The notes below the pieces were generated by a model that saw only the letters and a program-made list of their open reading frames with translations, ran no database searches and was not told where the DNA came from. Made by a program: the position numbers and the translations under genes. From Polytrichum commune (lineage: Eukaryota > Streptophyta > Polytrichopsida > Polytrichales > Polytrichaceae), in contig OX485808.1 of the NCBI GenBank assembly GCA_950295325.1, positions 25,442,527 to 25,506,526 of the forward strand: a DNA stretch of 64,000 bases. The letters are read 5' to 3'. Within the stretch, counting starts at the first letter, position 1; the number at the start of each line of letters is the position of its first letter. Below, one piece after another: positions 1-64,000 of the stretch.

Positions 1-908
1 GGATAACTCATATTGTCACTTTTTTGATTGCGACCATCATCTTCTGAGCTTCCCAAAGGTGTCACATTACAGGGGTGCAACAATTCAGCGAACACTGCAT
101 GCTCCATTGCGGAGTGAAATTTTCGACCCAATACTAGTAACCAGAAGTCAAGACTACAAACATTAGTACCAGCAGGGCAGTTACTTCATAGCTGATACAA
201 CATGTACACTTCTAATAGATAAGTGCAGACATGAATCTTATGAAAGCATCAAGTCGCTAATTTCAATTCTCTGCATGTGACTTGAGTGTGCGCATCTGCT
301 CTCCAGTCATAAACGGGTATGAACGCATTTGCTAATATGTTCAGGAAAAGATTTTGTTCTGATCAGATTTGTATTCATGAAGAGATTTAAGTTGTTATGT
401 CGATAGACAACTTCAGGAGATGGCTGCAAATTCCTAAACCCCAAGATGTTCTATGTTTTAAGTTTAAATTTACATGTTTTATAAACAAGATTACAAACCC
501 GACATGACTGAAAGCATTGGATAGCAGCTGTTACAGGAATAACAAACATTGAGAGTACGGTTTCTGTAGCTGACCAAGGATCAGGGCACTCCCTGTTCCC
601 CTCGCCACTATCTTGATTGCTTGAATAGAAGGAGAAAGATGGACAAAGGGTAGGTGGCTTGGAATTGTCTCAAACCCTGATCCCCGAAAACCTAATCTAG
701 CACTTTTGGCAACCCTCGGACAAATTGGGATCCAGTCTGTTTTCAATCACACCTAGAGACATAACTCACAGCATTAAGCTGTACATGCAGATTGACAAAC
801 ATCCGCATTGGTTTGAATGAATTTTCATTATCAAAAAGCTCGTGAGTGATACACCTCATATGCATCACCTTGTACATTTCCCCTAATTGCCGAGTTAGGA
901 AGAGAACT
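1..908. other. Flank downstream of RPL8; no gene seen
   Basis: The part next to 908 is probably the 3' UTR of the minus-strand RPL8 gene. Short open frames here (for example 531-746 minus) have no recognisable domain and no conserved pattern. I see no transposon ends or RNA gene. Confidence 0.5.
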
Positions 909-1821
<913 letters not shown>

Positions 1822-1837
1822 GGCGACGGAGGGACGG

Positions 1838-1890
1838 TGGCTCTGCTGCTGCTGCTCCTCCTCCTCCTCCTGCTGCTGCTGCTGCACTGC
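1838..1890. repeat. CAG/GAG trinucleotide repeats in RPL8 5' UTR
   Basis: Runs of GCT and CCT triplets on the plus strand read CAG and GAG on the RPL8 strand, directly upstream of the ATG. They are in frame with RPL8 without a stop and would encode a Gln/Glu tract if translation began at the GTG at 1887. No upstream ATG exists, so this is most likely an untranslated microsatellite. Confidence 0.7.
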
Positions 1891-1952
1891 TGCTGCGAGC
1901 GCTAATCCAAAGAGATCGCTGGCACTCGTGGGCGCCCCTCTAACCCTACGCC

Positions 1953-1964
1953 AACCCTAAACCC
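1953..1964. promoter_or_regulatory. Telo-box motif upstream of RPL8
   Basis: AACCCTAAACCC lies about 130 bp upstream of the RPL8 start codon, with a related TAACCCTA at 1941-1948. Telo-boxes are known to be enriched in promoters and 5' regions of plant ribosomal-protein genes. The match is visible; its function here is inferred. Confidence 0.55.
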
Positions 1965-1989
1965 CTGGCGTTCCCCGTTCCCCGGCGTC

Positions 1990-3849
1990 CATCCCTCTCC
2001 GCTCTCCGCTCTCCTTTCTCATCCAAAAACATCAACGACGCGGCTCTCTAACTTCTTCGGACTAACTTTTAAAGTAACCTCACTGCATTTCAGAAGAGAT
2101 GGAAAACAAAGTGGACACAACAATATGTGCGGCAACCTTAGTAACCTTGTTTTTTAGGAATACAATGAGGTAAGTAAGACATGTCTTATCCAAACACTTA
2201 TTTTAAGTTTTTCATAAATGGAGATAGCAAAAACTTATATAGTCCTTGTGATTGGTTATTGATTAGGTCGATGTCCATTTAGATAGTGGATAATGGATAA
2301 TACCCATTTAGCCATATGGCATGTTACATGTTATATGATTATGGCATATGGGTTGTATCATTAAAAGTATCCCAGTCAGTGAAAGTAGGTGTCTATTGTT
2401 TTCTTGAGTTAGGCTAGTATGTATTAATATTTAAATCTCAACATTAACAATTTGAGTTCAAGTTGTTGTGACGATAACATCTAAGAAAATTACCTGCATT
2501 TTCATTGAAACATTTGCCTTGAAGATTTTGAGAGCTCATATTTTTATTGCAATATTGCTAGCCCACCATCCATGATCTCAAATATGGGTTGTGATAGTTC
2601 ATAGCAACCATGATAAAGTTGGAGATTGCATTTCATTCAAGTTAACTCCTAATTATGGATGAACTTGGACCTTTTGAGGCATGGAGGTCACAATAGAGAG
2701 TTGACATGACATGGTGGTGATACAATCAAAGGAGGTTGGAAATCCCAAATCATGCAATCGTTTTGGTTCGTAGGAGGCTCAATACAAATAAATTCAAACA
2801 TGAATATATGTTTTGGCAACTCAATGTTCACTAAGACATACTAGTTGTTGGAGCATGCAATTGTAGGTTTGTTATAGATCTAGCACCTTCCAAATTTGTG
2901 ATTTGTGTGTATTTACTTCTTTTTTCAAAGACAATACAAAAATGTGAATTGATTTAGTGGCCTTACATATATATTTGGGAGGATGACATCTATCCCATTT
3001 TGGATGACATTTGGGATGAGTGATTGTGTTGCATGTGGACATCAGTTAGCAAAACCAACTAAATCACGACCCAAAAGAATGTTTCAAATATCCATTTTGT
3101 TTTTTAATGTCAACTTCAACCCTGCAATAGATAATCATTCATACGAAGACCTTAAACCACTGATATTGCATGATTTTGATGACCATAGTTGGCCTCTACA
3201 TAATATGTACACTTCAAGGTCATTTTGAATCAAGTTACACAATGTTTTCATAGCATGCACAAAATACAACGCAAATAGTATAATCACTCGAATGAAATGG
3301 TTTATGCCTATTTATGCGATGGTAGAATTTGTTTTTTTAGCATAAACCATGGGTAGAGCACCCATATTGTTTCCATTCTAGCAAGCTCAATTGCTTTATT
3401 TGAATCACTTGTGGACTTGGGATAGGATGTAAAAATAATTATTCTTGATGACATTATCCAATGTTGACAAGTTATGAGTGGTTGTCAAGTAATAAAAAAA
3501 TTGTTGTTCACCCTCAAACTATTACATTTCATATATACGTACACATTTATTGAATATTTTATCATTGATGTCATTTTTCTATTTTATTTTTCTATTACAT
3601 AAATAGATGTAATTATTTATGCAATTTTTGAATCCAATATAAATTGTTTTCATCTTGTTTCTAATAAAGAAAGTAAATTATTGCATACAAACGTACCTCT
3701 CATATGTTAACATCAAAACTTCATCCCCTATAGATTTGTTTCCGTATCATTTCAAATGACTTGGACTATACAATTTCAGGGTCTTTAAAGGCCAATTTTA
3801 ATGTCAAATCGACTAGAATTAATAATATTCATGATTCATTTTATTCTGT
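1990..3849. other. AT-rich intergenic DNA, nothing recognised
   Basis: I see no convincing coding sequence, RNA gene or transposon termini. A plus-strand open frame at 2983-3228 has no recognisable motif and looks like chance. Confidence 0.5.
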
Positions 3850-4055
3850 TAGAAGTCAAAAAGATTAGAAATCAAATTGCACAACGTATACACATATACA
3901 ACATATATGAACAATGTTTAGAATGATATGGTCTCCTCCACACTTTGTCTTGTCTTTTATTGCTCATTTTCAATTTGGTTTATACACACAATTTGGGATT
4001 TTTTTTTGTCCACTACGGACCAACCTTGTAGGTTTATTACAACCATATTCCTTCC
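3850..4055 (+). repeat. Diverged LTR-like repeat, copy 1
   Basis: This stretch matches 6091-6310 in the same orientation and, inverted, 4186-4242 plus 4981-5066. The shared core includes CACTACGGACCAACCTTG (4012-4029). The inverted copy ends in CCAATA, the same terminus as the main Copia LTR, so this is probably the LTR of a second, older Copia-like family. It is interrupted at its right end by a main-family LTR. Confidence 0.45.
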
Positions 4056-4185
4056 TATTGGAAGATAATGTTAGGTTGCATTGGTGACATTGTCCCATAT
4101 GGGTTGTCAACACTAATCGTAATCTATACATATAAATAAAGGCATAAAGGGGAGAGCTAATCACTCTTTCTATTGTATGCAATCC
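4056..4185 (+). repeat. Truncated Copia LTR
   Basis: It begins TATTGGAAGATAATG and keeps the CCCATATGGG palindrome and the TATAAATA box. It lacks the last ~60 bp and joins at about 4186 an inverted copy of the older repeat. Confidence 0.75.
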
Positions 4186-4242
4186 AACAACCGAGGTGAC
4201 CATGAGCAATAAAGGGCAAGGCAAGGGGTGAAGGAAACCATC

Positions 4243-4980
4243 CAGGGTTGTCTATCGTGACGTCCTGCCACTGTCATGACGTCATGACGTGTCATGTCGG
4301 GGCGGACCCCTCCGTCACGACATAATAGGGTCCACGTAGGGTCATACTAGGGGGAAGCTAGTAGGGTGGGTAAAATACTTACCTTCTTGCCAAGGTGGCA
4401 TCCAATGTGGCAGAAAAATCCGACGTGGATGTGCATATTTCCCTTGCCAGGTAAATCATTTTGCCTTTGTGTTTATCATTCTGTTAGAATCAAAGTAGTA
4501 AAATATGACAAATGAGGGTGTGGGGGGGAGGGGAACGGAGCGGACGGGGACGGGAACGGGGGCGGGAACGGATGCGGACGGGGGGAACGCCGGATGGAGG
4601 GCCGGATGGGGGCCGGATGGAGGCCGGATGGGGTTCGGATTGGGGGGGGGGGGGAGGGGGTTCGGATTAGGGGGGACCAGGTTCGGATGGGGGGGGGGAA
4701 CGGGGGAGGGGAACGTAGGGAGCAGGGGAAACGAGGGGGGGACGGGCGTTAGTAATTTTTTTCCCACTTTACCTCTACTTTGCTGACATGGCACCATACG
4801 TGGACATCGTAAGTCCTATGTGTCCTAATTGGGGTAATGTAATTACACAAAAAATTACGGTAAAATTCAAGTTCGTCAGGATAAAGACGGCATCCGGCAT
4901 AATGTCGTGACAGATACGTGTCGTGACACCACGACATTATGTCGGGATTAGCCTCCGTCACGACACAATAGACAACCCTG
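4243..4980. mobile_element. Non-autonomous hAT-type DNA transposon (738 bp)
   Basis: Terminal inverted repeats begin CAGGGTTGTCTAT (13 bp perfect, then imperfect). They are flanked by an 8-bp target-site duplication AAACCATC at 4235-4242 and 4981-4988. A CAGGG end and an 8-bp duplication are diagnostic of the hAT superfamily. Sub-terminal GTCGTGAC-like motifs recur near both ends, as expected for transposase-binding sites. No transposase is encoded; the core is a G-rich repeat. Removing the element restores the host repeat seen at 6091-6310, which supports a real insertion. Confidence 0.88.
4514..4745 (+). repeat. G-rich low-complexity core of the hAT element
   Basis: About 230 bp of G-runs with degenerate GGGGACGGGAACGG and GGATGGGG units. 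Both strands are open for a stretch only because of base composition; I do not regard either frame as a gene. Many G-tracts of three or more could form G-quadruplexes on this strand. Confidence 0.7.
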
Positions 4981-5066
4981 AAACCATCTCATTCCAAGCA
5001 TTGTTCATATGTCTTTGTGTATGTATAACTTGCTTGTGCAATCTCATCTCTAATCCAATTGAATTC

Positions 5067-5206
5067 CAATAGGGTTTCTTTATGGAGAAGTTGATTTGAG
5101 AGGTTTGGAGGTGTTAAGACTTCCAAAGGATTTAACTTGAGTGATTTGAATGTGAAGAAATTGATTGGAAAAATTTGGAGGTATTTAGATTTATAATGGA
5201 ATTGAC
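5067..5206 (+). other. Leader-like remnant of an old Copia element
   Basis: This follows the CCAATA end at 5066 and contains GAGGTTTGGAGGTGTT-type sequence resembling the untranslated leader of the main Copia family, strongly diverged. It is cut by the LTR at 5207. Confidence 0.4.
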
Positions 5207-5399
5207 TATTGGAAGAAAGTGTTAGGTTGTATTGGTAACATTGTCCCATATGGATTGTCAACGTTGGTCCTAACCCATACATATAAATAAAGGCATAAGG
5301 GGAGGAGCTAATCACTCTCTCCATTGTATACAATCTTTGTGTATTATGTTCTACATTCCTACGTTGGTCTCTTTGTTTTCTTCTCTCATTTTTCCAGTA
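5207..5399 (+). repeat. Copia LTR, diverged but full length
   Basis: 193 bp starting TATTGGAAGAAAGTG and ending TTTCCAGTA, with the TATAAATA box preserved. It is followed by a mutated primer-binding site (GGTTATGGGGCCAG, 5400-5413). Confidence 0.8.
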
Positions 5400-5902
5400 G
5401 GTTATGGGGCCAGTTTGCTATAGAGGTAAGAAATTGACTTAGGAAGAGTTTGAAGAGGGTTGGATCTGATTGGAGGTGATTTAAAGATGTTTTAGGGCTT
5501 GTGGTGGAGTCTTGAAGCTTTTGAAGTGCCTTGAAGCATTATTGGAGGACTGGACCAATGTGAGGGACCTTAGAAAAATGTTTTTTACATTCTAGATCTT
5601 TTTAGGTACATGTCCATACCATTTTGAATGCTTAAGTGTACATCAGATTCATTTTTGAGTGGTTGAAAGACATTCGAGTGCCAAAGGAATTAGATAAATT
5701 CTTTGATGTGTTTTGGAGTGATTTTGCATCTAACCAAATCATATAGGTGTTGACATATAGTTTGCTTCATTTCTATATTAGATTCATGACATTCGAATGC
5801 CAAAGGGCTTAGATAAGCTCTTTGAAATGTTTTGGAGTGATTTTGCATCTAACCCGATCGTTGTGGTGCTGACTTGAGTGTTTGCTTCATTTTTACACTA
5901 CA
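5400..5902 (+). other. Copia primer site and decayed leader repeats
   Basis: Holds a degenerate tRNA-Met anticodon-arm primer site and then leader sequence with two diverged repeat units (TTTGATGTGTTTTGGAGTG at 5702-5720 and a mutated copy near 5820). No coding sequence follows: it is truncated by a minus-strand LTR fragment. Confidence 0.6.
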
Positions 5903-6090
5903 ATGAGGACCAACGTTGACAACCCATATGGGATGATGTCACCAATGCAAACCTAACAATATTTTCGAATACTCCCACTTTGCGAGGTGGCATTGTATTC
6001 CAACCCCATTATTTCACTTAGTAACTCATGCCTATCTCTGGCTAATGCCTTTGTTAGAATATCCGCTACCATATATTGCGTTGGACAATA
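5903..6090 (-). pseudogene. Copia 3' end: LTR fragment plus last pol codons
   Basis: Positions 5903-5966 are a partial minus-strand LTR. Positions 5967-6090 encode the end of RNase H (EYCPTQYMVADILTKA-like) with changes, up to a junction with the older repeat at 6091. Confidence 0.65.
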
Positions 6091-6310
6091 TTCTATTGGA
6101 GTCAATAGGACTAGAGATAAGATTGCACAAACAAATCACACATACACAAAGGCATATGAACAATGTTTGGAGTGAGATGGTTTCCTCCACCCCTTGCCTT
6201 GCCCTTTATTGCTCATGGTCACCTCAATTGTTACAAACAATATGGGATAACTTCGCTCCCACTACGGACCAACCTTGTAGGTTTATTACAACCTTATTAC
6301 TTCTAGTATT
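6091..6310 (+). repeat. Diverged LTR-like repeat, copy 3
   Basis: Uninterrupted copy of the repeat at 3850-4055 and 4186-5066. Its beginning TATTGGAGTC (6092) is the inverse of the CCAATA end seen at 5066, supporting an LTR of an older TATTGG...CCAATA family. Comparison with this copy shows the hAT insertion site. Confidence 0.5.
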
Positions 6311-6472
6311 ACATTTTTATGATTACGAGCAACCTAATGCTCCTCCTTCAATAAATTTTCCACCAATCTTTGAGTGGTCGCCGCTCCCTCGTGGGGTATC
6401 GCCGCTCCTCACTAAAATTCTTAACAATAACGTCGTTGTTTGCCGCTCTTTCATGTGACAATTGCAACTCCA

Positions 6473-6901
6473 CTACCTCCCACTCGCTCGTTGCCATTGT
6501 CCACCGCCATCAAATAAAGGTGATTTGGAAGATTCGTCCACCATCACCACCATCACCACCATCGTAGGGGTTCCAATTCTCCCACTTGGACGCATATCCA
6601 AATCGTCCTTAATGCTCCCACTATCTTCCATGAACGTAACATCGTTATTTTTATGATTTTCTTTGTTTTCAAACACATCAGCCTATATGCCCTCGTACCT
6701 TCACAATTTCCGAGGAACATGCATTTGATTCATTTGGCATCAACATTGCCCCTCTTCTCGTTCGAAACCATGGCATATGCGAGGTTTCCAAACACACGCA
6801 TGTGTGCAACGCAAGGCCGCCTCCCACTCCACATTTCTTCGGGTGTAATAGAGGGCAAAACTTTCGTCCAGACATCGGTTTAGTGTATAAACCGCATTCG
6901 C
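6473..6901 (-). pseudogene. Degenerate Copia integrase/linker fragment
   Basis: On the minus strand the decayed frame 6740-6901 reads like the integrase C-terminal region: NAVYTLNRCLDE corresponds to NAVYVRNRCPTK of the intact elements, and ACVWKPRICHGFE corresponds to the VFGCVAYAK stretch. Several stops and frameshifts are present. It is more diverged than the main-family copies, so it is an older host element. The part below about 6740 aligns only weakly. Confidence 0.6.
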
Positions 6902-7100
6902 TATTGTGAAATGAGAGAAGAGAGCAAAAAGATCAGCGTAGGAAGGTAGAACACAATACACAAGGATTGCATACAATGGATTAGCTCCTCCCCTTATGCC
7001 TTTATTTATATGCTTAGATTAGGACCAACGTAGACAACCCATATGGGACAATGTCACCGTTGCAACCTAACATTATCTTCGATAATATTATCTTCCAATA
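6902..7100 (-). repeat. Copia 3' LTR, minus strand
   Basis: 199 bp with TATTG...CCAATA ends. The U3 end carries a short duplication (two ATTATCTTC blocks near 7075-7095), as in several other copies. It directly follows the pol fragment 7088-8376, whose stop codon lies inside the LTR. Confidence 0.85.
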
Positions 7101-8376
7101 CTCCCACTTTGCGAGGTGGCATTGTTCTCCAACCCCATTATTTCACTTAACCCTTCATGCATATCTCTCACTAAAGCCTTTGTTAGAATTTCCGCTATCA
7201 TATAATGCGTTGGACAATATTCTAACTCTATAATTTTGTTTTCAATCTTTTCTCTAATGAAATGGTGTTGCACATCTATATGTTTCGACCTATCATGGTT
7301 GGTTGGGTTTTTAGCTAATGCCATAGAACCTTGGTTGTCGCACATGATGGTCGTCGCCTCCTCTTGGACACAACCTACATCCTTCATTAATTGCCGTAGC
7401 CAAATGGCCTCCCTCGTGCATCGGTTCATGGCCATGTACTCCGCCTCTATTGTGGATTGTGCCATGGTGTGTTGCCGTTTGCTATTCCACGAAACGGTTT
7501 CCTCTCCAACAAAAAAAAACGTACCTAGACGTGGATCTACGGTTTTCCACATCGCTGGGCCAATCCGCATCCGAATATCCTTTGACGTTAATATGATTGC
7601 CTCCCATGCACAACCTCATATCTAAGGTGCCCTTCAAGTAGCGCACGTTTGACGGCCATCCAATGCATCGGACCCGGTTTCGACATATACCAACTTACCA
7701 CGCTTACCGCAAATGCGAGGTCCGGTCTTGTGGCCACCATTGCGTACATCAACGACCCCACCACCTCTTGGTATGGAACGTCCTTCATTTCATGCAAATG
7801 CTCTTCGTGCTCCTCATCCGAAAACTTTGCCAATGAGGTCTTGGTGTCGAGCGGGGTTGCGATGGGCTTGCAATCCGCCATGCTGAACCGCTCCAAAATG
7901 CTCTCGATGTAGCTTCATTGATGCATGGTGATGGTGCGCGACCTCATATCCCTCTCAAAATGAACGCCGAGGAAAAAATCCAACTCGCCGAGGTCGCTCA
8001 TCTCGAATTCGCACTCGAGGCTAGCCTTCAACTCGTTGATCTTGTCCACGTCGCTCGCCAAAATGACGAGGTCGTCCACATATATGATGACAATCACAAT
8101 GTAGTGGTAAGTTTGCAAAATGTACAACGAGTGATCCGCATGGGTCCTCGTAAAACCTTTATTCACGAAGAATACGTGAATGCATTCGTACCATGCTCGT
8201 CCGGATTGCTTCAATCCGTAGAGCGATTTTCTCAACTTGCATACGAGATGCTCTCGGCCTTTTTGCACGAACGCCTCCGGTTGCTCCATGTAGATGACCA
8301 CGTCCAATTTGCCATTCAAAAATGCGGTCTTCACATCCATTTGATGTATCTCCAAGCCAATGGCCGTTGCCAATGC
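7088..8376 (-). pseudogene. Copia RT-RNase H fragment
   Basis: Covers the middle of reverse transcriptase (GLEIHQMDVKTAFLNG, then YVDD near 8080) through RNase H to the ORF end. It is broken by frameshifts near 7580 and 7905, and the SDADW block near 7570 is damaged. At the RT side it ends exactly where a plus-strand LTR begins (8377). It cannot give an active enzyme. Confidence 0.85.
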
Positions 8377-8494
8377 TATTGGAGGATAGTGTTAGGTTGT
8401 ATCGGCGACATTGTCCCATATGGGTTGTCAACGCTGGTCCTAACCCATACACATGAATAAAGGCATAAGGAGAGGAACTAATCACTCTCTCCAT
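8377..8494 (+). repeat. Copia LTR truncated at its R/U5 side
   Basis: Starts TATTGGAGGATAGTG and stops after CTCTCTCCAT. It is then fused to pol sequence at CGTGAA. The missing LTR end implies a deletion or template-switch junction. Confidence 0.8.
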
Positions 8495-9578
8495 CGTGAA
8501 TAGAGGTTTTACGAGGAGCCATGCGGACCACTCGTTGTATGTTCTACAAACTTGCGACTACATTGTGATTGTAATCATATATGTGGACGACCTCATCATC
8601 TTGGCAAGCAACGTGGACGTGGTCAACGAGTTGAAGGCTAGCCTCGAGCGCGAATTCGAGATGAGCGACCTCAGCGAGTTGCATTTCTTCCTCGGCGTTC
8701 ATTTCGAGAGGGATAGGAGGTCGCGCACCATCACCATGCATCAACGAAGCTACATCGAGAGCGTTTTGGAGCGGTTCGGCATGGCGGATTGCAAGCCCAT
8801 CGCAACCCCGCTCGATGCGAAGACCTCGTTGCCGAAGCTTTCAGATGAGGAGCACGAAGAGCATTTGCACGAAATGAAGGACGTGCCATACCAAGAGGCG
8901 GTGGGGTCGTTGATGTACGCCATGGTGGCCACAAGACCGGACCTTGCATTTGCGGTAAGCGTGGTAAGCCGGTATATGTCGAAACCGGGTCCGATGCATT
9001 GGAATGCGGTCAAACGGATCATGCGCTACTTGAAGGGCACCTTAGATATGAAATTGCGCATCGGAGGCAATCATATTAACGTCAAAGGGTATTCGGATGC
9101 GGATTGGGCCGGCGATGTGGAAAACCGTAGGTCCACGTCCGGGTACGTATTCTTTGTTGGAGAGGGAGCCGTTTCGTGGAATAGCAAACGGCAACAAACG
9201 GTGGCACAATCAACAATGGAGGCGGAGTACATGGCCATGAACCGATGCACGAGGGAGGCCATTTGGCTAAGGCAATTAATGGAGGATGTAGGTTGTATAC
9301 AAGAGGAGGCCACGACCATCATGTGCGACAACCAAGGTTCTATGGCATTAGCTAAGAACCCAACCAACCATGATAGGTCGAAGCATATAGATGTGCAACA
9401 CCATTTCATTAGAGAAAAGATTGAAAACAAAATTGTAGAGTTAGAATATTGTCCAACGCAATATATGGTAGCGGATATTCTAACAAAGGCTTTAGCGAGA
9501 GATAGGCATGAGGGGTTAAGTGAAATAATGGGGTTGGAGTACAATGCCACCTCGCAAAGTGGGAGTATTGGAAGATAG
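8495..9578 (+). pseudogene. Copia RT C-terminus and RNase H, open frame of 360 codons
   Basis: The frame is open from the truncation point to the stop inside the 3' LTR. It includes the RT catalytic motif IIYVDDLI near 8577-8600 and the complete RNase H domain (KGYSDADWAGD near 9090, STMEAEYMA near 9215, and the HIDVQHHFIREKIEN block near 9390). The first two thirds of gag-pol are missing, so it is a fragment despite the intact frame. Confidence 0.88.
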
Positions 9579-9757
9579 TGTTAGGTTGCAACGGTGACAT
9601 TGTCCCATATGGGTTGTCTACGCTGGTCCTAACCCATACATATAAATAAAGGCATAAGGGGAGGAGCTAATCACTCTCTCCATTGTATGCAATCCTTGTG
9701 TGTTGTGTTCTACCTTTTTACGCTGATGTCTTTGCTTTCTCCTCTCATTTCCCAATA
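9566..9757 (+). repeat. Copia LTR (192 bp)
   Basis: Complete TATTGG...CCAATA LTR at the 3' end of the fragment 8495-9578. What follows at 9758 is mid-polyprotein sequence, not a primer-binding site, so the downstream material belongs to another copy. Confidence 0.88.
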
Positions 9758-10121
9758 AGATGTTGGCCGTGGCGTCGTTGGAATCCAATTTGTACCAATT
9801 GGATACCAACGTGTTGAATGGGGCCGAAACGAGTTCTTTGGCGCATTCGGAGGCCAACTCGCATCCTTTGGAGCTTTGGCATAAGAGGTTGGGGCATCTC
9901 AACGCCAATAGCGTGAAAATGCTCCAAAGCATGGTGAGCGGGATGGACGTGGAAGCGGCGCAAGGCGACGTGCATTCCTTCGCATGCGAAGGATGTGTGG
10001 AGGGCAAACAAGCGAGGCGACCATTCCCCACGGACGGAGGCACCCGCGCCACCAAGATCTTGGAGCTCGTGCATTCCGACGTATGCGGGCCGATGAAAAC
10101 GGCGTCCATTGGAGGCGCAAG
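9758..10121 (+). pseudogene. Copia pre-integrase/integrase fragment
   Basis: In-frame piece from MLAVASLESNLYQLD through the GAG-pre-integrase motif LWHKRLGHLNANSV and the zinc-binding FACEGC to the first integrase Asp (HSDVCGPMKT). It ends where an LTR fragment starts (about 10122). Confidence 0.85.
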
Positions 10122-10214
10122 GCTAATCCTCTCTCTCCATTGTATGCAACCATTGTGTATTGTGTTCCACCTTCCTACGCTGGTCTCTTTGCTTTCTTAT
10201 CTCATTTCCCAATA
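10122..10214 (+). repeat. 3' half of a Copia LTR
   Basis: Begins within the GCTAATC region of the LTR and ends CCCAATA, followed by an intact primer site (10215-10228, GGTTATGGGCCCAC). This is the 5' LTR remnant of the Copia element split by the chromovirus. Confidence 0.8.
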
Positions 10215-11226
10215 GGTTATGGGCCCACTTTGCTTTGGAGGTAGGAGATTGACTTAAGAAGAGCTTGGAGACGGCCGGTTCTTATGGGAGGTGCTTTAAA
10301 GGTGTTCTAGGGCTTGTGGCGGAGTCTTGAAGTTTTTGAAGCGCCTTAGAGCATTCTTGGAAGAGTGGACCAGCGTGAGGGACCTTAGAGGAGTGTTTCT
10401 ACATTCTAGATCTCTTTAGGTATATGTCCACACCATTTCAAATGCTTAGGTGTACATCAGATCCGTATTTGAGTTGTTGAAGGCCATTTGAATGCCAAGG
10501 GGCTTAGATTAGCTCTTTGATGTGTTTTGAAGTTTTGTGCACCTAACCAGATCATTTAGGTGCTAACTTGAGTGTTTTGGTTCATTTCTACTTTAGATTG
10601 ACGGCATTCAAGTGCCAAAGGGCTTAGATTAGCTCTTTGATGTGTTTTGGAGATATTTTGCATGTCACTTGAGAGGAAAGGTGCTGACTTGAGTGTTTGG
10701 TTCATTTCTACACTAGATTGAGGAGATTCAAGTGCCAAAGGGCTTAGATTAGCTCTTTGATGTGTTTTGGAGATTTTTGCATGTCACTTGAGAGGAAAGG
10801 TGCTGAATTGAGTGTTTGGTTAATTTCTACACTAGATTGAGGAGATTCAAGTGCCAAAGGGCTTAGATTAGCTCTTTGATGTGTTTTGGAGATATTTTGC
10901 ATGTAACTTGAGAAGAAAGGTGCTGACTTGAGAGATTTCAAACTTCTATGCTTAGTTTGAGGTGTTTTGGATTCCAAGAGGCTTATTTGTACCCTCTTGA
11001 TGGTTGTTAAGTTATTATGCATCTAGCTTGAGACGAAAGGTTATGACTATAATTTTTGAATGATTTTGCACCAACTTAAAGGGTTGAGGTGCTGACTTGA
11101 ATGTGGGAGAACATTGGGTGATTAATTAAGTCCATTATACTTTGTTTAGGCAATTTCTAACTTCCTTGAGGGTTTCTAAGCCCTTGTAGTACATTGAGTG
11201 AGTGGGAGCTTGCATTCGGTTTGGAA
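10215..11226 (+). other. Copia primer site and leader with tandem repeats
   Basis: After the primer-binding site comes the untranslated leader. Between about 10500 and 11040 it carries roughly 120-bp tandem units (GGGCTTAGATTAGCTCTTTG recurs at 10500, 10620, 10740 and 10859). The gag ATG follows at 11227. Confidence 0.8.
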
Positions 11227-11979
11227 ATGGCTTCTAGTGAAAACGATGGACTTATATCGGTTGATAAGTTGGGTGGCGAGAACTTCAACCTCTATAAGTT
11301 CAAATTGGAGATGGCCATGTCCACTAAAGATCTTTGGGAGATCGTGGATGGTTCGGAGTTGCCACCGCCTTCTATGACGAGCGACGAAATGAAGAAGGCA
11401 TACGAGCAACGATGGAAGAAAGCCTTCGCCATCATTGCCACGAGCTTGGTGGACAAGGAGTTGGCACACATCAAAGGATGCAAGGGACCCGCGGAAGCGT
11501 GGAAGACCTTGTGCAACATCCACGAAACCAAAAGCTTGTCGAACATCTTGTTCAAAAGACGCAAGTTCTTCACCATCAAGATGGACGAGAGCGACGACAT
11601 CCTCACACACATCAACAAGATAAAATCTCTTGCGGACCAACTCACATGCTTGGAGGTGCCTATGAAGGACGAGGACGTGGTCATGACCTTGCTCGATAGC
11701 CTACCACCCTCGTTCGAGCATTTGATCACTGCATTGGAGATGCGCTCGATGAAGGAGCTCATTTTGGACTTCATCACTGCACGTCTCATGCACGAGGTAT
11801 CCAAAAGGAAGGAGAAGGAGCCTCAAGGCGACGATGCGGCCATGTTGTCACGCCAACATCGAACGTTCGACAACAACGAGAGTTGCGGTGATACCCCGAG
11901 GTGCTACAATTGTGGTAAGTTGGGCCACATTGCTCGTAATTGTCGAATGAAACGCAAGGTGAATGCCAAAATGACAAGG
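11227..11979 (+). pseudogene. Copia gag, 5' part, split by chromovirus
   Basis: Starts MASSENDGLISVDK and contains the Copia-type gag (UBN2-like) region and the zinc knuckle CYNCGKLGHIARNC near 11900. The frame is open up to the insertion. The downstream half resumes at 17965. Five host bases, CAAGG, are duplicated on both sides of the insertion (11975-11979 and 17960-17964). Confidence 0.88.
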
Positions 11980-12356
11980 TGTTCGGGACACAAGAATAAG
12001 CAACGAAAGATTAAGTACTAGAAAACAAGAACCACTAGAAAACTTGGATTAACAAGAAGAGTACACGATCAATACCCAGAGAGGTGGATTAGAGTCCTAA
12101 GGAGTGCGTTGTCGAGACTAAAGAACTCTTCAGCCTCGACTCTTATATATACTTCTAGAGTCAACTCGTAAGCTTCTAGAGAAGGTTCTACCAACTTCCA
12201 TTGGAGGTTTCTAGAAGGATCTAGAAGCTTGTTTCTAGAATGTTCTAGAATGTTCTAGAAAGTTCTAGAAAGTTCATTCTAGAATGTTCTAAGGACTTGT
12301 TTCTAGAACTTTCTAGAAACTTGTCCTTAGAAGGTTCCAAAACTATATCCCTAACA
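11980..12356 (-). repeat. Chromovirus 3' LTR
   Basis: 377 bp with TG...CA ends as read on the plus strand. Compared with the 5' LTR it has lost a few bases at its R/U5 end and gained a short block near 12216-12231. It contains TATATATA near 12145 and the TTCTAGAA array. Confidence 0.88.
12233..12320. promoter_or_regulatory. Heat-shock-element array, 3' LTR copy
   Basis: Nine perfectly phased alternating TTC and GAA units at 5-bp spacing occupy 12233-12275 (for example TTCTAGAATGTTCTAGAA). Further three- and four-unit groups follow up to about 12320. The arrangement matches the array in the 5' LTR. Confidence 0.75.
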
Positions 12357-12371
12357 TTACCCCCTCCTTTA
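12357..12371 (-). other. Chromovirus polypurine tract
   Basis: On the minus strand AAAGGAGGGGGTAA directly precedes the 3' LTR start TGTTAGGG. This is the expected place and composition for the plus-strand DNA primer. Confidence 0.75.
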
Positions 12372-12571
12372 GCTTCGAGGTCTCCGAGAAGCAATGTTGC
12401 TGGCAGTCAATACAAACGCAGAAATACGAAGATCTGCCGCATAACGTCTGCTATGAACTCCAATTGTTGTTCACGAGACAAGTGATTCATCGGTCCTTGC
12501 AGCCAACGGTAGTGGCCCACGCCTTCCACTTCTGACCAAACATGAACTTCCGTGTCTTCGTTGTAAAATTG

Positions 12572-12760
12572 TCATGCAAACACACCTTCTGGCAGATTAT
12601 TGAAAGCAGGCTCGGCTTCAAATACAATCACCAGCGAACGATTACTTGGTATCCTCCGTCTTCGTCGTTGTGCAGGCGGTTTTTCATCTCGGGGCCGCCT
12701 TCGTGAGTTCGTCGGTTGAGATGCCATGACTGGCGCGTTGTCTATCTCTTGAGAATCCAT
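12572..12760 (-). other. Short ORF between integrase and 3' LTR
   Basis: 62 codons rich in Arg and Pro (RRRRRIPSNR-type stretch), in the 3' region of the chromovirus after the chromodomain. I do not recognise it. It may be a chance frame or a remnant of an additional 3' reading frame. Confidence 0.25.
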
Positions 12761-12897
12761 AGAAGAAGACCATACTATGACTATTGGAAAAGTTCTACTC
12801 TTATATCAAATTGAAAACTATCTACACAGTGACTGTGAATTTTAATAATATTCTCCCTCCTTTTTATGTTCTTGGATAGATAAGCGTCAGAGAGAGG

Positions 12898-14184
12898 CTA
12901 TCGTCGAGACGGCTTAGGTTTATGAGGATATCGTTGATGAAATTCATGTACTTTTTTTGACGCATTGGCGAGATTTTCGGCCGATTCCCATGTTCGTTCA
13001 TTAATATCATAGCCGCTCCAATGCACAAAGTACTCTAATTTACCCCATCTTTGCCGTGAATCCAGTATCTTATCCACCTCGTATTCCTCGTGGTTCTCGA
13101 TTTCGATACTAGGTGGCGGACTTTGCACTCTTCCTGGAAAAGACGACTCTCGATAAGGTTCCAATAAAGAGACATGAAAAACTGGATGTACCTTCATAGC
13201 GGCCGGTAATTCCAGACGGTAAGCCACGGGATTGATTTGCTTCTGGACGACAAATGGTCCCAATCTTCGGTAGTCCAACTTATCGCACGGTCGCTTCGTT
13301 TTGATATTTCGTCGGAGAAGCCACACTTTATCTCCAATCTTGAAAGCAAGTGCCTCCTTCCGAAGTTTATCTGCAGATGCCTTGTAAGCCTCTTGGGCGG
13401 ATTGTAGTTGAAGTTTCAACGTCGTCTGAAGCTCGGATAGTTGCTTTACAAATTCTTCTGCTGCCGGATTGCCATTCGTTGACGAACTCAATAAGTCGAG
13501 GTTCGGGTGGTATCCATAGTTGGAGAAGAATGGCGTGCTTTGAGTTGAAGCATGGAGAGTGTTGTTGTAAGCAAACTCGGCAAGTGGTAGATATGTAGTC
13601 CAATCGTCTTGCTGGTAGTTGATGCTACATCGTAAATATTGCTCTAAGACTTGATTCACCCACTCCGATTGTCCGTCAGTTTGAGGATGAAAAGCCGAAG
13701 AAAGGTTAATGTCCACCTTTAGTTTTTCAAAGAGGAATCTCCAAAACTTGGATACAAACTGAGTTCCTCGATCTGAAATGATATCATCTGGTAGGCCATG
13801 ATAACGATACACGTTATCAAGAAAGAGTCTTGCTGTGTCTTCACTTGATGCCGTCTGCTTACAAGGGACAAAATGCGCCATCTTTGTAAGTCGATCGACC
13901 ACAACGAAAATGCTGTCAAATGAATTCGATGGCGGTAGGTCTGTAATAAAGTTCATAGAAACCGAAGACTACGGACGGCGTGGAACAGGTAATGGTTGCA
14001 GAAGTCCATATGGACGATGCCGAGGGGTCTTGGATCTTGAGCAAATGTCACAAGAGAGGACAAATTCTTTGACATCCTTCCATATTTGGGGCCACCAAAA
14101 ATCTCGGGAAATAAGCTCTAAGGTCTTATTGAACCCAAAATGTCCCGCAGCTGGAAAATCGTGATGAGATTGAAGAACCCGAAG
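12898..14184 (-). pseudogene. Chromovirus integrase with C-terminal chromodomain
   Basis: The part 14184-13957 reads as the HHCC zinc-finger region (HHDFPAAGHFG, then CDICSR) after the in-frame TGA at 14185-14187. A TAG at 13969-13971 replaces the Trp expected before SSVSMNF. The open part 12898-13956 (352 codons) holds the core with Asp21, Asp62 and Glu98 (D,D35E spacing intact), the GPF/Y-type region, and a chromodomain at about residues 288-345 (EYEVDKILDSR ... YFVHWSGY ... TWES). Chromodomains of this type are thought to steer integration to marked chromatin. Two nonsense codons inactivate translation. Confidence 0.9.
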
Positions 14185-14187
14185 TCA

Positions 14188-15888
14188 CGCATGTCCTTGT
14201 GGAATGTACAACCGCTCCTCAAAATACAGAAGATCACCCTCTATCTTGAACTTGTCATCATTGCTACGTTGCTTGATGTCACGAGCTACAAAATCTTCAA
14301 TGGTCGCAGCACGTACTTGGTTGAGGAAATCGGCGTCGATAGGTACGACAACACTGAAAATCCTAAATTGCTCTGGTTTCAACAATGTCGTACACTGCTG
14401 ATCAAATGCTGCTTCTCCAGCCTTTGCCGCAAGATACGATCTTCTTGATAATGCATCGGACAGTCCTTGTTGTTTTCCAGGCCTATAGTTGATAACAAAA
14501 TCAAATCGAGATAGTGACATATTCCATCGAGCTTGACGACGATTCAAAACTCGTGCCGACATGAAGTATTCCAGATTCTTGTGATCCGTGTATACGGTCA
14601 CTGGGTGTGCAGCGCCTTCGAGAAAGTGACGCCACTCTTGGAAGAAATCCACTATAGCAAGGAGTTTCTTATCGTGGATCTCATAGTTGATTTCAGCAGC
14701 AGAGAACTTGCGAGAATAAAAAGCAATCGGGTGGAGCTTCCCGTCAATGCCAATTTGCAAAAGCACGGCTTTTAAAGCAAAGTCTGAAGCATCGGTTTCC
14801 AAATAGAAAGCCTTTGCAAAGTTGGGATGTACCAAGATTGGAGCCGTAGTGAATGCCGTCTTGAGATCTTGAAATGCTCGTTCGGCTTCAGGTCCCCATT
14901 TCAGCTTCTCCTTGCATGTTAACCGAGTGAGTGGAGCAGCGACTTGAGAATATTTCTTGATGAAGATCCGATAAAAAATAGCAAAGCCAAGAAAACATTG
15001 TACAAATCTAACCGTCTTCGGAACTTTCCAAGACACGATTGCTTCTACTTTCTTGGGGTCCATCTTCAAGCCTTTAGTAGTCGCAACGAATCCCAAAAAT
15101 TTCATCTCTGTTTGGTGAAACAAACACTTCTCCAACTTGGCGTAGAGTCCTCGTTCGCGTAGTTTCTTAAGAATCAACCGTACGTGTTTCTCATGTTCTT
15201 CTTCATTCTTGGAAAATACCAGAATGTCATCTAGATAGATGACAACAAAATCGTCGAGGTACTCCCGAAAGATGTCATTCATCATATGTTGAAAAGCCGC
15301 CGGAGCATTGGTAAGACCAAAAGGCATCACATTATATTCAAAATGGCCATACCTTGTACGGAAAGCCGTCTTCCATTCGTCTCCTTCTTTGATTCGTACG
15401 AGGTTGTAGGCTCCCCTTAAATCAATCTTTGTAAAGATTTTTGCACGTCCAAGTTGGTCTAGGAGGCCAGAAATCAAAGGTAAGGGATAGCGGTTTTTCT
15501 TGGTCACCTTGTTGAGTCCTCGGTAGTCCACGCACATCCGTAGTGAACCGTCCTTCTTTTTGACAAATAAGATTGGTGCTCCAGCTGGCGATTTTGAATG
15601 ACGAATGAAATTCTTGGCTAGGTTCTCGTCAATGTACTTTCGCAATTCTGTCAACTCTGTCTGTGATAAGTTGTAAATTGGGCCAAAAGGTAGTTGTGCT
15701 CCGTCTTCCAACTCTATGGCGCAATCGTATGGTCGGTGCTCTGGCAGCATGTCGGCGTTCGTCTTTTGAAATACGTCTTGAAAATCCTTGTACTGCCTTG
15801 GTATGCTTGTTGTTGAGGTCGTCTCTCTTTTAGTCGGAGTTGCGTAAATGACAAACGGTGTTCCCTCCTTAGACGATCTTATGAACAC
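14188..15888 (-). pseudogene. Chromovirus reverse transcriptase and RNase H
   Basis: 567 open codons. RT motifs are in order: KKDGSLRMCVDYRGLNK (residues 111-127), FTKIDLRGAYN (152-162), MPFGLTNAPAAFQ (188-200) and the active site YLDD (218-221). The RNase H domain starts near ETDASDFAL (365-373) and includes YTDHKNLEYF. The motif FLGFAIFYRIFIK departs from the usual FLGFANFYRRFIK, a sign of decay. The frame ends at the premature TGA 14185-14187 that separates it from integrase. Confidence 0.9.
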
Positions 15889-16328
15889 TTTTGCTCCAAT
15901 AAATAAGGGTTTTTAAATTTGTGGTCTCCTAGCGAGTTTAGTTTTTTCAGGGAATGTGATTCTACTAACCAGGAAAGACCAAGAATAACAGGGCTTGATG
16001 GAGTTCTAATGATATTAAAGACAACATAACTATTATGGTCGTTAAACGTCACTTCTATAGGTTCTGATTCATGGGTCACACTGCCAGATAATAAAGGTCG
16101 TCCATCTATCACCTCTACGTAAATAGGCTTAGACTTTTGTACTAGACGAATCTTGTGGCGTTTAGCAAATTCTTCATCTAAAAAACAAGTAGATGCCCCC
16201 GAATCTAATAAAGCTAAAGTTTTTTGTTTCTGAGGACCGAGAGACAAAGAAATTGTAAGACAACGAATAGGTTGGGCAGAGAAATAAGAACCTGATTTTT
16301 GTCGTGGCTTTGGGTCGTCCAGCCGCAT
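15879..16328 (-). pseudogene. Chromovirus aspartic protease
   Basis: Contains the retropepsin signature LALLDSGASTCFL near residues 38-50, followed by the typical beta-strand pattern and a VILGLSWL-like motif. It overlaps the RT frame by a few bases in another frame, so the pol polyprotein is broken here by a frameshift. Confidence 0.85.
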
Positions 16329-16411
16329 GGTTCCTACTGTGGTTGGGCATCGTCGTTTTCCGGGATCATCGCGCTTCTAGTCTTAACAGTGCGTCGGTTC
16401 TGCTTCTTGGG

Positions 16412-17351
16412 GCAGTTTATAACCTTGTGACCTTCTCCTCCGCAATATAAACATAATCCTTCTTCCATTCATCGTTTCTTTTCTTCTGGAGTAATAGTTC
16501 TGACACGTGTCGCATCAATTTGCATGTCTTTTGCTTCCAAATGTGAATCCAAGCTCCTTGCCGTCATAGTTGCATTGTAACGAGTCGCTTGGTGTCTTGG
16601 ACGTTGGTCTTGGCGACGTTGGAATAGACGGTTGTCACACTTTACAGCTTGGCTAATGGCTTCGTTGAGTGTTTGCGGATCTGGAAGAGTTAACAGCAAG
16701 TCCTTCACATCATCCCTCAAACCCCAATAAAACTGACTCACCAATACCTCTTCACCCCAATTGATGTCACTCGCCAATTGTCTGAAATCTGATGCATAGA
16801 CTGATGCAGAGCGTGTCCCTAGCCCATCGGACCTTGTGATGTTCGCCAAATGCTTATGTAAATGCCTCCAAGAATGTCTCAAAGTTGCTCAAAATTAACG
16901 ATCGTTTCTCAAACAAGGGAGCAAACCACGACAGAGCTTGCCCTGTAAGCAATGTTCCAACAAGCCCAACACGCGCCTCTTCCGTCGTATAGCGTTCGGG
17001 CTGCAAAACTGTTACTAATCTGATTTGATTTAAGAAACCTCGAAACTTGGAACGCGTTTCATCGAACTTGTCAGGAAGGCTAACTCGAGGTTCTTTCCGT
17101 TGTAGCATTACTTGGTTTTGTTGAGTCGAAGGTAAAGATGCTTCATCTAGTGTAGAATTTTGGGCATGATATACTCCAGAAGGCGCTATGACAGATGCTC
17201 CTTCGTTGTGAAGCCCTGCCATGATTCCTTCAATCTCTGCAGTTCTATGTAACAACGAAGCAAGAGCATTGATGATGCCATCTAATTTGGAATCTAAACT
17301 TTCAGCCATCCTAAAGTCTTGATCTTTGACTATCCCACGAAAGGAGAACAA
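16412..17351 (-). pseudogene. Chromovirus gag, frameshifted
   Basis: 17351-16854 encodes the gag N-terminal part (coiled start MAESLDSKLDGIINALASLL, then the SLPDKFDETRSKFRGFLNQI capsid block and GQALSWFAPL). The same protein continues in a second frame at 16882-16469 (QFYWGLRDDVKDLLL, AISQAVKCDNRLFQRR), so a frameshift lies near 16870. A CCHC zinc knuckle CLYCGGEGHKVINC is readable at 16412-16453. Confidence 0.85.
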
Positions 17352-17569
17352 CGGTTTGACAAAAGAACAATATTGGTTTAGAGGAGGGTATTCCGCAACC
17401 TCTAAAACGCCTTAAGACTCCGAGAAAAGGGGTAAATCCACGCTCGTCAAGAAGAAATAAGACTCCAATAGTGAGGTGGAAGAAGTATCAGTTAGAGGAG
17501 GGTAGTCCGCAACCTCTAAAGCACTAGCACACTTTCAAAAGAGGGGTAATCCGCTCTCTAAGAAATGAT

Positions 17570-17583
17570 TAGCTCTGATACCG
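17570..17583 (-). other. Chromovirus primer-binding site (initiator tRNA-Met)
   Basis: Minus strand CGGTATCAGAGC, one base from the canonical TGGTATCAGAGC, lies immediately after the 5' LTR. It pairs with the 3' end of initiator tRNA-Met, the conventional mode of priming. Confidence 0.8.
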
Positions 17584-17770
17584 GTGAAAATGCAGTCTCG
17601 ACAAACTATCAGAGACACAAGAATGAGCAACGAAATATTAAGTACTAGAAAACAAGAACCACTAGAAAACTTGGATTAACAAGAAGAGTACACGATCAAC
17701 ACCCAGAGAGGTGGATTAGAGTCCTAAGGAGTGCGTTGTCGAGACTGAAGAACTCTTCAGCCTCGACTCT

Positions 17771-17778
17771 TATATATA
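17771..17778 (-). promoter_or_regulatory. TATA box of the chromovirus LTR
   Basis: TATATATA followed by AG on the minus strand, about 58 bp downstream of the nearest heat-shock-element unit. Position and composition fit an RNA polymerase II core promoter in U3. Confidence 0.7.
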
Positions 17779-17835
17779 CTTCTAGAGTTAACTCGTAAGC
17801 TTCTAGAGAAGGTTCTACCAACTTCCATTGGAGGT

Positions 17836-17921
17836 TTCTAGAATGTTCTAGAAAGTTCTAGAAAATTCTAGAAAGTTCATTCTAGAATGTTCTAAGGACT
17901 TGTTTCTAGAACTTTCTAGAA
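17836..17921. promoter_or_regulatory. Heat-shock-element array, 5' LTR
   Basis: Nine consecutive alternating TTC/GAA units at exact 5-bp phase span 17836-17878. A three-unit group at 17880-17892 and a four-unit group at 17904-17921 follow. Three alternating units are the minimum for heat-shock-factor binding; here there are sixteen. The site is palindromic, so strand does not matter. The array lies upstream of the TATA box in U3. Confidence 0.78.
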
Positions 17922-17964
17922 ACTTGTCCTTAGAAGGTTCCAAAACTATGTCCCTAACACAAGG

Positions 17965-18913
17965 TCGAGTGATGATTTTGCATTTGTAGCGAGAGATGGG
18001 GCGTCTAAAAGCTCCGCCATTAGATGGATCGTCGATTCGGGGGCCTCGCAGCACATGACATCGCATAAGCATTTTTTTGATAGTTACGAACCCGTCACAG
18101 GCCGCAAAGTGTTTATGGGTGATAACGGCATGGTAGAGGCCATAGGCAAAGGCTCTATACTAGTGGAAACGTGCGTGAAAGGCCGTGTGCGGAGCATTAC
18201 AATGCATGACGTGCTTCATGTGCCGAAAATGCATTCCAATTTGTACCAATTGGACACCAACATGATGAATGGGGCCGAAACGAGTTCTTTGGCGTATTCC
18301 GAGGCCAACTCGCATCCTTTGGAGCTTTGGTACAACAGGTTGGGGCATCTCAATGCCAATAGCGTGAAAATGCTTCAAAGCATGGTGAGCGAGATGGACA
18401 TGGGAGCGGCGCAAGGCGACGTGCATTCCTTTGCATGCGAAGGATGTATGAAGGGCAAACAAGCGAGGCGACCAATCCCGACGGACGGAGGCACCCGTGC
18501 TACCAAGATCTTGGAGCTCGTGCTTTCGGACGTATGCGGGCTGATGAAAACGCCGTCCATCGGAGGCGCAAGGTATTTTCTCACCTTCATTCACGATTTC
18601 TCACGCAAGATTTGGGTGTACGTGCTCAAGTCCAAGAAGGAGGTGTTGGCAACGTTCAAAGAATAGAAAACCTTGGTGGAGAGGCAATCGGAGCACGTCG
18701 TGAAGGTTCTTAGGACGGATAAGGGGGGGGGGAATACATTTCAAAGGCATTTGATGATTTTTTGAGCAAACATGGCATTGCACGGCAAACCTCCTCACCT
18801 TACACGCCACAACAAAACGTCGTGGCGGAACGAGCAAACCGAACCATCATGGAGATGGGGTCCATGAATCTTGCCCAACGCCTCGGCCATGAATTTTGGG
18901 CGGAGGTAGTATG
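17965..18913 (+). pseudogene. Copia protease to integrase, downstream half
   Basis: Continuation of the gag at 11227-11979. It holds the protease motif WIVDSGASQHM near 18025, the pre-integrase LWYNRLGHLNANSV, the zinc-binding region and part of the integrase core. A stretch of about 114 bp between two CCAA(T/C)TTG repeats is deleted (MHSN joins LYQLD near 18240). A TAG at 18664-18666 replaces a Trp codon, and a G-run near 18724 shifts the frame. It ends at an LTR start (18914). Confidence 0.85.
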
Positions 18914-19129
18914 TATTGGAAGATAGTGTTATCGGAAGATAATGTTAGGTTGCAACGGTGACATTGTCCCATTAGCCCTTTGATGTGTTTTGGAGTTTTG
19001 TGCATCTAACCGCATCATTTAGGTGTTGAGTTGAGTGTTTAGTTCATTTCTACACTAGATTGAAGACATTCAAGTGCAAAAGGGCTTAGATAAGCTCTTT
19101 GATGTGTTGGCAAAGTTCAAAGAATGGAA
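18914..19129 (+). other. Rearranged Copia scraps
   Basis: A 60-bp LTR start with an internal duplication (18914-18972), a leader fragment with part of the repeat unit (18973-19107) and about 22 bp of integrase sequence (19108-19129) are joined end to end. There is no coding capacity. Confidence 0.65.
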
Positions 19130-19318
19130 TATTGGAAGATAGTAATATTGGGAGATAGAGTTAGGTTGCAACGGTGACATTGTCCCATATAGGTTGTCTA
19201 CGCTGGTCCTAACTCATACATATAAATAAAGGCATAAAGGGAGGAGCTAATCACTCTCTCCATTGTATGCAATCCTTGTGTGTTGTGTTCTACCTTTCTA
19301 CGCTGATGTCTTTGCTTT
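19130..19318 (+). repeat. Copia LTR, plus, with duplicated U3 end
   Basis: Starts TATTGGAAGATAGTAATATTGGGAG, so the first ~15 bp occur twice. It loses its last few bases where it abuts the minus-strand LTR at 19319, forming an inverted pair. Confidence 0.8.
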
Positions 19319-19510
19319 TATTGGGAAATGACAGGAGAAAGCAAAGAGATCAGCGTAGAATGGTAGAACACAACACACAAGGATTGCATACAATGGAGAG
19401 AGTTGTAAGCTCCTCCCCTTATGCCTTTATTTATATGTGTAGGTTAGGACCAGCCGTGACAACCCATATGGGACAATGTCACCGATGCAACCTAACACTA
19501 CCTTCCAATA
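19319..19510 (-). repeat. Copia LTR, minus
   Basis: 192 bp with both termini. It is the 3' LTR of the minus-strand fragment 19498-20278 and lies in direct inverted contact with the plus LTR. Confidence 0.85.
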
Positions 19511-20278
19511 CTCCCACTTTGCGAGGTGGCATTGTACTCCAACCCCATTATTTCACTTAACATCTCATGCCTATCCCTCGCTAAAGCCTTTGTAAGAATA
19601 TCCGCTACCATATATTGCGTTGGACAATATTCTAGCTCTACAACATTGTTTTCAATTTTCTCTCTAATAAAATGATGTTGCACATCTATATGTTTTGACC
19701 TATCATGGTTGGTTGGGTTCTTAGCTAATGTCATAGAACCTTGGTTGTCGCACATCATGGTTGTCGCCTCCTCTTGTGCACAACCTACATCCTCCATTAG
19801 TTGCCTTAGCCAAATGGCCTCCCTCGTGCATCGGTTCATGGCCATGTACTCCGCCTCCATTGTGGATTGAGCCACCGTTTGTTGTCGTTTGCTATTCCAC
19901 GTCACGGCCCCGTCTCCAACGAAGAAAACGTATCCGGAGGTAGACCTTCGGTTTTCCACATCGCCGGCCCAATCCGCATCCGAATAACCTTTAAGGTTTA
20001 TGTGTTGTCCTCCGATGCGCAACCTCATATCAATGGTGCCTTTCAAGTATCGCATAATTCGTTTCACGGCCATCCAATGCATCGGACCCGGTTGCGACAT
20101 AAACCGACTTACCACGCTTACCGCGAATGCGAGGTCCGGTCTTGTGGCCACCATTGCGTACATCAACGACCCCACCGCCCTTTGGTACGGAATGTCCTTC
20201 ATTTCGTGTGAATGCTCCTCGTATTCCTCCTCCGAAAGCTTGGCCAATGAGGTCTTGGTGTCGAGCGGGGTTGAGATG
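19498..20278 (-). pseudogene. Copia RNase H fragment, open frame
   Basis: The frame is open from ISTPLDTKTSLAKLS through RNase H (KGYSDADWAGDVENRR, STMEAEYMA) to the stop in the LTR. At its upstream end it is cut exactly by the plus-strand LTR at 20279. It lacks RT, integrase and gag. Confidence 0.85.
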
Positions 20279-20653
20279 TATTGGAAGGTAGTGTTAGGTT
20301 GCATCGGTGACATTGACCCATATGGGTTGTCAAGGCTGGTCCTAACCTACACATATAAATAAAGGCATAAGGGGAGGAGCTAATCACTCTCTCCATTGTA
20401 TGCAATCCTTGTGTTGTGTTCTACCTTTCTACGCTGATGTCTTTGCTTTCTCCTCTCATTTCCCAATAGGTTATGGGCCCACTTTGCTTTAGAGCTTAGA
20501 GATCAACTTAGGAGGAGGTAGGAGAGAGCCGGATCTGATCGGAGGCGATTTGGAGGTGTTTCAAGCTTTTGGTGGAGTTTTGGAGTTTTGGAGCACTTTT
20601 GGAGCGCCTTGGAGCATTCTTGGACACTTGGACCAGCGTGGAGGATACCTTAG
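20279..20653 (+). repeat. Copia LTR (20279-20468), primer site and leader piece
   Basis: Complete LTR, then the GGTTATGGGCCCAC primer site at 20469-20482 and about 170 bp of leader. It is then joined to minus-strand RNase H sequence. This is the 5' end of an element whose body is missing. Confidence 0.82.
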
Positions 20654-21776
20654 GTTGCACATCTATATGTTTTGACCTATCATGGTTGGTTGGGTTCTTG
20701 GCTAATGCCATAGAACCTTGGTTGTCGCACATCATGGTTGTCGCCTCCTCTTGTGTACAGTTTTGAATGGTGCGCGTCCTCCTATCCCGCTCGAAATGGA
20801 CTCCGAGGAAGAAATGCAACTCGCCGAGGTCGCTCATCTCGAACTCCTTCTCGAGGCTACATTTCAACTCGTTGATCACGTCCACGTTGCTTGCCAAGAT
20901 GATGAGGTCGTCTACATATATGATTACCATCACAATGTAGTGGCAAGTTTGTAACACGTACAACGAGTGGTCCGCATGGCTCCTCGTAAAGCCTTTGTTC
21001 ACAAAGAATATGTGAATGCACTCGTACCACGCTCGTCCGGATTGCTTCAATCCGTAGAGCGATTTCCCCAACTTGCATACGAGGTGCTCTCGCCCTTTTT
21101 GGACAAACCCCTCCGGTTGCTCCATGTAGATGACCACGTGCAATTCGCCGTTCAAGAATGCGGTCTTGACGTCCATTTGATGTATCTCCAAGCCCATGGC
21201 CGCCGCCATTGCGAGGATGACCCTAATGGTGTTGAATTTGGCCACGGGTGCGAAAGTCTCGCCGAAATCCACACCTTCCACTTGCGAGCACCCCTTGGCC
21301 ACCAACCTCGCTTTAAACCGAACTACCGTACCGTTGGCATCCTTCTTCGTGCGAAACACCCACTTGCATTTCACGGCCTTGCGGCCCTTTGGCAATGGAA
21401 CCAACTCCCACGTGGCGTTGGCTATGAGAGATTCGTACTCCTCTTGCATAGCCGACTCCCACTCGCTCGCATCACTCGATTCAAATGCTTCTCTCAAGTT
21501 TCTAGGTTCCCCAACCATTGCCATGTTTGCGTGCTCATCGTCTTCGGGTTGCGGAATGTGGTTCTTCCACCATTCCCCAAGAGGTTTGCGTGGCCTATCC
21601 GGATACCTAGAATTGCCTATGGTCTCATTGCCATCTTGCGGTGGTGGAGGTGGTTTGGTTGCGGTTTTCTTACCGGCGTTAAGTTTCGATGCCTCCGCGC
21701 TACGAGTGGATTTCGCGGCCGGTACTTCGGCCTCCGACTCGTCCTCAATGTTCGGCTCCTCCTCGTCCGGCTCCGA
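20654..21776 (-). pseudogene. Copia linker-RT fragment joined to an RNase H piece
   Basis: Reading the minus strand: the acidic linker (PDEEEPNIEDESEAEVP), the RT N-terminal block (WELVPLPKGRKAVKCKWVF), the RT core with IIYVDD, then a deletion that joins RTRTI directly to CTQEEATTMMCDNQ of RNase H. The frame continues into antisense leader. The upstream end meets the minus LTR at 21777. Confidence 0.82.
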
Positions 21777-21968
21777 TTTTGGGAAATGAGAGGAGAAAGC
21801 AAAGACATCAGCGTAGAAAGGTAGAACACAACACACAAGGATTGCATACAATGGAGAGAGTGATTAGCTCCTCCCCTTATGCCTTTATTTATATGTATGG
21901 GTTAGGACCAGCGTAGACAACCCATATGGGACAATGTCACCGATGCAACCTAACACTATCTTGCAATA
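21777..21968 (-). repeat. Element A 3' LTR
   Basis: 192 bp; its U5 end reads TTTTGGG on the plus strand instead of TATTGGG. Its R/U5 is of the CTACCTTTCTACGCTGATGT type. The pol stop codon lies in its first bases. Confidence 0.88.
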
Positions 21969-24900
21969 CTCCCACTTTGCGAGGTGGCATTGTACTCCAA
22001 CCCCATTATTTCACTTAACCCCTCATGCCTATCTCTCGCTAAAGCCTTTGTTAGAATGTCCGCTACCATATATTGCGTTGGACAATATTCTAACTCTACA
22101 ATTTTGTTTTCAATCTTTTCTCTAATGAAATGGTGTTGCACATCTATATGCTTCGACCTATCATGGTTGGTTGGGTTCTTAGCTAATGCCATAGAACCTT
22201 GGTTGTCGCACATGATGGTCGTGGCCTCCTCTTGTACACAACCTACATCCTCCATTAATTGCCTTAGCCAAATGGCCTCCCTCGTGCATCGGTTCATGGC
22301 CATGTACTCCGCCTCCATTGTTGATTGTGCCACCGTTTGTTGCCGTTTGCTATTCCACGAAACGGCTCCCTCTCCGACAAAGAATACGTACCCGGACGTG
22401 GACCTACGGTTTTCCACATCGCCGGCCCAATCCGCATCCGAATACCCTTTGACGTTAATATGATTGCCTCCGATGCGCAACTTCATATCTAAGGTGCCCT
22501 TCAAGTAGCGCATGATCCGTTTGACCGCCATCCAATGCATCGGACCGGGTTTCGACATATAGCGGCTTACCACGCTTACCGCAAATGCGAGGTCCGGTCT
22601 TGTGGCCACCATTGCGTACATCAACGACCCCACCGCCTCTTGGTATGGAACGTCCTTCATTTCATGCAAATGCTCTTCGTGCTCGTCATCCGAAAGCTTC
22701 GGCAACGATGTCTTGGTGTCGAGCGGGGTTGCGATGGGCTTGCAATCACTCATGCCGAATCGCTCCAAAATGGTTTCGATGTAGCTTCGTTGATGCATGG
22801 TGATGGTGCGCGACCTCCTATCCCTCTCGAAATGAACGCCGAGGAAGAAATGCAACTCGCCGAGGTCGCTCATCTCGAATTCGCGCTCGAGGCTAGCCTT
22901 CAACTCGTTGATCATGTCCACGTCGTCCGACAAAATCACGAGGTCGTCCACATATATGATGACAATCACAATGTAGTTGCAAGTTTGCAAAACATACAAC
23001 GAGTGATCCGCATGGCTCCTCGTAAAGCCTTTGTTCACGAAGAACACGTGAATGCATTCGTACCATGCTCGTCCGGATTGCTTCAATCCGTAGAGCGTTT
23101 TCCTCAACTTGCATACGAGATGCTCTCGGCCTTTTTGCACGAACCCCTCCGGTTGCTCCATGTAGATCACCACGTCCAATTCGCCGTTCAAGAATGCGGT
23201 CTTCACGTCCATTTGATGTATCTCCAACCCCATGGCCGCCGCCAATGCGAGTATGACTCGAATGGTGTTGAATTTGGCCACCGGTGCAAAGGTTTCACCG
23301 AAATCCACGCCTTCCACTTGCGAGCACCCCTTTGCTACTAACCTTGCTTTGAAACGAACCACCACGCCTCTCGCATCTTTTTTCGTTTTAAACACCCATT
23401 TGCACTTCACGGCCTTGCGGCCCTTCGGCAACGGAGTTAACTCCCACGTGCCGTTGGCAATGAGAGATTCGAACTCCTCTTGCATAGCCAACTCCCACTC
23501 GCTCGCATCACTCGATTCAATGGCCTCTCTCACATTTCTAGGTTCCCCGATGGTTGCCATGTTTGCATGCTCTTTGTCTTGGGGCGGCGGAATGTGGTTC
23601 TTCCACCATTCCCCGAGCGGTTTGCGTGCCCTATCCGGATACCTAGAATGGCCCATGGTTTCATTGCTATGTTGCGGTGGTGGAGGTGCTTTGGTTGCGG
23701 GTTTCTTACCGTAGTCAAGTTTCGATGCCTCCGCGCTACGAGTGGATTTCGTGGCCGGAATGTTGGCCTCCGCATCCTCCTCCTCCTCGATGTCGAGCTC
23801 CTCCAAAGGATCGTCGCCGTTGGCCTCCGACTCGTCCACGTCCGATTTGGCGGATATGTCCACCTTGACCGCCGGTGTTTCGTCAACGCTCCCACTTGGA
23901 CAATCCTCCAAATGCGTTTTGTCCTCGAAAAACACCACGTCCGGACTCTTGATGATTTTCTTCGTCTCCAAGCAAATGAGCCGGTACGCCTTCGTGCCTT
24001 CGCAATATCCGAGGAACAAACACTTGACGCCCTTGGCGTCCAACTTCGTCCGCCGTTGATCCGGCACCTTCGCATAAGCCACGCAACCGAACACGCGCAT
24101 GTGGGACACGTGCGGCATCCTCCCGCTCCACGCTTCCTCGGGCGTCTTACCTTCCACGGCCTTCGTGGGACACCGGTTGCGCACGTACACCGCATTGCAC
24201 ACCGCCTCCGCCCAAAATTCGTGGCCGAGGCGTTGGGCATGAATCATGGACCGTGCCATCTCCACGATGGTGCGATTGGCCCGTTCGGCCACCCCGTTTT
24301 GTTGCGGCGTGTAAGGTGAAGAATTTTGGCGTGCGATGCCATGTTTGCTTAAAAAATCATCGAATGCCTTAGAAATGTACTCCCCGCCGTTATCCGTCCT
24401 AAGGACCTTCACTACGTGTTCCGATTGCCTCTCCACCAAGGTTTTCCATTCTTTGAACCTTGCCAACACCTCGCTCTTGGATTTGAGCACATACACCCAA
24501 ATCTTGCGCGAAAAATCGTCAATGAAGGTGAGAAAATACCTTGCGCCTCCGATGGACGGCGTTTTCATCGGCCCGCATACGTCGGAATGCACGAGCTCCA
24601 AGATCTTGGTGGCGCGGGTGCCTCCCTCCGTGGGAAACGGACGCCTCGCTTGCTTGCCTTGGACGCATCCTTCGCACGCGAACGAATGCACGTCGTTGGG
24701 CACCGCTCGCACGTCCATGCCGCTCACCATGGTTTGGAGCGATTTCACGCTATTGGCGTTGAGATGCCCCAACCTCTTGTGCCAAAGCTCCAAAGGATGC
24801 GAGTCGGCCTCCGAATGCGCCAAAGAACTCGTTTCGGCCTCATGCATCACCTTCGTGTCCAATTGGTACAAATTGGACTCCAACGACGCCACGGCCAACA

Positions 24901-26017
24901 TCTCGCCGTTGCTCGCCCTCACCACGCATCCCAACGTGTTGAAATGCACTTTCAAACCCCGCGATATGAGTTTGCTCACCGAAAGCAAGTTGGAATGCAA
25001 GTCGGGCACGTGAAGCACGTCGTGCATTCTAATGCTCCGTGCACGACCCTTCACACGTGTTTCCACTAGGATGGAGCCTTTGCCTAGGACCTCTACGATG
25101 CCATTGTCACCCATAAACACTTTACGGCCCGAAATGGATTCGTACGTGTCGAAAAATTGCTTATGCGGTGTCATGTGGTTCGAGGCCCCCGAATCAACTA
25201 TCCATCTAGTGGTGGAGGTTTTAGACGCCCCATCTCTCACAACAAATGCAAAATCATCGCTCGACCTCGCGACGTTGGCATTCACCTTGCGTTTCAATCG
25301 ACAATTGCGAGCGAGGTGGCCCAACTTACCACAATTGTAGCACCTCGGGCCGTCGCCTCGCCTCTCGTTGTTGTCGAACGTGCGAGGTTGGCGGGACAAC
25401 ATGGCCGCATCGTCTCCTTGAGGCTCCTTCTCCTTCCTCTTGGACACCTCGTGCATGAGACGTGCGGTGATGAAATCCAACGTGAGCTCCTTCATGGGGC
25501 GCGTCTCCAACGCCGTGATCAAATGGTCGAATGAAGGCGGTAGGCTATCGAGCAAGGTCATGACCACATCCTCGTCCTTCATTGGCACCTCCAAGCATGT
25601 GAGTTGGTCGGCGAGAGATTTTACCTTGTTGATGTGGTCGAGGATGTCGGCGCCTTCGTCCATCTTGATGGTGAAAAACTTCCGCCTAATGAACAAGATG
25701 TTGGACAAGCTTTTGGTTTCGTGGATGTTGCACAGCGTCTTCCACGCTTCCGCCGGTCCTTTACACCCTTTGATGTGCGCCAACTCCTTGTCCACCAAGC
25801 TCGTGGCAATGATGGCGAAGGCTTTCTTGCATCGACGCTCGTACGCCTTCTTCACCTCGTCGCTCGCCGTGGACGGTGGCGGCAACTCCGAACCCTCCAC
25901 GATCTCCCAAAGGTCTTTGGTGGACATCACCATCTCCAACTTGAACTTGTAGAGGTTGAAGTTGTCGCCGCCGAACTTGTCGAGCGTGATGTGGCCATCG
26001 CCCTCACTAGAAGCCAT
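21956..26017 (-). CDS. Copia gag-pol polyprotein (element A), intact
   Basis: 1353 codons from MASSEGDGHITLDK to a stop inside the 3' LTR. Domains in order: Copia gag, zinc knuckle CYNCGKLGHLARNC, protease WIVDSGASNHM, pre-integrase LWHKRLGHLNANSV, integrase core (HSDVCGP, LRTDNGGEY, NGVAERANRT), acidic linker, RT (WVFKTKKDARG, IIYVDDLV) and RNase H (YSDADWAGD, EAEYMA). All catalytic motifs appear intact. It belongs to the subfamily with EGDGHITLDKFGGDN, as does 31742-35627. A few upstream in-frame codons lack an ATG, so the methionine at 26017 is the likely start. The Ty1/copia order PR-INT-RT-RH is clear. Confidence 0.94.
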   Translation of the reverse strand: MASSEGDGHITLDKFGGDNFNLYKFKLEMVMSTKDLWEIVEGSELPPPSTASDEVKKAYERRCKKAFAIIATSLVDKELAHIKGCKGPAEAWKTLCNIHETKSLSNILFIRRKFFTIKMDEGADILDHINKVKSLADQLTCLEVPMKDEDVVMTLLDSLPPSFDHLITALETRPMKELTLDFITARLMHEVSKRKEKEPQGDDAAMLSRQPRTFDNNERRGDGPRCYNCGKLGHLARNCRLKRKVNANVARSSDDFAFVVRDGASKTSTTRWIVDSGASNHMTPHKQFFDTYESISGRKVFMGDNGIVEVLGKGSILVETRVKGRARSIRMHDVLHVPDLHSNLLSVSKLISRGLKVHFNTLGCVVRASNGEMLAVASLESNLYQLDTKVMHEAETSSLAHSEADSHPLELWHKRLGHLNANSVKSLQTMVSGMDVRAVPNDVHSFACEGCVQGKQARRPFPTEGGTRATKILELVHSDVCGPMKTPSIGGARYFLTFIDDFSRKIWVYVLKSKSEVLARFKEWKTLVERQSEHVVKVLRTDNGGEYISKAFDDFLSKHGIARQNSSPYTPQQNGVAERANRTIVEMARSMIHAQRLGHEFWAEAVCNAVYVRNRCPTKAVEGKTPEEAWSGRMPHVSHMRVFGCVAYAKVPDQRRTKLDAKGVKCLFLGYCEGTKAYRLICLETKKIIKSPDVVFFEDKTHLEDCPSGSVDETPAVKVDISAKSDVDESEANGDDPLEELDIEEEEDAEANIPATKSTRSAEASKLDYGKKPATKAPPPPQHSNETMGHSRYPDRARKPLGEWWKNHIPPPQDKEHANMATIGEPRNVREAIESSDASEWELAMQEEFESLIANGTWELTPLPKGRKAVKCKWVFKTKKDARGVVVRFKARLVAKGCSQVEGVDFGETFAPVAKFNTIRVILALAAAMGLEIHQMDVKTAFLNGELDVVIYMEQPEGFVQKGREHLVCKLRKTLYGLKQSGRAWYECIHVFFVNKGFTRSHADHSLYVLQTCNYIVIVIIYVDDLVILSDDVDMINELKASLEREFEMSDLGELHFFLGVHFERDRRSRTITMHQRSYIETILERFGMSDCKPIATPLDTKTSLPKLSDDEHEEHLHEMKDVPYQEAVGSLMYAMVATRPDLAFAVSVVSRYMSKPGPMHWMAVKRIMRYLKGTLDMKLRIGGNHINVKGYSDADWAGDVENRRSTSGYVFFVGEGAVSWNSKRQQTVAQSTMEAEYMAMNRCTREAIWLRQLMEDVGCVQEEATTIMCDNQGSMALAKNPTNHDRSKHIDVQHHFIREKIENKIVELEYCPTQYMVADILTKALARDRHEGLSEIMGLEYNATSQSGSIAR

Positions 26018-27188
26018 TTTGCAACTCAAATGCAAGCTCCCACTCACTTAATGTACCACGAGGGCTAAAAAACCCTCGAAAATTTTAGAATTTGATTTTA
26101 AACTTTGGAATTAATTCAAGGTTCTCACACACTCAAGTCAGCACCTTTCCACTCCAAAGCTAAGCCAAATGACTACATAACCATCAAAAAGCCAAAACTA
26201 AGCCTTTTGGAACTCAAAACACCTCAAAGTTAGTTTTGAATGGATGGATCTCTCAAGTCAGCACCTTTCCACTCCAAAACTAAGCCAAATAACTACATAA
26301 CCATCAAAAAACCACAACTAAGCTTTTTGGAACTCAAAACACCTCAAAGTTAGTCTTGAATGGATGGATCTCTCAAGTCAGCACCTTTCCACTCCAAAAC
26401 TAAGCCAAATAACTACATAACCATCAAAAAGCCAAAACTAAGCCTTTTGGAACTCAAAACACCTCAAAGTTAGTTTTGAATGGATGGATCTCTCAAGTCA
26501 GCACCTTTCCACTCCAAAACTAAGCCAAATAACTACATAACCATCAAAAAGCCAAAACTAAGCCTTTTGGAACTCAAAACACCTCAAAGTTAATTTTGAA
26601 TGGATGGATCTCTCAAGTCAGCACCTTTCCACTCCAAAACTAAGCCAAATAACTACATAACCATCAAAAAGCCACAACTAAGCCTTTTGGAACTCAAAAC
26701 ACCTCAAAGTTAGCATAGAATGGATGGATCTCTCAAGTCAGCACCTTTCCACTCCAAAACTAAGCTTAATAACTACATAACCATCAAAAAGCCACACCTA
26801 AGCCTTTTGGAACTCAAAACACCTCAAAGTAAGCATAGAATGGATGGATCTCTCAAGTCAGCACCTTTCCACTCCAAAACTAAGCTTAATAACTACATAA
26901 CCATCAAAAAGCCACACCTAAGCCTTTTGGAACTCAAAACACCTCAAACCCTCAAAATGCGAATCGATCTCACATAAACATTCAAGATACAATGAACCTC
27001 AACCTAACGTGTCCTCCACGCTGGTCCAAGTGTCCAAGAATGCTCCAAGGCGCTCCAAAAGTGGTCCAAAACTCCAAAACTCCACCAAAAGCTTGAAACA
27101 CCTCCAAATCGCCTCCGATCAGATCCGGCTCTCTCCTACCTCTTCCTAAGTTGATCTCTAAGCTCTAAAGCAAAGTGGGCCCATAACC
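26018..27188 (-). other. Element A leader with 120-bp tandem repeats
   Basis: From about 26130 to 26960 the same 120-bp unit (core TCAAGTCAGCACCTTTCCAC on the plus strand) recurs about seven times with few differences. The section near the primer site is unique. Plus-strand reading of the repeat gives an open frame with a 40-residue period (MDGSLKSAPFHSKT...), but this is antisense to the element. Confidence 0.9.
27175..27188 (-). other. Element A primer-binding site (half tRNA-Met)
   Basis: Plus strand GTGGGCCCATAACC, i.e. GGTTATGGGCCCAC on the element strand, directly adjoins the 5' LTR. The plus-strand form equals the anticodon arm of plant initiator tRNA-Met. Confidence 0.75.
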
Positions 27189-27380
27189 TATTGAGAAATG
27201 AGAGGAAGAAGCAAAGAGATCAGCGTAGCAAGCAAGAACACAATACACAATGGTTGCATACAATGGAGAGAGTTATTAGCTCCTCCCCTTATGCCTTTAT
27301 TTATATGTATGGGTTAGGACCAGCGTAGACAACCCATATGGGACAATGTCACCGATGCAACCTAACACTATCTTGCAATA
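27189..27380 (-). repeat. Element A 5' LTR
   Basis: 192 bp. Its R/U5 is of the second type (TTCTTGCTTGCTACGCTGATC on the element strand), unlike the 3' LTR. It joins plus-strand leader sequence at 27381. Confidence 0.88.
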
Positions 27381-27752
27381 GAAAGGTGCTGACTTGAGAG
27401 ATCCATCCATTCTATGCTTACTTTGAGGTGTTTTGAGTTCCAAAAGGCTTAGTTGTGGCTTTTTGATGGTTATATAGTTATTTGGCTTAGTTTTGGAGTG
27501 GAAAGGTGCTGACTTGAGAGATCCATCCATTCTATGCTTACTTTGAGGTGTTTTGAGTTCCAAAAGGCTTAGTTGTGGTTTTTTGATGGTTATATAGTTA
27601 TTTGGCTTAGCTTTGGAGTGGAAAGGTGCTGACTTGAGTGTGTGAGAACCTTGAATTAATTCCAAAGTTTAAAATCATTTTCTAAACTTCCTTGAGGGTT
27701 TCTAAGCCCTTGTACTACATTGAGTGAGTGGGAGCTTGCATTCGCTTTGAAA
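27381..27752 (+). other. Truncated Copia leader of unit B1
   Basis: About two and a half 120-bp leader repeats in plus orientation, starting abruptly after the LTR of element A, then the conserved pre-gag stretch. There is no primer site or LTR of its own. Confidence 0.82.
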
Positions 27753-29804
27753 ATGGCTTCTAGGGAAAACGATGGACTTATATCGGTTGACAAGTTCGGT
27801 GGCGAGAACTTCAACCTCTATAAGTTTAAATTGGAGATGGCCATGTCCACCAAAGATCTTTGGGAGATCGTGGATGGTTCGGAGTTGCCACCACCTTCTA
27901 CGGCGAGCGACGAAGTCAAGAAGGCGTACGAGCGACGATGCAAGAAAGCCTTCGTCATCATTGCCATGAGTTTGGTGGACAAGGAGTTGGCGCACATCAA
28001 AGGATGCAAGGGACCCGCGGAAGCGTGGAAGACCTTGTGCAACATCCACGAAACCAAAAGCTTGTCCAACATCTTGTTCATAAGGCGCAAGTTCTTCACC
28101 ATCAAGATGGACGAGGGCGACGACATCCTCACGCACATCAACAAGGTAAAATCTCTTGCGGACCAACTCACGTGCTTGGAGGTGCCTATGAAGGACGAGG
28201 ACGTGGTCATGACCTTGCTCGATAGCCTACCGCCCTCGTTCGAGCATTTGATCACCGCATTGGAGACGCGCCCCATTTCGGAGCTCAAGTTGGACTTCAT
28301 CACCGCACGTCTCATGCACGAGGTGTCCAAGAGGAAGGAGAAGGAGCCTCAAAGCGACGATGCGGCCATGTTGTCCCGCCAACATCGAGCGTTCGACAAC
28401 AACGAGAGGCGCGGCGACGGCCCGAGGTGCTACAATTGTGGTAAGTTGGGCCACATTGCTCGTAATTGTCGAATGAAACGCAACGTGAACGCAAACATGG
28501 CAAGGGCGAGCGATGATTTTGCATTCGTAGCGAGAGATGGGGCGTCTAAAATGTCCGCCCCTAGATGGATCGTGGATTCGGGGGCCTCGCAACACATGAC
28601 ACCACATAAGCATTTTTTCGACACTTACGAACCCGTCACGGGTCGCAAAGTGTTTATGGGTGATAACGGCATGGTAGATGCCGTAGGCAAAGGCTCCATA
28701 CTAGTGGAAACACGCGTGAAAGGCCGTGTGCGGAGCATTAGAATGCACGACGTGCTTCATGTGCCGAAAATGCATTCCAACTTGCTTTCGGTGAGCAAGC
28801 TCATTTCGAGGGGTTTGAAAGTGCATTTCAACTCGTTGGGATGCGTGGTGAGGGCGAGCAACGGCGAGATGTTGGCCGTGGCGTCGTTGGAGTCCAATTT
28901 GTACCAATTGGACACCAACGTGTTGAATGGGGCCGAAACGAGTTCTTTGGCGCATTCCGAGGCCAACTCGCATCCTTTGGAGCTTTGGCACAAGAGGTTG
29001 GGGCATCTCAACGCCAATAGTGTGAAAATGCTCCAAAGCATGGTGAGCGGGATGGACGTGGGAGCGGCGCAAGGCGACGTGCATTCCTTCGCGTGCGAAG
29101 GATGTGTGGAGGGCAAACAAGCGAGGCGACCATTCCCCACGGACGGAGGCACCCGCGCCACCAAGATCTTGGAGCTCGTGCATTCCGACGTGTGCGGGCC
29201 GATGAAAACGGCGTCCATCGGGGGCGCAAGGTATTTTCTCACCTTCATTGACGATTTCTCACGCAAGATTTGGGTGTACGTGCTCAAGTCCAAGAAGGAG
29301 GTGTTGGCAAGGTTCAAAGAATGGAAAACCTTGGTGGAGAGGCAATCGGAGCACGTAGTGAAGGTTCTTAGGTCGGATAACGGGGGGGAATACATTTCAA
29401 AGGCATTTGATGATTTCTTGAGCAAACATGGCATTGCACGGCAAACCTCCTCACCTTACACGCCGCAACAAAACGGCGTGGCGGAGCGAGCCAACCGGAC
29501 CATCGTGGAGATGGCACGGTCCATGATTCATGCCCAACGCCTCGGCCACGAATTTTGGGCGGAGGCGGTGTGCAATGCGGCGTACGTACGCAACCGGTGT
29601 CCCACCAAGGCGGTTGAAGGAATAACACCCGAGGAGGCGTGGAGCGGGAGGATGCCGCACGTGTCGCACATGCGGGTGTTCGGATGCGTGGCTTACGCGA
29701 AGGTGCCGGATCAAAGGCGAACGAAGTTGGATGCGAAGGGCGTCAAGTGTTTGTTCCTCGGATATTGCGAAGGCACCAAGGCGTATCGGCTCATATGCTT
29801 GGAG
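27753..29804 (+). pseudogene. Copia gag-protease-integrase, unit B1, truncated
   Basis: Open from MASRENDGLISVDKFGG through gag, zinc knuckle, protease and the full integrase core to YCEGTKAYRLICLE. It is then cut exactly at an LTR start (29805). The frame runs on into the LTR for about 28 codons. RT and RNase H are missing, so it cannot support reverse transcription alone. Confidence 0.9.
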
Positions 29805-29996
29805 TATTGCCAGATAGTGTTAGGTTGCATCGGTGACATTGTCCCATATGGGTTGTCTACGCTGGTCCTAACCCATACATATAAATAAAGGCATAAGGGG
29901 AGGAGCTAATCACTCTCTCCATTGTATGCAACCATTGTGTATTGTGTTCTTGCTTGCTACGCTGATCTCTTTGCTTCTTCCTCTCATTTCCCAATA
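29805..29996 (+). repeat. Copia LTR between units B1 and B2
   Basis: 192 bp, second R/U5 type, starting TATTGCCAGATAGTG. It is followed by an intact primer site (29997-30010). Confidence 0.88.
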
Positions 29997-30498
29997 GGTT
30001 ATGGGCCCACTTTGCTTTAGAGCTTAGAGATCAACTTAGGAAGAGGTAGGAGAGAGCCGGATCTGATCGGAGGCGATTTGGAGGTGTTTCAAGCTTTTGG
30101 TGGAGTTTTGGAGTTTTGGACCACTTTTGGAGCGCCTTGGAGCATTCTTGGACACTTGGACCAGCGTGGAGGACACGTTAGGTTGAGGTTCATTGTATCT
30201 TGAATGTTTATGTGAGATCGATTCGCATTTTGAGGGTTTGAGGTGTTTTGAATTCCAAAAGGCTTAGGTGTGGCTTTTTGACGGTTATGTAGTTATTAAG
30301 CTTAGTTTTGGAGTGGAAAGGTGCTGACTTGAGAGATCCATCCATTCTATGCTAACTTTGAGGTATTTTGAGTTCCAAAAGGCTTAGGTGTGGCTTTTTG
30401 ATGGTTATGTAGTTATTAAGCTTAGTTTTGGAGTGGAAAGGTGCTGACTTGAGAGATCCATCCATTCAAGACTAACTTTGAGGTGTTTTGAGTTCCAA
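29997..30498 (+). other. Leader-only unit B2
   Basis: Primer site, unique leader and about two 120-bp repeats; then it is interrupted by another LTR at 30499. No coding region belongs to this unit. Confidence 0.85.
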
Positions 30499-30690
30499 TA
30501 TTGCAAGATAGTGTTAGGTTGCATCGGTGACATTGTCCCATATGGGTTGTCTACGCTGGTCCTAACCCATACATATAAATAAAGGCATAAGGGGAGGAGC
30601 TAATCACTCTCTCCATTGTATGCAACCATTGTGTATTGTGTTCTTGCTTGCTACGCTGATCTCTTTGCTTCTTCCTCTCATTTCCCAATA
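30499..30690 (+). repeat. Copia LTR between units B2 and B3
   Basis: 192 bp starting TATTGCAAGATAGTG, ending CCCAATA, followed by GGTTATGGGCCCAC. It is nearly identical to the LTR at 29805. Confidence 0.88.
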
Positions 30691-31741
30691 GGTTATGGGC
30701 CCACTTTGCTTTAGAGCTTAGAGATCAACTTAGGAAGAGGTAGGAGAGAGCCGGATCTGATCGGAGGCGATTTGGAGGTGTTTCAAGCTTTTGGTGGAGT
30801 TTTGGAGTTTTGGACCACTTTTGGAGCGCCTTGGAGCATTCTTGGACATTTGGACCAGCGTGGAGGACACGTTAGGTTGAGGTTCATTGTATCTTGAATG
30901 TTTATGTGAGATCGATTCGCATTTTGAGGGTTTGAGGTGTTTTGAGTTCCAAAAGGCTTTGTTGTGGCTTTTTGACGGTTATGTAGTTATTAAGCTTAGT
31001 TTTGGAGTGGAAAGGTGCTGACTTGAGAGATCCATCCATTCTATGCTAACTTTGAGGTGTTTTGAGTTCCAAAAGGCTTAGTTGTGGCTTTTTGATGGTT
31101 ATGTAGTTATTTGGCTTAGTTTTGGAGTGGAAAGGTGCTGACTTGAGAGATCCATCCATTCTATGCTTACTTTGAGGTGTTTTGAGTTCCAAAAGGCTTA
31201 GGTGTGGCTTTTTGATGGTTATGTAGTTATTAAGCTTAGTTTTGGAGTGGAAAGGTGCTGACTTGAGAGATCCATCCATTCTATGCTAACTTTGAGGTGT
31301 TTTGAGTTCCAAAAGGCTTAGGTGTGGCTTTTTGATGGTTATGTAGTTATTACGCTTAGTTTTGGAGTGGAAAGGTGCTGACTTGAGAGATCCATCCATT
31401 CTATGCTAACTTTGAGGTGTTTTGAGTTCCAAAAGGCTTAGTTGTGGCTTTTTGATGGTTATGTAGTTATTAAGCTTAGTTTTGGAGTGGAAAGGTGCTG
31501 ACTTGAGAGATCCATCCATTCTATGCTAACTTTGAGGTGTTTTGAGTTCCAAAAGGCTTAGTTTTGGCTTTTTGATGGTTATGTAGTCATTTGGCTTAGC
31601 TTTGGAGTGGAAAGGTGCTGACTTGAGTGTGTGAGAACCTTGAATTAATTCCAAAGTTTAAAATCAAATTCTAAAATTTTCGCGGGTTTTTTAGCCCTCG
31701 TGGTACATTAAGTGAGTGGGAGCTTGCATTTGAGTTGCAAA
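30691..31741 (+). other. Unit B3 primer site and leader repeats
   Basis: After the primer site and the unique section, about six 120-bp repeats run from roughly 30930 to 31630, then the AT-rich pre-gag stretch. Confidence 0.87.
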
Positions 31742-34700
31742 ATGGCTTCTAGTGAGGGCGATGGCCACATCACGCTCGACAAGTTCGGCGGCGACAACTT
31801 CAACCTCTACAAGTTCAAGTTGGAGATGGTGATGTCCACCAAAGACCTTTGGGAGATCGTGGAGGGTTCGGAGTTGCCGCCACCGTCCACGGCGAGCGAC
31901 GAGGTGAAGAAGGCGTACGAGCGTCGATGCAAGAAAGCCTTCGCCATCATTGCCACGAGCTTGGTGGACAAGGAGTTGGCGCACATCAAAGGGTGTAAAG
32001 GACCGGCGGAAGCGTGGAAGACGTTGTGCAACATCCACGAAACCAAAAGCTTGTCCAACATCTTGTTCATTAGGCGCAAGTTTTTCACCATCAAGATGGA
32101 CGAAGGTGCCGACATCCTCGACCACATCAACAAGGTAAAATCTCTCGCCGACCAACTCACATGCTTGGAGGTGCCAATGAAGGACGAGGATGTGGTCATG
32201 ACCTTGCTCGATAGCCTACCGCCTTCATTCGACCATTTGATCACGGCGTTGGAGACGCGCCCCATGAAGGAGCTCACGTTGGATTTCATCACCGCACGTC
32301 TCATGCACGAGGTGTCCAAGAGGAAGGAGAAGGAGCCTCAAGGAGACGATGCGGCCATGTTGTCCCGCCAACCTCGCACGTTCGACAACAACGAGAGGCG
32401 AGGCGACGGCCCGAGGTGCTACAATTGTGGTAAGTTGGGCCACCTCGCTCGCAATTGTCGATTGAAACGCAAGGTGAATGCCAACGTCGCGAGGTCGAGC
32501 GATGATTTTGCATTTGTTGTGAGAGATGGGGCGTCTAAAACCTCCACCACTAGATGGATAGTTGATTCGGGGGCCTCGAACCACATGACACCGCATAAGC
32601 AATTTTTCGACACGTACGAATCCATTTCGGGCCGTAAAGTGTTTATGGGTGACAATGGCATCGTAGAGGTCCTAGGCAAAGGCTCCATCCTAGTGGAAAC
32701 ACGTGTGAAGGGTCGTGCACGGAGCATTAGAATGCACGACGTGCTTCACGTGCCCGACTTGCATTCCAACTTGCTTTCGGTGAGCAAACTCATATCGCGG
32801 GGTTTGAAAGTGCATTTCAACTCGTTGGGATGCGTGGTGAGGGCGAGCAACGGCGAGATGTTGGCCGTGGCGTCGTTGGAGTCCAATTTGTACCAATTGG
32901 ACACGAAGGTGATGCATGAGGCCGAAACGAGTTCTTTGGCGCATTCGGAGGCCGACTCGCATCCTTTGGAGCTTTGGCACAAGAGGTTGGGGCATCTCAA
33001 CGCCAATAGCGTGAAATCGCTCCAAACCATGGTGAGCGGCATGGACGTGCGAGCGGTGCCGAACGACGTGCATTCGTTCGCGTGCGAAGGATGCGTCCAA
33101 GGCAAGCAAGCGAGGCGTCCGTTTCCCACGGAGGGAGGCACCCGCGCCACCAAGATCTTGGAGCTCGTGCATTCCGACGTGTGCGGGCCGATGAAAACGC
33201 CGTCCATCGGAGGCGCAAGGTATTTTCTCACCTTCATCGACGATTTTTCGCGCAAGATTTGGGTGTATGTGCTCAAATCCAAGAGCGAGGTGTTGGCAAG
33301 GTTCAAAGAATGGAAAACCTTGGTGGAGAGGCAATCGGAACACGTAGTGAAGGTCCTTAGGACGGATAACGGCGGGGAATACATTTCTAAGGCATTCGAT
33401 GATTTTTTAAGCAAACATGGCATCGCACGCCAAAATTCTTCACCTTACACGCCGCAACAAAACGGGGTGGCCGAACGGGCCAATCGCACCATCGTGGAGA
33501 TGGCGCGGTCCATGATTCATGCCCAACGCCTCGGCCACGAATTTTGGGCGGAGGCGGTGTGCAATGCGGTGTACGTGCGCAACCGGTGTCCCACGAAGGC
33601 CGTGGAAGGTAAGACGCCCGAGGAAGCGTGGAGCGGGAGGATGCCGCACGTCTCCCACATGCGCGTGTTCGGTTGCGTGGCTTATGCGAAGGTGCCGGAT
33701 CAAAGGCGGACGAAGTTGGACGCCAAGGGCGTCAAGTGTTTGTTCCTCGGATATTGCGAAGGCACGAAGGCGTACCGGCTCATTTGCTTGGAGACTAAGA
33801 AAATCATCAAGAGTCCGGACGTGGTGTTTTTCGAGGACAAAACGCATTTGGAGGATTGTCCAAGTGGGAGCATGGACGAAACACCGGCGGTCAAGGTGGA
33901 CATATCCGCCAAATCGGACGTGGACGAGTCGGAGGCCAACGGCGACGATCCTTTGGAGGAGCTCGACATCGACGAGGAGGAGGAGGATGCGGAGGCCAAC
34001 ATTCCGGCCACGAAATCCACTCGTAGCGCGGAGGCATCGAAACTTGACTACGGTAAGAAACCCGCAACCAAAGCACCTCCACCACCGCAACATAGCAATG
34101 AAACCATGGGCCATTCTAGGTATCCGGATAGGGCACGCAAACCGCTCGGGGAATGGTGGAAGAACCACATTCCACCGCCCCAAGACAAAGAGCATGCAAA
34201 CATGGCAACTATCGGGGAACCTAGAAATGTGAGAGAGGCCATTCAATCGAGTGATGCGAGCGACTGGGAGTTGGCTATGCAAGAGGAGTTCGAATATCTC
34301 ATTGCCAAGGGCACGTGGGAGTTAACTCCGTTGCCGAAGGGCCGCAAGGCCGTGAAGTGCAAATGGGTGTTTAAAACGAAAAAAGATGCGAGAGGCGTGG
34401 TGGTTCGTTTCAAAGCAAGGTTAGTAGCAAAGGGGTGCTCGCAAGTGGAAGGCGTAGACTTTAGCGAAACCTTTGCACCGGTGGCCAAATTCAACACCAT
34501 TCGAGTCATACTCGCATTGGCGGCGGCCATGGGCTTGGAGATACATCAAATGGACGTGAAGACCGCATTCTTGAACGGCGAATTGGACGTGGTGATCTAC
34601 ATGGAGCAACCGGAGGGGTTCGTGCAAAAAGGCCGAGAGCATCTCGTATGCAAGTTGAGGAAAACGCTCTACGGATTGAAGCAATCCGGACGAGCATGGT

Positions 34701-35627
34701 ACGAATGCATTCGCGTGTTCTTCGTGAACAAAGGCTTTTCGAGGAGCCATGCGGATCACTCGTTGTATGTTTTGCAAACTTGCAACTACATTGTGATTGT
34801 CATCATATATATGGACGACCTCGTGATTTTGTCGGACGACGTGGACATGATCAACGAGTTGAAGGCTAGCCTCCAGCGCGAATTCGAAATGAGCGACCTC
34901 GGCGAGTTGAGTTTCTTTCTCGGCGTTCATTTCGAGAGGGATAGGAGGACGCGCACCATCACCATGCATCAACGAAGCTACATCGAAACCATTTTGGAGC
35001 GATTCGGCATGAGCGATTGCAAGCCCATCTCAACCCCGCTCGATACCAAGACCTCATTGGCCAATCTTTCGGAGGAGGAATACGAGGAGCATTCACACGA
35101 AATGAAGGACATTCCGTATCAAGAAGCGGTGGGGTCGTTGATGTACGCAATGGTGGCCACAAGACCGGACCTCGCATTTGCGGTAAGCGTGGTAAGCCGC
35201 TATATGTCGAAACCGGGTCCGATGCATTGGATGGCGGTCAAACGGATCATGCGCTACTTGAAGGGCACCTTAGATATGAAGTTGCGCATCGGAGGCAATC
35301 ATATTAACGTCAAAGGATATTCGGATGCGGATTGGGCCGGCGATGTGGAAAACCGTAGGTCCACGTCCGGGTACGTATTCTTTGTTGGAGAGGGAGCCGT
35401 TTCGTGGAATAGCAAACGGCAACAAACGGTGGCACAATCAACAATGGAGGCGGAGTACATGGCCATGAACCGATGCACGAGGGAGGCCATTTGGCTAAGG
35501 CAATTAATGGAGGATGTAGGTTGTGTACAAGAGGAGGCCACGACCATCATGTGCGACAACCAAGGTTCTATGGCATTAGCTAAGAACCCAACCAACCATG
35601 ATAGGTCGAAGCATATAGACGTGCAAC
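31742..35627 (+). pseudogene. Copia gag-pol, unit B3, truncated in RNase H
   Basis: Uninterrupted for about 1295 codons from MASSEGDGHITLDK through gag, protease, integrase, RT and most of RNase H to HIDVQ, where an LTR begins (35628). It lacks the last ~50 residues of RNase H. The RT active site reads IIYMDD (near 34811) instead of the YVDD of other copies. It is of the same subfamily as element A. Confidence 0.9.
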
Positions 35628-35819
35628 TATTGGAAGGTAGTGTTAGGTTGCATCGGTGACATTGTCCCATATGGGTTGTCACGGCTGGTCCTAACCTACA
35701 CATATAAATAAAGGCATAAGGGGAGGAGCTAATGACTCTCTCCATTGTATGCAACCATTGTGTATTGTGTTCTTGCTTGCTACGCTGATCTCTTTGCTTC
35801 TTCCTCTCATTTCCCAATA
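35628..35819 (+). repeat. Element C 5' LTR
   Basis: 192 bp TATTGG...CCAATA, second R/U5 type. Confidence 0.88.
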
Positions 35820-37132
35820 GGTTATGGGCCCACTTTGCTTTAGAGGTAGGAGATCGACTTAGGAAGAGCTTGGAGAAGGCCGGATCTGATTGGAGGTGCT
35901 TTAGAGGTGTTCTAGGCCTTGTGGCGGAGTCTTGAAGCTTTTAGAGCGCCTTAGAGCATTCTTGGAGGAGTGGACCAGCGTGAGGGACCTTAGAGGAGTG
36001 TTTCTACATTCTAGATCTCTTTAGGTATATGTCCATACCATTTCGAATGCTTAAGTGTACATCAGATCCGTATTTGAGTTGTTGAAGGCCATTTGAGTGC
36101 CAAAGGGCTTAGAATTAGCTCTTTGATATGTTTTGGAGTTTTGTGCATCTAACCGGATCATTTAGGTGCTGACTTGAGTGTTTAGTTCATTTCTACACTA
36201 GATAGAGGGCATTCAAGCGCCAAAGGGCTTAGATAAGCTCTTTGATGTGTTTTGAAATTTTGTGCATCTAACCAAATCATTTAGGTGCTGACTTGAGTGT
36301 TTAGTTCATTTCTACACTAGATTGAGGACATTCAAGTGCCAAAGGGCTTAGATTAGCTCTTTGATGTGTTTTGGAGATATTTTGCATCCAACTTGAGAGG
36401 AAAGGTGCTGACTTGACATATTGCTTCATTTCTACACTAGATTGAGGACATTCAAGTGCCAAAGGGCTTAGATTAGCTCTTTGATGTGTTTTGGAGATAT
36501 TTTGGATCTAACTTGAGAGGAAAGGTGCTGACTTGACATATTGGTTCATTTCTACACTAAATTGAGGACAATCAAGTGCCAAAGGGCTTAGATTAGCTCT
36601 TTGATGTGTTTTGGAGATATTTTGCATCTAACCTGAGAGGAAAGGTGCTGACTTGACATATTGCTTCATTTCTACACTAGATTGAGGACAATCAAGTGCC
36701 AAAAGGCTTAGATTAGCTCTTTGATGTGTTTTGGAGATATTTTGCATCTAACTTGAGAGGAAAGGTGCTGACTTGACATATTGCTTCATTTCTACACTAG
36801 ATTGAGGACATTCAAGTGCCAAAGGGCTTAGATTAGCTCTTTGATGTGTTTTGGAGATATTTTGCATCTAATTTGAGAGGAAAGGTGCTGACTTGACATA
36901 TTGGTTCATTTCTACACTAGATTGAGCACATTCAAGTGCCAAAGGGCTTAGATTAGCTCTTTGATGTGTTTTGAAGTTATTGTGCATCTAACTTGAGAGG
37001 AAAGGTGCTGACTTGACTTTAGGAGAACATTGGGTGATAAATCAACTTTGTTTTGGCCATTTCTAACTTCCTTGAGGGTTTCTAAGCCCTTGTACTACAT
37101 TGAGTGAGTGGGAGCTTGCATTCGGTTTGAAA
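35820..37132 (+). other. Element C leader with tandem repeats
   Basis: The longest leader in the window. From about 36090 to 37010, units with the core GGGCTTAGATTAGCTCTTTG recur; the first units are shorter and the later ones are exactly 120 bp. The unit sequence (ACTTGACATATTG variant) differs from that of elements A and E, so leader repeats have diverged between subfamilies. Confidence 0.87.
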
Positions 37133-40100
37133 ATGGCTTCTAGGGAAAACGATGGACTTATATCGGTTGACAAGTTCGGTGGCGAGAACTTCAACCTCTA
37201 TAAGTTCAAATTGGAGATGGCCATGTCCACGAAAGATCTTTGGGAGATCGTGGATGGTTCGGAGTTGCCACCGCCTTCTACGGCGAGCGACGAAGTCAAG
37301 AAGGCGTACGAGCGACGATGCAAGAAAGCCTTCGCCATCATTGCCATGAGTTTGGTGGACAAGGAGTTGGCGCACATCAAAGGATGCAAGGGACCCGCGG
37401 AAGCGTGGAAGACCTTGTGCAACATCCACGAAACCAAAAGCTTGTCCAACATCTTGTTCATAAGGCGCAAGTTCTTCACCATCAAGATGGACGAGGGCGA
37501 CGACATCCTCACGCACATCAACAAGGTAAAATCTCTTGCGGACCAACTCACATGCTTGGAGGTGCCTATGAAGGACGAGGACGTGGTCATGACCTTGCTC
37601 GATAGCCTACCGCCCTCGTTCGAGCATTTGATCACCGCATTGGAGACGCGCCCCATTTCGGAGCTCAAGTTGGACTTCATCACCGCACGTCTCATGCACG
37701 AGGTGTCCAAGAGGAAGGAGAAGGAGCCTCAAGGCGACGATGCGGCCATGTTGTCCCGCCAACATCGAGCGTTCGACAACAACGAGAGGCGCGGCGACGG
37801 CCCGAGGTGCTACAATTGTGGTAAGTTGGGCCACATTGCTCGTAATTGTCGAATGAAACGCAAGGCGAACGCAAACATGGCAAGGGCGAGTGATGATTTT
37901 GATTTGTAGCGAGAGATGGGGCGTCCAAAAGCTCCGCCACTAGATGGATCGTGGATTCGGGGGCCTCGCAACACATGACACCACATAAGCATTTTTTCGA
38001 CACTTACGAACCCGTCACGGGTCGCAAAGTGTTTATGGGTGATAACGGCATGGTAGATGCCGTAGGCAAAGGCTCCATACTAGTGGAAACACGCGTGAAA
38101 GGCCGTGTGCGGAGCATTAGAATGCACGACGTGCTTCATGTGCCGAAAATGCATTCCAACTTGCTTTCGGTGAGCAAGCTCATTTCGAGGGGTTTGAAAG
38201 TGCATTTCAACTCGTTGGGATGCGTGGTGAGGGCGAGCAACGGCGAGATGTTGGCCGTGGCGTCGTTGGAGTCCAATTTGTACCAATTGGACACCAACGT
38301 GTTGAATGGGGCCGAAACGAGTTCTTTGGCGCATTCCGAGGCCAACTCGCATCCTTTGGAGCTTTGGCACAAGAGGTTGGGGCATCTCAACGCCAATAGC
38401 GTGAAAATGCTCCAAAGCATGGTGAGCGGGATGGACGGGGGAGCGGCGCAAGGCGACGTGCATTCCTTCGCATGCGAAGGATGTGTGGAGGGCAAACAAG
38501 CGAGGCGACCATTCCCCACGGACGGAGGCACCCGCGCCACCAAGATCTTGGAGCTCGTGCATTCCGACGTGTGCGGGCCGATGAAAACGGCGTCCATCGG
38601 AGGCGCGAGGTATTTTCTCACCTTCATTGACGATTTCTCACGCAAGATTTGGGTGTACGTGCTCAAGTCCAAGAAGGAGGTGTTGGCAAGGTTCAAAGAA
38701 TGGAAAACCTTGGTGGAGAGGCAATCGGAGCACGTAGTGAAGGTTCTTAGGTCGGATAACGGGGGGGAATACATTTCAAAGGCATTGGATGATTTCTTGA
38801 GCAAACATGGCATTGCACGGCAAACCTCCTCACCTTACACGCCGCAACAAAACGGCGTGGCGGAGCGAGCCAACCGCACCATTGTGGAGATGGCACGGTC
38901 CATGATTCATGCCCAACGCCTCGGCCACGAATTTTGGGCGGAGGCGGTGTGCAATGCGGCGTACGTACGCAACCGGTGTCCGACCAAGGCGGTTGAAGGA
39001 ATGACACCCGAGGAGGCGTGGAGCGGTAGGATGCCGCACGTGTCGCACATGCGGGTGTTCGGATGTGTGGCTTACGCGAAGGTGCCGGATCAAAGGCGAA
39101 CGAAGTTGGATGCGAAGGGCGTCAAGTGTTTGTTCCTCGGATATTGCGAAGGCACCAAGGCGTATCGGCTCATATGCTTGGAGACGAACAAAATCATCAA
39201 GAGTCCGGACGTGGTGTTTTTCGAGGACAAAACGCATTTGGAGGATAGTCCAAGTGGGAGAGTTGATGAAGTACCGGCGGTGAAGGTGGACATATCCCCC
39301 AAATCGGAAGCGGAGGAGTTGGATGCGAGCGGCGACGTTTCGGAGCCGGACGAGGAGGAGCCGAACATTGAGGACGAGTCGGAGGCCGAAGTACCGGCCG
39401 CGAAATCCACTCGTAGCGCGGAGGCATCGAAACCTAACGCCGGTAAGAAAACCGCAACCAAACCACCTCCACCACCGCAAGATGGCAATGAGACCATAGG
39501 CAATTCTAGGTATCCGGATAGGCCACGTAAACCTCTTGGGGAATGGTGGAAGAACCACATTCCGCAACCCGAAGACGATGAGCACGCAAGCATAGCAATG
39601 GTTGGGGAACCTAGAAACTTGAGAGAAGCATTTGAATCGAGTGATGCGAGCGAGTGGGAGTCGGCTATGCAAGAGGAGTACGAATCTCTCATAGCCAACG
39701 CCACGTGGGAGTTGGTTCCATTGCCGAAGGGCCGCAAGGCCGTGAAGTGCAAGTGGGTGTTTCGCACGAAGAAGGATGCCAACGGCGTGGTGGTGCGTTT
39801 CAAAGCGAGGTTGGTGGCCAAGGGGTGCTCGCAAGTGGAAGGTGTGGATTTCGGCGAGACTTTCGCACCCGTGGCCAAATTCAACACCATTAGGGCCATC
39901 CTCGCAATGGCGGCGGCCATGGGCTTGGAGATACATCAAATGGACGTCAAGACCGCATTCTTGAACGGCGAATTGCACGTGGTCATCTACATGGAGCAAC
40001 CGGAGGGGTTTGTTAAAAAAGGCCGAGAGCACCTCGTATGCAAGTTGGGGAAATCGCTCTACGGATTGAAGCAATCCGGACGAGCGTGGTACGAGTGCAT

Positions 40101-41196
40101 TCACATATTCTTTGTGAACAAAGGCTTTACGAGGAGCCATGCGGACCACTCGTTGTACGTGTTACAAACTTGCCACTACATTGTGATTGTAATCATATAT
40201 GTAGACGACCTCATCATCTTGGCAAGCAACGTGGACGTGATCAACGAGTTGAAATCTAGCCTCGAGAAGGAGTTCGAGATGAGCGACCTCGGCGAGTTGC
40301 ATTTCTTCCTCGGAGTCTATTTCGAGCGAGATAGGAAGACGCGCACCATCACCAAGCATCAACGAAGCTACATCGAAACCATTTTGGAGCGATTCGTCAT
40401 GGCGGATTGCAAGCCCATCTCAACCCCGCTCGACACCAAGACCTCATTGGCGAAGGTTTCGGAGGAGGAATACGAGGAGCATTCACACGAAATGAAGGAC
40501 ATTCCGTACCAAAGGGCGGTGGGGTCGTTGATGTACGCAATGGTGGCCACAAGACCGGACCTCGCATTCACGGTAAGCGTGGTAAGTCGGTTTATGTCGG
40601 AACCGGGTCCGATGCATTGGATGGCCGTGAAACGAATTATGCGATACTTGAAAGGCACCATTGATATGAGGTTGCGCATTGGAGGACAACACATAAACCT
40701 TAAAGGTTATTCGGATGCGGATTGGGCCGGCGATGTGGAAAACCGAAGGTCTACCTCCGGATACGTTTTCTTCGTTGGAGACGGGGCCGTGACGTGGAAT
40801 AGCAAACGACAACAAACGGTGGCTCAATCCACAATGGAGGCGGAGTACATGGCCATGAACCGATGCACGAGGGAGGCCATTTGGCTAAGGCAACTAATGG
40901 AGGATGTAGGTTGTGCACAAGAAGAGGCGACAACCATGATGTGCGACAACCAAGGTTCTATGGCATTAGCTAAGAACCCAACCAACCATGATAGGTCAAA
41001 ACATATAGATGTGCAACATCATTTTATTAGAGAGAAAATTGAAAACAATGTTCTAGAGCTAGAATATTGTCCAACGCAATATATGATAGCGGATATTCTT
41101 ACAAAGGCTTTAGCGAGGGATAGGCATGAGATGTTAAGTGAAATAATGGGGTTGGAGTACAATGCCACCTCGCAAAGTGGAAGTATTGGAAGGTAG
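37133..41196 (+). pseudogene. Copia gag-pol of element C, one frameshift
   Basis: Gag with the zinc knuckle reads open from 37133 to 37909. One base is missing in GATTTTGATTTG near 37900 (intact copies have GATTTTGCATTTG), giving a stop at 37907-37909. The remaining pol (protease DSGASQHM, integrase, RT with IIYVDD near 40200, RNase H) is open from 37951 to the stop in the 3' LTR. Apart from this base it appears complete. It is of the same subfamily as element E. Confidence 0.92.
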
Positions 41197-41375
41197 TGTT
41201 AGGTTGCATTGGTGACATTGTCCCATATGGGTTGTCAAGGCTGGTCCTAACCTACACATATAAATAAAGGCATAAGGGGAGGAGCTAATACTCTCTCTCC
41301 ATTGTATGCAATCCTTATGTATTGTGGTCTTGCTTCCACGCTGATCTCTTTGCTTCTTCCTCTCATTTCCCAATA
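41184..41375 (+). repeat. Element C 3' LTR
   Basis: 192 bp, with small indels against the 5' LTR. The pol stop TAG is at 41194-41196. It marks the right boundary of the large Copia block. Confidence 0.88.
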
Positions 41376-41524
41376 TCAATTTCATTGATGCTAAATCCAC
41401 CACGCAACAACGTCAGAAATTTTCACAAATATTGTCACAGGTTTTGAGCAATGGAATGCATGCAGTATAAGAGTAACAATCAAGCAACCCAGAAATCGAT
41501 TGTGAGATCAATGCCTGTGTTCTG
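41376..41524. other. Non-repeat DNA between Copia C and MITE
   Basis: No feature recognised. It may be intron or 3' flank of the Nup160-like remnant on the minus strand. Confidence 0.4.
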
Positions 41525-42022
41525 CACGGGTAGATCACTTAGTTCATTTTAAAAACGATGTGCGGCATAATATAGAGAGGATTAAAATCATTTGAAATAA
41601 AAATTATAAAGGAATTCCAAATAATGAAGGGGCCATTAAATGTAGACAATCCCATTATAAGTAAGTTAGATGGACATAAAATGTGGGCCATTATTTTTTT
41701 GTAAAATTAATATAGGGGCTGAAGATAAGGATCCTAGAAGGTATGTTTAGTATGGTATGTAAATGGGTTTAGGACTCACGGGGATGGATGATAATTGGGA
41801 TTTCCATCTGTCCAAAAATGAATTAAAAGGAATATAGAGTACAAAAAATTGCAATGACTTGGACAATATAAGTAATGAAAGGGTGCAAACAAATGGGCCA
41901 TTTTTGAAATTTAAGTAATTACAGGGAGGCTTTAATTCAACCCTTGAAGGTAAATAGCCCCAAAACAAATAACCCCCAGCCGCACGTGGTGCACAAAAAT
42001 GCCTTAGAGTGATCTACCCGTG
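41525..42022. mobile_element. hAT-type MITE (498 bp)
   Basis: Perfect 15-bp terminal inverted repeats CACGGGTAGATCACT, flanked by the 8-bp duplication GTGTTCTG (41517-41524 and 42023-42030). GTGCGGC recurs inside both ends. The interior is AT-rich and non-coding. The 8-bp duplication fits hAT. Confidence 0.87.
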
Positions 42023-42459
42023 GTGTTCTGCAATCATTTGAACATCTACCACATCACTAATAAGTAGAGTAGTACCGAGCTGATCAGCTTGTTTTTTCCA
42101 CCATATAATCTCATCATATATAAGAATAGACCATAAATGTATTCATATATAGATGTACTCTAAACATACACATGTCCAGTGGTCCAAATTACTGGTGCAT
42201 ACAAATTTCACTACACACTTCACTAACTATGACAGCTTCATGCAATTTCACAGTGCAGGTCAGAGTCACAAAGCCTCCATCTTTTGCAACCCACAATATC
42301 AGCTCTATCAATGAGAGTAGACAGAGAGACATGAAGCATATTCTGTCCATTGCGGACACCATCCGCTTGGAAATCATGAAGAATGGGTGCACACAGTTTC
42401 AAAGCCTAATCTGTTCAATGCAGCTGGAGTCTGCTTTCATCGTACTGCCAAAATCTTAC
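42023..42459. other. Intron-like or intergenic DNA, no clear exon
   Basis: Follows the donor site of the Nup160-like exon on the minus strand. A plus-strand open frame at 42172-42546 overlaps that exon on the opposite strand and shows no domain. Confidence 0.4.
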
Positions 42460-43973
42460 CTGCTCCAGATGAATGAGAAGCAGTGCCAAAGGTTGCACAG
42501 ACGATGGAGCCTGATTGGCCACCCAGGCAGAGAATATGAGAAGTAGTAGCAAATGCAATCACATGATTTCGCTGAGAAGTAGAAGATGTAGTGACATGAA
42601 GTAGTCACTGTATGTCTGGAGAAAGATCAATCTGTTGATTACTAGAGAGCCTCCAGCCATTCGCTGCGCCTGATATTTCTACTCGATAGACAACCCCATG
42701 AATAGTTACCACCCAGACAGTATACCGAGCTTTTCCTGTGCTCTGTCAAAAATAGACAGCATTCACAGTGGTTAAGCCTGAACTGCCAGCATTTTGGTTA
42801 TTCTTCTTCAAGAGAAAAATCCACTCTCATCTGCAAGACAAAGGTGACCCTGCTGCAAATTCATGTACACCAATGCTCACAGGAAAACTTGTTATTTTCC
42901 GAACATGTGCCTACCCAACAATGGTAAGGGGAGGTACCACATGACGTAAAGGTCAACAGGCATATTGAACAGCTCCAACATGACATCCGCAAAATTCATA
43001 TCCCTGTTTTGTGAAAGTGGAATTTGTATTGTCTGCCAATAGTGGTGGGGAAGTTTCCAATGTAACTTTGTGGAGAGAGATTGTTGCAATACGTCTCACT
43101 ATCTCACAACCACAATACAGAGAATGAAATTGAGGAGAGTCTTGTTTACAGATTCCCTTTCACTTTTACATCATACCATTCGTCTATTACTTGCCCTGTG
43201 AAGTGAAGGACTTTATAATCATGGTTCAGAAAGTGATATATGGGATGGTATGACTGAAGCAAATGAGGAAAGACCATCTTCGAATACAAGGTGGAGGCCC
43301 CTCCTATGAACATCTTGGTAACTTGACAATTCAACAAGCTCCACGATTTTGGATGACTCTTTGTGAATACGCCTGCAATGCAACAACAGCTTGAGAAACT
43401 AACAGAGATTGTACTCAACCCCTGTTCTTGATAAAACCATGTACTCCTTGCCAGTTTTAAGTAGTATTATCTGGACCTCTTAGATTGGAAACTCCCCCAC
43501 ATACAACACATTCCCAGCAACTGGCAATTTGCTGCAGGATACATGTTCCCAGCTCATCAAATTACTCTCAAATGTCTCTCACACCCATTCTACAAAGTCT
43601 AGACCATTGCTCAATACAAAGCATACACAATCAGAGCCCGAGTGTGTGCATTACATATAGGTCTACAAAGAATATGACTGTGTGAGCCCTGTGTTCTTAA
43701 ACAAAAACCTCTCTAAAAACTCATGAACCTGTCAGCTGAAAATATTGTCAAGTGCCGCAACTGAGGGCGACGCTTGCTGCTGCTCAAAAATCTGGGGTCA
43801 GCCAACACCCTTTGTTCTGCTTGTCGCCGCTTGTTGTTGTTGCTTTCCCAAGGCGAGTAAACCTGAAATCGCACCACATGGTATCTTAACCCTTCAAGAG
43901 TAGAAACAAAGATCATCGCATGCCTCAAATCATGACATGAAGCGAGGTGACCCGTACCCGCGACCCAAGACAT
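42460..43973 (-). pseudogene. NUP160: Nup160-like nucleoporin, decayed N-terminal exons
   Basis: Two exons can be read on the minus strand. Exon at 43372-43222 follows a TTGCAG acceptor and encodes RIHKESSKIVELVELSS and GLHLVFEDGLSSFASV, matching the pattern I know from the beta-propeller start of plant Nup160 (RIHKN...LELVELS...). Exon at 42742-42460 follows TTGACAG, ends at G|GTAAGA, and encodes YTVWVVTIHGVVYRVEIS and HILCLGGQSGSIVC, again Nup160-like. The second has an in-frame TGA at 42605-42607; the first runs into TGA at 43219-43221. A possible first exon (MSWVAGTGHLAS..., 43973) lies upstream. Nup160 is a scaffold of the nuclear-pore outer ring. No later exons are found, so it is a broken or partial copy. 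Confidence 0.6.
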
Positions 43974-44007
43974 CGCGTCAAGCCAAATCGGAGCTTCATG
44001 TCTTGTT

Positions 44008-44910
44008 TTGGCAAGGGAAGAACTCTCAAATTATGTTGAAGGTAGAACTTTGAGAACTAAAACTACAGAAGGTGTTTGTAGATTCATTTTGGAAGATATA
44101 TTTAGTAGATATGGTAGCATTGGTAGGATGAGGGCTGATCGAGGAGAATTATCTGCAACCGAGGCTAGAGTTTTTTTTGAAAGATATGGTGTAAAGTTGA
44201 AGTTGACAACTGCTTACAATCCTGAGGCAAATGGCAAGAGTGAGAGAGGACATCCTCCCATTGTAAATGCTCTTGTCAAGGCTTGTAGAGGTAAGCCCAA
44301 ACATTGGCCAAGACTTCTACCATTTGCTTTATGGGCAGATAGAACCACTCATAGCACTATTACTGGATATATGCCTAGTGAGTTGATGTTAGGCCAGAAA
44401 CTCATTATGCCTATAGAGGATTCTGTACCTATGTGGTTAGTGTTGAATTGGGAGGATGGCATTACAAGAGAGAGATTATTGGAGCTCCGAATTCAACAAC
44501 TTGAAAGGTTACCTGAAGATCAAGAGATTGCATTGGAGAAGTTGAAGGTTGCCAGGTTGCACAACAAAGAGAGGTTTGACAAGACTCACCGTTTGAGATC
44601 CAAACCAATTAATGTTGGAGATTGGGTGTTAGTATTTGATAGCAGTTTGGAGCATCAACATAGCATTTTAAAAAAATTTGCTCGAAGATGGTTTGGTCCA
44701 TATGTGGTGATTGCAGTACATGACAATGGCACCTATTCTCTTCGTGAGTTGGATGGAACAAGATTGAAGATACCTGTGGCTGGGAAGCGGGTAAAAACAT
44801 TTAGGAGGAGAGATAGCAGGTTTACTCCAAATGATCTTGCAAGTGTTGTGGATTTTGACTTGGACGAACAAGAAGATTCGGAGATATGTGAGTTTGATGA
44901 AGATATTTAA
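44008..44910 (+). pseudogene. Ty3/gypsy integrase C-terminal half
   Basis: 300 open codons: second catalytic Asp in RADRGELSATEA, catalytic Glu in NPEANGKSERGH, then the WADRTTHSTITGYMPSELM stretch and a C-terminal GDWVLVFDSSLEHQ ... KFARRWFGPYVV domain (GPF/Y type), with an acidic tail and no chromodomain. Upstream RT and the first Asp are missing; the fragment begins next to the Nup160-like remnant. A polypurine tract (GGTTTGGAGGGGGTGAAA, ending 44953) and a 3' LTR follow. It is a different gypsy lineage from the chromovirus at 12-18 kb. Confidence 0.85.
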
Positions 44911-44953
44911 TTTGGCACATACCAGAGAATGTGCAGGTTTGGAGGGGGTGAAA

Positions 44954-45518
44954 TGTCGTGAAGCAAAAAATTTCATGTCATGAAGCAAAGTTTTACAAAA
45001 AAATAAAAAAATAAAAAAATAAAAAAAAATAAAAATTTGTTTGATTTCATAGAATAGATAGTATAAAGGAAGGTTAAGAGTAATCACCTAGTTGTCTTGA
45101 GATAGTCGATTGTATAAAGTTAGATAGTCGATAGTTATTCATAGAAAGTTTCTTAGAAAATAGAGAGTTGTCTTAAGTTAATAATTAAAAGTTAGTTGAT
45201 TGGTAGTTATCCATAGAAAGTTGCTTAGAAGATAGTGAGGTATCTTAAGTTAGTAGTTAAGAGTTAGATAGTTGAGAGTTATCTATAGGAAGTTGCTAAA
45301 GAAAAGATGAGTTGTCTTAAGTTAGGAGTATGGATGTCTAAAATGCGAATGGATATATAAAGATGGGGAAGAGGAAGTCTTCTCTCTCCTCGAACAATTT
45401 TCCACATTCTCATGTTTTCATCAAGTTTTTCAAATTTTTGAGTTGAATTTTTCTCGTTATTAATTTGATCTAGTTGCAGCTAGGAACCCGGTGTTTTCCC
45501 TTAGCATAACTCTTTACA
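44954..45518 (+). repeat. Gypsy 3' LTR with internal tandem repeats
   Basis: Begins TGTCGTGAAGC right after the purine tract and ends CTCTTTACA, about 565 bp. It contains an A-rich low-complexity run (44998-45040), three to four diverged ~65-bp tandem units with GTCTTAAGTTAG (45070-45330) and a TATATAAA box at 45353-45360. Copia D sequence starts directly after it. No second LTR is present for confirmation. Confidence 0.65.
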
Positions 45519-45521
45519 TGA

Positions 45522-46478
45522 CACCGCACGTCTCCCACATGCGCGTGTTCGGTGCGTGGCTTATGCAAAGGTGCCGGATCAACGGCGGACGAAGTTGGAC
45601 GCCAAGGGCGTCAAGTGTTTGTTTCTCGGATATTGCGAGGGTACGAAGGCATACCGGCTTATTTGCTTGGACACTAAGAAAATCATCAAGAGCCCGGATG
45701 TGGTGTTTTTCGAGGACAAAACGCATTTGGAGGATTGTCCAAGTGGGAGCATTGCCGAAACACCGGCGGTCAAGGTGGACATATCCGCCAAATCGGACGT
45801 GGACGAGTCGGAGGTGAACGGCGGCGATCCATTGGAGGCTCACGAGGAGCGCGACATCAATTCGGAGAAAAATGCGGATGCCAACGTTCCGGCCACGAAA
45901 TCCCCTCGTAGCGCGGAGGCATCCAAACTTGACTACGGTAAGAAACCCGCAACCAAAGCACCTCCACCACCGCAATATGGCAATGAAACCATGGGCCATT
46001 CTAGATATCCGGATAGGGCACGTAAACCGCTCGGGGAATGGTGGAAGAACCACATTCCGCCGCCCCAAGACAAAGAGCATGCAAACATGGCAACCATTGG
46101 GGAACCTAGAAATGTGAGAGAGGCCATTCAATCGACTGATGCGAACAAGTGGGAGTTGGTTATGCAAGAGGAGTTCAAATCTCTCATTGCCAATGGCACG
46201 TGGGAGTTAACTCCGTTGCTGAAGGACCGCAAGGCCGTGAAGTGCAAATGGGTGTTTAAAACGAAAAAAGATGCGAGAGGCGTGCTGGTTCGTTTCAAAG
46301 CAAGGTTAGTAGCAAAAGGGTGCTCGCAAGTGGAAGGCGTAGACTTTAGCGAAACCTTTGCACCGGTGGCCAAATTCAACACCATTCGAGTCATACTCGC
46401 ATTGGCGGCGGCCATGGGGTTGGAGATACATCAAATGGACGTGAAAACCGCATTCTTGAACGGCGAATTGGACGTGGT
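45522..46478 (+). pseudogene. Copia unit D, integrase end to RT start
   Basis: From PHVSHMRVFG, with a 1-bp deletion near 45550 that shifts the frame, through the linker (KVDISAKSDVDESEVN) to the RT block KTAFLNGELDVV. It is interrupted at 46478 by element E and resumes at 51973. The 5-bp sequence GTGGT is duplicated on both sides of E. Confidence 0.88.
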
Positions 46479-46670
46479 TATTGGAAGGTAGTGTTAGGTT
46501 GCATCGGTGACATTGTCCCATATGGGTTGTCACGGCTGGTCCTAACCTACACATATAAATAAAGGCATAAGGGGAGGAGCTAATCACTCTCTCCATTGTA
46601 TGCAATCCTTGTGTGTTGTGTTCTACCTTTCTACGCTGATGTCTTTGCTTTCTCCTCTCATTTCCCAATA
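46479..46670 (+). repeat. Element E 5' LTR
   Basis: 192 bp, TATTGG...CCAATA. U3 holds the palindrome CCCATATGGG (46517-46526) and a TATA box TATAAATA (46554-46561), both kept in nearly all other LTRs of the family. Confidence 0.93.
46554..46561 (+). promoter_or_regulatory. TATA box of the Copia LTR
   Basis: TATAAATA within ACATATAAATAAAGG, about 75 bp into the LTR. It is conserved even in strongly decayed LTR copies (for example 4056-4185 and 5207-5399). It fits a polymerase II core promoter. Confidence 0.7.
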
Positions 46671-46684
46671 GGTTATGGGCCCAC
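46671..46684 (+). other. Element E primer-binding site (half tRNA-Met)
   Basis: GGTTATGGGCCCAC directly follows the LTR. Its complement GTGGGCCCATAACC is the anticodon stem-loop of plant initiator tRNA-Met (CAU anticodon included), not the 3' CCA end. The same site follows every LTR that has a leader in this window. Confidence 0.78.
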
Positions 46685-47723
46685 TTTGCTTTAGAGCTTA
46701 GAGATCAGCTTAGGAGGAGGTAGGAGAGAGTCGGATCTGATCGGAGGCGATTTGAAGGTGTTTCAAGCTTTTGGTGGAGTTTTGGAGTTTTGGAGCATTT
46801 TTGGAGCGCCTTGGAGCATTCTTGGACACTTGGACCAGCGTGGAGGATACCTTAGGTTGAGGTTCATTGTATCTTGAGTGTTTATGTGAGATCGATTCGC
46901 ATTTTGAGGGTTTGAGGTGATTAGAGTTCCAAAAGGCTTTGTTGTGGCTTTTTGATGGTTATGTAGTTATTAAGCTTAGTTTTGGAGTGGAAAGGTGCTG
47001 ACTTGAGAGATCCATCCATTCTATGCTTACTTTGAGGTGTTTTGAGTTCCAAAAGGCTTAGTTGTGGCTTTTTGATGGTTATATAGTTATTAAGCTTAGT
47101 TTTGGAGTGGAAAGGTGCTGACTTGAGAGATCCATCCATTCTATGCTAACTTTGAGGTGTTTTGAGTTCCAAAAGGCTTAGGTGTGGCTTTTTTGATGGT
47201 TATGTAGTTATTAAGCTTAGTTTTGGAGTGGAAAGGTGCTGACTTAAGAGATCCATCCATTCTATGCTAACTTTGAGGTGTTTTGAGTTCCAAAAGGCTT
47301 AGGTGTGGCTTTTTTGATGGTTATGTAGTTATTAAGCTTAGTTTTGGAGTGGAAAGGTGCTGACTTGAGAGATCCATCCATTCTATGCTTACTTTGAGGT
47401 GTTTTGAGTTCCAAAAGGCTTAGTTGTGGCCTTTTGATGGTTATATAGTTATTTGGCTTAGTTTTGGAGTGGAAAGGTGCTGACTTGAGAGATCCATCCA
47501 TTCTATGCTTACTTTGAGGTGTTTTGAGTTCCAAAAGGCTTAGTTGTGGTTTTTTGATGGTTATATAGTTATTTGGCTTAGCTTTGGAGTGGAAAGGTGC
47601 TGACTTGAGTGTGTAAGAACCTTGAATTAATTCCAAAGTTTAAAATCATTTTCTAAACTTCCTTGAGGTTTTCTAAGCCCTTGTACTACATTGAGTGAGT
47701 GGGAGCTTGCATTCGCTTTGAAA
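46685..47723 (+). other. Element E leader with 120-bp tandem repeats
   Basis: A unique section of about 235 bp is followed by about six repeats from 46920 to 47620, each with GGAAAGGTGCTGACTTGAGA. Two units carry an extra T (TTTTTTGATGG). The repeats are non-coding in the sense direction. A pre-gag AT-rich section precedes the ATG. Confidence 0.9.
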
Positions 47724-50700
47724 ATGGCTTCTAGGGAAAACGATGGACTTATATCGGTTGACAAGTTCGGTGGCGAGAACTTCAACCTCTATAAGTTTAA
47801 ATTGGAGATGGCCATGTCCACCAAAGATCTTTGGGAGATCGTGGATGGTTCGGAGTTGCCACCGCCTTCTACGGCGAGCGACGAAGTCAAGAAGGCGTAC
47901 GAGCGACGATGCAAGAAAGCCTTCGCCATCATTGCCATGAGTTTGGTGGACAAGGAGTTGGCGCACATCAAAGGATGCAAGGGACCCGCGGAAGCGTGGA
48001 AGACCTTGTGCAACATCCACGAAACCAAAAGCTTGTCCAACATCTTGTTCATAAGGCGCAAGTTCTTCACCATCAAGATGGACGAGGGCGACGACATCCT
48101 CACGCACATCAACAAGGTAAAATCTCTTGCGGACCAACTCACGTGCTTGGAGGTGCCTATGAAGGACGAGGACGTGGTCATGACCTTGCTCGATAGCCTA
48201 CCGCCCTCGTTCGAGCATTTGATCACCGCATTGGAGACGCGCCCCATTTCGGAGCTCAAGTTGGACTTCATCACCGCACGTCTCATGCACGAGGTGTCCA
48301 AGAGGAAGGAGAAGGAGCCTCAAGGCGACGATGCGGCCATGTTGTCCCGCCAACATCGAGCGTTCGACAACAACGAGAGGCGCGGCGACGGCCCGAGGTG
48401 CTACAATTGTGGTAAGTTGGGCCACATTGCTCGTAATTGTCGAATGAAACGCAAGGTGAACGCAAACATGGCAAGGGCGAGCGATGATTTTGCATTCGTA
48501 GCGAGAGATGGGGCGTCTAAAATGTCCGCCACTAGATGGATCGTGGATTCGGGGGCCTCGCAACACATGACACCACATAAGCATTTTTTCGACACTTACG
48601 AACCCGTCACGGGTCGCAAAGTGTTTATGGGTGATAACGGCATGGTAGATGCCGTAGGCAAAGGCTCCATACTAGTGGAAACACGCGTGAAAGGCCGTGT
48701 GCGGAGCATTAGAATGCACGACGTGCTTCATGTGCCGAAAATGCATTCCAACTTGCTTTCGGTGAGCAAGCTCATTTCGAGGGGTTTGAAAGTGCATTTC
48801 AACTCGTTGGGATGCGTGGTGAGGGCGAGCAACGGCGAGATGTTGGGCGTGGCGTCGTTGGAGTCCAATTTGTACCAATTGGACACCAACGTGTTGAATG
48901 GGGCCGAAACGAGTTCTTTGGCGCATTCCGAGGCCAACTCGCATCCTTTGGAGCTTTGGCACAAGAGGTTGGGGCATCTCAACGCCAATAGCGTGAAAAT
49001 GCTCCAAAGCATGGTGAGCGGGATGGACGTGGGAGCGGCGCAAGGCGACGTGCATTCCTTCGCATGCGAAGGATGTGTGGAGGGCAAACAAGCGAGGCGA
49101 CCATTCCCCACGGACGGAGGCACCCGCGCCACCAAGATCTTGGAGCTCGTGCATTCCGACGTGTGCGGGCCGATGAAAACGGCGTCCATCGGGGGCGCAA
49201 GGTATTTTCTCACCTTCATTGACGATTTCTCGCGCAAGATTTGGGTGTACGTGCTCAAGTCCAAGAAGGAGGTGTTGGCAAGGTTCAAAGAATGGAAAAC
49301 CTTGGTGGAGAGGCAATCGGAGCACGTAGTGAAGGTTCTTAGGTCGGATAACGGGGGGGAATACATTTCAAAGGCATTTGATGATTTCTTGAGCAAACAT
49401 GGCATTGCACGGCAAACCTCCTCACCTTACACGCCGCAACAAAACGGCGTGGCGGAGCGAGCCAACCGGACCATCGTGGAGATGGCACGGTCCATGATTC
49501 ATGCCCAACGCCTCGGCCACGAATTTTGGGCGGAGGCGGTGTGCAATGCGGCGTACGTACGCAACCGGTGTCCGACCAAGGCGGTTGAAGGAATGACACC
49601 CGAGGAGGCGTGGAGCGGGAGGATGCCGCACGTGTCGCACATGCGGGTGTTCGGATGCGTGGCTTACGCGAAGGTGCCGGATCAAAGGCGAACGAAGTTG
49701 GATGCGAAGGGCGTCAAGTGTTTGTTCCTCGGATATTGCGAAGGCACCAAGGCGTATCGGCTCATGTGCTTGGAGACGAAGAAAATCATCAAGAGTCCGG
49801 ACGTGGTGTTTTTCGAGGACAAAACGCATTTGGAGGATTGTCCAAGTGGGAGAGTTGATGAAGTACCGACGGTGAAGGTGGACATATCTCCCAAATCGGA
49901 AGCGGAGGAGTTGGAGGCGAGCGGCGACGTTTCGGAGCCGGACGAGGAGGAGCCGAACATTGAGGACGAGTGGGAGGCCGAAGTACCGGCCGCGAAATCC
50001 ACTCGTAGCGCGGAGGCATCGAAACTTAACGCCGGTAAGAAAACCGCAACCAAACCACCTCCACCACCGCAAGATGGCAATGAGACCATAGGCAATTCTA
50101 GGTATCCGGATAGGCCACGCAAACCTCTTGGGGAATGGTGGAAGAACCACATTCCGCAACCCGAAGACGATGAGCACGCAAACATAGCAATGGTTGGGGA
50201 ACCTAGAAACTTGAGAGAAGCATTTGAATCGAGTGATGCGAGCGAGTGGGAGTCGGCTATGCAAGAGGAGTACGAATCTCTCATAGCCAACGCCACGTGG
50301 GAGTTGGTTCCATTGCCGAAGGGCCGCAAGGCCGTGAAGTGCAAGTGGGTGTTTCGCACGAAGAAGGATGCCAACGGCGTGGTGGTGCGTTTCAAAGCGA
50401 GGTTGGTGGCCAAGGGGTGCTCGCAAGTGGAAGGTGTGGATTTCGGCGAGACTTTCGCACCCGTGGCCAAATTCAACACCATTAGGGTCATCCTCGCAAT
50501 GGCGGCGGCCATGGGCTTGGAGATACATCAAATGGACGTCAAGACCGCATTCTTGAACGGCGAATTGCACGTGGTCATCTACATGGAGCAACCGGAGGGG
50601 TTTGTCCAAAAAGGCCGAGAGCACCTCGTATGCAAGTTGGGGAAATCGCTCTACGGATTGAAGCAATCCGGACGAGCGTGGTACGAGTGCATTCACATAT

Positions 50701-51788
50701 TCTTTGTGAACAAAGGCTTTACGAGGAGCCATGCGGACCACTCGTTGTACGTGTTACAAACTTGCCACTACATTGTGATCGTAATCATATATGTAGACGA
50801 CCTCATCATCTTGGCAAGCAACGTGGACGTGATCAACGAGTTGAAATCTAGCCTCGAGAAGGAGTTCGAGATGAGCGACCTCGGCGAGTTGCATTTCTTC
50901 CTCGGAGTCCATTTCGAGCGGGATAGGAAGACGCGCACCATCACCATGCATCAACGAAGCTACATCGAAACCATTTTGGAGCGATTCGGCATGAGTGATT
51001 GCAAGCCCATCTCAACCCCGCTCGACACCAAGACCTCATTGGCGAAGCTTTCGGAGGAGGAATACGAGAAGCATTCGCACGAAATGAAGGACATTCCGTA
51101 CCAAAGGGCGGTGGGGTCGTTGATGTACGCAATGGTGGCCACGAGACCGGACCTCGCATTCGCGGTAAGCGTGGTAAGTCGGTTTATGTCGCAACCGGGT
51201 CCGATGCATTGGATGGCCGTGAAACGAATCATGAGATACTTGAAAGGCACCATTGATATGAGGTTGCGCATCGGAGGACAACACATAAACCTTAAAGGTT
51301 ATTCGGACGCGGATTGGGCCGGCGATGTGGAAAACCGAAGGTCTACCTCCGGATACGTTTTCTTCGTTGGAGACGGGGCCGTGACGTGGAATAGCAAACG
51401 ACAACTAACGGTGGCTCAATCCACAATGGAGGCGGAGTACATGGCCATGAACCGATGCACGAGGGAGGCCATTTGGCTAAGGCAACTAATGGAGGATGTA
51501 GGTTGTGCACAAGAGGAGGCGACCACCATGATGTGCGACAACCAAGGTTCTATGGCATTAGCTAAGAACCCAACCAACCATGATAGGTCAAAACATATAG
51601 ATGTGCAACATCATTTTATTAGAGAGAAAATTGAAAACAATGTTGTAGAGCTAGAATATTGTCCAACGCAATATATGGTAGCGGATATTCTTACAAAGGC
51701 TTTAGCGAGGGATAGGCATGAGATGTTAAGTGAAATAATGGGGTTGGAGTACAATGCCACCTCGCAAAGTGGGAGTATTGGAAGGTAG
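47724..51788 (+). CDS. Copia gag-pol polyprotein (element E), intact
   Basis: 1354 codons, one ORF. Gag (UBN2-like) covers about residues 10-215; zinc knuckle CYNCGKLGHIARNC at 226-239; protease with DSGA at 275-278; pre-integrase LWHKRLGHLNANSV near 412; integrase core Asp479, Asp542 and Glu578 (D,D35E spacing); acidic linker about 700-800; RT from about 855 with YVDD (Asp1025/1026); RNase H from about 1190 (YSDADWAGD) to the C-terminus. The ATG is chosen because upstream in-frame codons begin with TTG only. The last codons and the stop TAG lie inside the 3' LTR. It supplies all functions needed for particle formation, reverse transcription and integration. Confidence 0.96.
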   Translation: MASRENDGLISVDKFGGENFNLYKFKLEMAMSTKDLWEIVDGSELPPPSTASDEVKKAYERRCKKAFAIIAMSLVDKELAHIKGCKGPAEAWKTLCNIHETKSLSNILFIRRKFFTIKMDEGDDILTHINKVKSLADQLTCLEVPMKDEDVVMTLLDSLPPSFEHLITALETRPISELKLDFITARLMHEVSKRKEKEPQGDDAAMLSRQHRAFDNNERRGDGPRCYNCGKLGHIARNCRMKRKVNANMARASDDFAFVARDGASKMSATRWIVDSGASQHMTPHKHFFDTYEPVTGRKVFMGDNGMVDAVGKGSILVETRVKGRVRSIRMHDVLHVPKMHSNLLSVSKLISRGLKVHFNSLGCVVRASNGEMLGVASLESNLYQLDTNVLNGAETSSLAHSEANSHPLELWHKRLGHLNANSVKMLQSMVSGMDVGAAQGDVHSFACEGCVEGKQARRPFPTDGGTRATKILELVHSDVCGPMKTASIGGARYFLTFIDDFSRKIWVYVLKSKKEVLARFKEWKTLVERQSEHVVKVLRSDNGGEYISKAFDDFLSKHGIARQTSSPYTPQQNGVAERANRTIVEMARSMIHAQRLGHEFWAEAVCNAAYVRNRCPTKAVEGMTPEEAWSGRMPHVSHMRVFGCVAYAKVPDQRRTKLDAKGVKCLFLGYCEGTKAYRLMCLETKKIIKSPDVVFFEDKTHLEDCPSGRVDEVPTVKVDISPKSEAEELEASGDVSEPDEEEPNIEDEWEAEVPAAKSTRSAEASKLNAGKKTATKPPPPPQDGNETIGNSRYPDRPRKPLGEWWKNHIPQPEDDEHANIAMVGEPRNLREAFESSDASEWESAMQEEYESLIANATWELVPLPKGRKAVKCKWVFRTKKDANGVVVRFKARLVAKGCSQVEGVDFGETFAPVAKFNTIRVILAMAAAMGLEIHQMDVKTAFLNGELHVVIYMEQPEGFVQKGREHLVCKLGKSLYGLKQSGRAWYECIHIFFVNKGFTRSHADHSLYVLQTCHYIVIVIIYVDDLIILASNVDVINELKSSLEKEFEMSDLGELHFFLGVHFERDRKTRTITMHQRSYIETILERFGMSDCKPISTPLDTKTSLAKLSEEEYEKHSHEMKDIPYQRAVGSLMYAMVATRPDLAFAVSVVSRFMSQPGPMHWMAVKRIMRYLKGTIDMRLRIGGQHINLKGYSDADWAGDVENRRSTSGYVFFVGDGAVTWNSKRQLTVAQSTMEAEYMAMNRCTREAIWLRQLMEDVGCAQEEATTMMCDNQGSMALAKNPTNHDRSKHIDVQHHFIREKIENNVVELEYCPTQYMVADILTKALARDRHEMLSEIMGLEYNATSQSGSIGR

Positions 51789-51967
51789 TGTTAGGTTGCA
51801 TCGGTGACATTGTCCCATATGGGTTGTCACGGCTGGTCCTAACCTACACATATAAATAAAGGCATAAGGGGAGGAGCTAATCACTCTCTCCATTGTATGC
51901 AATCCTTGTGTGTTGTGTTCTACCTTTCTACGCTGATGTCTTTGCTTTCTCCTCTCATTTCCCAATA
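51776..51967 (+). repeat. Element E 3' LTR
   Basis: 192 bp, identical to the 5' LTR. The purine-rich GCAAAGTGGGAG just upstream (51764-51775) is the likely plus-strand primer and also encodes the end of RNase H. Confidence 0.93.
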
Positions 51968-53185
51968 GTGGTCATCTACATGGAGCAACCGGAGGGGTTC
52001 GTGCAAAAAGGCCGAGAGCATCTCGTATGCAAGTTGAGGAAAACGCTCTACGGATTGAAGCAATCCGGACGAGCATGGTACGAATGCATTCACGTGTTCT
52101 TCGTGAACAAAGGCTTTACGAGGAGCCATGCGGATCACTCGTTGTATGTTTTGCAAACTTGCAACTACATTGTGATTGTCATCATATATGTGGACGACCT
52201 CGTGATTTTGTCGGACGACGTGGACGTGATCAACGAGTTGAAATCTAGCCTCGAGAAGGAGTTCGAGATGAGCGACCTCGGCGAATTGCATTTCTTCCTC
52301 GGAGTCCATTTCGAGCGGAATAGGAAGACGCGCACCATCACCATGCATCAACGAAGCTACATCGAAACCATTTTGGAGCGATTCGGCATGAGTGATTGCA
52401 AGCCCATCGCAACCCCGCTCGACACCAAGACCTCATTGGCCAATCTTTCGGAGGAGGAATACGAGGAGCATTCACACGAAATGAAGGACATTCCGTATCA
52501 AGAAGCGGTGGGGTCGTTGATGTACGCCATGGTGGCCACAAGACCGGACCTCGCATTTGCGGTAAGTGTGATAAGCTGGTATATGTCAAAACCAGGTCCG
52601 ATGCATTGGAATGCGGTCAAACGGATCATGCGCTACTTGAAGGGCACCTTAGATATGAAGTTGCGCATCGGAGGCAATCATATTAACGTCAAAGGGTATT
52701 CGGATGCGGATTGGGCCGGCGATGTGGAAAACCGTAGGTCCACGTCCAGATACGTATTATTTGTTGGAGAGGGAGCTGTTTCGTGGAATAGCAAACGGCA
52801 ACAAACAGTAGCACAATCAACAATGGAGGCGGAGTACATGGCCATGAACCGATGCACGAGGGAGGCCATTTGGCTAAGGCAATTAATGGAGGATGTAGGT
52901 TGTGTCCAAGAGGAGGCCACTACCATCATGTGCGACAACCAAGGTTCTATGGCATTAGCTAAGAACCCAACCAACCATGATAGGTCGAAGCATATAGATG
53001 TGCAACACCATTTCATTAGAGAAAAGATTGAAAACAAAATTGTAGAGTTAGAATATTGTCCAACGCAATATATGATAGCGGACATTCTAATAAAGGCTTT
53101 AGCGAGAGATAGGCATGAGGGGTTAAGTGAAATAATGGGGTTGGAGAACAATGCCACCTCGCAAAGTGGGAGTATTGGAAGATAG
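51968..53185 (+). pseudogene. Copia unit D, RT-RNase H half
   Basis: Resumes at GTGGTCATCTACATGGAGC after element E and is open to the stop in the 3' LTR. It contains IIYVDDLV near 52185 and complete RNase H. SRYVLFVG replaces SGYVFFVG, and ILIKALA replaces ILTKALA, both signs of drift. With 45522-46478 it forms one older element. Confidence 0.9.
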
Positions 53186-53380
53186 TAACATTTGGAGATA
53201 GAGTTAGGTTGCAACGGTGACATTGTCCCATATGGGTTGTCTACGCTGGTCCTAACTCATATATATAAATAAAGGCATAAGGGGAAGAGCTAATCATTCA
53301 TTCCATTGTATGCAATCCTTGTGTGTTGTGTTCTACCTTTTTACGCTGATGTCTTTGCTTTCTCCTCTCATTTCCTAATA
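53173..53380 (+). repeat. Unit D 3' LTR with duplicated start
   Basis: 208 bp. The first bases TATTGGAAGATAGTAACATT are followed by a second, altered start (TGGAGATAGAG), as in the LTR at 19130. It ends CCTAATA. Confidence 0.85.
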
Positions 53381-54388
53381 ATGCTCCGCACACGGCCTTT
53401 CACGCGCGTTTCCACTAGTATAGAGCCTTTGCCTACGGCCTCTACCATGCCGTTATCACCCATAAACACTTTGCGACCCGTCACGGGTTCGTAAGTGTAA
53501 AAAAAATGCTTATGTGGTATCATGTGTTGCGAGGTCCCCGAATCGACGATCTATCTTGTGGCGGACGTTTTAGACGCCCTATCTCTCGCTACAAATGCAA
53601 AATCATTACTCGCCCTTGCCATGTTTGCATTCACCTTGCGTTTCATTCGACAAATACGAGCAATTTGGCCCAACTTACCACAATTGTAGCACCTCGGGCC
53701 GTCGCCGCGCCTCTCGTTGTTGTCGAACGCTCGAGGTTGGCTGGACAACATGGCCGCATCGTCGCCTTGAGGCTCCTTTTCCTTCCTCTTGGACACCTCG
53801 TGCATGAGACGTGCGGTGATGAAGTCCAACGTGAATTCTTTCATGGGGCGCGTCTCCAATGCGGTGATCAAATGCTCGAATGAGGGTGGTAGGCTATCGA
53901 GCAAGGTCATGTGAGTTGGTCCGCAAGAGATTTTACCTTGTTGATGTGCGTGAGGATGTCGTCGCCCTCGTCCATCTTAATGGTGAAGAACTTGCGCCTT
54001 ATGAACAAGATGTTCGACAAGCTTTTGGTTTCGTGGATGTTGCATAACGTCCTCCACGCTTCCGCGGGTCCCTTGCATCCTTTGATGTGCGCCAACTCCT
54101 TGTCCACCAAACTCATGGCAATGATGGCGAAGACTTTGTTGCATCGTCGCTCGTACGCCTTCTTGACTTCGTCGCTCGCCGTAGAAGGTGGTGGCAACTC
54201 CGAACCATTCACGATGTCCCAAAGATCTTTGGTGGATATGGCCATCTCCAATTTGAACTTATAGAGGTTGAAGTTCTCGCCACCGAACTTGTCAACCGAT
54301 ATAAGTCCATCGTTTTCCCTAGAAGCCATTTTCAAACCGAATGCAAGCTCCCACTCACTCAATGTAGCACAAGGGCTTAGAAACCCTT
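53381..54388 (-). pseudogene. Copia gag-protease fragment, inverted
   Basis: Minus strand from the gag start (MASRENDGLISVDK near 54328) to just after the protease (FMGDNGMVEAVGKGS). About 34 bp are missing near 53910, which shifts the frame. The zinc knuckle is partly changed (CYNCGKLGQIARIC: the knuckle His is replaced by Gln), so it is non-functional. It lies between two plus-strand pol pieces. Confidence 0.85.
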
Positions 54389-55261
54389 CGAGCGGGATAG
54401 GAGGACGCGCACCATCACCACGCATCAACGAAGCTACATCGAAACCATTTTGGAGCGATTTGGCATGAGTGATTGCAAGCCCATCTCAACCCCGCTCGAC
54501 ACCATACCTCATTGGCGAAGCTTTCGGAGGAGGAATACGAGGAGCATTCACACGAAATGAAGGGCATTCCGTATCAAGAAGCGGTGGGGTCGTTGATGTA
54601 CGCAATGGTGGCCACAAGACCGGACCTTGCATTTGCGGTAAGCGTGGTAAGTCGGTTTATGTCGAAACCGGGTCCGATACATTGGATGGCCGTCAAACCA
54701 ATCATGCGGTACTTGAAGGGCACCTCAGAGATAAAATTGCGCATCGGAGGCCAACACATAAACCTTAAAGGTTATTCGGATGCGGATTGGGCCGGCGACG
54801 TGGAGAACCGTAGGTCTACCTCCGGATACGTTTTCTTTATTGGAGAGGGAGCCGTTTCGTGGAATAGCAAACGGCAACAAACGGTGGCACAATATAAAAT
54901 GGAGGCGGAATATATGGCCATGAACCGATGCACGAGGGAGGCCATTTGGCTTAGGCAACTAATGGAGGATATAGGTTGTATACAAGAGGAGGCCACGACC
55001 GTCATGTGCGACAACCAAGGTTCTATGGCATTAGCTAAGAACCCCACCAACCATGATAGGTCAAAGCATATAGATGTTCAAAATCATTTTATTAGAGAAA
55101 AAGTTGAAAACAAAATTGTAGAGCTAGAATATTGTCCAACGCAATATATGGTAGCGGATATTCTAACAAAGGCATTAGCGAGGGATAGGCATGAGATGTT
55201 AAGTGAGATAATGGGGTTGGAGTACAATGCAACCTCGCAAAGTGGGAGTATTGGAGGATAG
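54389..55261 (+). pseudogene. Copia RT end and RNase H fragment
   Basis: Starts at GAGCGGGATAGGAGG (RT, ERDRR) and runs through RNase H to the stop. There is a base loss near 54506 (CACCATACC for CACCAAGACC) and VAQYKMEAEYMA replaces VAQSTMEAEYMA. Upstream RT with YVDD is absent. Confidence 0.85.
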
Positions 55262-55290
55262 TGTTAGGTTGTCAACGATGGTCGCCAATA
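55249..55290 (+). repeat. 42-bp mini-LTR
   Basis: TATTGGAGGATAGTGTTAGG at one end and GTCGCCAATA at the other: both LTR termini remain but about 150 bp between them are gone. It abuts a gypsy-like LTR. Confidence 0.65.
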
Positions 55291-55291
55291 A

Positions 55292-56359
55292 TGTGAGCCC
55301 AAAATTGATGCCCACATTGGTTGTTAACACTTGTAAAACATTACAAGTGGTGTTTTGGTGATTTATGATTATTCACAAAAATATAAAAAGAGTGAAGCTT
55401 GAAAAAAACTTAGTTTGAAGCATTAGGCTTTTGTGGAGTGGATTTAAGTAGGAGAAGGATAAACCTTGGTAAAGTGTGGTAGGTAGAAAGCCAAGGTTAG
55501 TTAAATGTTTGAATTAGGATCCTTGTTGATCATTTGAGGGAGGAAGGCTTAGGAGATAAGATAAGAGCCTACAAAGTAGGAGGAAATCTCGAGGGCTTAT
55601 CGTGAGCCTTGAGGGTGCTCACCCCCTCAAACTCACTATATAATCCCTCATTCTTCCTTCATTCATCCTCTCTTTCCTTCGTGCTCCTTGCCACTCCACG
55701 TGTTATAAGTGTGGGTGCGTGGGAAGCAAGATAGGAGCACGTGTGTGTGCATGGATGTAAGGTTAGGAGCCAAGGCTAGTTGGCCTTGAAGAGGGCTTGA
55801 CCTCTTGTTAGTAATAGTTGGGCGTGAATGATTTAAAGTTCAATTTATGGCTTTGTTTGAATACTTGGATTTACATTGATTAGCCTTATACTTATGCGGA
55901 TGTGCAAAGTCTCTTATTGGAGCATTTAGTTTTGTTGGACTTCATATGAATTTTTGAGAGCCAAAAAACCGAGACTATGTCCAAACTTCCAAAAACTAGT
56001 GAAAAAGTGTAGATTAAAAGGGAACAGCGTAGAATTGCGACCATATACTTTGTGGCAGTAGAAATATTATTTCATATTCATGTAGAGGACTTCATTACCT
56101 ATCCATGGATACCAGGAACTCATTTTTTGGACTTCATATGAATTTTTGAGAGCCAAAAAACCGAGACTATGTCCAAACTTCCAAACTTCGAGATTAAGGA
56201 GTGTAAGAAGACATAGTATAGACTTGGCTAAGTTGCGTATATTCCAACGATAGATTGGAATAATACATTGTGTTACAAAGAGAGAAATCTCTACATGTCA
56301 TTATAAACTTCTCCATTCGGACTAGGACGAAATTGAAGGGTGGAGGCTTTTTGGTGACA
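55292..56359 (+). repeat. Probable 5' LTR of a gypsy element
   Basis: From TGTGAGCCC to GGTGACA, upstream of a primer-site-like sequence and a gypsy gag. It contains a TATA box (CTATATAATCCC near 55636) and two copies of a 59-bp direct repeat (55935-55993 and 56128-56186). Only one copy is in the window, so the boundaries are inferred. Confidence 0.45.
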
Positions 56360-56363
56360 TAAA

Positions 56364-56381
56364 TGGTGCGTCTGCCGGGAG
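56364..56381 (+). other. Possible gypsy primer-binding site (tRNA-Asp like)
   Basis: TGGTGCGTCTGCCGGGAG resembles TGGCGCCGTTGCCGGGGA, the tRNA-Asp site known in several plant Ty3/gypsy groups, with about four to five mismatches. It lies a few bases after the inferred LTR end. Confidence 0.45.
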
Positions 56382-57198
56382 CTTGGAGCTTGGAGAGTGG
56401 GCGACGGAAGTCTTGGAAGGCGGTAGGAGAAGCGAAGCGTGAAGAGCGATTAAAGGACGGAGCGCTCTTGAGATGTATGTTTTGCATTTAGTATTTATTT
56501 TATGCAATTTCAATTGAGGAAGGAGCACGGCAAAGGTGCGACTACTAAACCTTCTTGGGATGGCATAAACGAAGATCACGTTAATAGGATCCGCACTAGA
56601 AAACTAAGAGGTAGAGGGATAATTAAAGTATTAGGATTTCAAACTTCAAACACTCACTCGGTGGTGAGAGTTTAAAGTTTTTAAACTAGAGGGTTTTAGT
56701 GTTTTTCAATTGCAATTATTGAAGTGTCTTTATGTTTAGCAATTCGATCGAGGGGAGAGACTAATAAAGCAGGAGGAAGCAAATTGCTTGAGGTAAGCTA
56801 AATTTCTTCCAATTGAAAAAAACATTAAATTAAAAAAGGATTTTTGTAATTGTCTTTGTCGTGACGAACGGAGAGGGTAATTCCAAACTTGGAAGTATAA
56901 TGTAAGGAATCGAAGGGTGAACCTCGATTCCAAGCATGGTACCCAAGAATGGTCAGCCCCTCACGAAGAGTCTTGTTGCAAGTGTTGAGCGTAAAAGGGG
57001 TGTGACGAGGTGATACTCGCACTAACCTTGAAGCTAACACGAGTTTTCCATCTCCTATTGGGATTGTTCATTGAAAATTGTATGTCCCTATTTCCTCACC
57101 TCCAAAACAATTTATCACACGAACTAAGCGGAAATATTAAAGACTGAAACTTGTGAGAATTTGGTTGGTCAAGGTGAGGGTTGATCGATGAATGATGG
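56382..57198 (+). other. Gypsy leader, no gene seen
   Basis: Untranslated region between the primer-like site and the gag ATG. Short minus-strand frames here show no known domain. Confidence 0.45.
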
Positions 57199-59478
57199 AT
57201 GCAAGGAAACACGAGATCTCAGAAACCTAAGTTAGCATTAGGATTAAAGAAAAATGTTACAAAACGAAGGTCATCTAATATAGAAGAAGTAGTAGAGGGG
57301 GTAGGTACTAGTGTAGAAGGTAGCTTTAGGGGTGAACCATTGATAGAAGTATCTCCGGTAACTACTCGATTAGAGGAAGGAAATTTTCCTTCCCTATTGA
57401 GTGAAGAATTAGTTGAAGAGCCTAATAGGACTAGACAAGAGAATAGTGTAAGCACTAGAGAATCTAGTGAAGGAGGACTACAAAATACCATGGATCCTTT
57501 AGGGGGATGTGGAGTCCCACCTCCCATAGCACCAATTCCTCCCATCGATCCATTGGTTAGGCCGCGAGGCCTACCAATAATCGTACCCCAAGGGTTGGTT
57601 TCAATAGACATACCCTCTAACCTCCCGAAATTCTACGGGACTAAAGATGAGGACCCATCTAGACATATGGAGAGATTCATTGAGAGGGTAATTAGCTCAT
57701 TAATTACCAACCAACAATATTGGTTAGTGTGGTTTCCTACGACCTTAGATGGGGAAGCTTACGAGTGGTATAGAGATCACGACGAGGGACACTTTCAAAC
57801 TTGGGATCAATTACAACGGGAGTTTCTTAATGAATTTCGACCCGAAGTCGGTCAAAGTATGGCTTTTAGAGCCTTAATGACTACGAGGCAAGGAAGGGAC
57901 GAAGAAATTTCCGCCTACATTAGGAGATTTGATTGGGTATGCGCAAGGTGGGTAGGTGATTTGCTCAACGATGACACTCTAATGCAATTTTTTATGAGAG
58001 GGTTTGTCAAAGCGACTACTATTAGGGGTGTGTTACAAAGAAACCCTCGCACCCTAGCCGAGGCTAAGGTAGCCGCTAGAGACATGGAACATATCGAGAG
58101 GGATTATGAGCGGCTATGGAGGAAAGAGGATGAGTTAATCCCTCAATTCATCCCTCTCCTACCTAAGACGGGAATGGACCCGATTAGGCCGCTTAATCGC
58201 CCTCCATATGTCTCCATTGAAGCGGCCTCAATTCCCTTAGCGGTGACGGGCCCCCCAACCATGTTAGCATTGCCGGCCCCTAGGATGGACCCTCAAATTG
58301 AAGAGATAGAGCAACGATTAGGTGATACTCAACTAGGGTTTCAAGAGACGATGTTAAAACAATTTCAAAATCTAACGGACCAAATGGCATTGTTAATAAA
58401 AAATCAACAACCCGGTCCTCTACCTCAAATAGAGTCGGGAAATCACTCATCGGGATTTTGGTGCACTAATTGTCAACAACACGGTCATACACTTCAATTT
58501 TGTAGAAATGGGCCAAACCGCAATCAACGAACGAACAATAATGGTCCTCAACAAAACCCAAGGGGTCCGAATCAAAATCAAAACCAAGGGAATAATCGGG
58601 GCCCTCCGCCACGTGGACAAACTAACCAAAGTACCGAGAAAAAGGATTTTCACCATCTTTGCGGTAGATATCATGTCATAGGGCAATGTTGGTCGGAAAA
58701 CCAAGGTCAAGTGTGTAATAACTGTGGAGGCCCCCACGCGTCTAAACCAATGTCGTCATCCGGACAAGGTAAGTGGAGCACCGAACCTTCCAACCAACAC
58801 GACACAACCGAGTCAAAATATTATGAGGGGTTCACAAAATGAAGGTAATAATATACTTAAACCTTCCAACTTCTACTATGATGGGAATACGAACCTTCCG
58901 GAGCAAGGAGGCCAAGTTATACAATCACCTAAACAAATGGGACCGTCTACATCTCAAGATGTCCGATTTATGGATTCCTCCACCATTCCGGTAACTTTAG
59001 AGATGTCCACAAATGGTCAGGGTCCATGTCTTCCACATTCTAACTCCATATCATATGAGATAAAAAGTCTTAAGGAGGAAGTTGTGCATAAGGCTCCGGC
59101 ATTAGCCGTTACCACTAGAGCAATGAGAGGTAATGCACCATTAAAAGTAGAGGAGGAGGAGGAAGAAGAGGAAAATCCCTTGGGGGAAATTCCTTATTTT
59201 TCGGAGTTGGAGACTGTAACTAGAGAGGCTAGGAAGGCCACTAAGGCATTAGAGAGAGAAAATGAAATTGTCCATGAGAGTGAAAGGTCTAATGTTATCC
59301 ATGATTTAGATGGTAGTGATGTAGGAGAGTGGGAAGGTCCGGGCATTCCGGTAGAAGAGTTTGATAGTGTTAAAAGGCCTAAGGCCGATAGAGTAGATGG
59401 ATACGACCTTTGGGCCGACCTTAGCTCACTAAAGGCCGATATCACCTTTGGTCAATTATTAGAGATCTCACCGGTAGC
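57199..59478 (+). pseudogene. Ty3/gypsy gag and start of protease region
   Basis: The ORF 57199-58842 (547 codons) begins MQGNTRSQKPKL, with a gag capsid domain at about residues 140-300 (FYGTKDEDPSRHMERFIERV, EAYEWYRDH, FLNEFRPEVGQS), a Gln/Asn-rich linker and zinc-knuckle-like CTNCQQHGHTLQFC and CNNCGGPH. One extra A near 58744-58746 shifts the frame; the protein continues in another frame (NQCRHPDKVSGAPN, near 58750) to the acidic region and YDLWADLSSLKADITFGQLLEIS, a block that precedes the protease in related elements. It is cut at 59479 by inverted Copia leader. Protease, RT and integrase are absent. Confidence 0.85.
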
Positions 59479-59656
59479 TCTAAGGTGTCCTCTAGGCTGG
59501 TCCAAGTGTCCAAGAATGCTCCAACGCGTTCCAAAAGTGCTCCAAAACTCCACCAAAAGCTTGAAACACCTCCAAATCGCCTCCGATCAGATCCGGCTCT
59601 CTTCTACCTCCTCCTAAGTTGATCTCTAAATTCTAAAACAAAGTGGGCCCATAACC
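59479..59656 (-). other. Inverted Copia leader piece and primer site
   Basis: Minus-strand unique leader section without repeats. The primer site is at 59643-59656 (GTGGGCCCATAACC on plus), next to the LTR at 59657. Confidence 0.8.
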
Positions 59657-59848
59657 TATTGAGAAATGAGAGGAGAAAGCAAAGAGATCAGCGTAGAAAG
59701 GTAGAACACAATACATAAGGATTGCATACAATGGAGAGAGTGGTTAGCTCCTTCCCTTATGCCTTTATTTATATGTATGGGTTAGGACCAGCGTTGACAA
59801 CCCATATGGGACAATGTCGCCGATGCAACCTAACACTATCCTCCAATA
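59657..59848 (-). repeat. Copia LTR, minus strand
   Basis: 192 bp with both termini; it functions structurally as a 5' LTR for the leader piece at its left. Plus-strand RT sequence begins at 59849. Confidence 0.87.
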
Positions 59849-60766
59849 GATCACTCGTTGTACATTTGGAAACTTGCCACTACATTGTGATTGTCATCAT
59901 ATATGTGGACGACCTCGTTATTTTGGCGAGCGACGTGGACATGATCAACGAGTTGAAGGCTAGCCTTGAGCGCGAATTCGAGATGAGCGACCTCGGCGAG
60001 TTGGATTTCTTCCTCAGTGTTCATTTCGAGAGGGATAGGAGGTCGCGCACCATCACCATGCATCAACGAAGCTACATAGAGAGCATTTTGGAGCGGTTCA
60101 GCATGGTGGATTGCAAGCCCATCGCAACCTCGCTCGACACCAAGACCTCATTGGCGAAGTTTTCGGATGAGGAGCACGAAGAGCATTTGCACGAAATGAA
60201 GGACGTTCCATACGAAGAGGCGGTGGGGTCGTTGATGTACGCAATGGTGGCCATAAGACCGGACCTCGCATTTGCGGTAAGCGTGGTAAGTCGGTATATG
60301 TTGAAACCGGGTCCGATGCATTGGATGGCGGATACGTTTTCTTTGTTGGAGAGGGAGCCGTTTCGTGGAATAGCAAACGGCAACAAACAGTGATACAATC
60401 AACAATGAAGGCGGAGTACATGGCCATGAACCGATGCACGAGGGAGGCCATTGGCTACGGCAATTAATGGAAGATGTAGGTTGTGTTCAAGAGGAGGCGA
60501 CGACCATCATGTGCAACAACCAAGGTTCTATGGCATTAGCTAAGAACCCAACCAATCATGATAGGTCGAAACATATAGATGTTCAACACCATTTCATGAG
60601 AGAAAAGATTGAAAACAAAATTATAGAATTAGAATATTGTCCAACGCAATATATGGTAGCGGACATTCTAACAAAGGTTTTAGCGAGGGATAGGCATGAG
60701 ATGTTAAGTGAGATAATGGGGTTGGAGTACAATGTCACCTCGCAAAGTGGGAGTATTGGAGGATAG
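59849..60766 (+). pseudogene. Copia RT-RNase H fragment with deletion
   Basis: RT from the HSLY-like region and IIYVDD near 59905 to LEREFEMSDLGELDFF, then RNase H. About 190 bp are deleted at 60328 (HWMAD joins TFSLLE), and a single-base loss near 60450 (GCCATTGGCTAC) shifts the frame. The last 110 codons are open to the stop in the LTR. Confidence 0.85.
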
Positions 60767-60945
60767 TGTTAGGTTGCATCGGCGACATTGTCCCATATGG
60801 GTTGTCAACGCTGGTCCTAACCCATACATATAAATAAAGGCATAAGTGGAGGAGCTAATCATTTTCTCCATTGTATGCAATCCTTGTGTATTGTGTTATA
60901 CCTTCCTACGCTAATCTCTTTGCCTTCTTCTCTCATTTCCCAATA
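60754..60945 (+). repeat. Copia LTR, plus strand
   Basis: 192 bp at the 3' end of the previous fragment. It is followed by inverted leader, so it forms an inverted pair with 61113-61304 across a 167-bp spacer. Confidence 0.87.
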
Positions 60946-61112
60946 GTTCTCCTACGCTGGTCCAAACCACCAAGAATGCTCCAAGGCGCTCCGAAGGTCC
61001 TCCAGAGCTTCAAACTCCACCTAAAGCACCAACCACCTCCGCTCAGATCCGGCCCTCTCCAAGTTCTTCCTAAGTCGATCTCCTACCTCTAAAGCAAAGT
61101 GGGCCCATAACC
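60946..61112 (-). other. Inverted Copia leader piece and primer site
   Basis: Minus-strand leader with the primer site at 61099-61112, adjoining the LTR at 61113. It starts directly at the end of the plus LTR. Confidence 0.8.
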
Positions 61113-61304
61113 TATTGAGAAATGAGAGAAAAGAGCAAAGAGATCAGCGTAGGAAGGTAGAACATAATACACAAGGATTGCATACAATGGAGAGAGTGAT
61201 TAACTCCTCCCCTTGTGCCTTTATTTATATGTGTGGGTTAGGACCAGCGTAGACAATCCATATGGGACAATGTCGCCGATGCAACTTAATACTATCCTCC
61301 AATA
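61113..61304 (-). repeat. Copia LTR, minus strand
   Basis: 192 bp with slight divergence (GCAACTTAATACTATCC near its U3 end). Plus-strand RNase H sequence follows. Confidence 0.87.
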
Positions 61305-62307
61305 AATGGTGGCCTTAAGACCGGACATCTCTTTTGGGGTATGCGTGGTAAGTTGGTTTATGTCGAAACCGGGTCCAGTGCATTGGATGGCGGTCAAATG
61401 AATCATGCGGTACTTAAAGGGCACCTTAGATATGAAGTTGCGCATCGACGGTGAACATATGGGCATAAAAGGTTATTCCAATGCGGATTGGGCCGGCGAT
61501 GTGAAAAACCGTAGGTCCACCTCCAGATACGTTTTCTTTGTTGGAGAAGGGGCACTTACGTAGAATAGCAAACGACAATAAATAGTGGCACAGTCTACAA
61601 TGGAGGCGGAGTATATGGCCATGAACCGATACCTCGGGGGGGGCAGTCATTGGTTGGAGTAGCAATATACGTGCGAACAAATGATAGGGTATTTTAAAAA
61701 CATGGGGGCTAAAAATTATAAATGGACTTAAGAGTAATATAGGGTATAAAAAATGGCACTAGATATCTTTAAAGTACTATAGGGTATGGAATAATAGGTA
61801 ATTTGGAATTATAAGTAATGCAAGCCATTTTTCTATTAACCCAAAGTAGAAATTTACATAATGATAGCATGTGGAAAAAAAAATTGAAAGTATTACCCCC
61901 CTATAAAATAGTGGTTGTTCGCACCTATATCCTTAACTTTTTAACACACTGCCCCCCCCCCCCCCCGAGACCGATACATGAGGGAGGCCATTTGGCTTAG
62001 GCACCTAATGGAGGACGTAGGTTGTGTACAAGAGGAGGCCATGACCATCATGTGCAACAACCAAGGTTCTATGGCACTCGCCAAGAACCTCACCAACCAT
62101 GATAGGTCGAAGCATATAGACGTGCAATATCATTTTATTAGAGAAATTGTTGAAAACAAAATTGTAGAGCTAGAATATTGTCCAACGCAATATATGGTAG
62201 CGGATATTCTAACAAAAGCATTAGGGAGAGATAGGCATGAGTTGTTAAGTGAAATAATTGGGTTGGAGTACAATGTCACCTCGCAAAGTGGGAGTATTGG
62301 AGGATAG
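61305..62307 (+). pseudogene. Degenerate Copia RNase H split by MITE
   Basis: 61305-61632 encodes a decayed RNase H start (MVALRPDISFGV, NADWAGDVKNRRSTS) with stops. After the MITE it resumes at 61970 (REAIWLRHLMEDVG, MCNNQGSMALAKN) and is open to the stop in the LTR. Substitutions at conserved Asp positions (CNNQ for CDNQ) add to the inactivation. Confidence 0.85.
61633..61969. mobile_element. hAT-type MITE with poly-G ends (337 bp)
   Basis: Ends CTCGGGGGGGGCAGT and, inverted, CTC plus 15 G plus CAGT, with GCGAACAA repeated inside both ends. It is flanked by the 8-bp duplication ACCGATAC (61625-61632 and 61970-61977), and joining the flanks restores RNase H sequence. The AT-rich interior is non-coding. 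Confidence 0.85.
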
Positions 62308-62485
62308 TGCTAGGTTGCATCGGCGACATTGTCCCATATGGGTTGTCAATGCTAGTCCTAACCCATACATATAAATAAAGGCATAAGAGAAGGAATGAAT
62401 CATTCTCTCCATTGTATGCAATCCTAGTGTATTGTGTTCTTGCTTCCTAGGTGATCTCTTTGTTTCCTTCTCTCATTTCTCAGTA
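62295..62485 (+). repeat. Copia LTR, plus, terminal copy
   Basis: 191 bp starting TATTGGAGGATAGTG and ending TTTCTCAGTA. A 22-bp inverted LTR start (62486-62507, ending CCAATA) is attached, making a small terminal palindrome. Confidence 0.85.
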
Positions 62486-62507
62486 AACCTAACACTATCT
62501 TCCAATA

Positions 62508-63435
62508 ACCCTCACATTTATATGATAACTTGAATTATGTATTTTCACCTAGTTTGCCCCAATGACCAAAGGGGTCCTCTTTTGACATGGGTATTCTAAA
62601 TAGCCACTTGAAGTCATCATCCGACCCCAAATTCAACAAGAAAAAATTTCTCAAATAATTCAAGAATAGATCGGTGAAAGTCCAATTAGTTGTTGTTTCC
62701 ATTTATTCAAAAAATAATTAAAATACATGCTTCAAGGTGAATTTTGATGATTGTAGATATTCACTAACATTAAAGCAAGGAGACAAATTGTTTTGCATAT
62801 GGGTGTTGTCCATTATAAGTATGAAGTTTCTTTAGGAATTTGGATAACACCTCAAACCCAACATTTAAAAAAAATAATGTTCACTTCAATATGAAAGACA
62901 CCCATCATCTACTTGTCAATAGACTTTGACCACCTTCAGAACATGCATATGAACTCCAAAATTTGGAATTTGGAATTTCAATTATATTTTTTCCATTTAA
63001 GTATTCAAATCTTACACATTCAATGTGACTTGTGTCTAGGGATATTATCCATCCATTTGTCCATATTAAGACAAGATAAAACTACATGCTCTACAACATC
63101 TCGGTTGCAATTCTTTTGATTTGGTTTCAAGGTGCAGACCGGTGGAATACTTAATACTAGAGCCAAGTTTGTACTGAAAATGAATCATGCTTGTACTAAA
63201 TAGAAACTTGGGATAGATTAGTGGGTCCAAAACCAAACACTACACTAGCTAGAAGGTTTGTGATTCAAATTTGATCACCATTCTTGTGGAAATCCACATA
63301 AACAACCCAACATCTATCAGCCAACAAAATGACGTCTATAGTAGGGCTAACTATTGACCTAATATATTTAAGTACATAAAATCATGATGAGTCTACAATC
63401 TAACATTGGGAGGCAGGGGTTAGGATGTTCTTTTA
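62508..63435. other. Intergenic DNA, no gene seen
   Basis: AT-rich; short open frames only (for example 62913-63119 plus) without known domains. The right part may be the 3' flank of the GDSL gene. Confidence 0.5.
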
Positions 63436-63716
63436 TCAAGTGCTACCATCAAACCTTGAGAAATCAGGTTCACACTTGAATCCACCCTCAGGTGTGATGT
63501 GCTTGCCGGTGAGGAAAGCCTTGGCAATGGCTTTATTGGCAGTGTTGGAAAGATGGATGCCATCAAAGCTCAAGTGATGAGCACTCGTGATTTTGGAAGC
63601 CATGGTGAGATTCAAGAATTTCCCTCCGAATTTGCCGGTGTAGGAGCAAGTCACTTCTTTGTTGAAGTTGTAAGCTCCGCCATAGCCACAAGCTGCCTTC
63701 AGTGGCTTGGTTATGT
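63436..63716 (-). CDS. GDSL esterase/lipase, C-terminal exon (partial gene)
   Basis: Encodes ITKPLKAACGYGGAYNFN, a Cys-containing stretch (EVTCSYTGKFGGKF) and the block V motif HLSFDGIHLSNTANKAIA, in which Asp and His of DGIH complete the Ser-Asp-His catalytic triad of plant GDSL (SGNH) hydrolases. A stop follows FDGST at the C-terminus. A likely acceptor (GATAG) places the exon start at 63716, just where the last exon of plant GDSL genes usually begins. The nucleophile Ser and oxyanion-hole blocks must lie in exons beyond 64000. The frame is intact, so this may be a working gene. These enzymes are generally secreted acyl hydrolases. Confidence 0.82.
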
Positions 63717-64000
63717 CTATCATCAAACGCGCAAAACAAACATTACAAGTCGGAATATACTACGTGGTAGATGATACTAAATATAGATCCATGGAACTTT
63801 GGGCAATTGACCACAATTTTGCTTAAATTTAGAATTATAGAGATGGGCCATCACGTTTTGTGGTTGCCATGCATAAGCAGGTTTGGGCAATTTTCCTCAT
63901 AGTGGACACATGCAATTTCTTTGTCAATACCTAGGAAAGTGGTGGATGTAGCACTTGTCTAAGTAATACATCTTGCTATATTTCCTAGATATTGAGACAA
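63717..64000. other. Probable intron of the GDSL gene
   Basis: No exon-like sequence on the minus strand up to the window edge; composition is AT-rich. Confidence 0.45.

Follow-up and report, generated by a model that had tools for sequence, protein, structure and literature searches.

Phased heat-shock-element arrays in the LTRs of a Tcn1-type chromovirus family of a probable moss suggest a heat-responsive promoter

Introduction

Could heat have switched on a chromovirus family of a probable moss? The question is raised by one long terminal repeat (LTR) retrotransposon in a 64-kb stretch of DNA (the window), whose LTRs hold GAA and TTC units in regular phase, as in heat-shock elements (HSEs). 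The first-pass annotation of this DNA proposed that the family is, or was, heat-inducible. In this study, we examined the array in the element, in its family and in the host genome.

Results

Anatomy and classification of the element

The element and its parts are listed below.

11980-17959, minus strand: Tcn1-type chromovirus LTR retrotransposon (paired LTRs, target-site duplication, domains)
11975-11979: left copy of the target-site duplication (TSD), CAAGG
17960-17964: right copy of the TSD, CAAGG
17607-17959, minus strand: 5' LTR, 353 bp
11980-12356, minus strand: 3' LTR, 377 bp
16854-17411, minus strand: part of gag, with DUF4939 and a weak Ty3 capsid match below its cut-off
15879-16376, minus strand: aspartic protease ORF (ORFs and Pfam)
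14185-15912, minus strand: reverse transcriptase (RT) and RNase H ORF (ORFs and Pfam)
12898-13968, minus strand: ORF with part of the integrase core, an SH3-like domain and a chromodomain

The Pfam domains stood in Ty3/gypsy order: protease, RT, RNase H, integrase core, Tf2-1-like SH3 and Chromo. The coding region was broken into ORFs of differing frames; RT was open in the window copy and the other frames were broken, gag towards 16469-16888 (minus strand, ORF list). The Pfam matches to RT, RNase H, integrase and Chromo support the chromovirus assignment made in the first-pass annotation. The chromodomain matched PF00385 with an E-value of 4.2e-15 and shared Y, W and Y with CDYL in the alignment, positions that we take to be the aromatic cage residues of the chromodomain. 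Of 7967 RT hits, the best 120 were inspected: those with a named source came from frogs, fish, a lizard, fungi and two other protists, none from a seed plant, and the closest of the 120 had 84-89% identity. By sequence, the domains, the chromodomain and the predicted self-priming described below fit the Tcn1 clade of moss and club-moss chromoviruses. Membership in the ONSEN (COPIA78) family itself was ruled out, as the domains are those of Ty3/gypsy and not of Copia.

The window copy is surrounded by another retrotransposon. Copia domains were found by Pfam on both sides, a plus-strand gag with a zinc knuckle on the left and Pol_BBD with GAG-pre-integrase on the right, which indicates that the chromovirus is nested inside a plus-strand Copia element. 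A search of IMG/VR for relatives of the element confirmed none. The window also holds seven tandem arrays of similar-looking 120-bp units, some reversed, at 10493-10932, 26132-26948, 27381-27638, 30237-30498, 30931-31627, 36096-37017 and 46911-47609.

The HSE array in the two LTRs

The units of both LTRs and the TATA box are as follows.

17836-17878, minus strand: nine-unit perfect GAA/TTC array at 5-bp spacing, 5' LTR
17880-17892, minus strand: three-unit HSE block, 5' LTR
17904-17921, minus strand: four-unit HSE block, 5' LTR
17933-17940, minus strand: two-unit GAACCTTC close to the LTR start, 5' LTR
17808-17815: further unit pair, 5' LTR
17771-17778, minus strand: TATA box TATATATA, 5' LTR
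12233-12275, minus strand: nine-unit HSE array, 3' LTR
12277-12289, minus strand: three-unit HSE block, 3' LTR
12301-12318, minus strand: four-unit HSE block, 3' LTR

Our recount confirmed what had been noted at first sight, namely the positions of the units, their 5-bp spacing and the repetition of the array in the 3' LTR. The TATA box was likewise found downstream of the array on the element strand, with a gap of 57 bp between the array end and TATATATA in the 5' LTR. Four runs of at least four units were present in the window, and every one lay within these two LTRs. In 200 first-order Markov simulations of the window, 0.03 runs of at least four units and none of at least five were expected by chance per 64 kb. 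When the LTR's own composition was simulated 20,000 times, a four-unit run appeared in 1 simulation for the 5' LTR and in 11 for the 3' LTR, and none was longer.

Core promoter and predicted self-priming

Complementarity between the LTR and the segment just past it gives a prediction of the transcription start that is independent of the array.

17746, minus strand: predicted transcription start, an A located 32 bp from the first T of the TATA box (deduced from self-primer complementarity)
17736-17747, minus strand: LTR partner of the predicted self-primer (RNA 5' end)
17593-17604, minus strand: predicted self-priming site, located 2 nt past the 5' LTR and able to pair with the RNA 5' end

A complement of 9-13 nt was found in all seven 5' LTRs of the family, pairing a segment 2 nt past the LTR (5 nt in L024) with LTR sequence that lies 30-32 bp downstream of the TATA start. 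In a control of 500 shuffles, the mean was about 6 and the maximum 10-11. Five of the seven 5' LTRs exceeded all shuffles, L012 tied with them (11 against a maximum of 11) and L024 fell below (9 against 10). In the sister locus L037, both sides had changed alike relative to the window element and were still complementary at 11 of 11 positions. No perfect complement was found in the other 6 of the 7 sister loci tested, which may be due to 3' or cut LTRs. An iMet-tRNA-like GGTATCAGAGC was also present 23-24 nt past the LTR in 5/7 cases, at 24 nt in the window element. Priming by the element's own RNA has been predicted for most members of the Tcn1 clade (PMC6317226), so that self-priming here is a feature of membership and not a discovery. 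With self-priming, transcription would begin at 17746, which would place the nine-unit array at about -132 to -90.

The array across the family and the genome

A search of the 408-Mb genome with the LTR gave at least 38 matches, 20 near-full-length and 18 partial. The near-full LTRs fell into six element pairs and eight singles, and the single LTR L023 was followed by the primer site and then gag. All 20 carried a perfect run of at least four units, and ten carried at least seven; the longest perfect run was nine units in four LTRs, seven in six, five in five and four in five. At least four adjacent nGAAn units in the LTR, which is the ONSEN-type criterion, were thus found in 20/20. The first-pass annotation had named an array missing from most LTRs of the family as evidence against its reading; the genome search found the opposite, and the array is common to the family rather than a one-off expansion. 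Array length differed among copies mostly by 10-bp steps, also between both LTRs of one element, which indicates that units are gained and lost.

Genome-wide, perfect six-unit sites were found 15 times at 11 loci, and the family accounted for 14 of them at 10 loci; a reversed-pattern control gave 0. Five-unit hits numbered 60, with 43 in the family (15 loci) and 17 at 12 other loci, and the control gave 5. Outside the family, a single run of at least six units was found, which had seven (L052:1496-1528; G000:C7:8286161-8286193) and lay about 12 bp ahead of the first ATG in an ORF for an LRR protein. Three identical five-unit HSE sites, perhaps a tandem repeat, were present within 1.2 kb at G000:C2:37796914-37798106.

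The family looks small and decayed, judging from its sequences. Partners in all six LTR pairs differed by a K2P distance of 0.034-0.067. The five-bp TSD was perfect in three of the six pairs and four of the eight singles, and one base off in two pairs and two singles; it was not seen in the remaining pair, and it was judged in six of the eight singles. With 76 of 3606 RT candidates scored, seven copies had 90-100% identity (one over 211 residues only) and the next relatives had 63-73%. Stops lay within the matched RT stretch in 5/7 copies. The first-pass annotation suggested that insertions may confer a heat response on their neighbours. Next to five of the eight single LTRs, none of six ORFs gave a Pfam match (0/6), and of two ORFs beside a sixth single LTR, one was the family's own gag and one lacked a Pfam match. 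The same genome also contains numerous gypsy-type copies whose RT identity is 43-48%, and in a good part of these the frames are open to 1539-1551 aa; they apparently form one or more larger, younger families unlike the one studied here.

Array-less sister LTRs

Among the 18 partial matches, five were reverse self-matches of the family arrays, and ten were cut as loci L029-L038. L036, a self-match, was left out, so nine loci were read, and L034, which had no clear TATA box, was dropped to leave eight scored. Seven of these eight sister LTRs had no run of three units. L030, L031, L033 and L037 had a similar TATA box and start region and no run longer than two units. The diverged sister L032 (G000:C6:20829606-20829783 and upstream) had its own runs of four, three and three units in different surroundings. 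When the L037 LTR was used as query, nine matches of at least 229 bases were obtained, none of which (0/9) lay at a five-unit site.

Close to the LTR start, some array-less sister LTRs carried a sequence of two units resembling GAACCTTC, and L031 and L037 had GGAACCTTCTAG in common there. The two-unit GAACCTTC or GGAACCTTCTAG is a possible proto-element of the array. The change between the family and its sisters may have gone in either direction, as array gain here or loss there.

Heat genes of the host

Five hits to the heat-shock factor (HSF) DNA-binding domain were found in the host genome, and HSP sequences were present. With a small heat-shock protein of the host as query, the named hits of highest identity were those of Physcomitrium (68%), Funaria (66%) and Ceratodon (65%), and others reached 95%; some longer seed-plant proteins at 50-52% gave better E-values. 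The host is thus probably a moss. We scored the best four-unit window within 700 bp upstream of 26 HSP20 matches: three reached 11-12/12, five 10/12 and 18 at most 9. Over the whole 1.2-1.5 kb upstream, a perfect run of at least three units was present in 1/26, with four units. These results indicate that the LTR arrays exceed those HSP20 upstream regions. By coordinate comparison, none of the HSP70, HSP90, ClpB and HSP20 matches listed lay at the 12 non-family five-unit loci, which suggests that host heat genes do not use such long perfect runs.

Discussion

We propose that this Tcn1-type chromovirus family has a genuine HSE cluster in its LTR promoter, which is bound by HSF and drives transcription in heat, a reading to which we assign a probability of about 60%. 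Once activated by heat, trimers of HSF would occupy the nine, three and four phased GAA/TTC units that lie 58-143 bp upstream of the TATA box. HSF-driven transcription would start at the A 32 bp after the TATA box start, and the transcript would then prime its own reverse transcription by pairing of its 5' end with the site directly past the 5' LTR. This reading is supported by the position of the array upstream of a TATA box whose start is independently predicted by the self-primer, by the HSF domains of the host genome and by the four-unit windows upstream of some HSP20 matches. In Brassicaceae Copia elements, four adjacent nGAAn units correlate with up to thousand-fold heat induction (PMC5059998), and by the published Copia rule of at least four such units the LTR should respond to HSF. 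HSF binding, heat-dependent transcription and their promotion of past transposition are what we infer from sequence; the arrays suggest that heat once turned the family on. Comparison within the family lends strength to the heat inducibility first proposed, which we consider plausible. The absence of long perfect runs from the listed host heat genes counts against it, as does the repression by heat shock of P. patens RLG1, a chromodomain Gypsy element (PMC7466625). Since the family looks decayed, any effect today would consist of transcripts that heat induces from single LTRs or defective copies.

The array might instead be a palindromic 10-bp repeat, TTCTAGAAnn, that grew by slippage or unequal exchange in an LTR and was copied by transposition, its HSE likeness being incidental or unused. 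The 10-bp steps in array length, even between the LTRs of one element, are as expected from such growth, and the units evolve like the remaining LTR. On a fixed grid, unit columns varied by 0.072 and spacers by 0.096 (p 0.18); G/C bases of the units varied like other non-CpG G/C in the LTR (0.122 and 0.120), and their A/T bases varied more than A/T outside the array (0.047 against 0.024). A first test for selection on the units gave p 0.024 and was rejected, as the units in it had been chosen by conservation and the effect vanished on the fixed grid. Since copies are expected to decay after insertion, the fixed-grid result neither supports nor excludes past function. Repeat growth does not readily explain phased blocks of two, three and four units with other sequence between them, the runs that L032 has in its own surroundings, the position upstream of a core promoter or the retention of runs of at least four units in 20/20 copies, and we consider it unlikely.

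An action of the array as RNA, transcribed in the 3' LTR and forming hairpins that affect stability, packaging or small-RNA production, seems highly improbable. The U3 segment 17808-17940 does fold at -51.5 kcal/mol (z -7.35, with 0/200 shuffles as good), but any phased GAA/TTC array is palindromic, so that hairpins follow from the array itself. Moreover, the GAA-nn-TTC linker columns vary strongly (0.196, partly from misaligned repeats), and the outer stem is absent from most family copies, its partner GTCCTTAGAA being exact in 4/20 and one base off in a fifth. The units could also serve HSFs or related factors for another cue, such as drought, ABA or development, with heat not the main one. 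The response of P. patens RLG2 to both ABA and heat (PMC7466625) speaks for this, but in Copia elements the strong heat type is the one with at least four adjacent nGAAn units (PMC5059998), and we regard another main cue as improbable.

Beyond the heat promoter itself, we put forward only tentatively, at somewhat less than even odds, that a Tcn1-type moss chromovirus acquired, independently of ONSEN, a heat promoter of the same kind but of greater strength. A proto-heat-element would have multiplied after the split from the array-less sisters and given the longest perfect arrays found in the host genome; heat would have triggered the spread, and Copia elements and chromoviruses would have converged on one host switch. 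It has been reported that the cluster of ONSEN derives from a duplicated proto-HRE (PMC5059998).

The first-pass annotation knew of no such case in chromoviruses. In the titles and abstract openings of the literature searched, with most subscription papers outside it, we likewise found no HSE array in a chromovirus LTR; the surprise is lessened by RLG2 (PMC7466625) and the putative HSEs of TCN3 and TCN12 (PMC12810828), and RLG1 is heat-repressed. PMC9780303 covers heat responses of Ty3/Gypsy elements in pine, Cryptomeria and bamboo, with 0 occurrences of chromovir-, HSE or HSF in its available text, and PHRE1/2 are covered in PMC8656106. The element resembles the Tcn1 clade (REXdb) in its aromatic-cage chromodomain, predicted self-priming, apparently Tf1/Sushi-like proteins and probable host, as plant Tcn1 elements have been reported only from moss and club-moss (PMC6317226). 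It differs in its array, since none is described for the clade in the available text of PMC6317226 and PMC2864245; the latter has 0 words starting with "heat", and it reports that neither tRNA-priming nor self-priming was found in its Selaginella element.

The P. patens elements RLG1 and RLG2 are moss Gypsy elements, RLG1 with a chromodomain, and RLG2 is strongly induced by heat and ABA. They differ in that the available text reports no HSE analysis and gives no clade for RLG2, and in the repression of RLG1 (PMC7466625). In Cryptococcus, the LTR retrotransposons TCN3 (Ty3/gypsy) and TCN12 have putative HSEs in their LTRs and are mobile only or almost only at 37 C; they carry two and one, respectively, in a fungal host, unlike the long phased array here (PMC12810828, PMC12139950). 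Copies with four to nine units, together with array-less sisters that have a similar core promoter, make the dose effect of HSEs on a transposon directly measurable. If the array works, two LTR-element superfamilies have converged on HSF as a switch, in plants far from Arabidopsis. In its LTR, the element resembles the heat-responsive Brassicaceae Copia elements ONSEN/COPIA78, TERESTRA, COPIA37 and ROMANIAT5, which have clustered nGAAn heat elements, with at least four adjacent units in ONSEN and TERESTRA (PMC5059998). The element described here, known from its sequence, differs from them as a Ty3/gypsy chromovirus of a moss-like host with a longer array (9 + 3 + 4).
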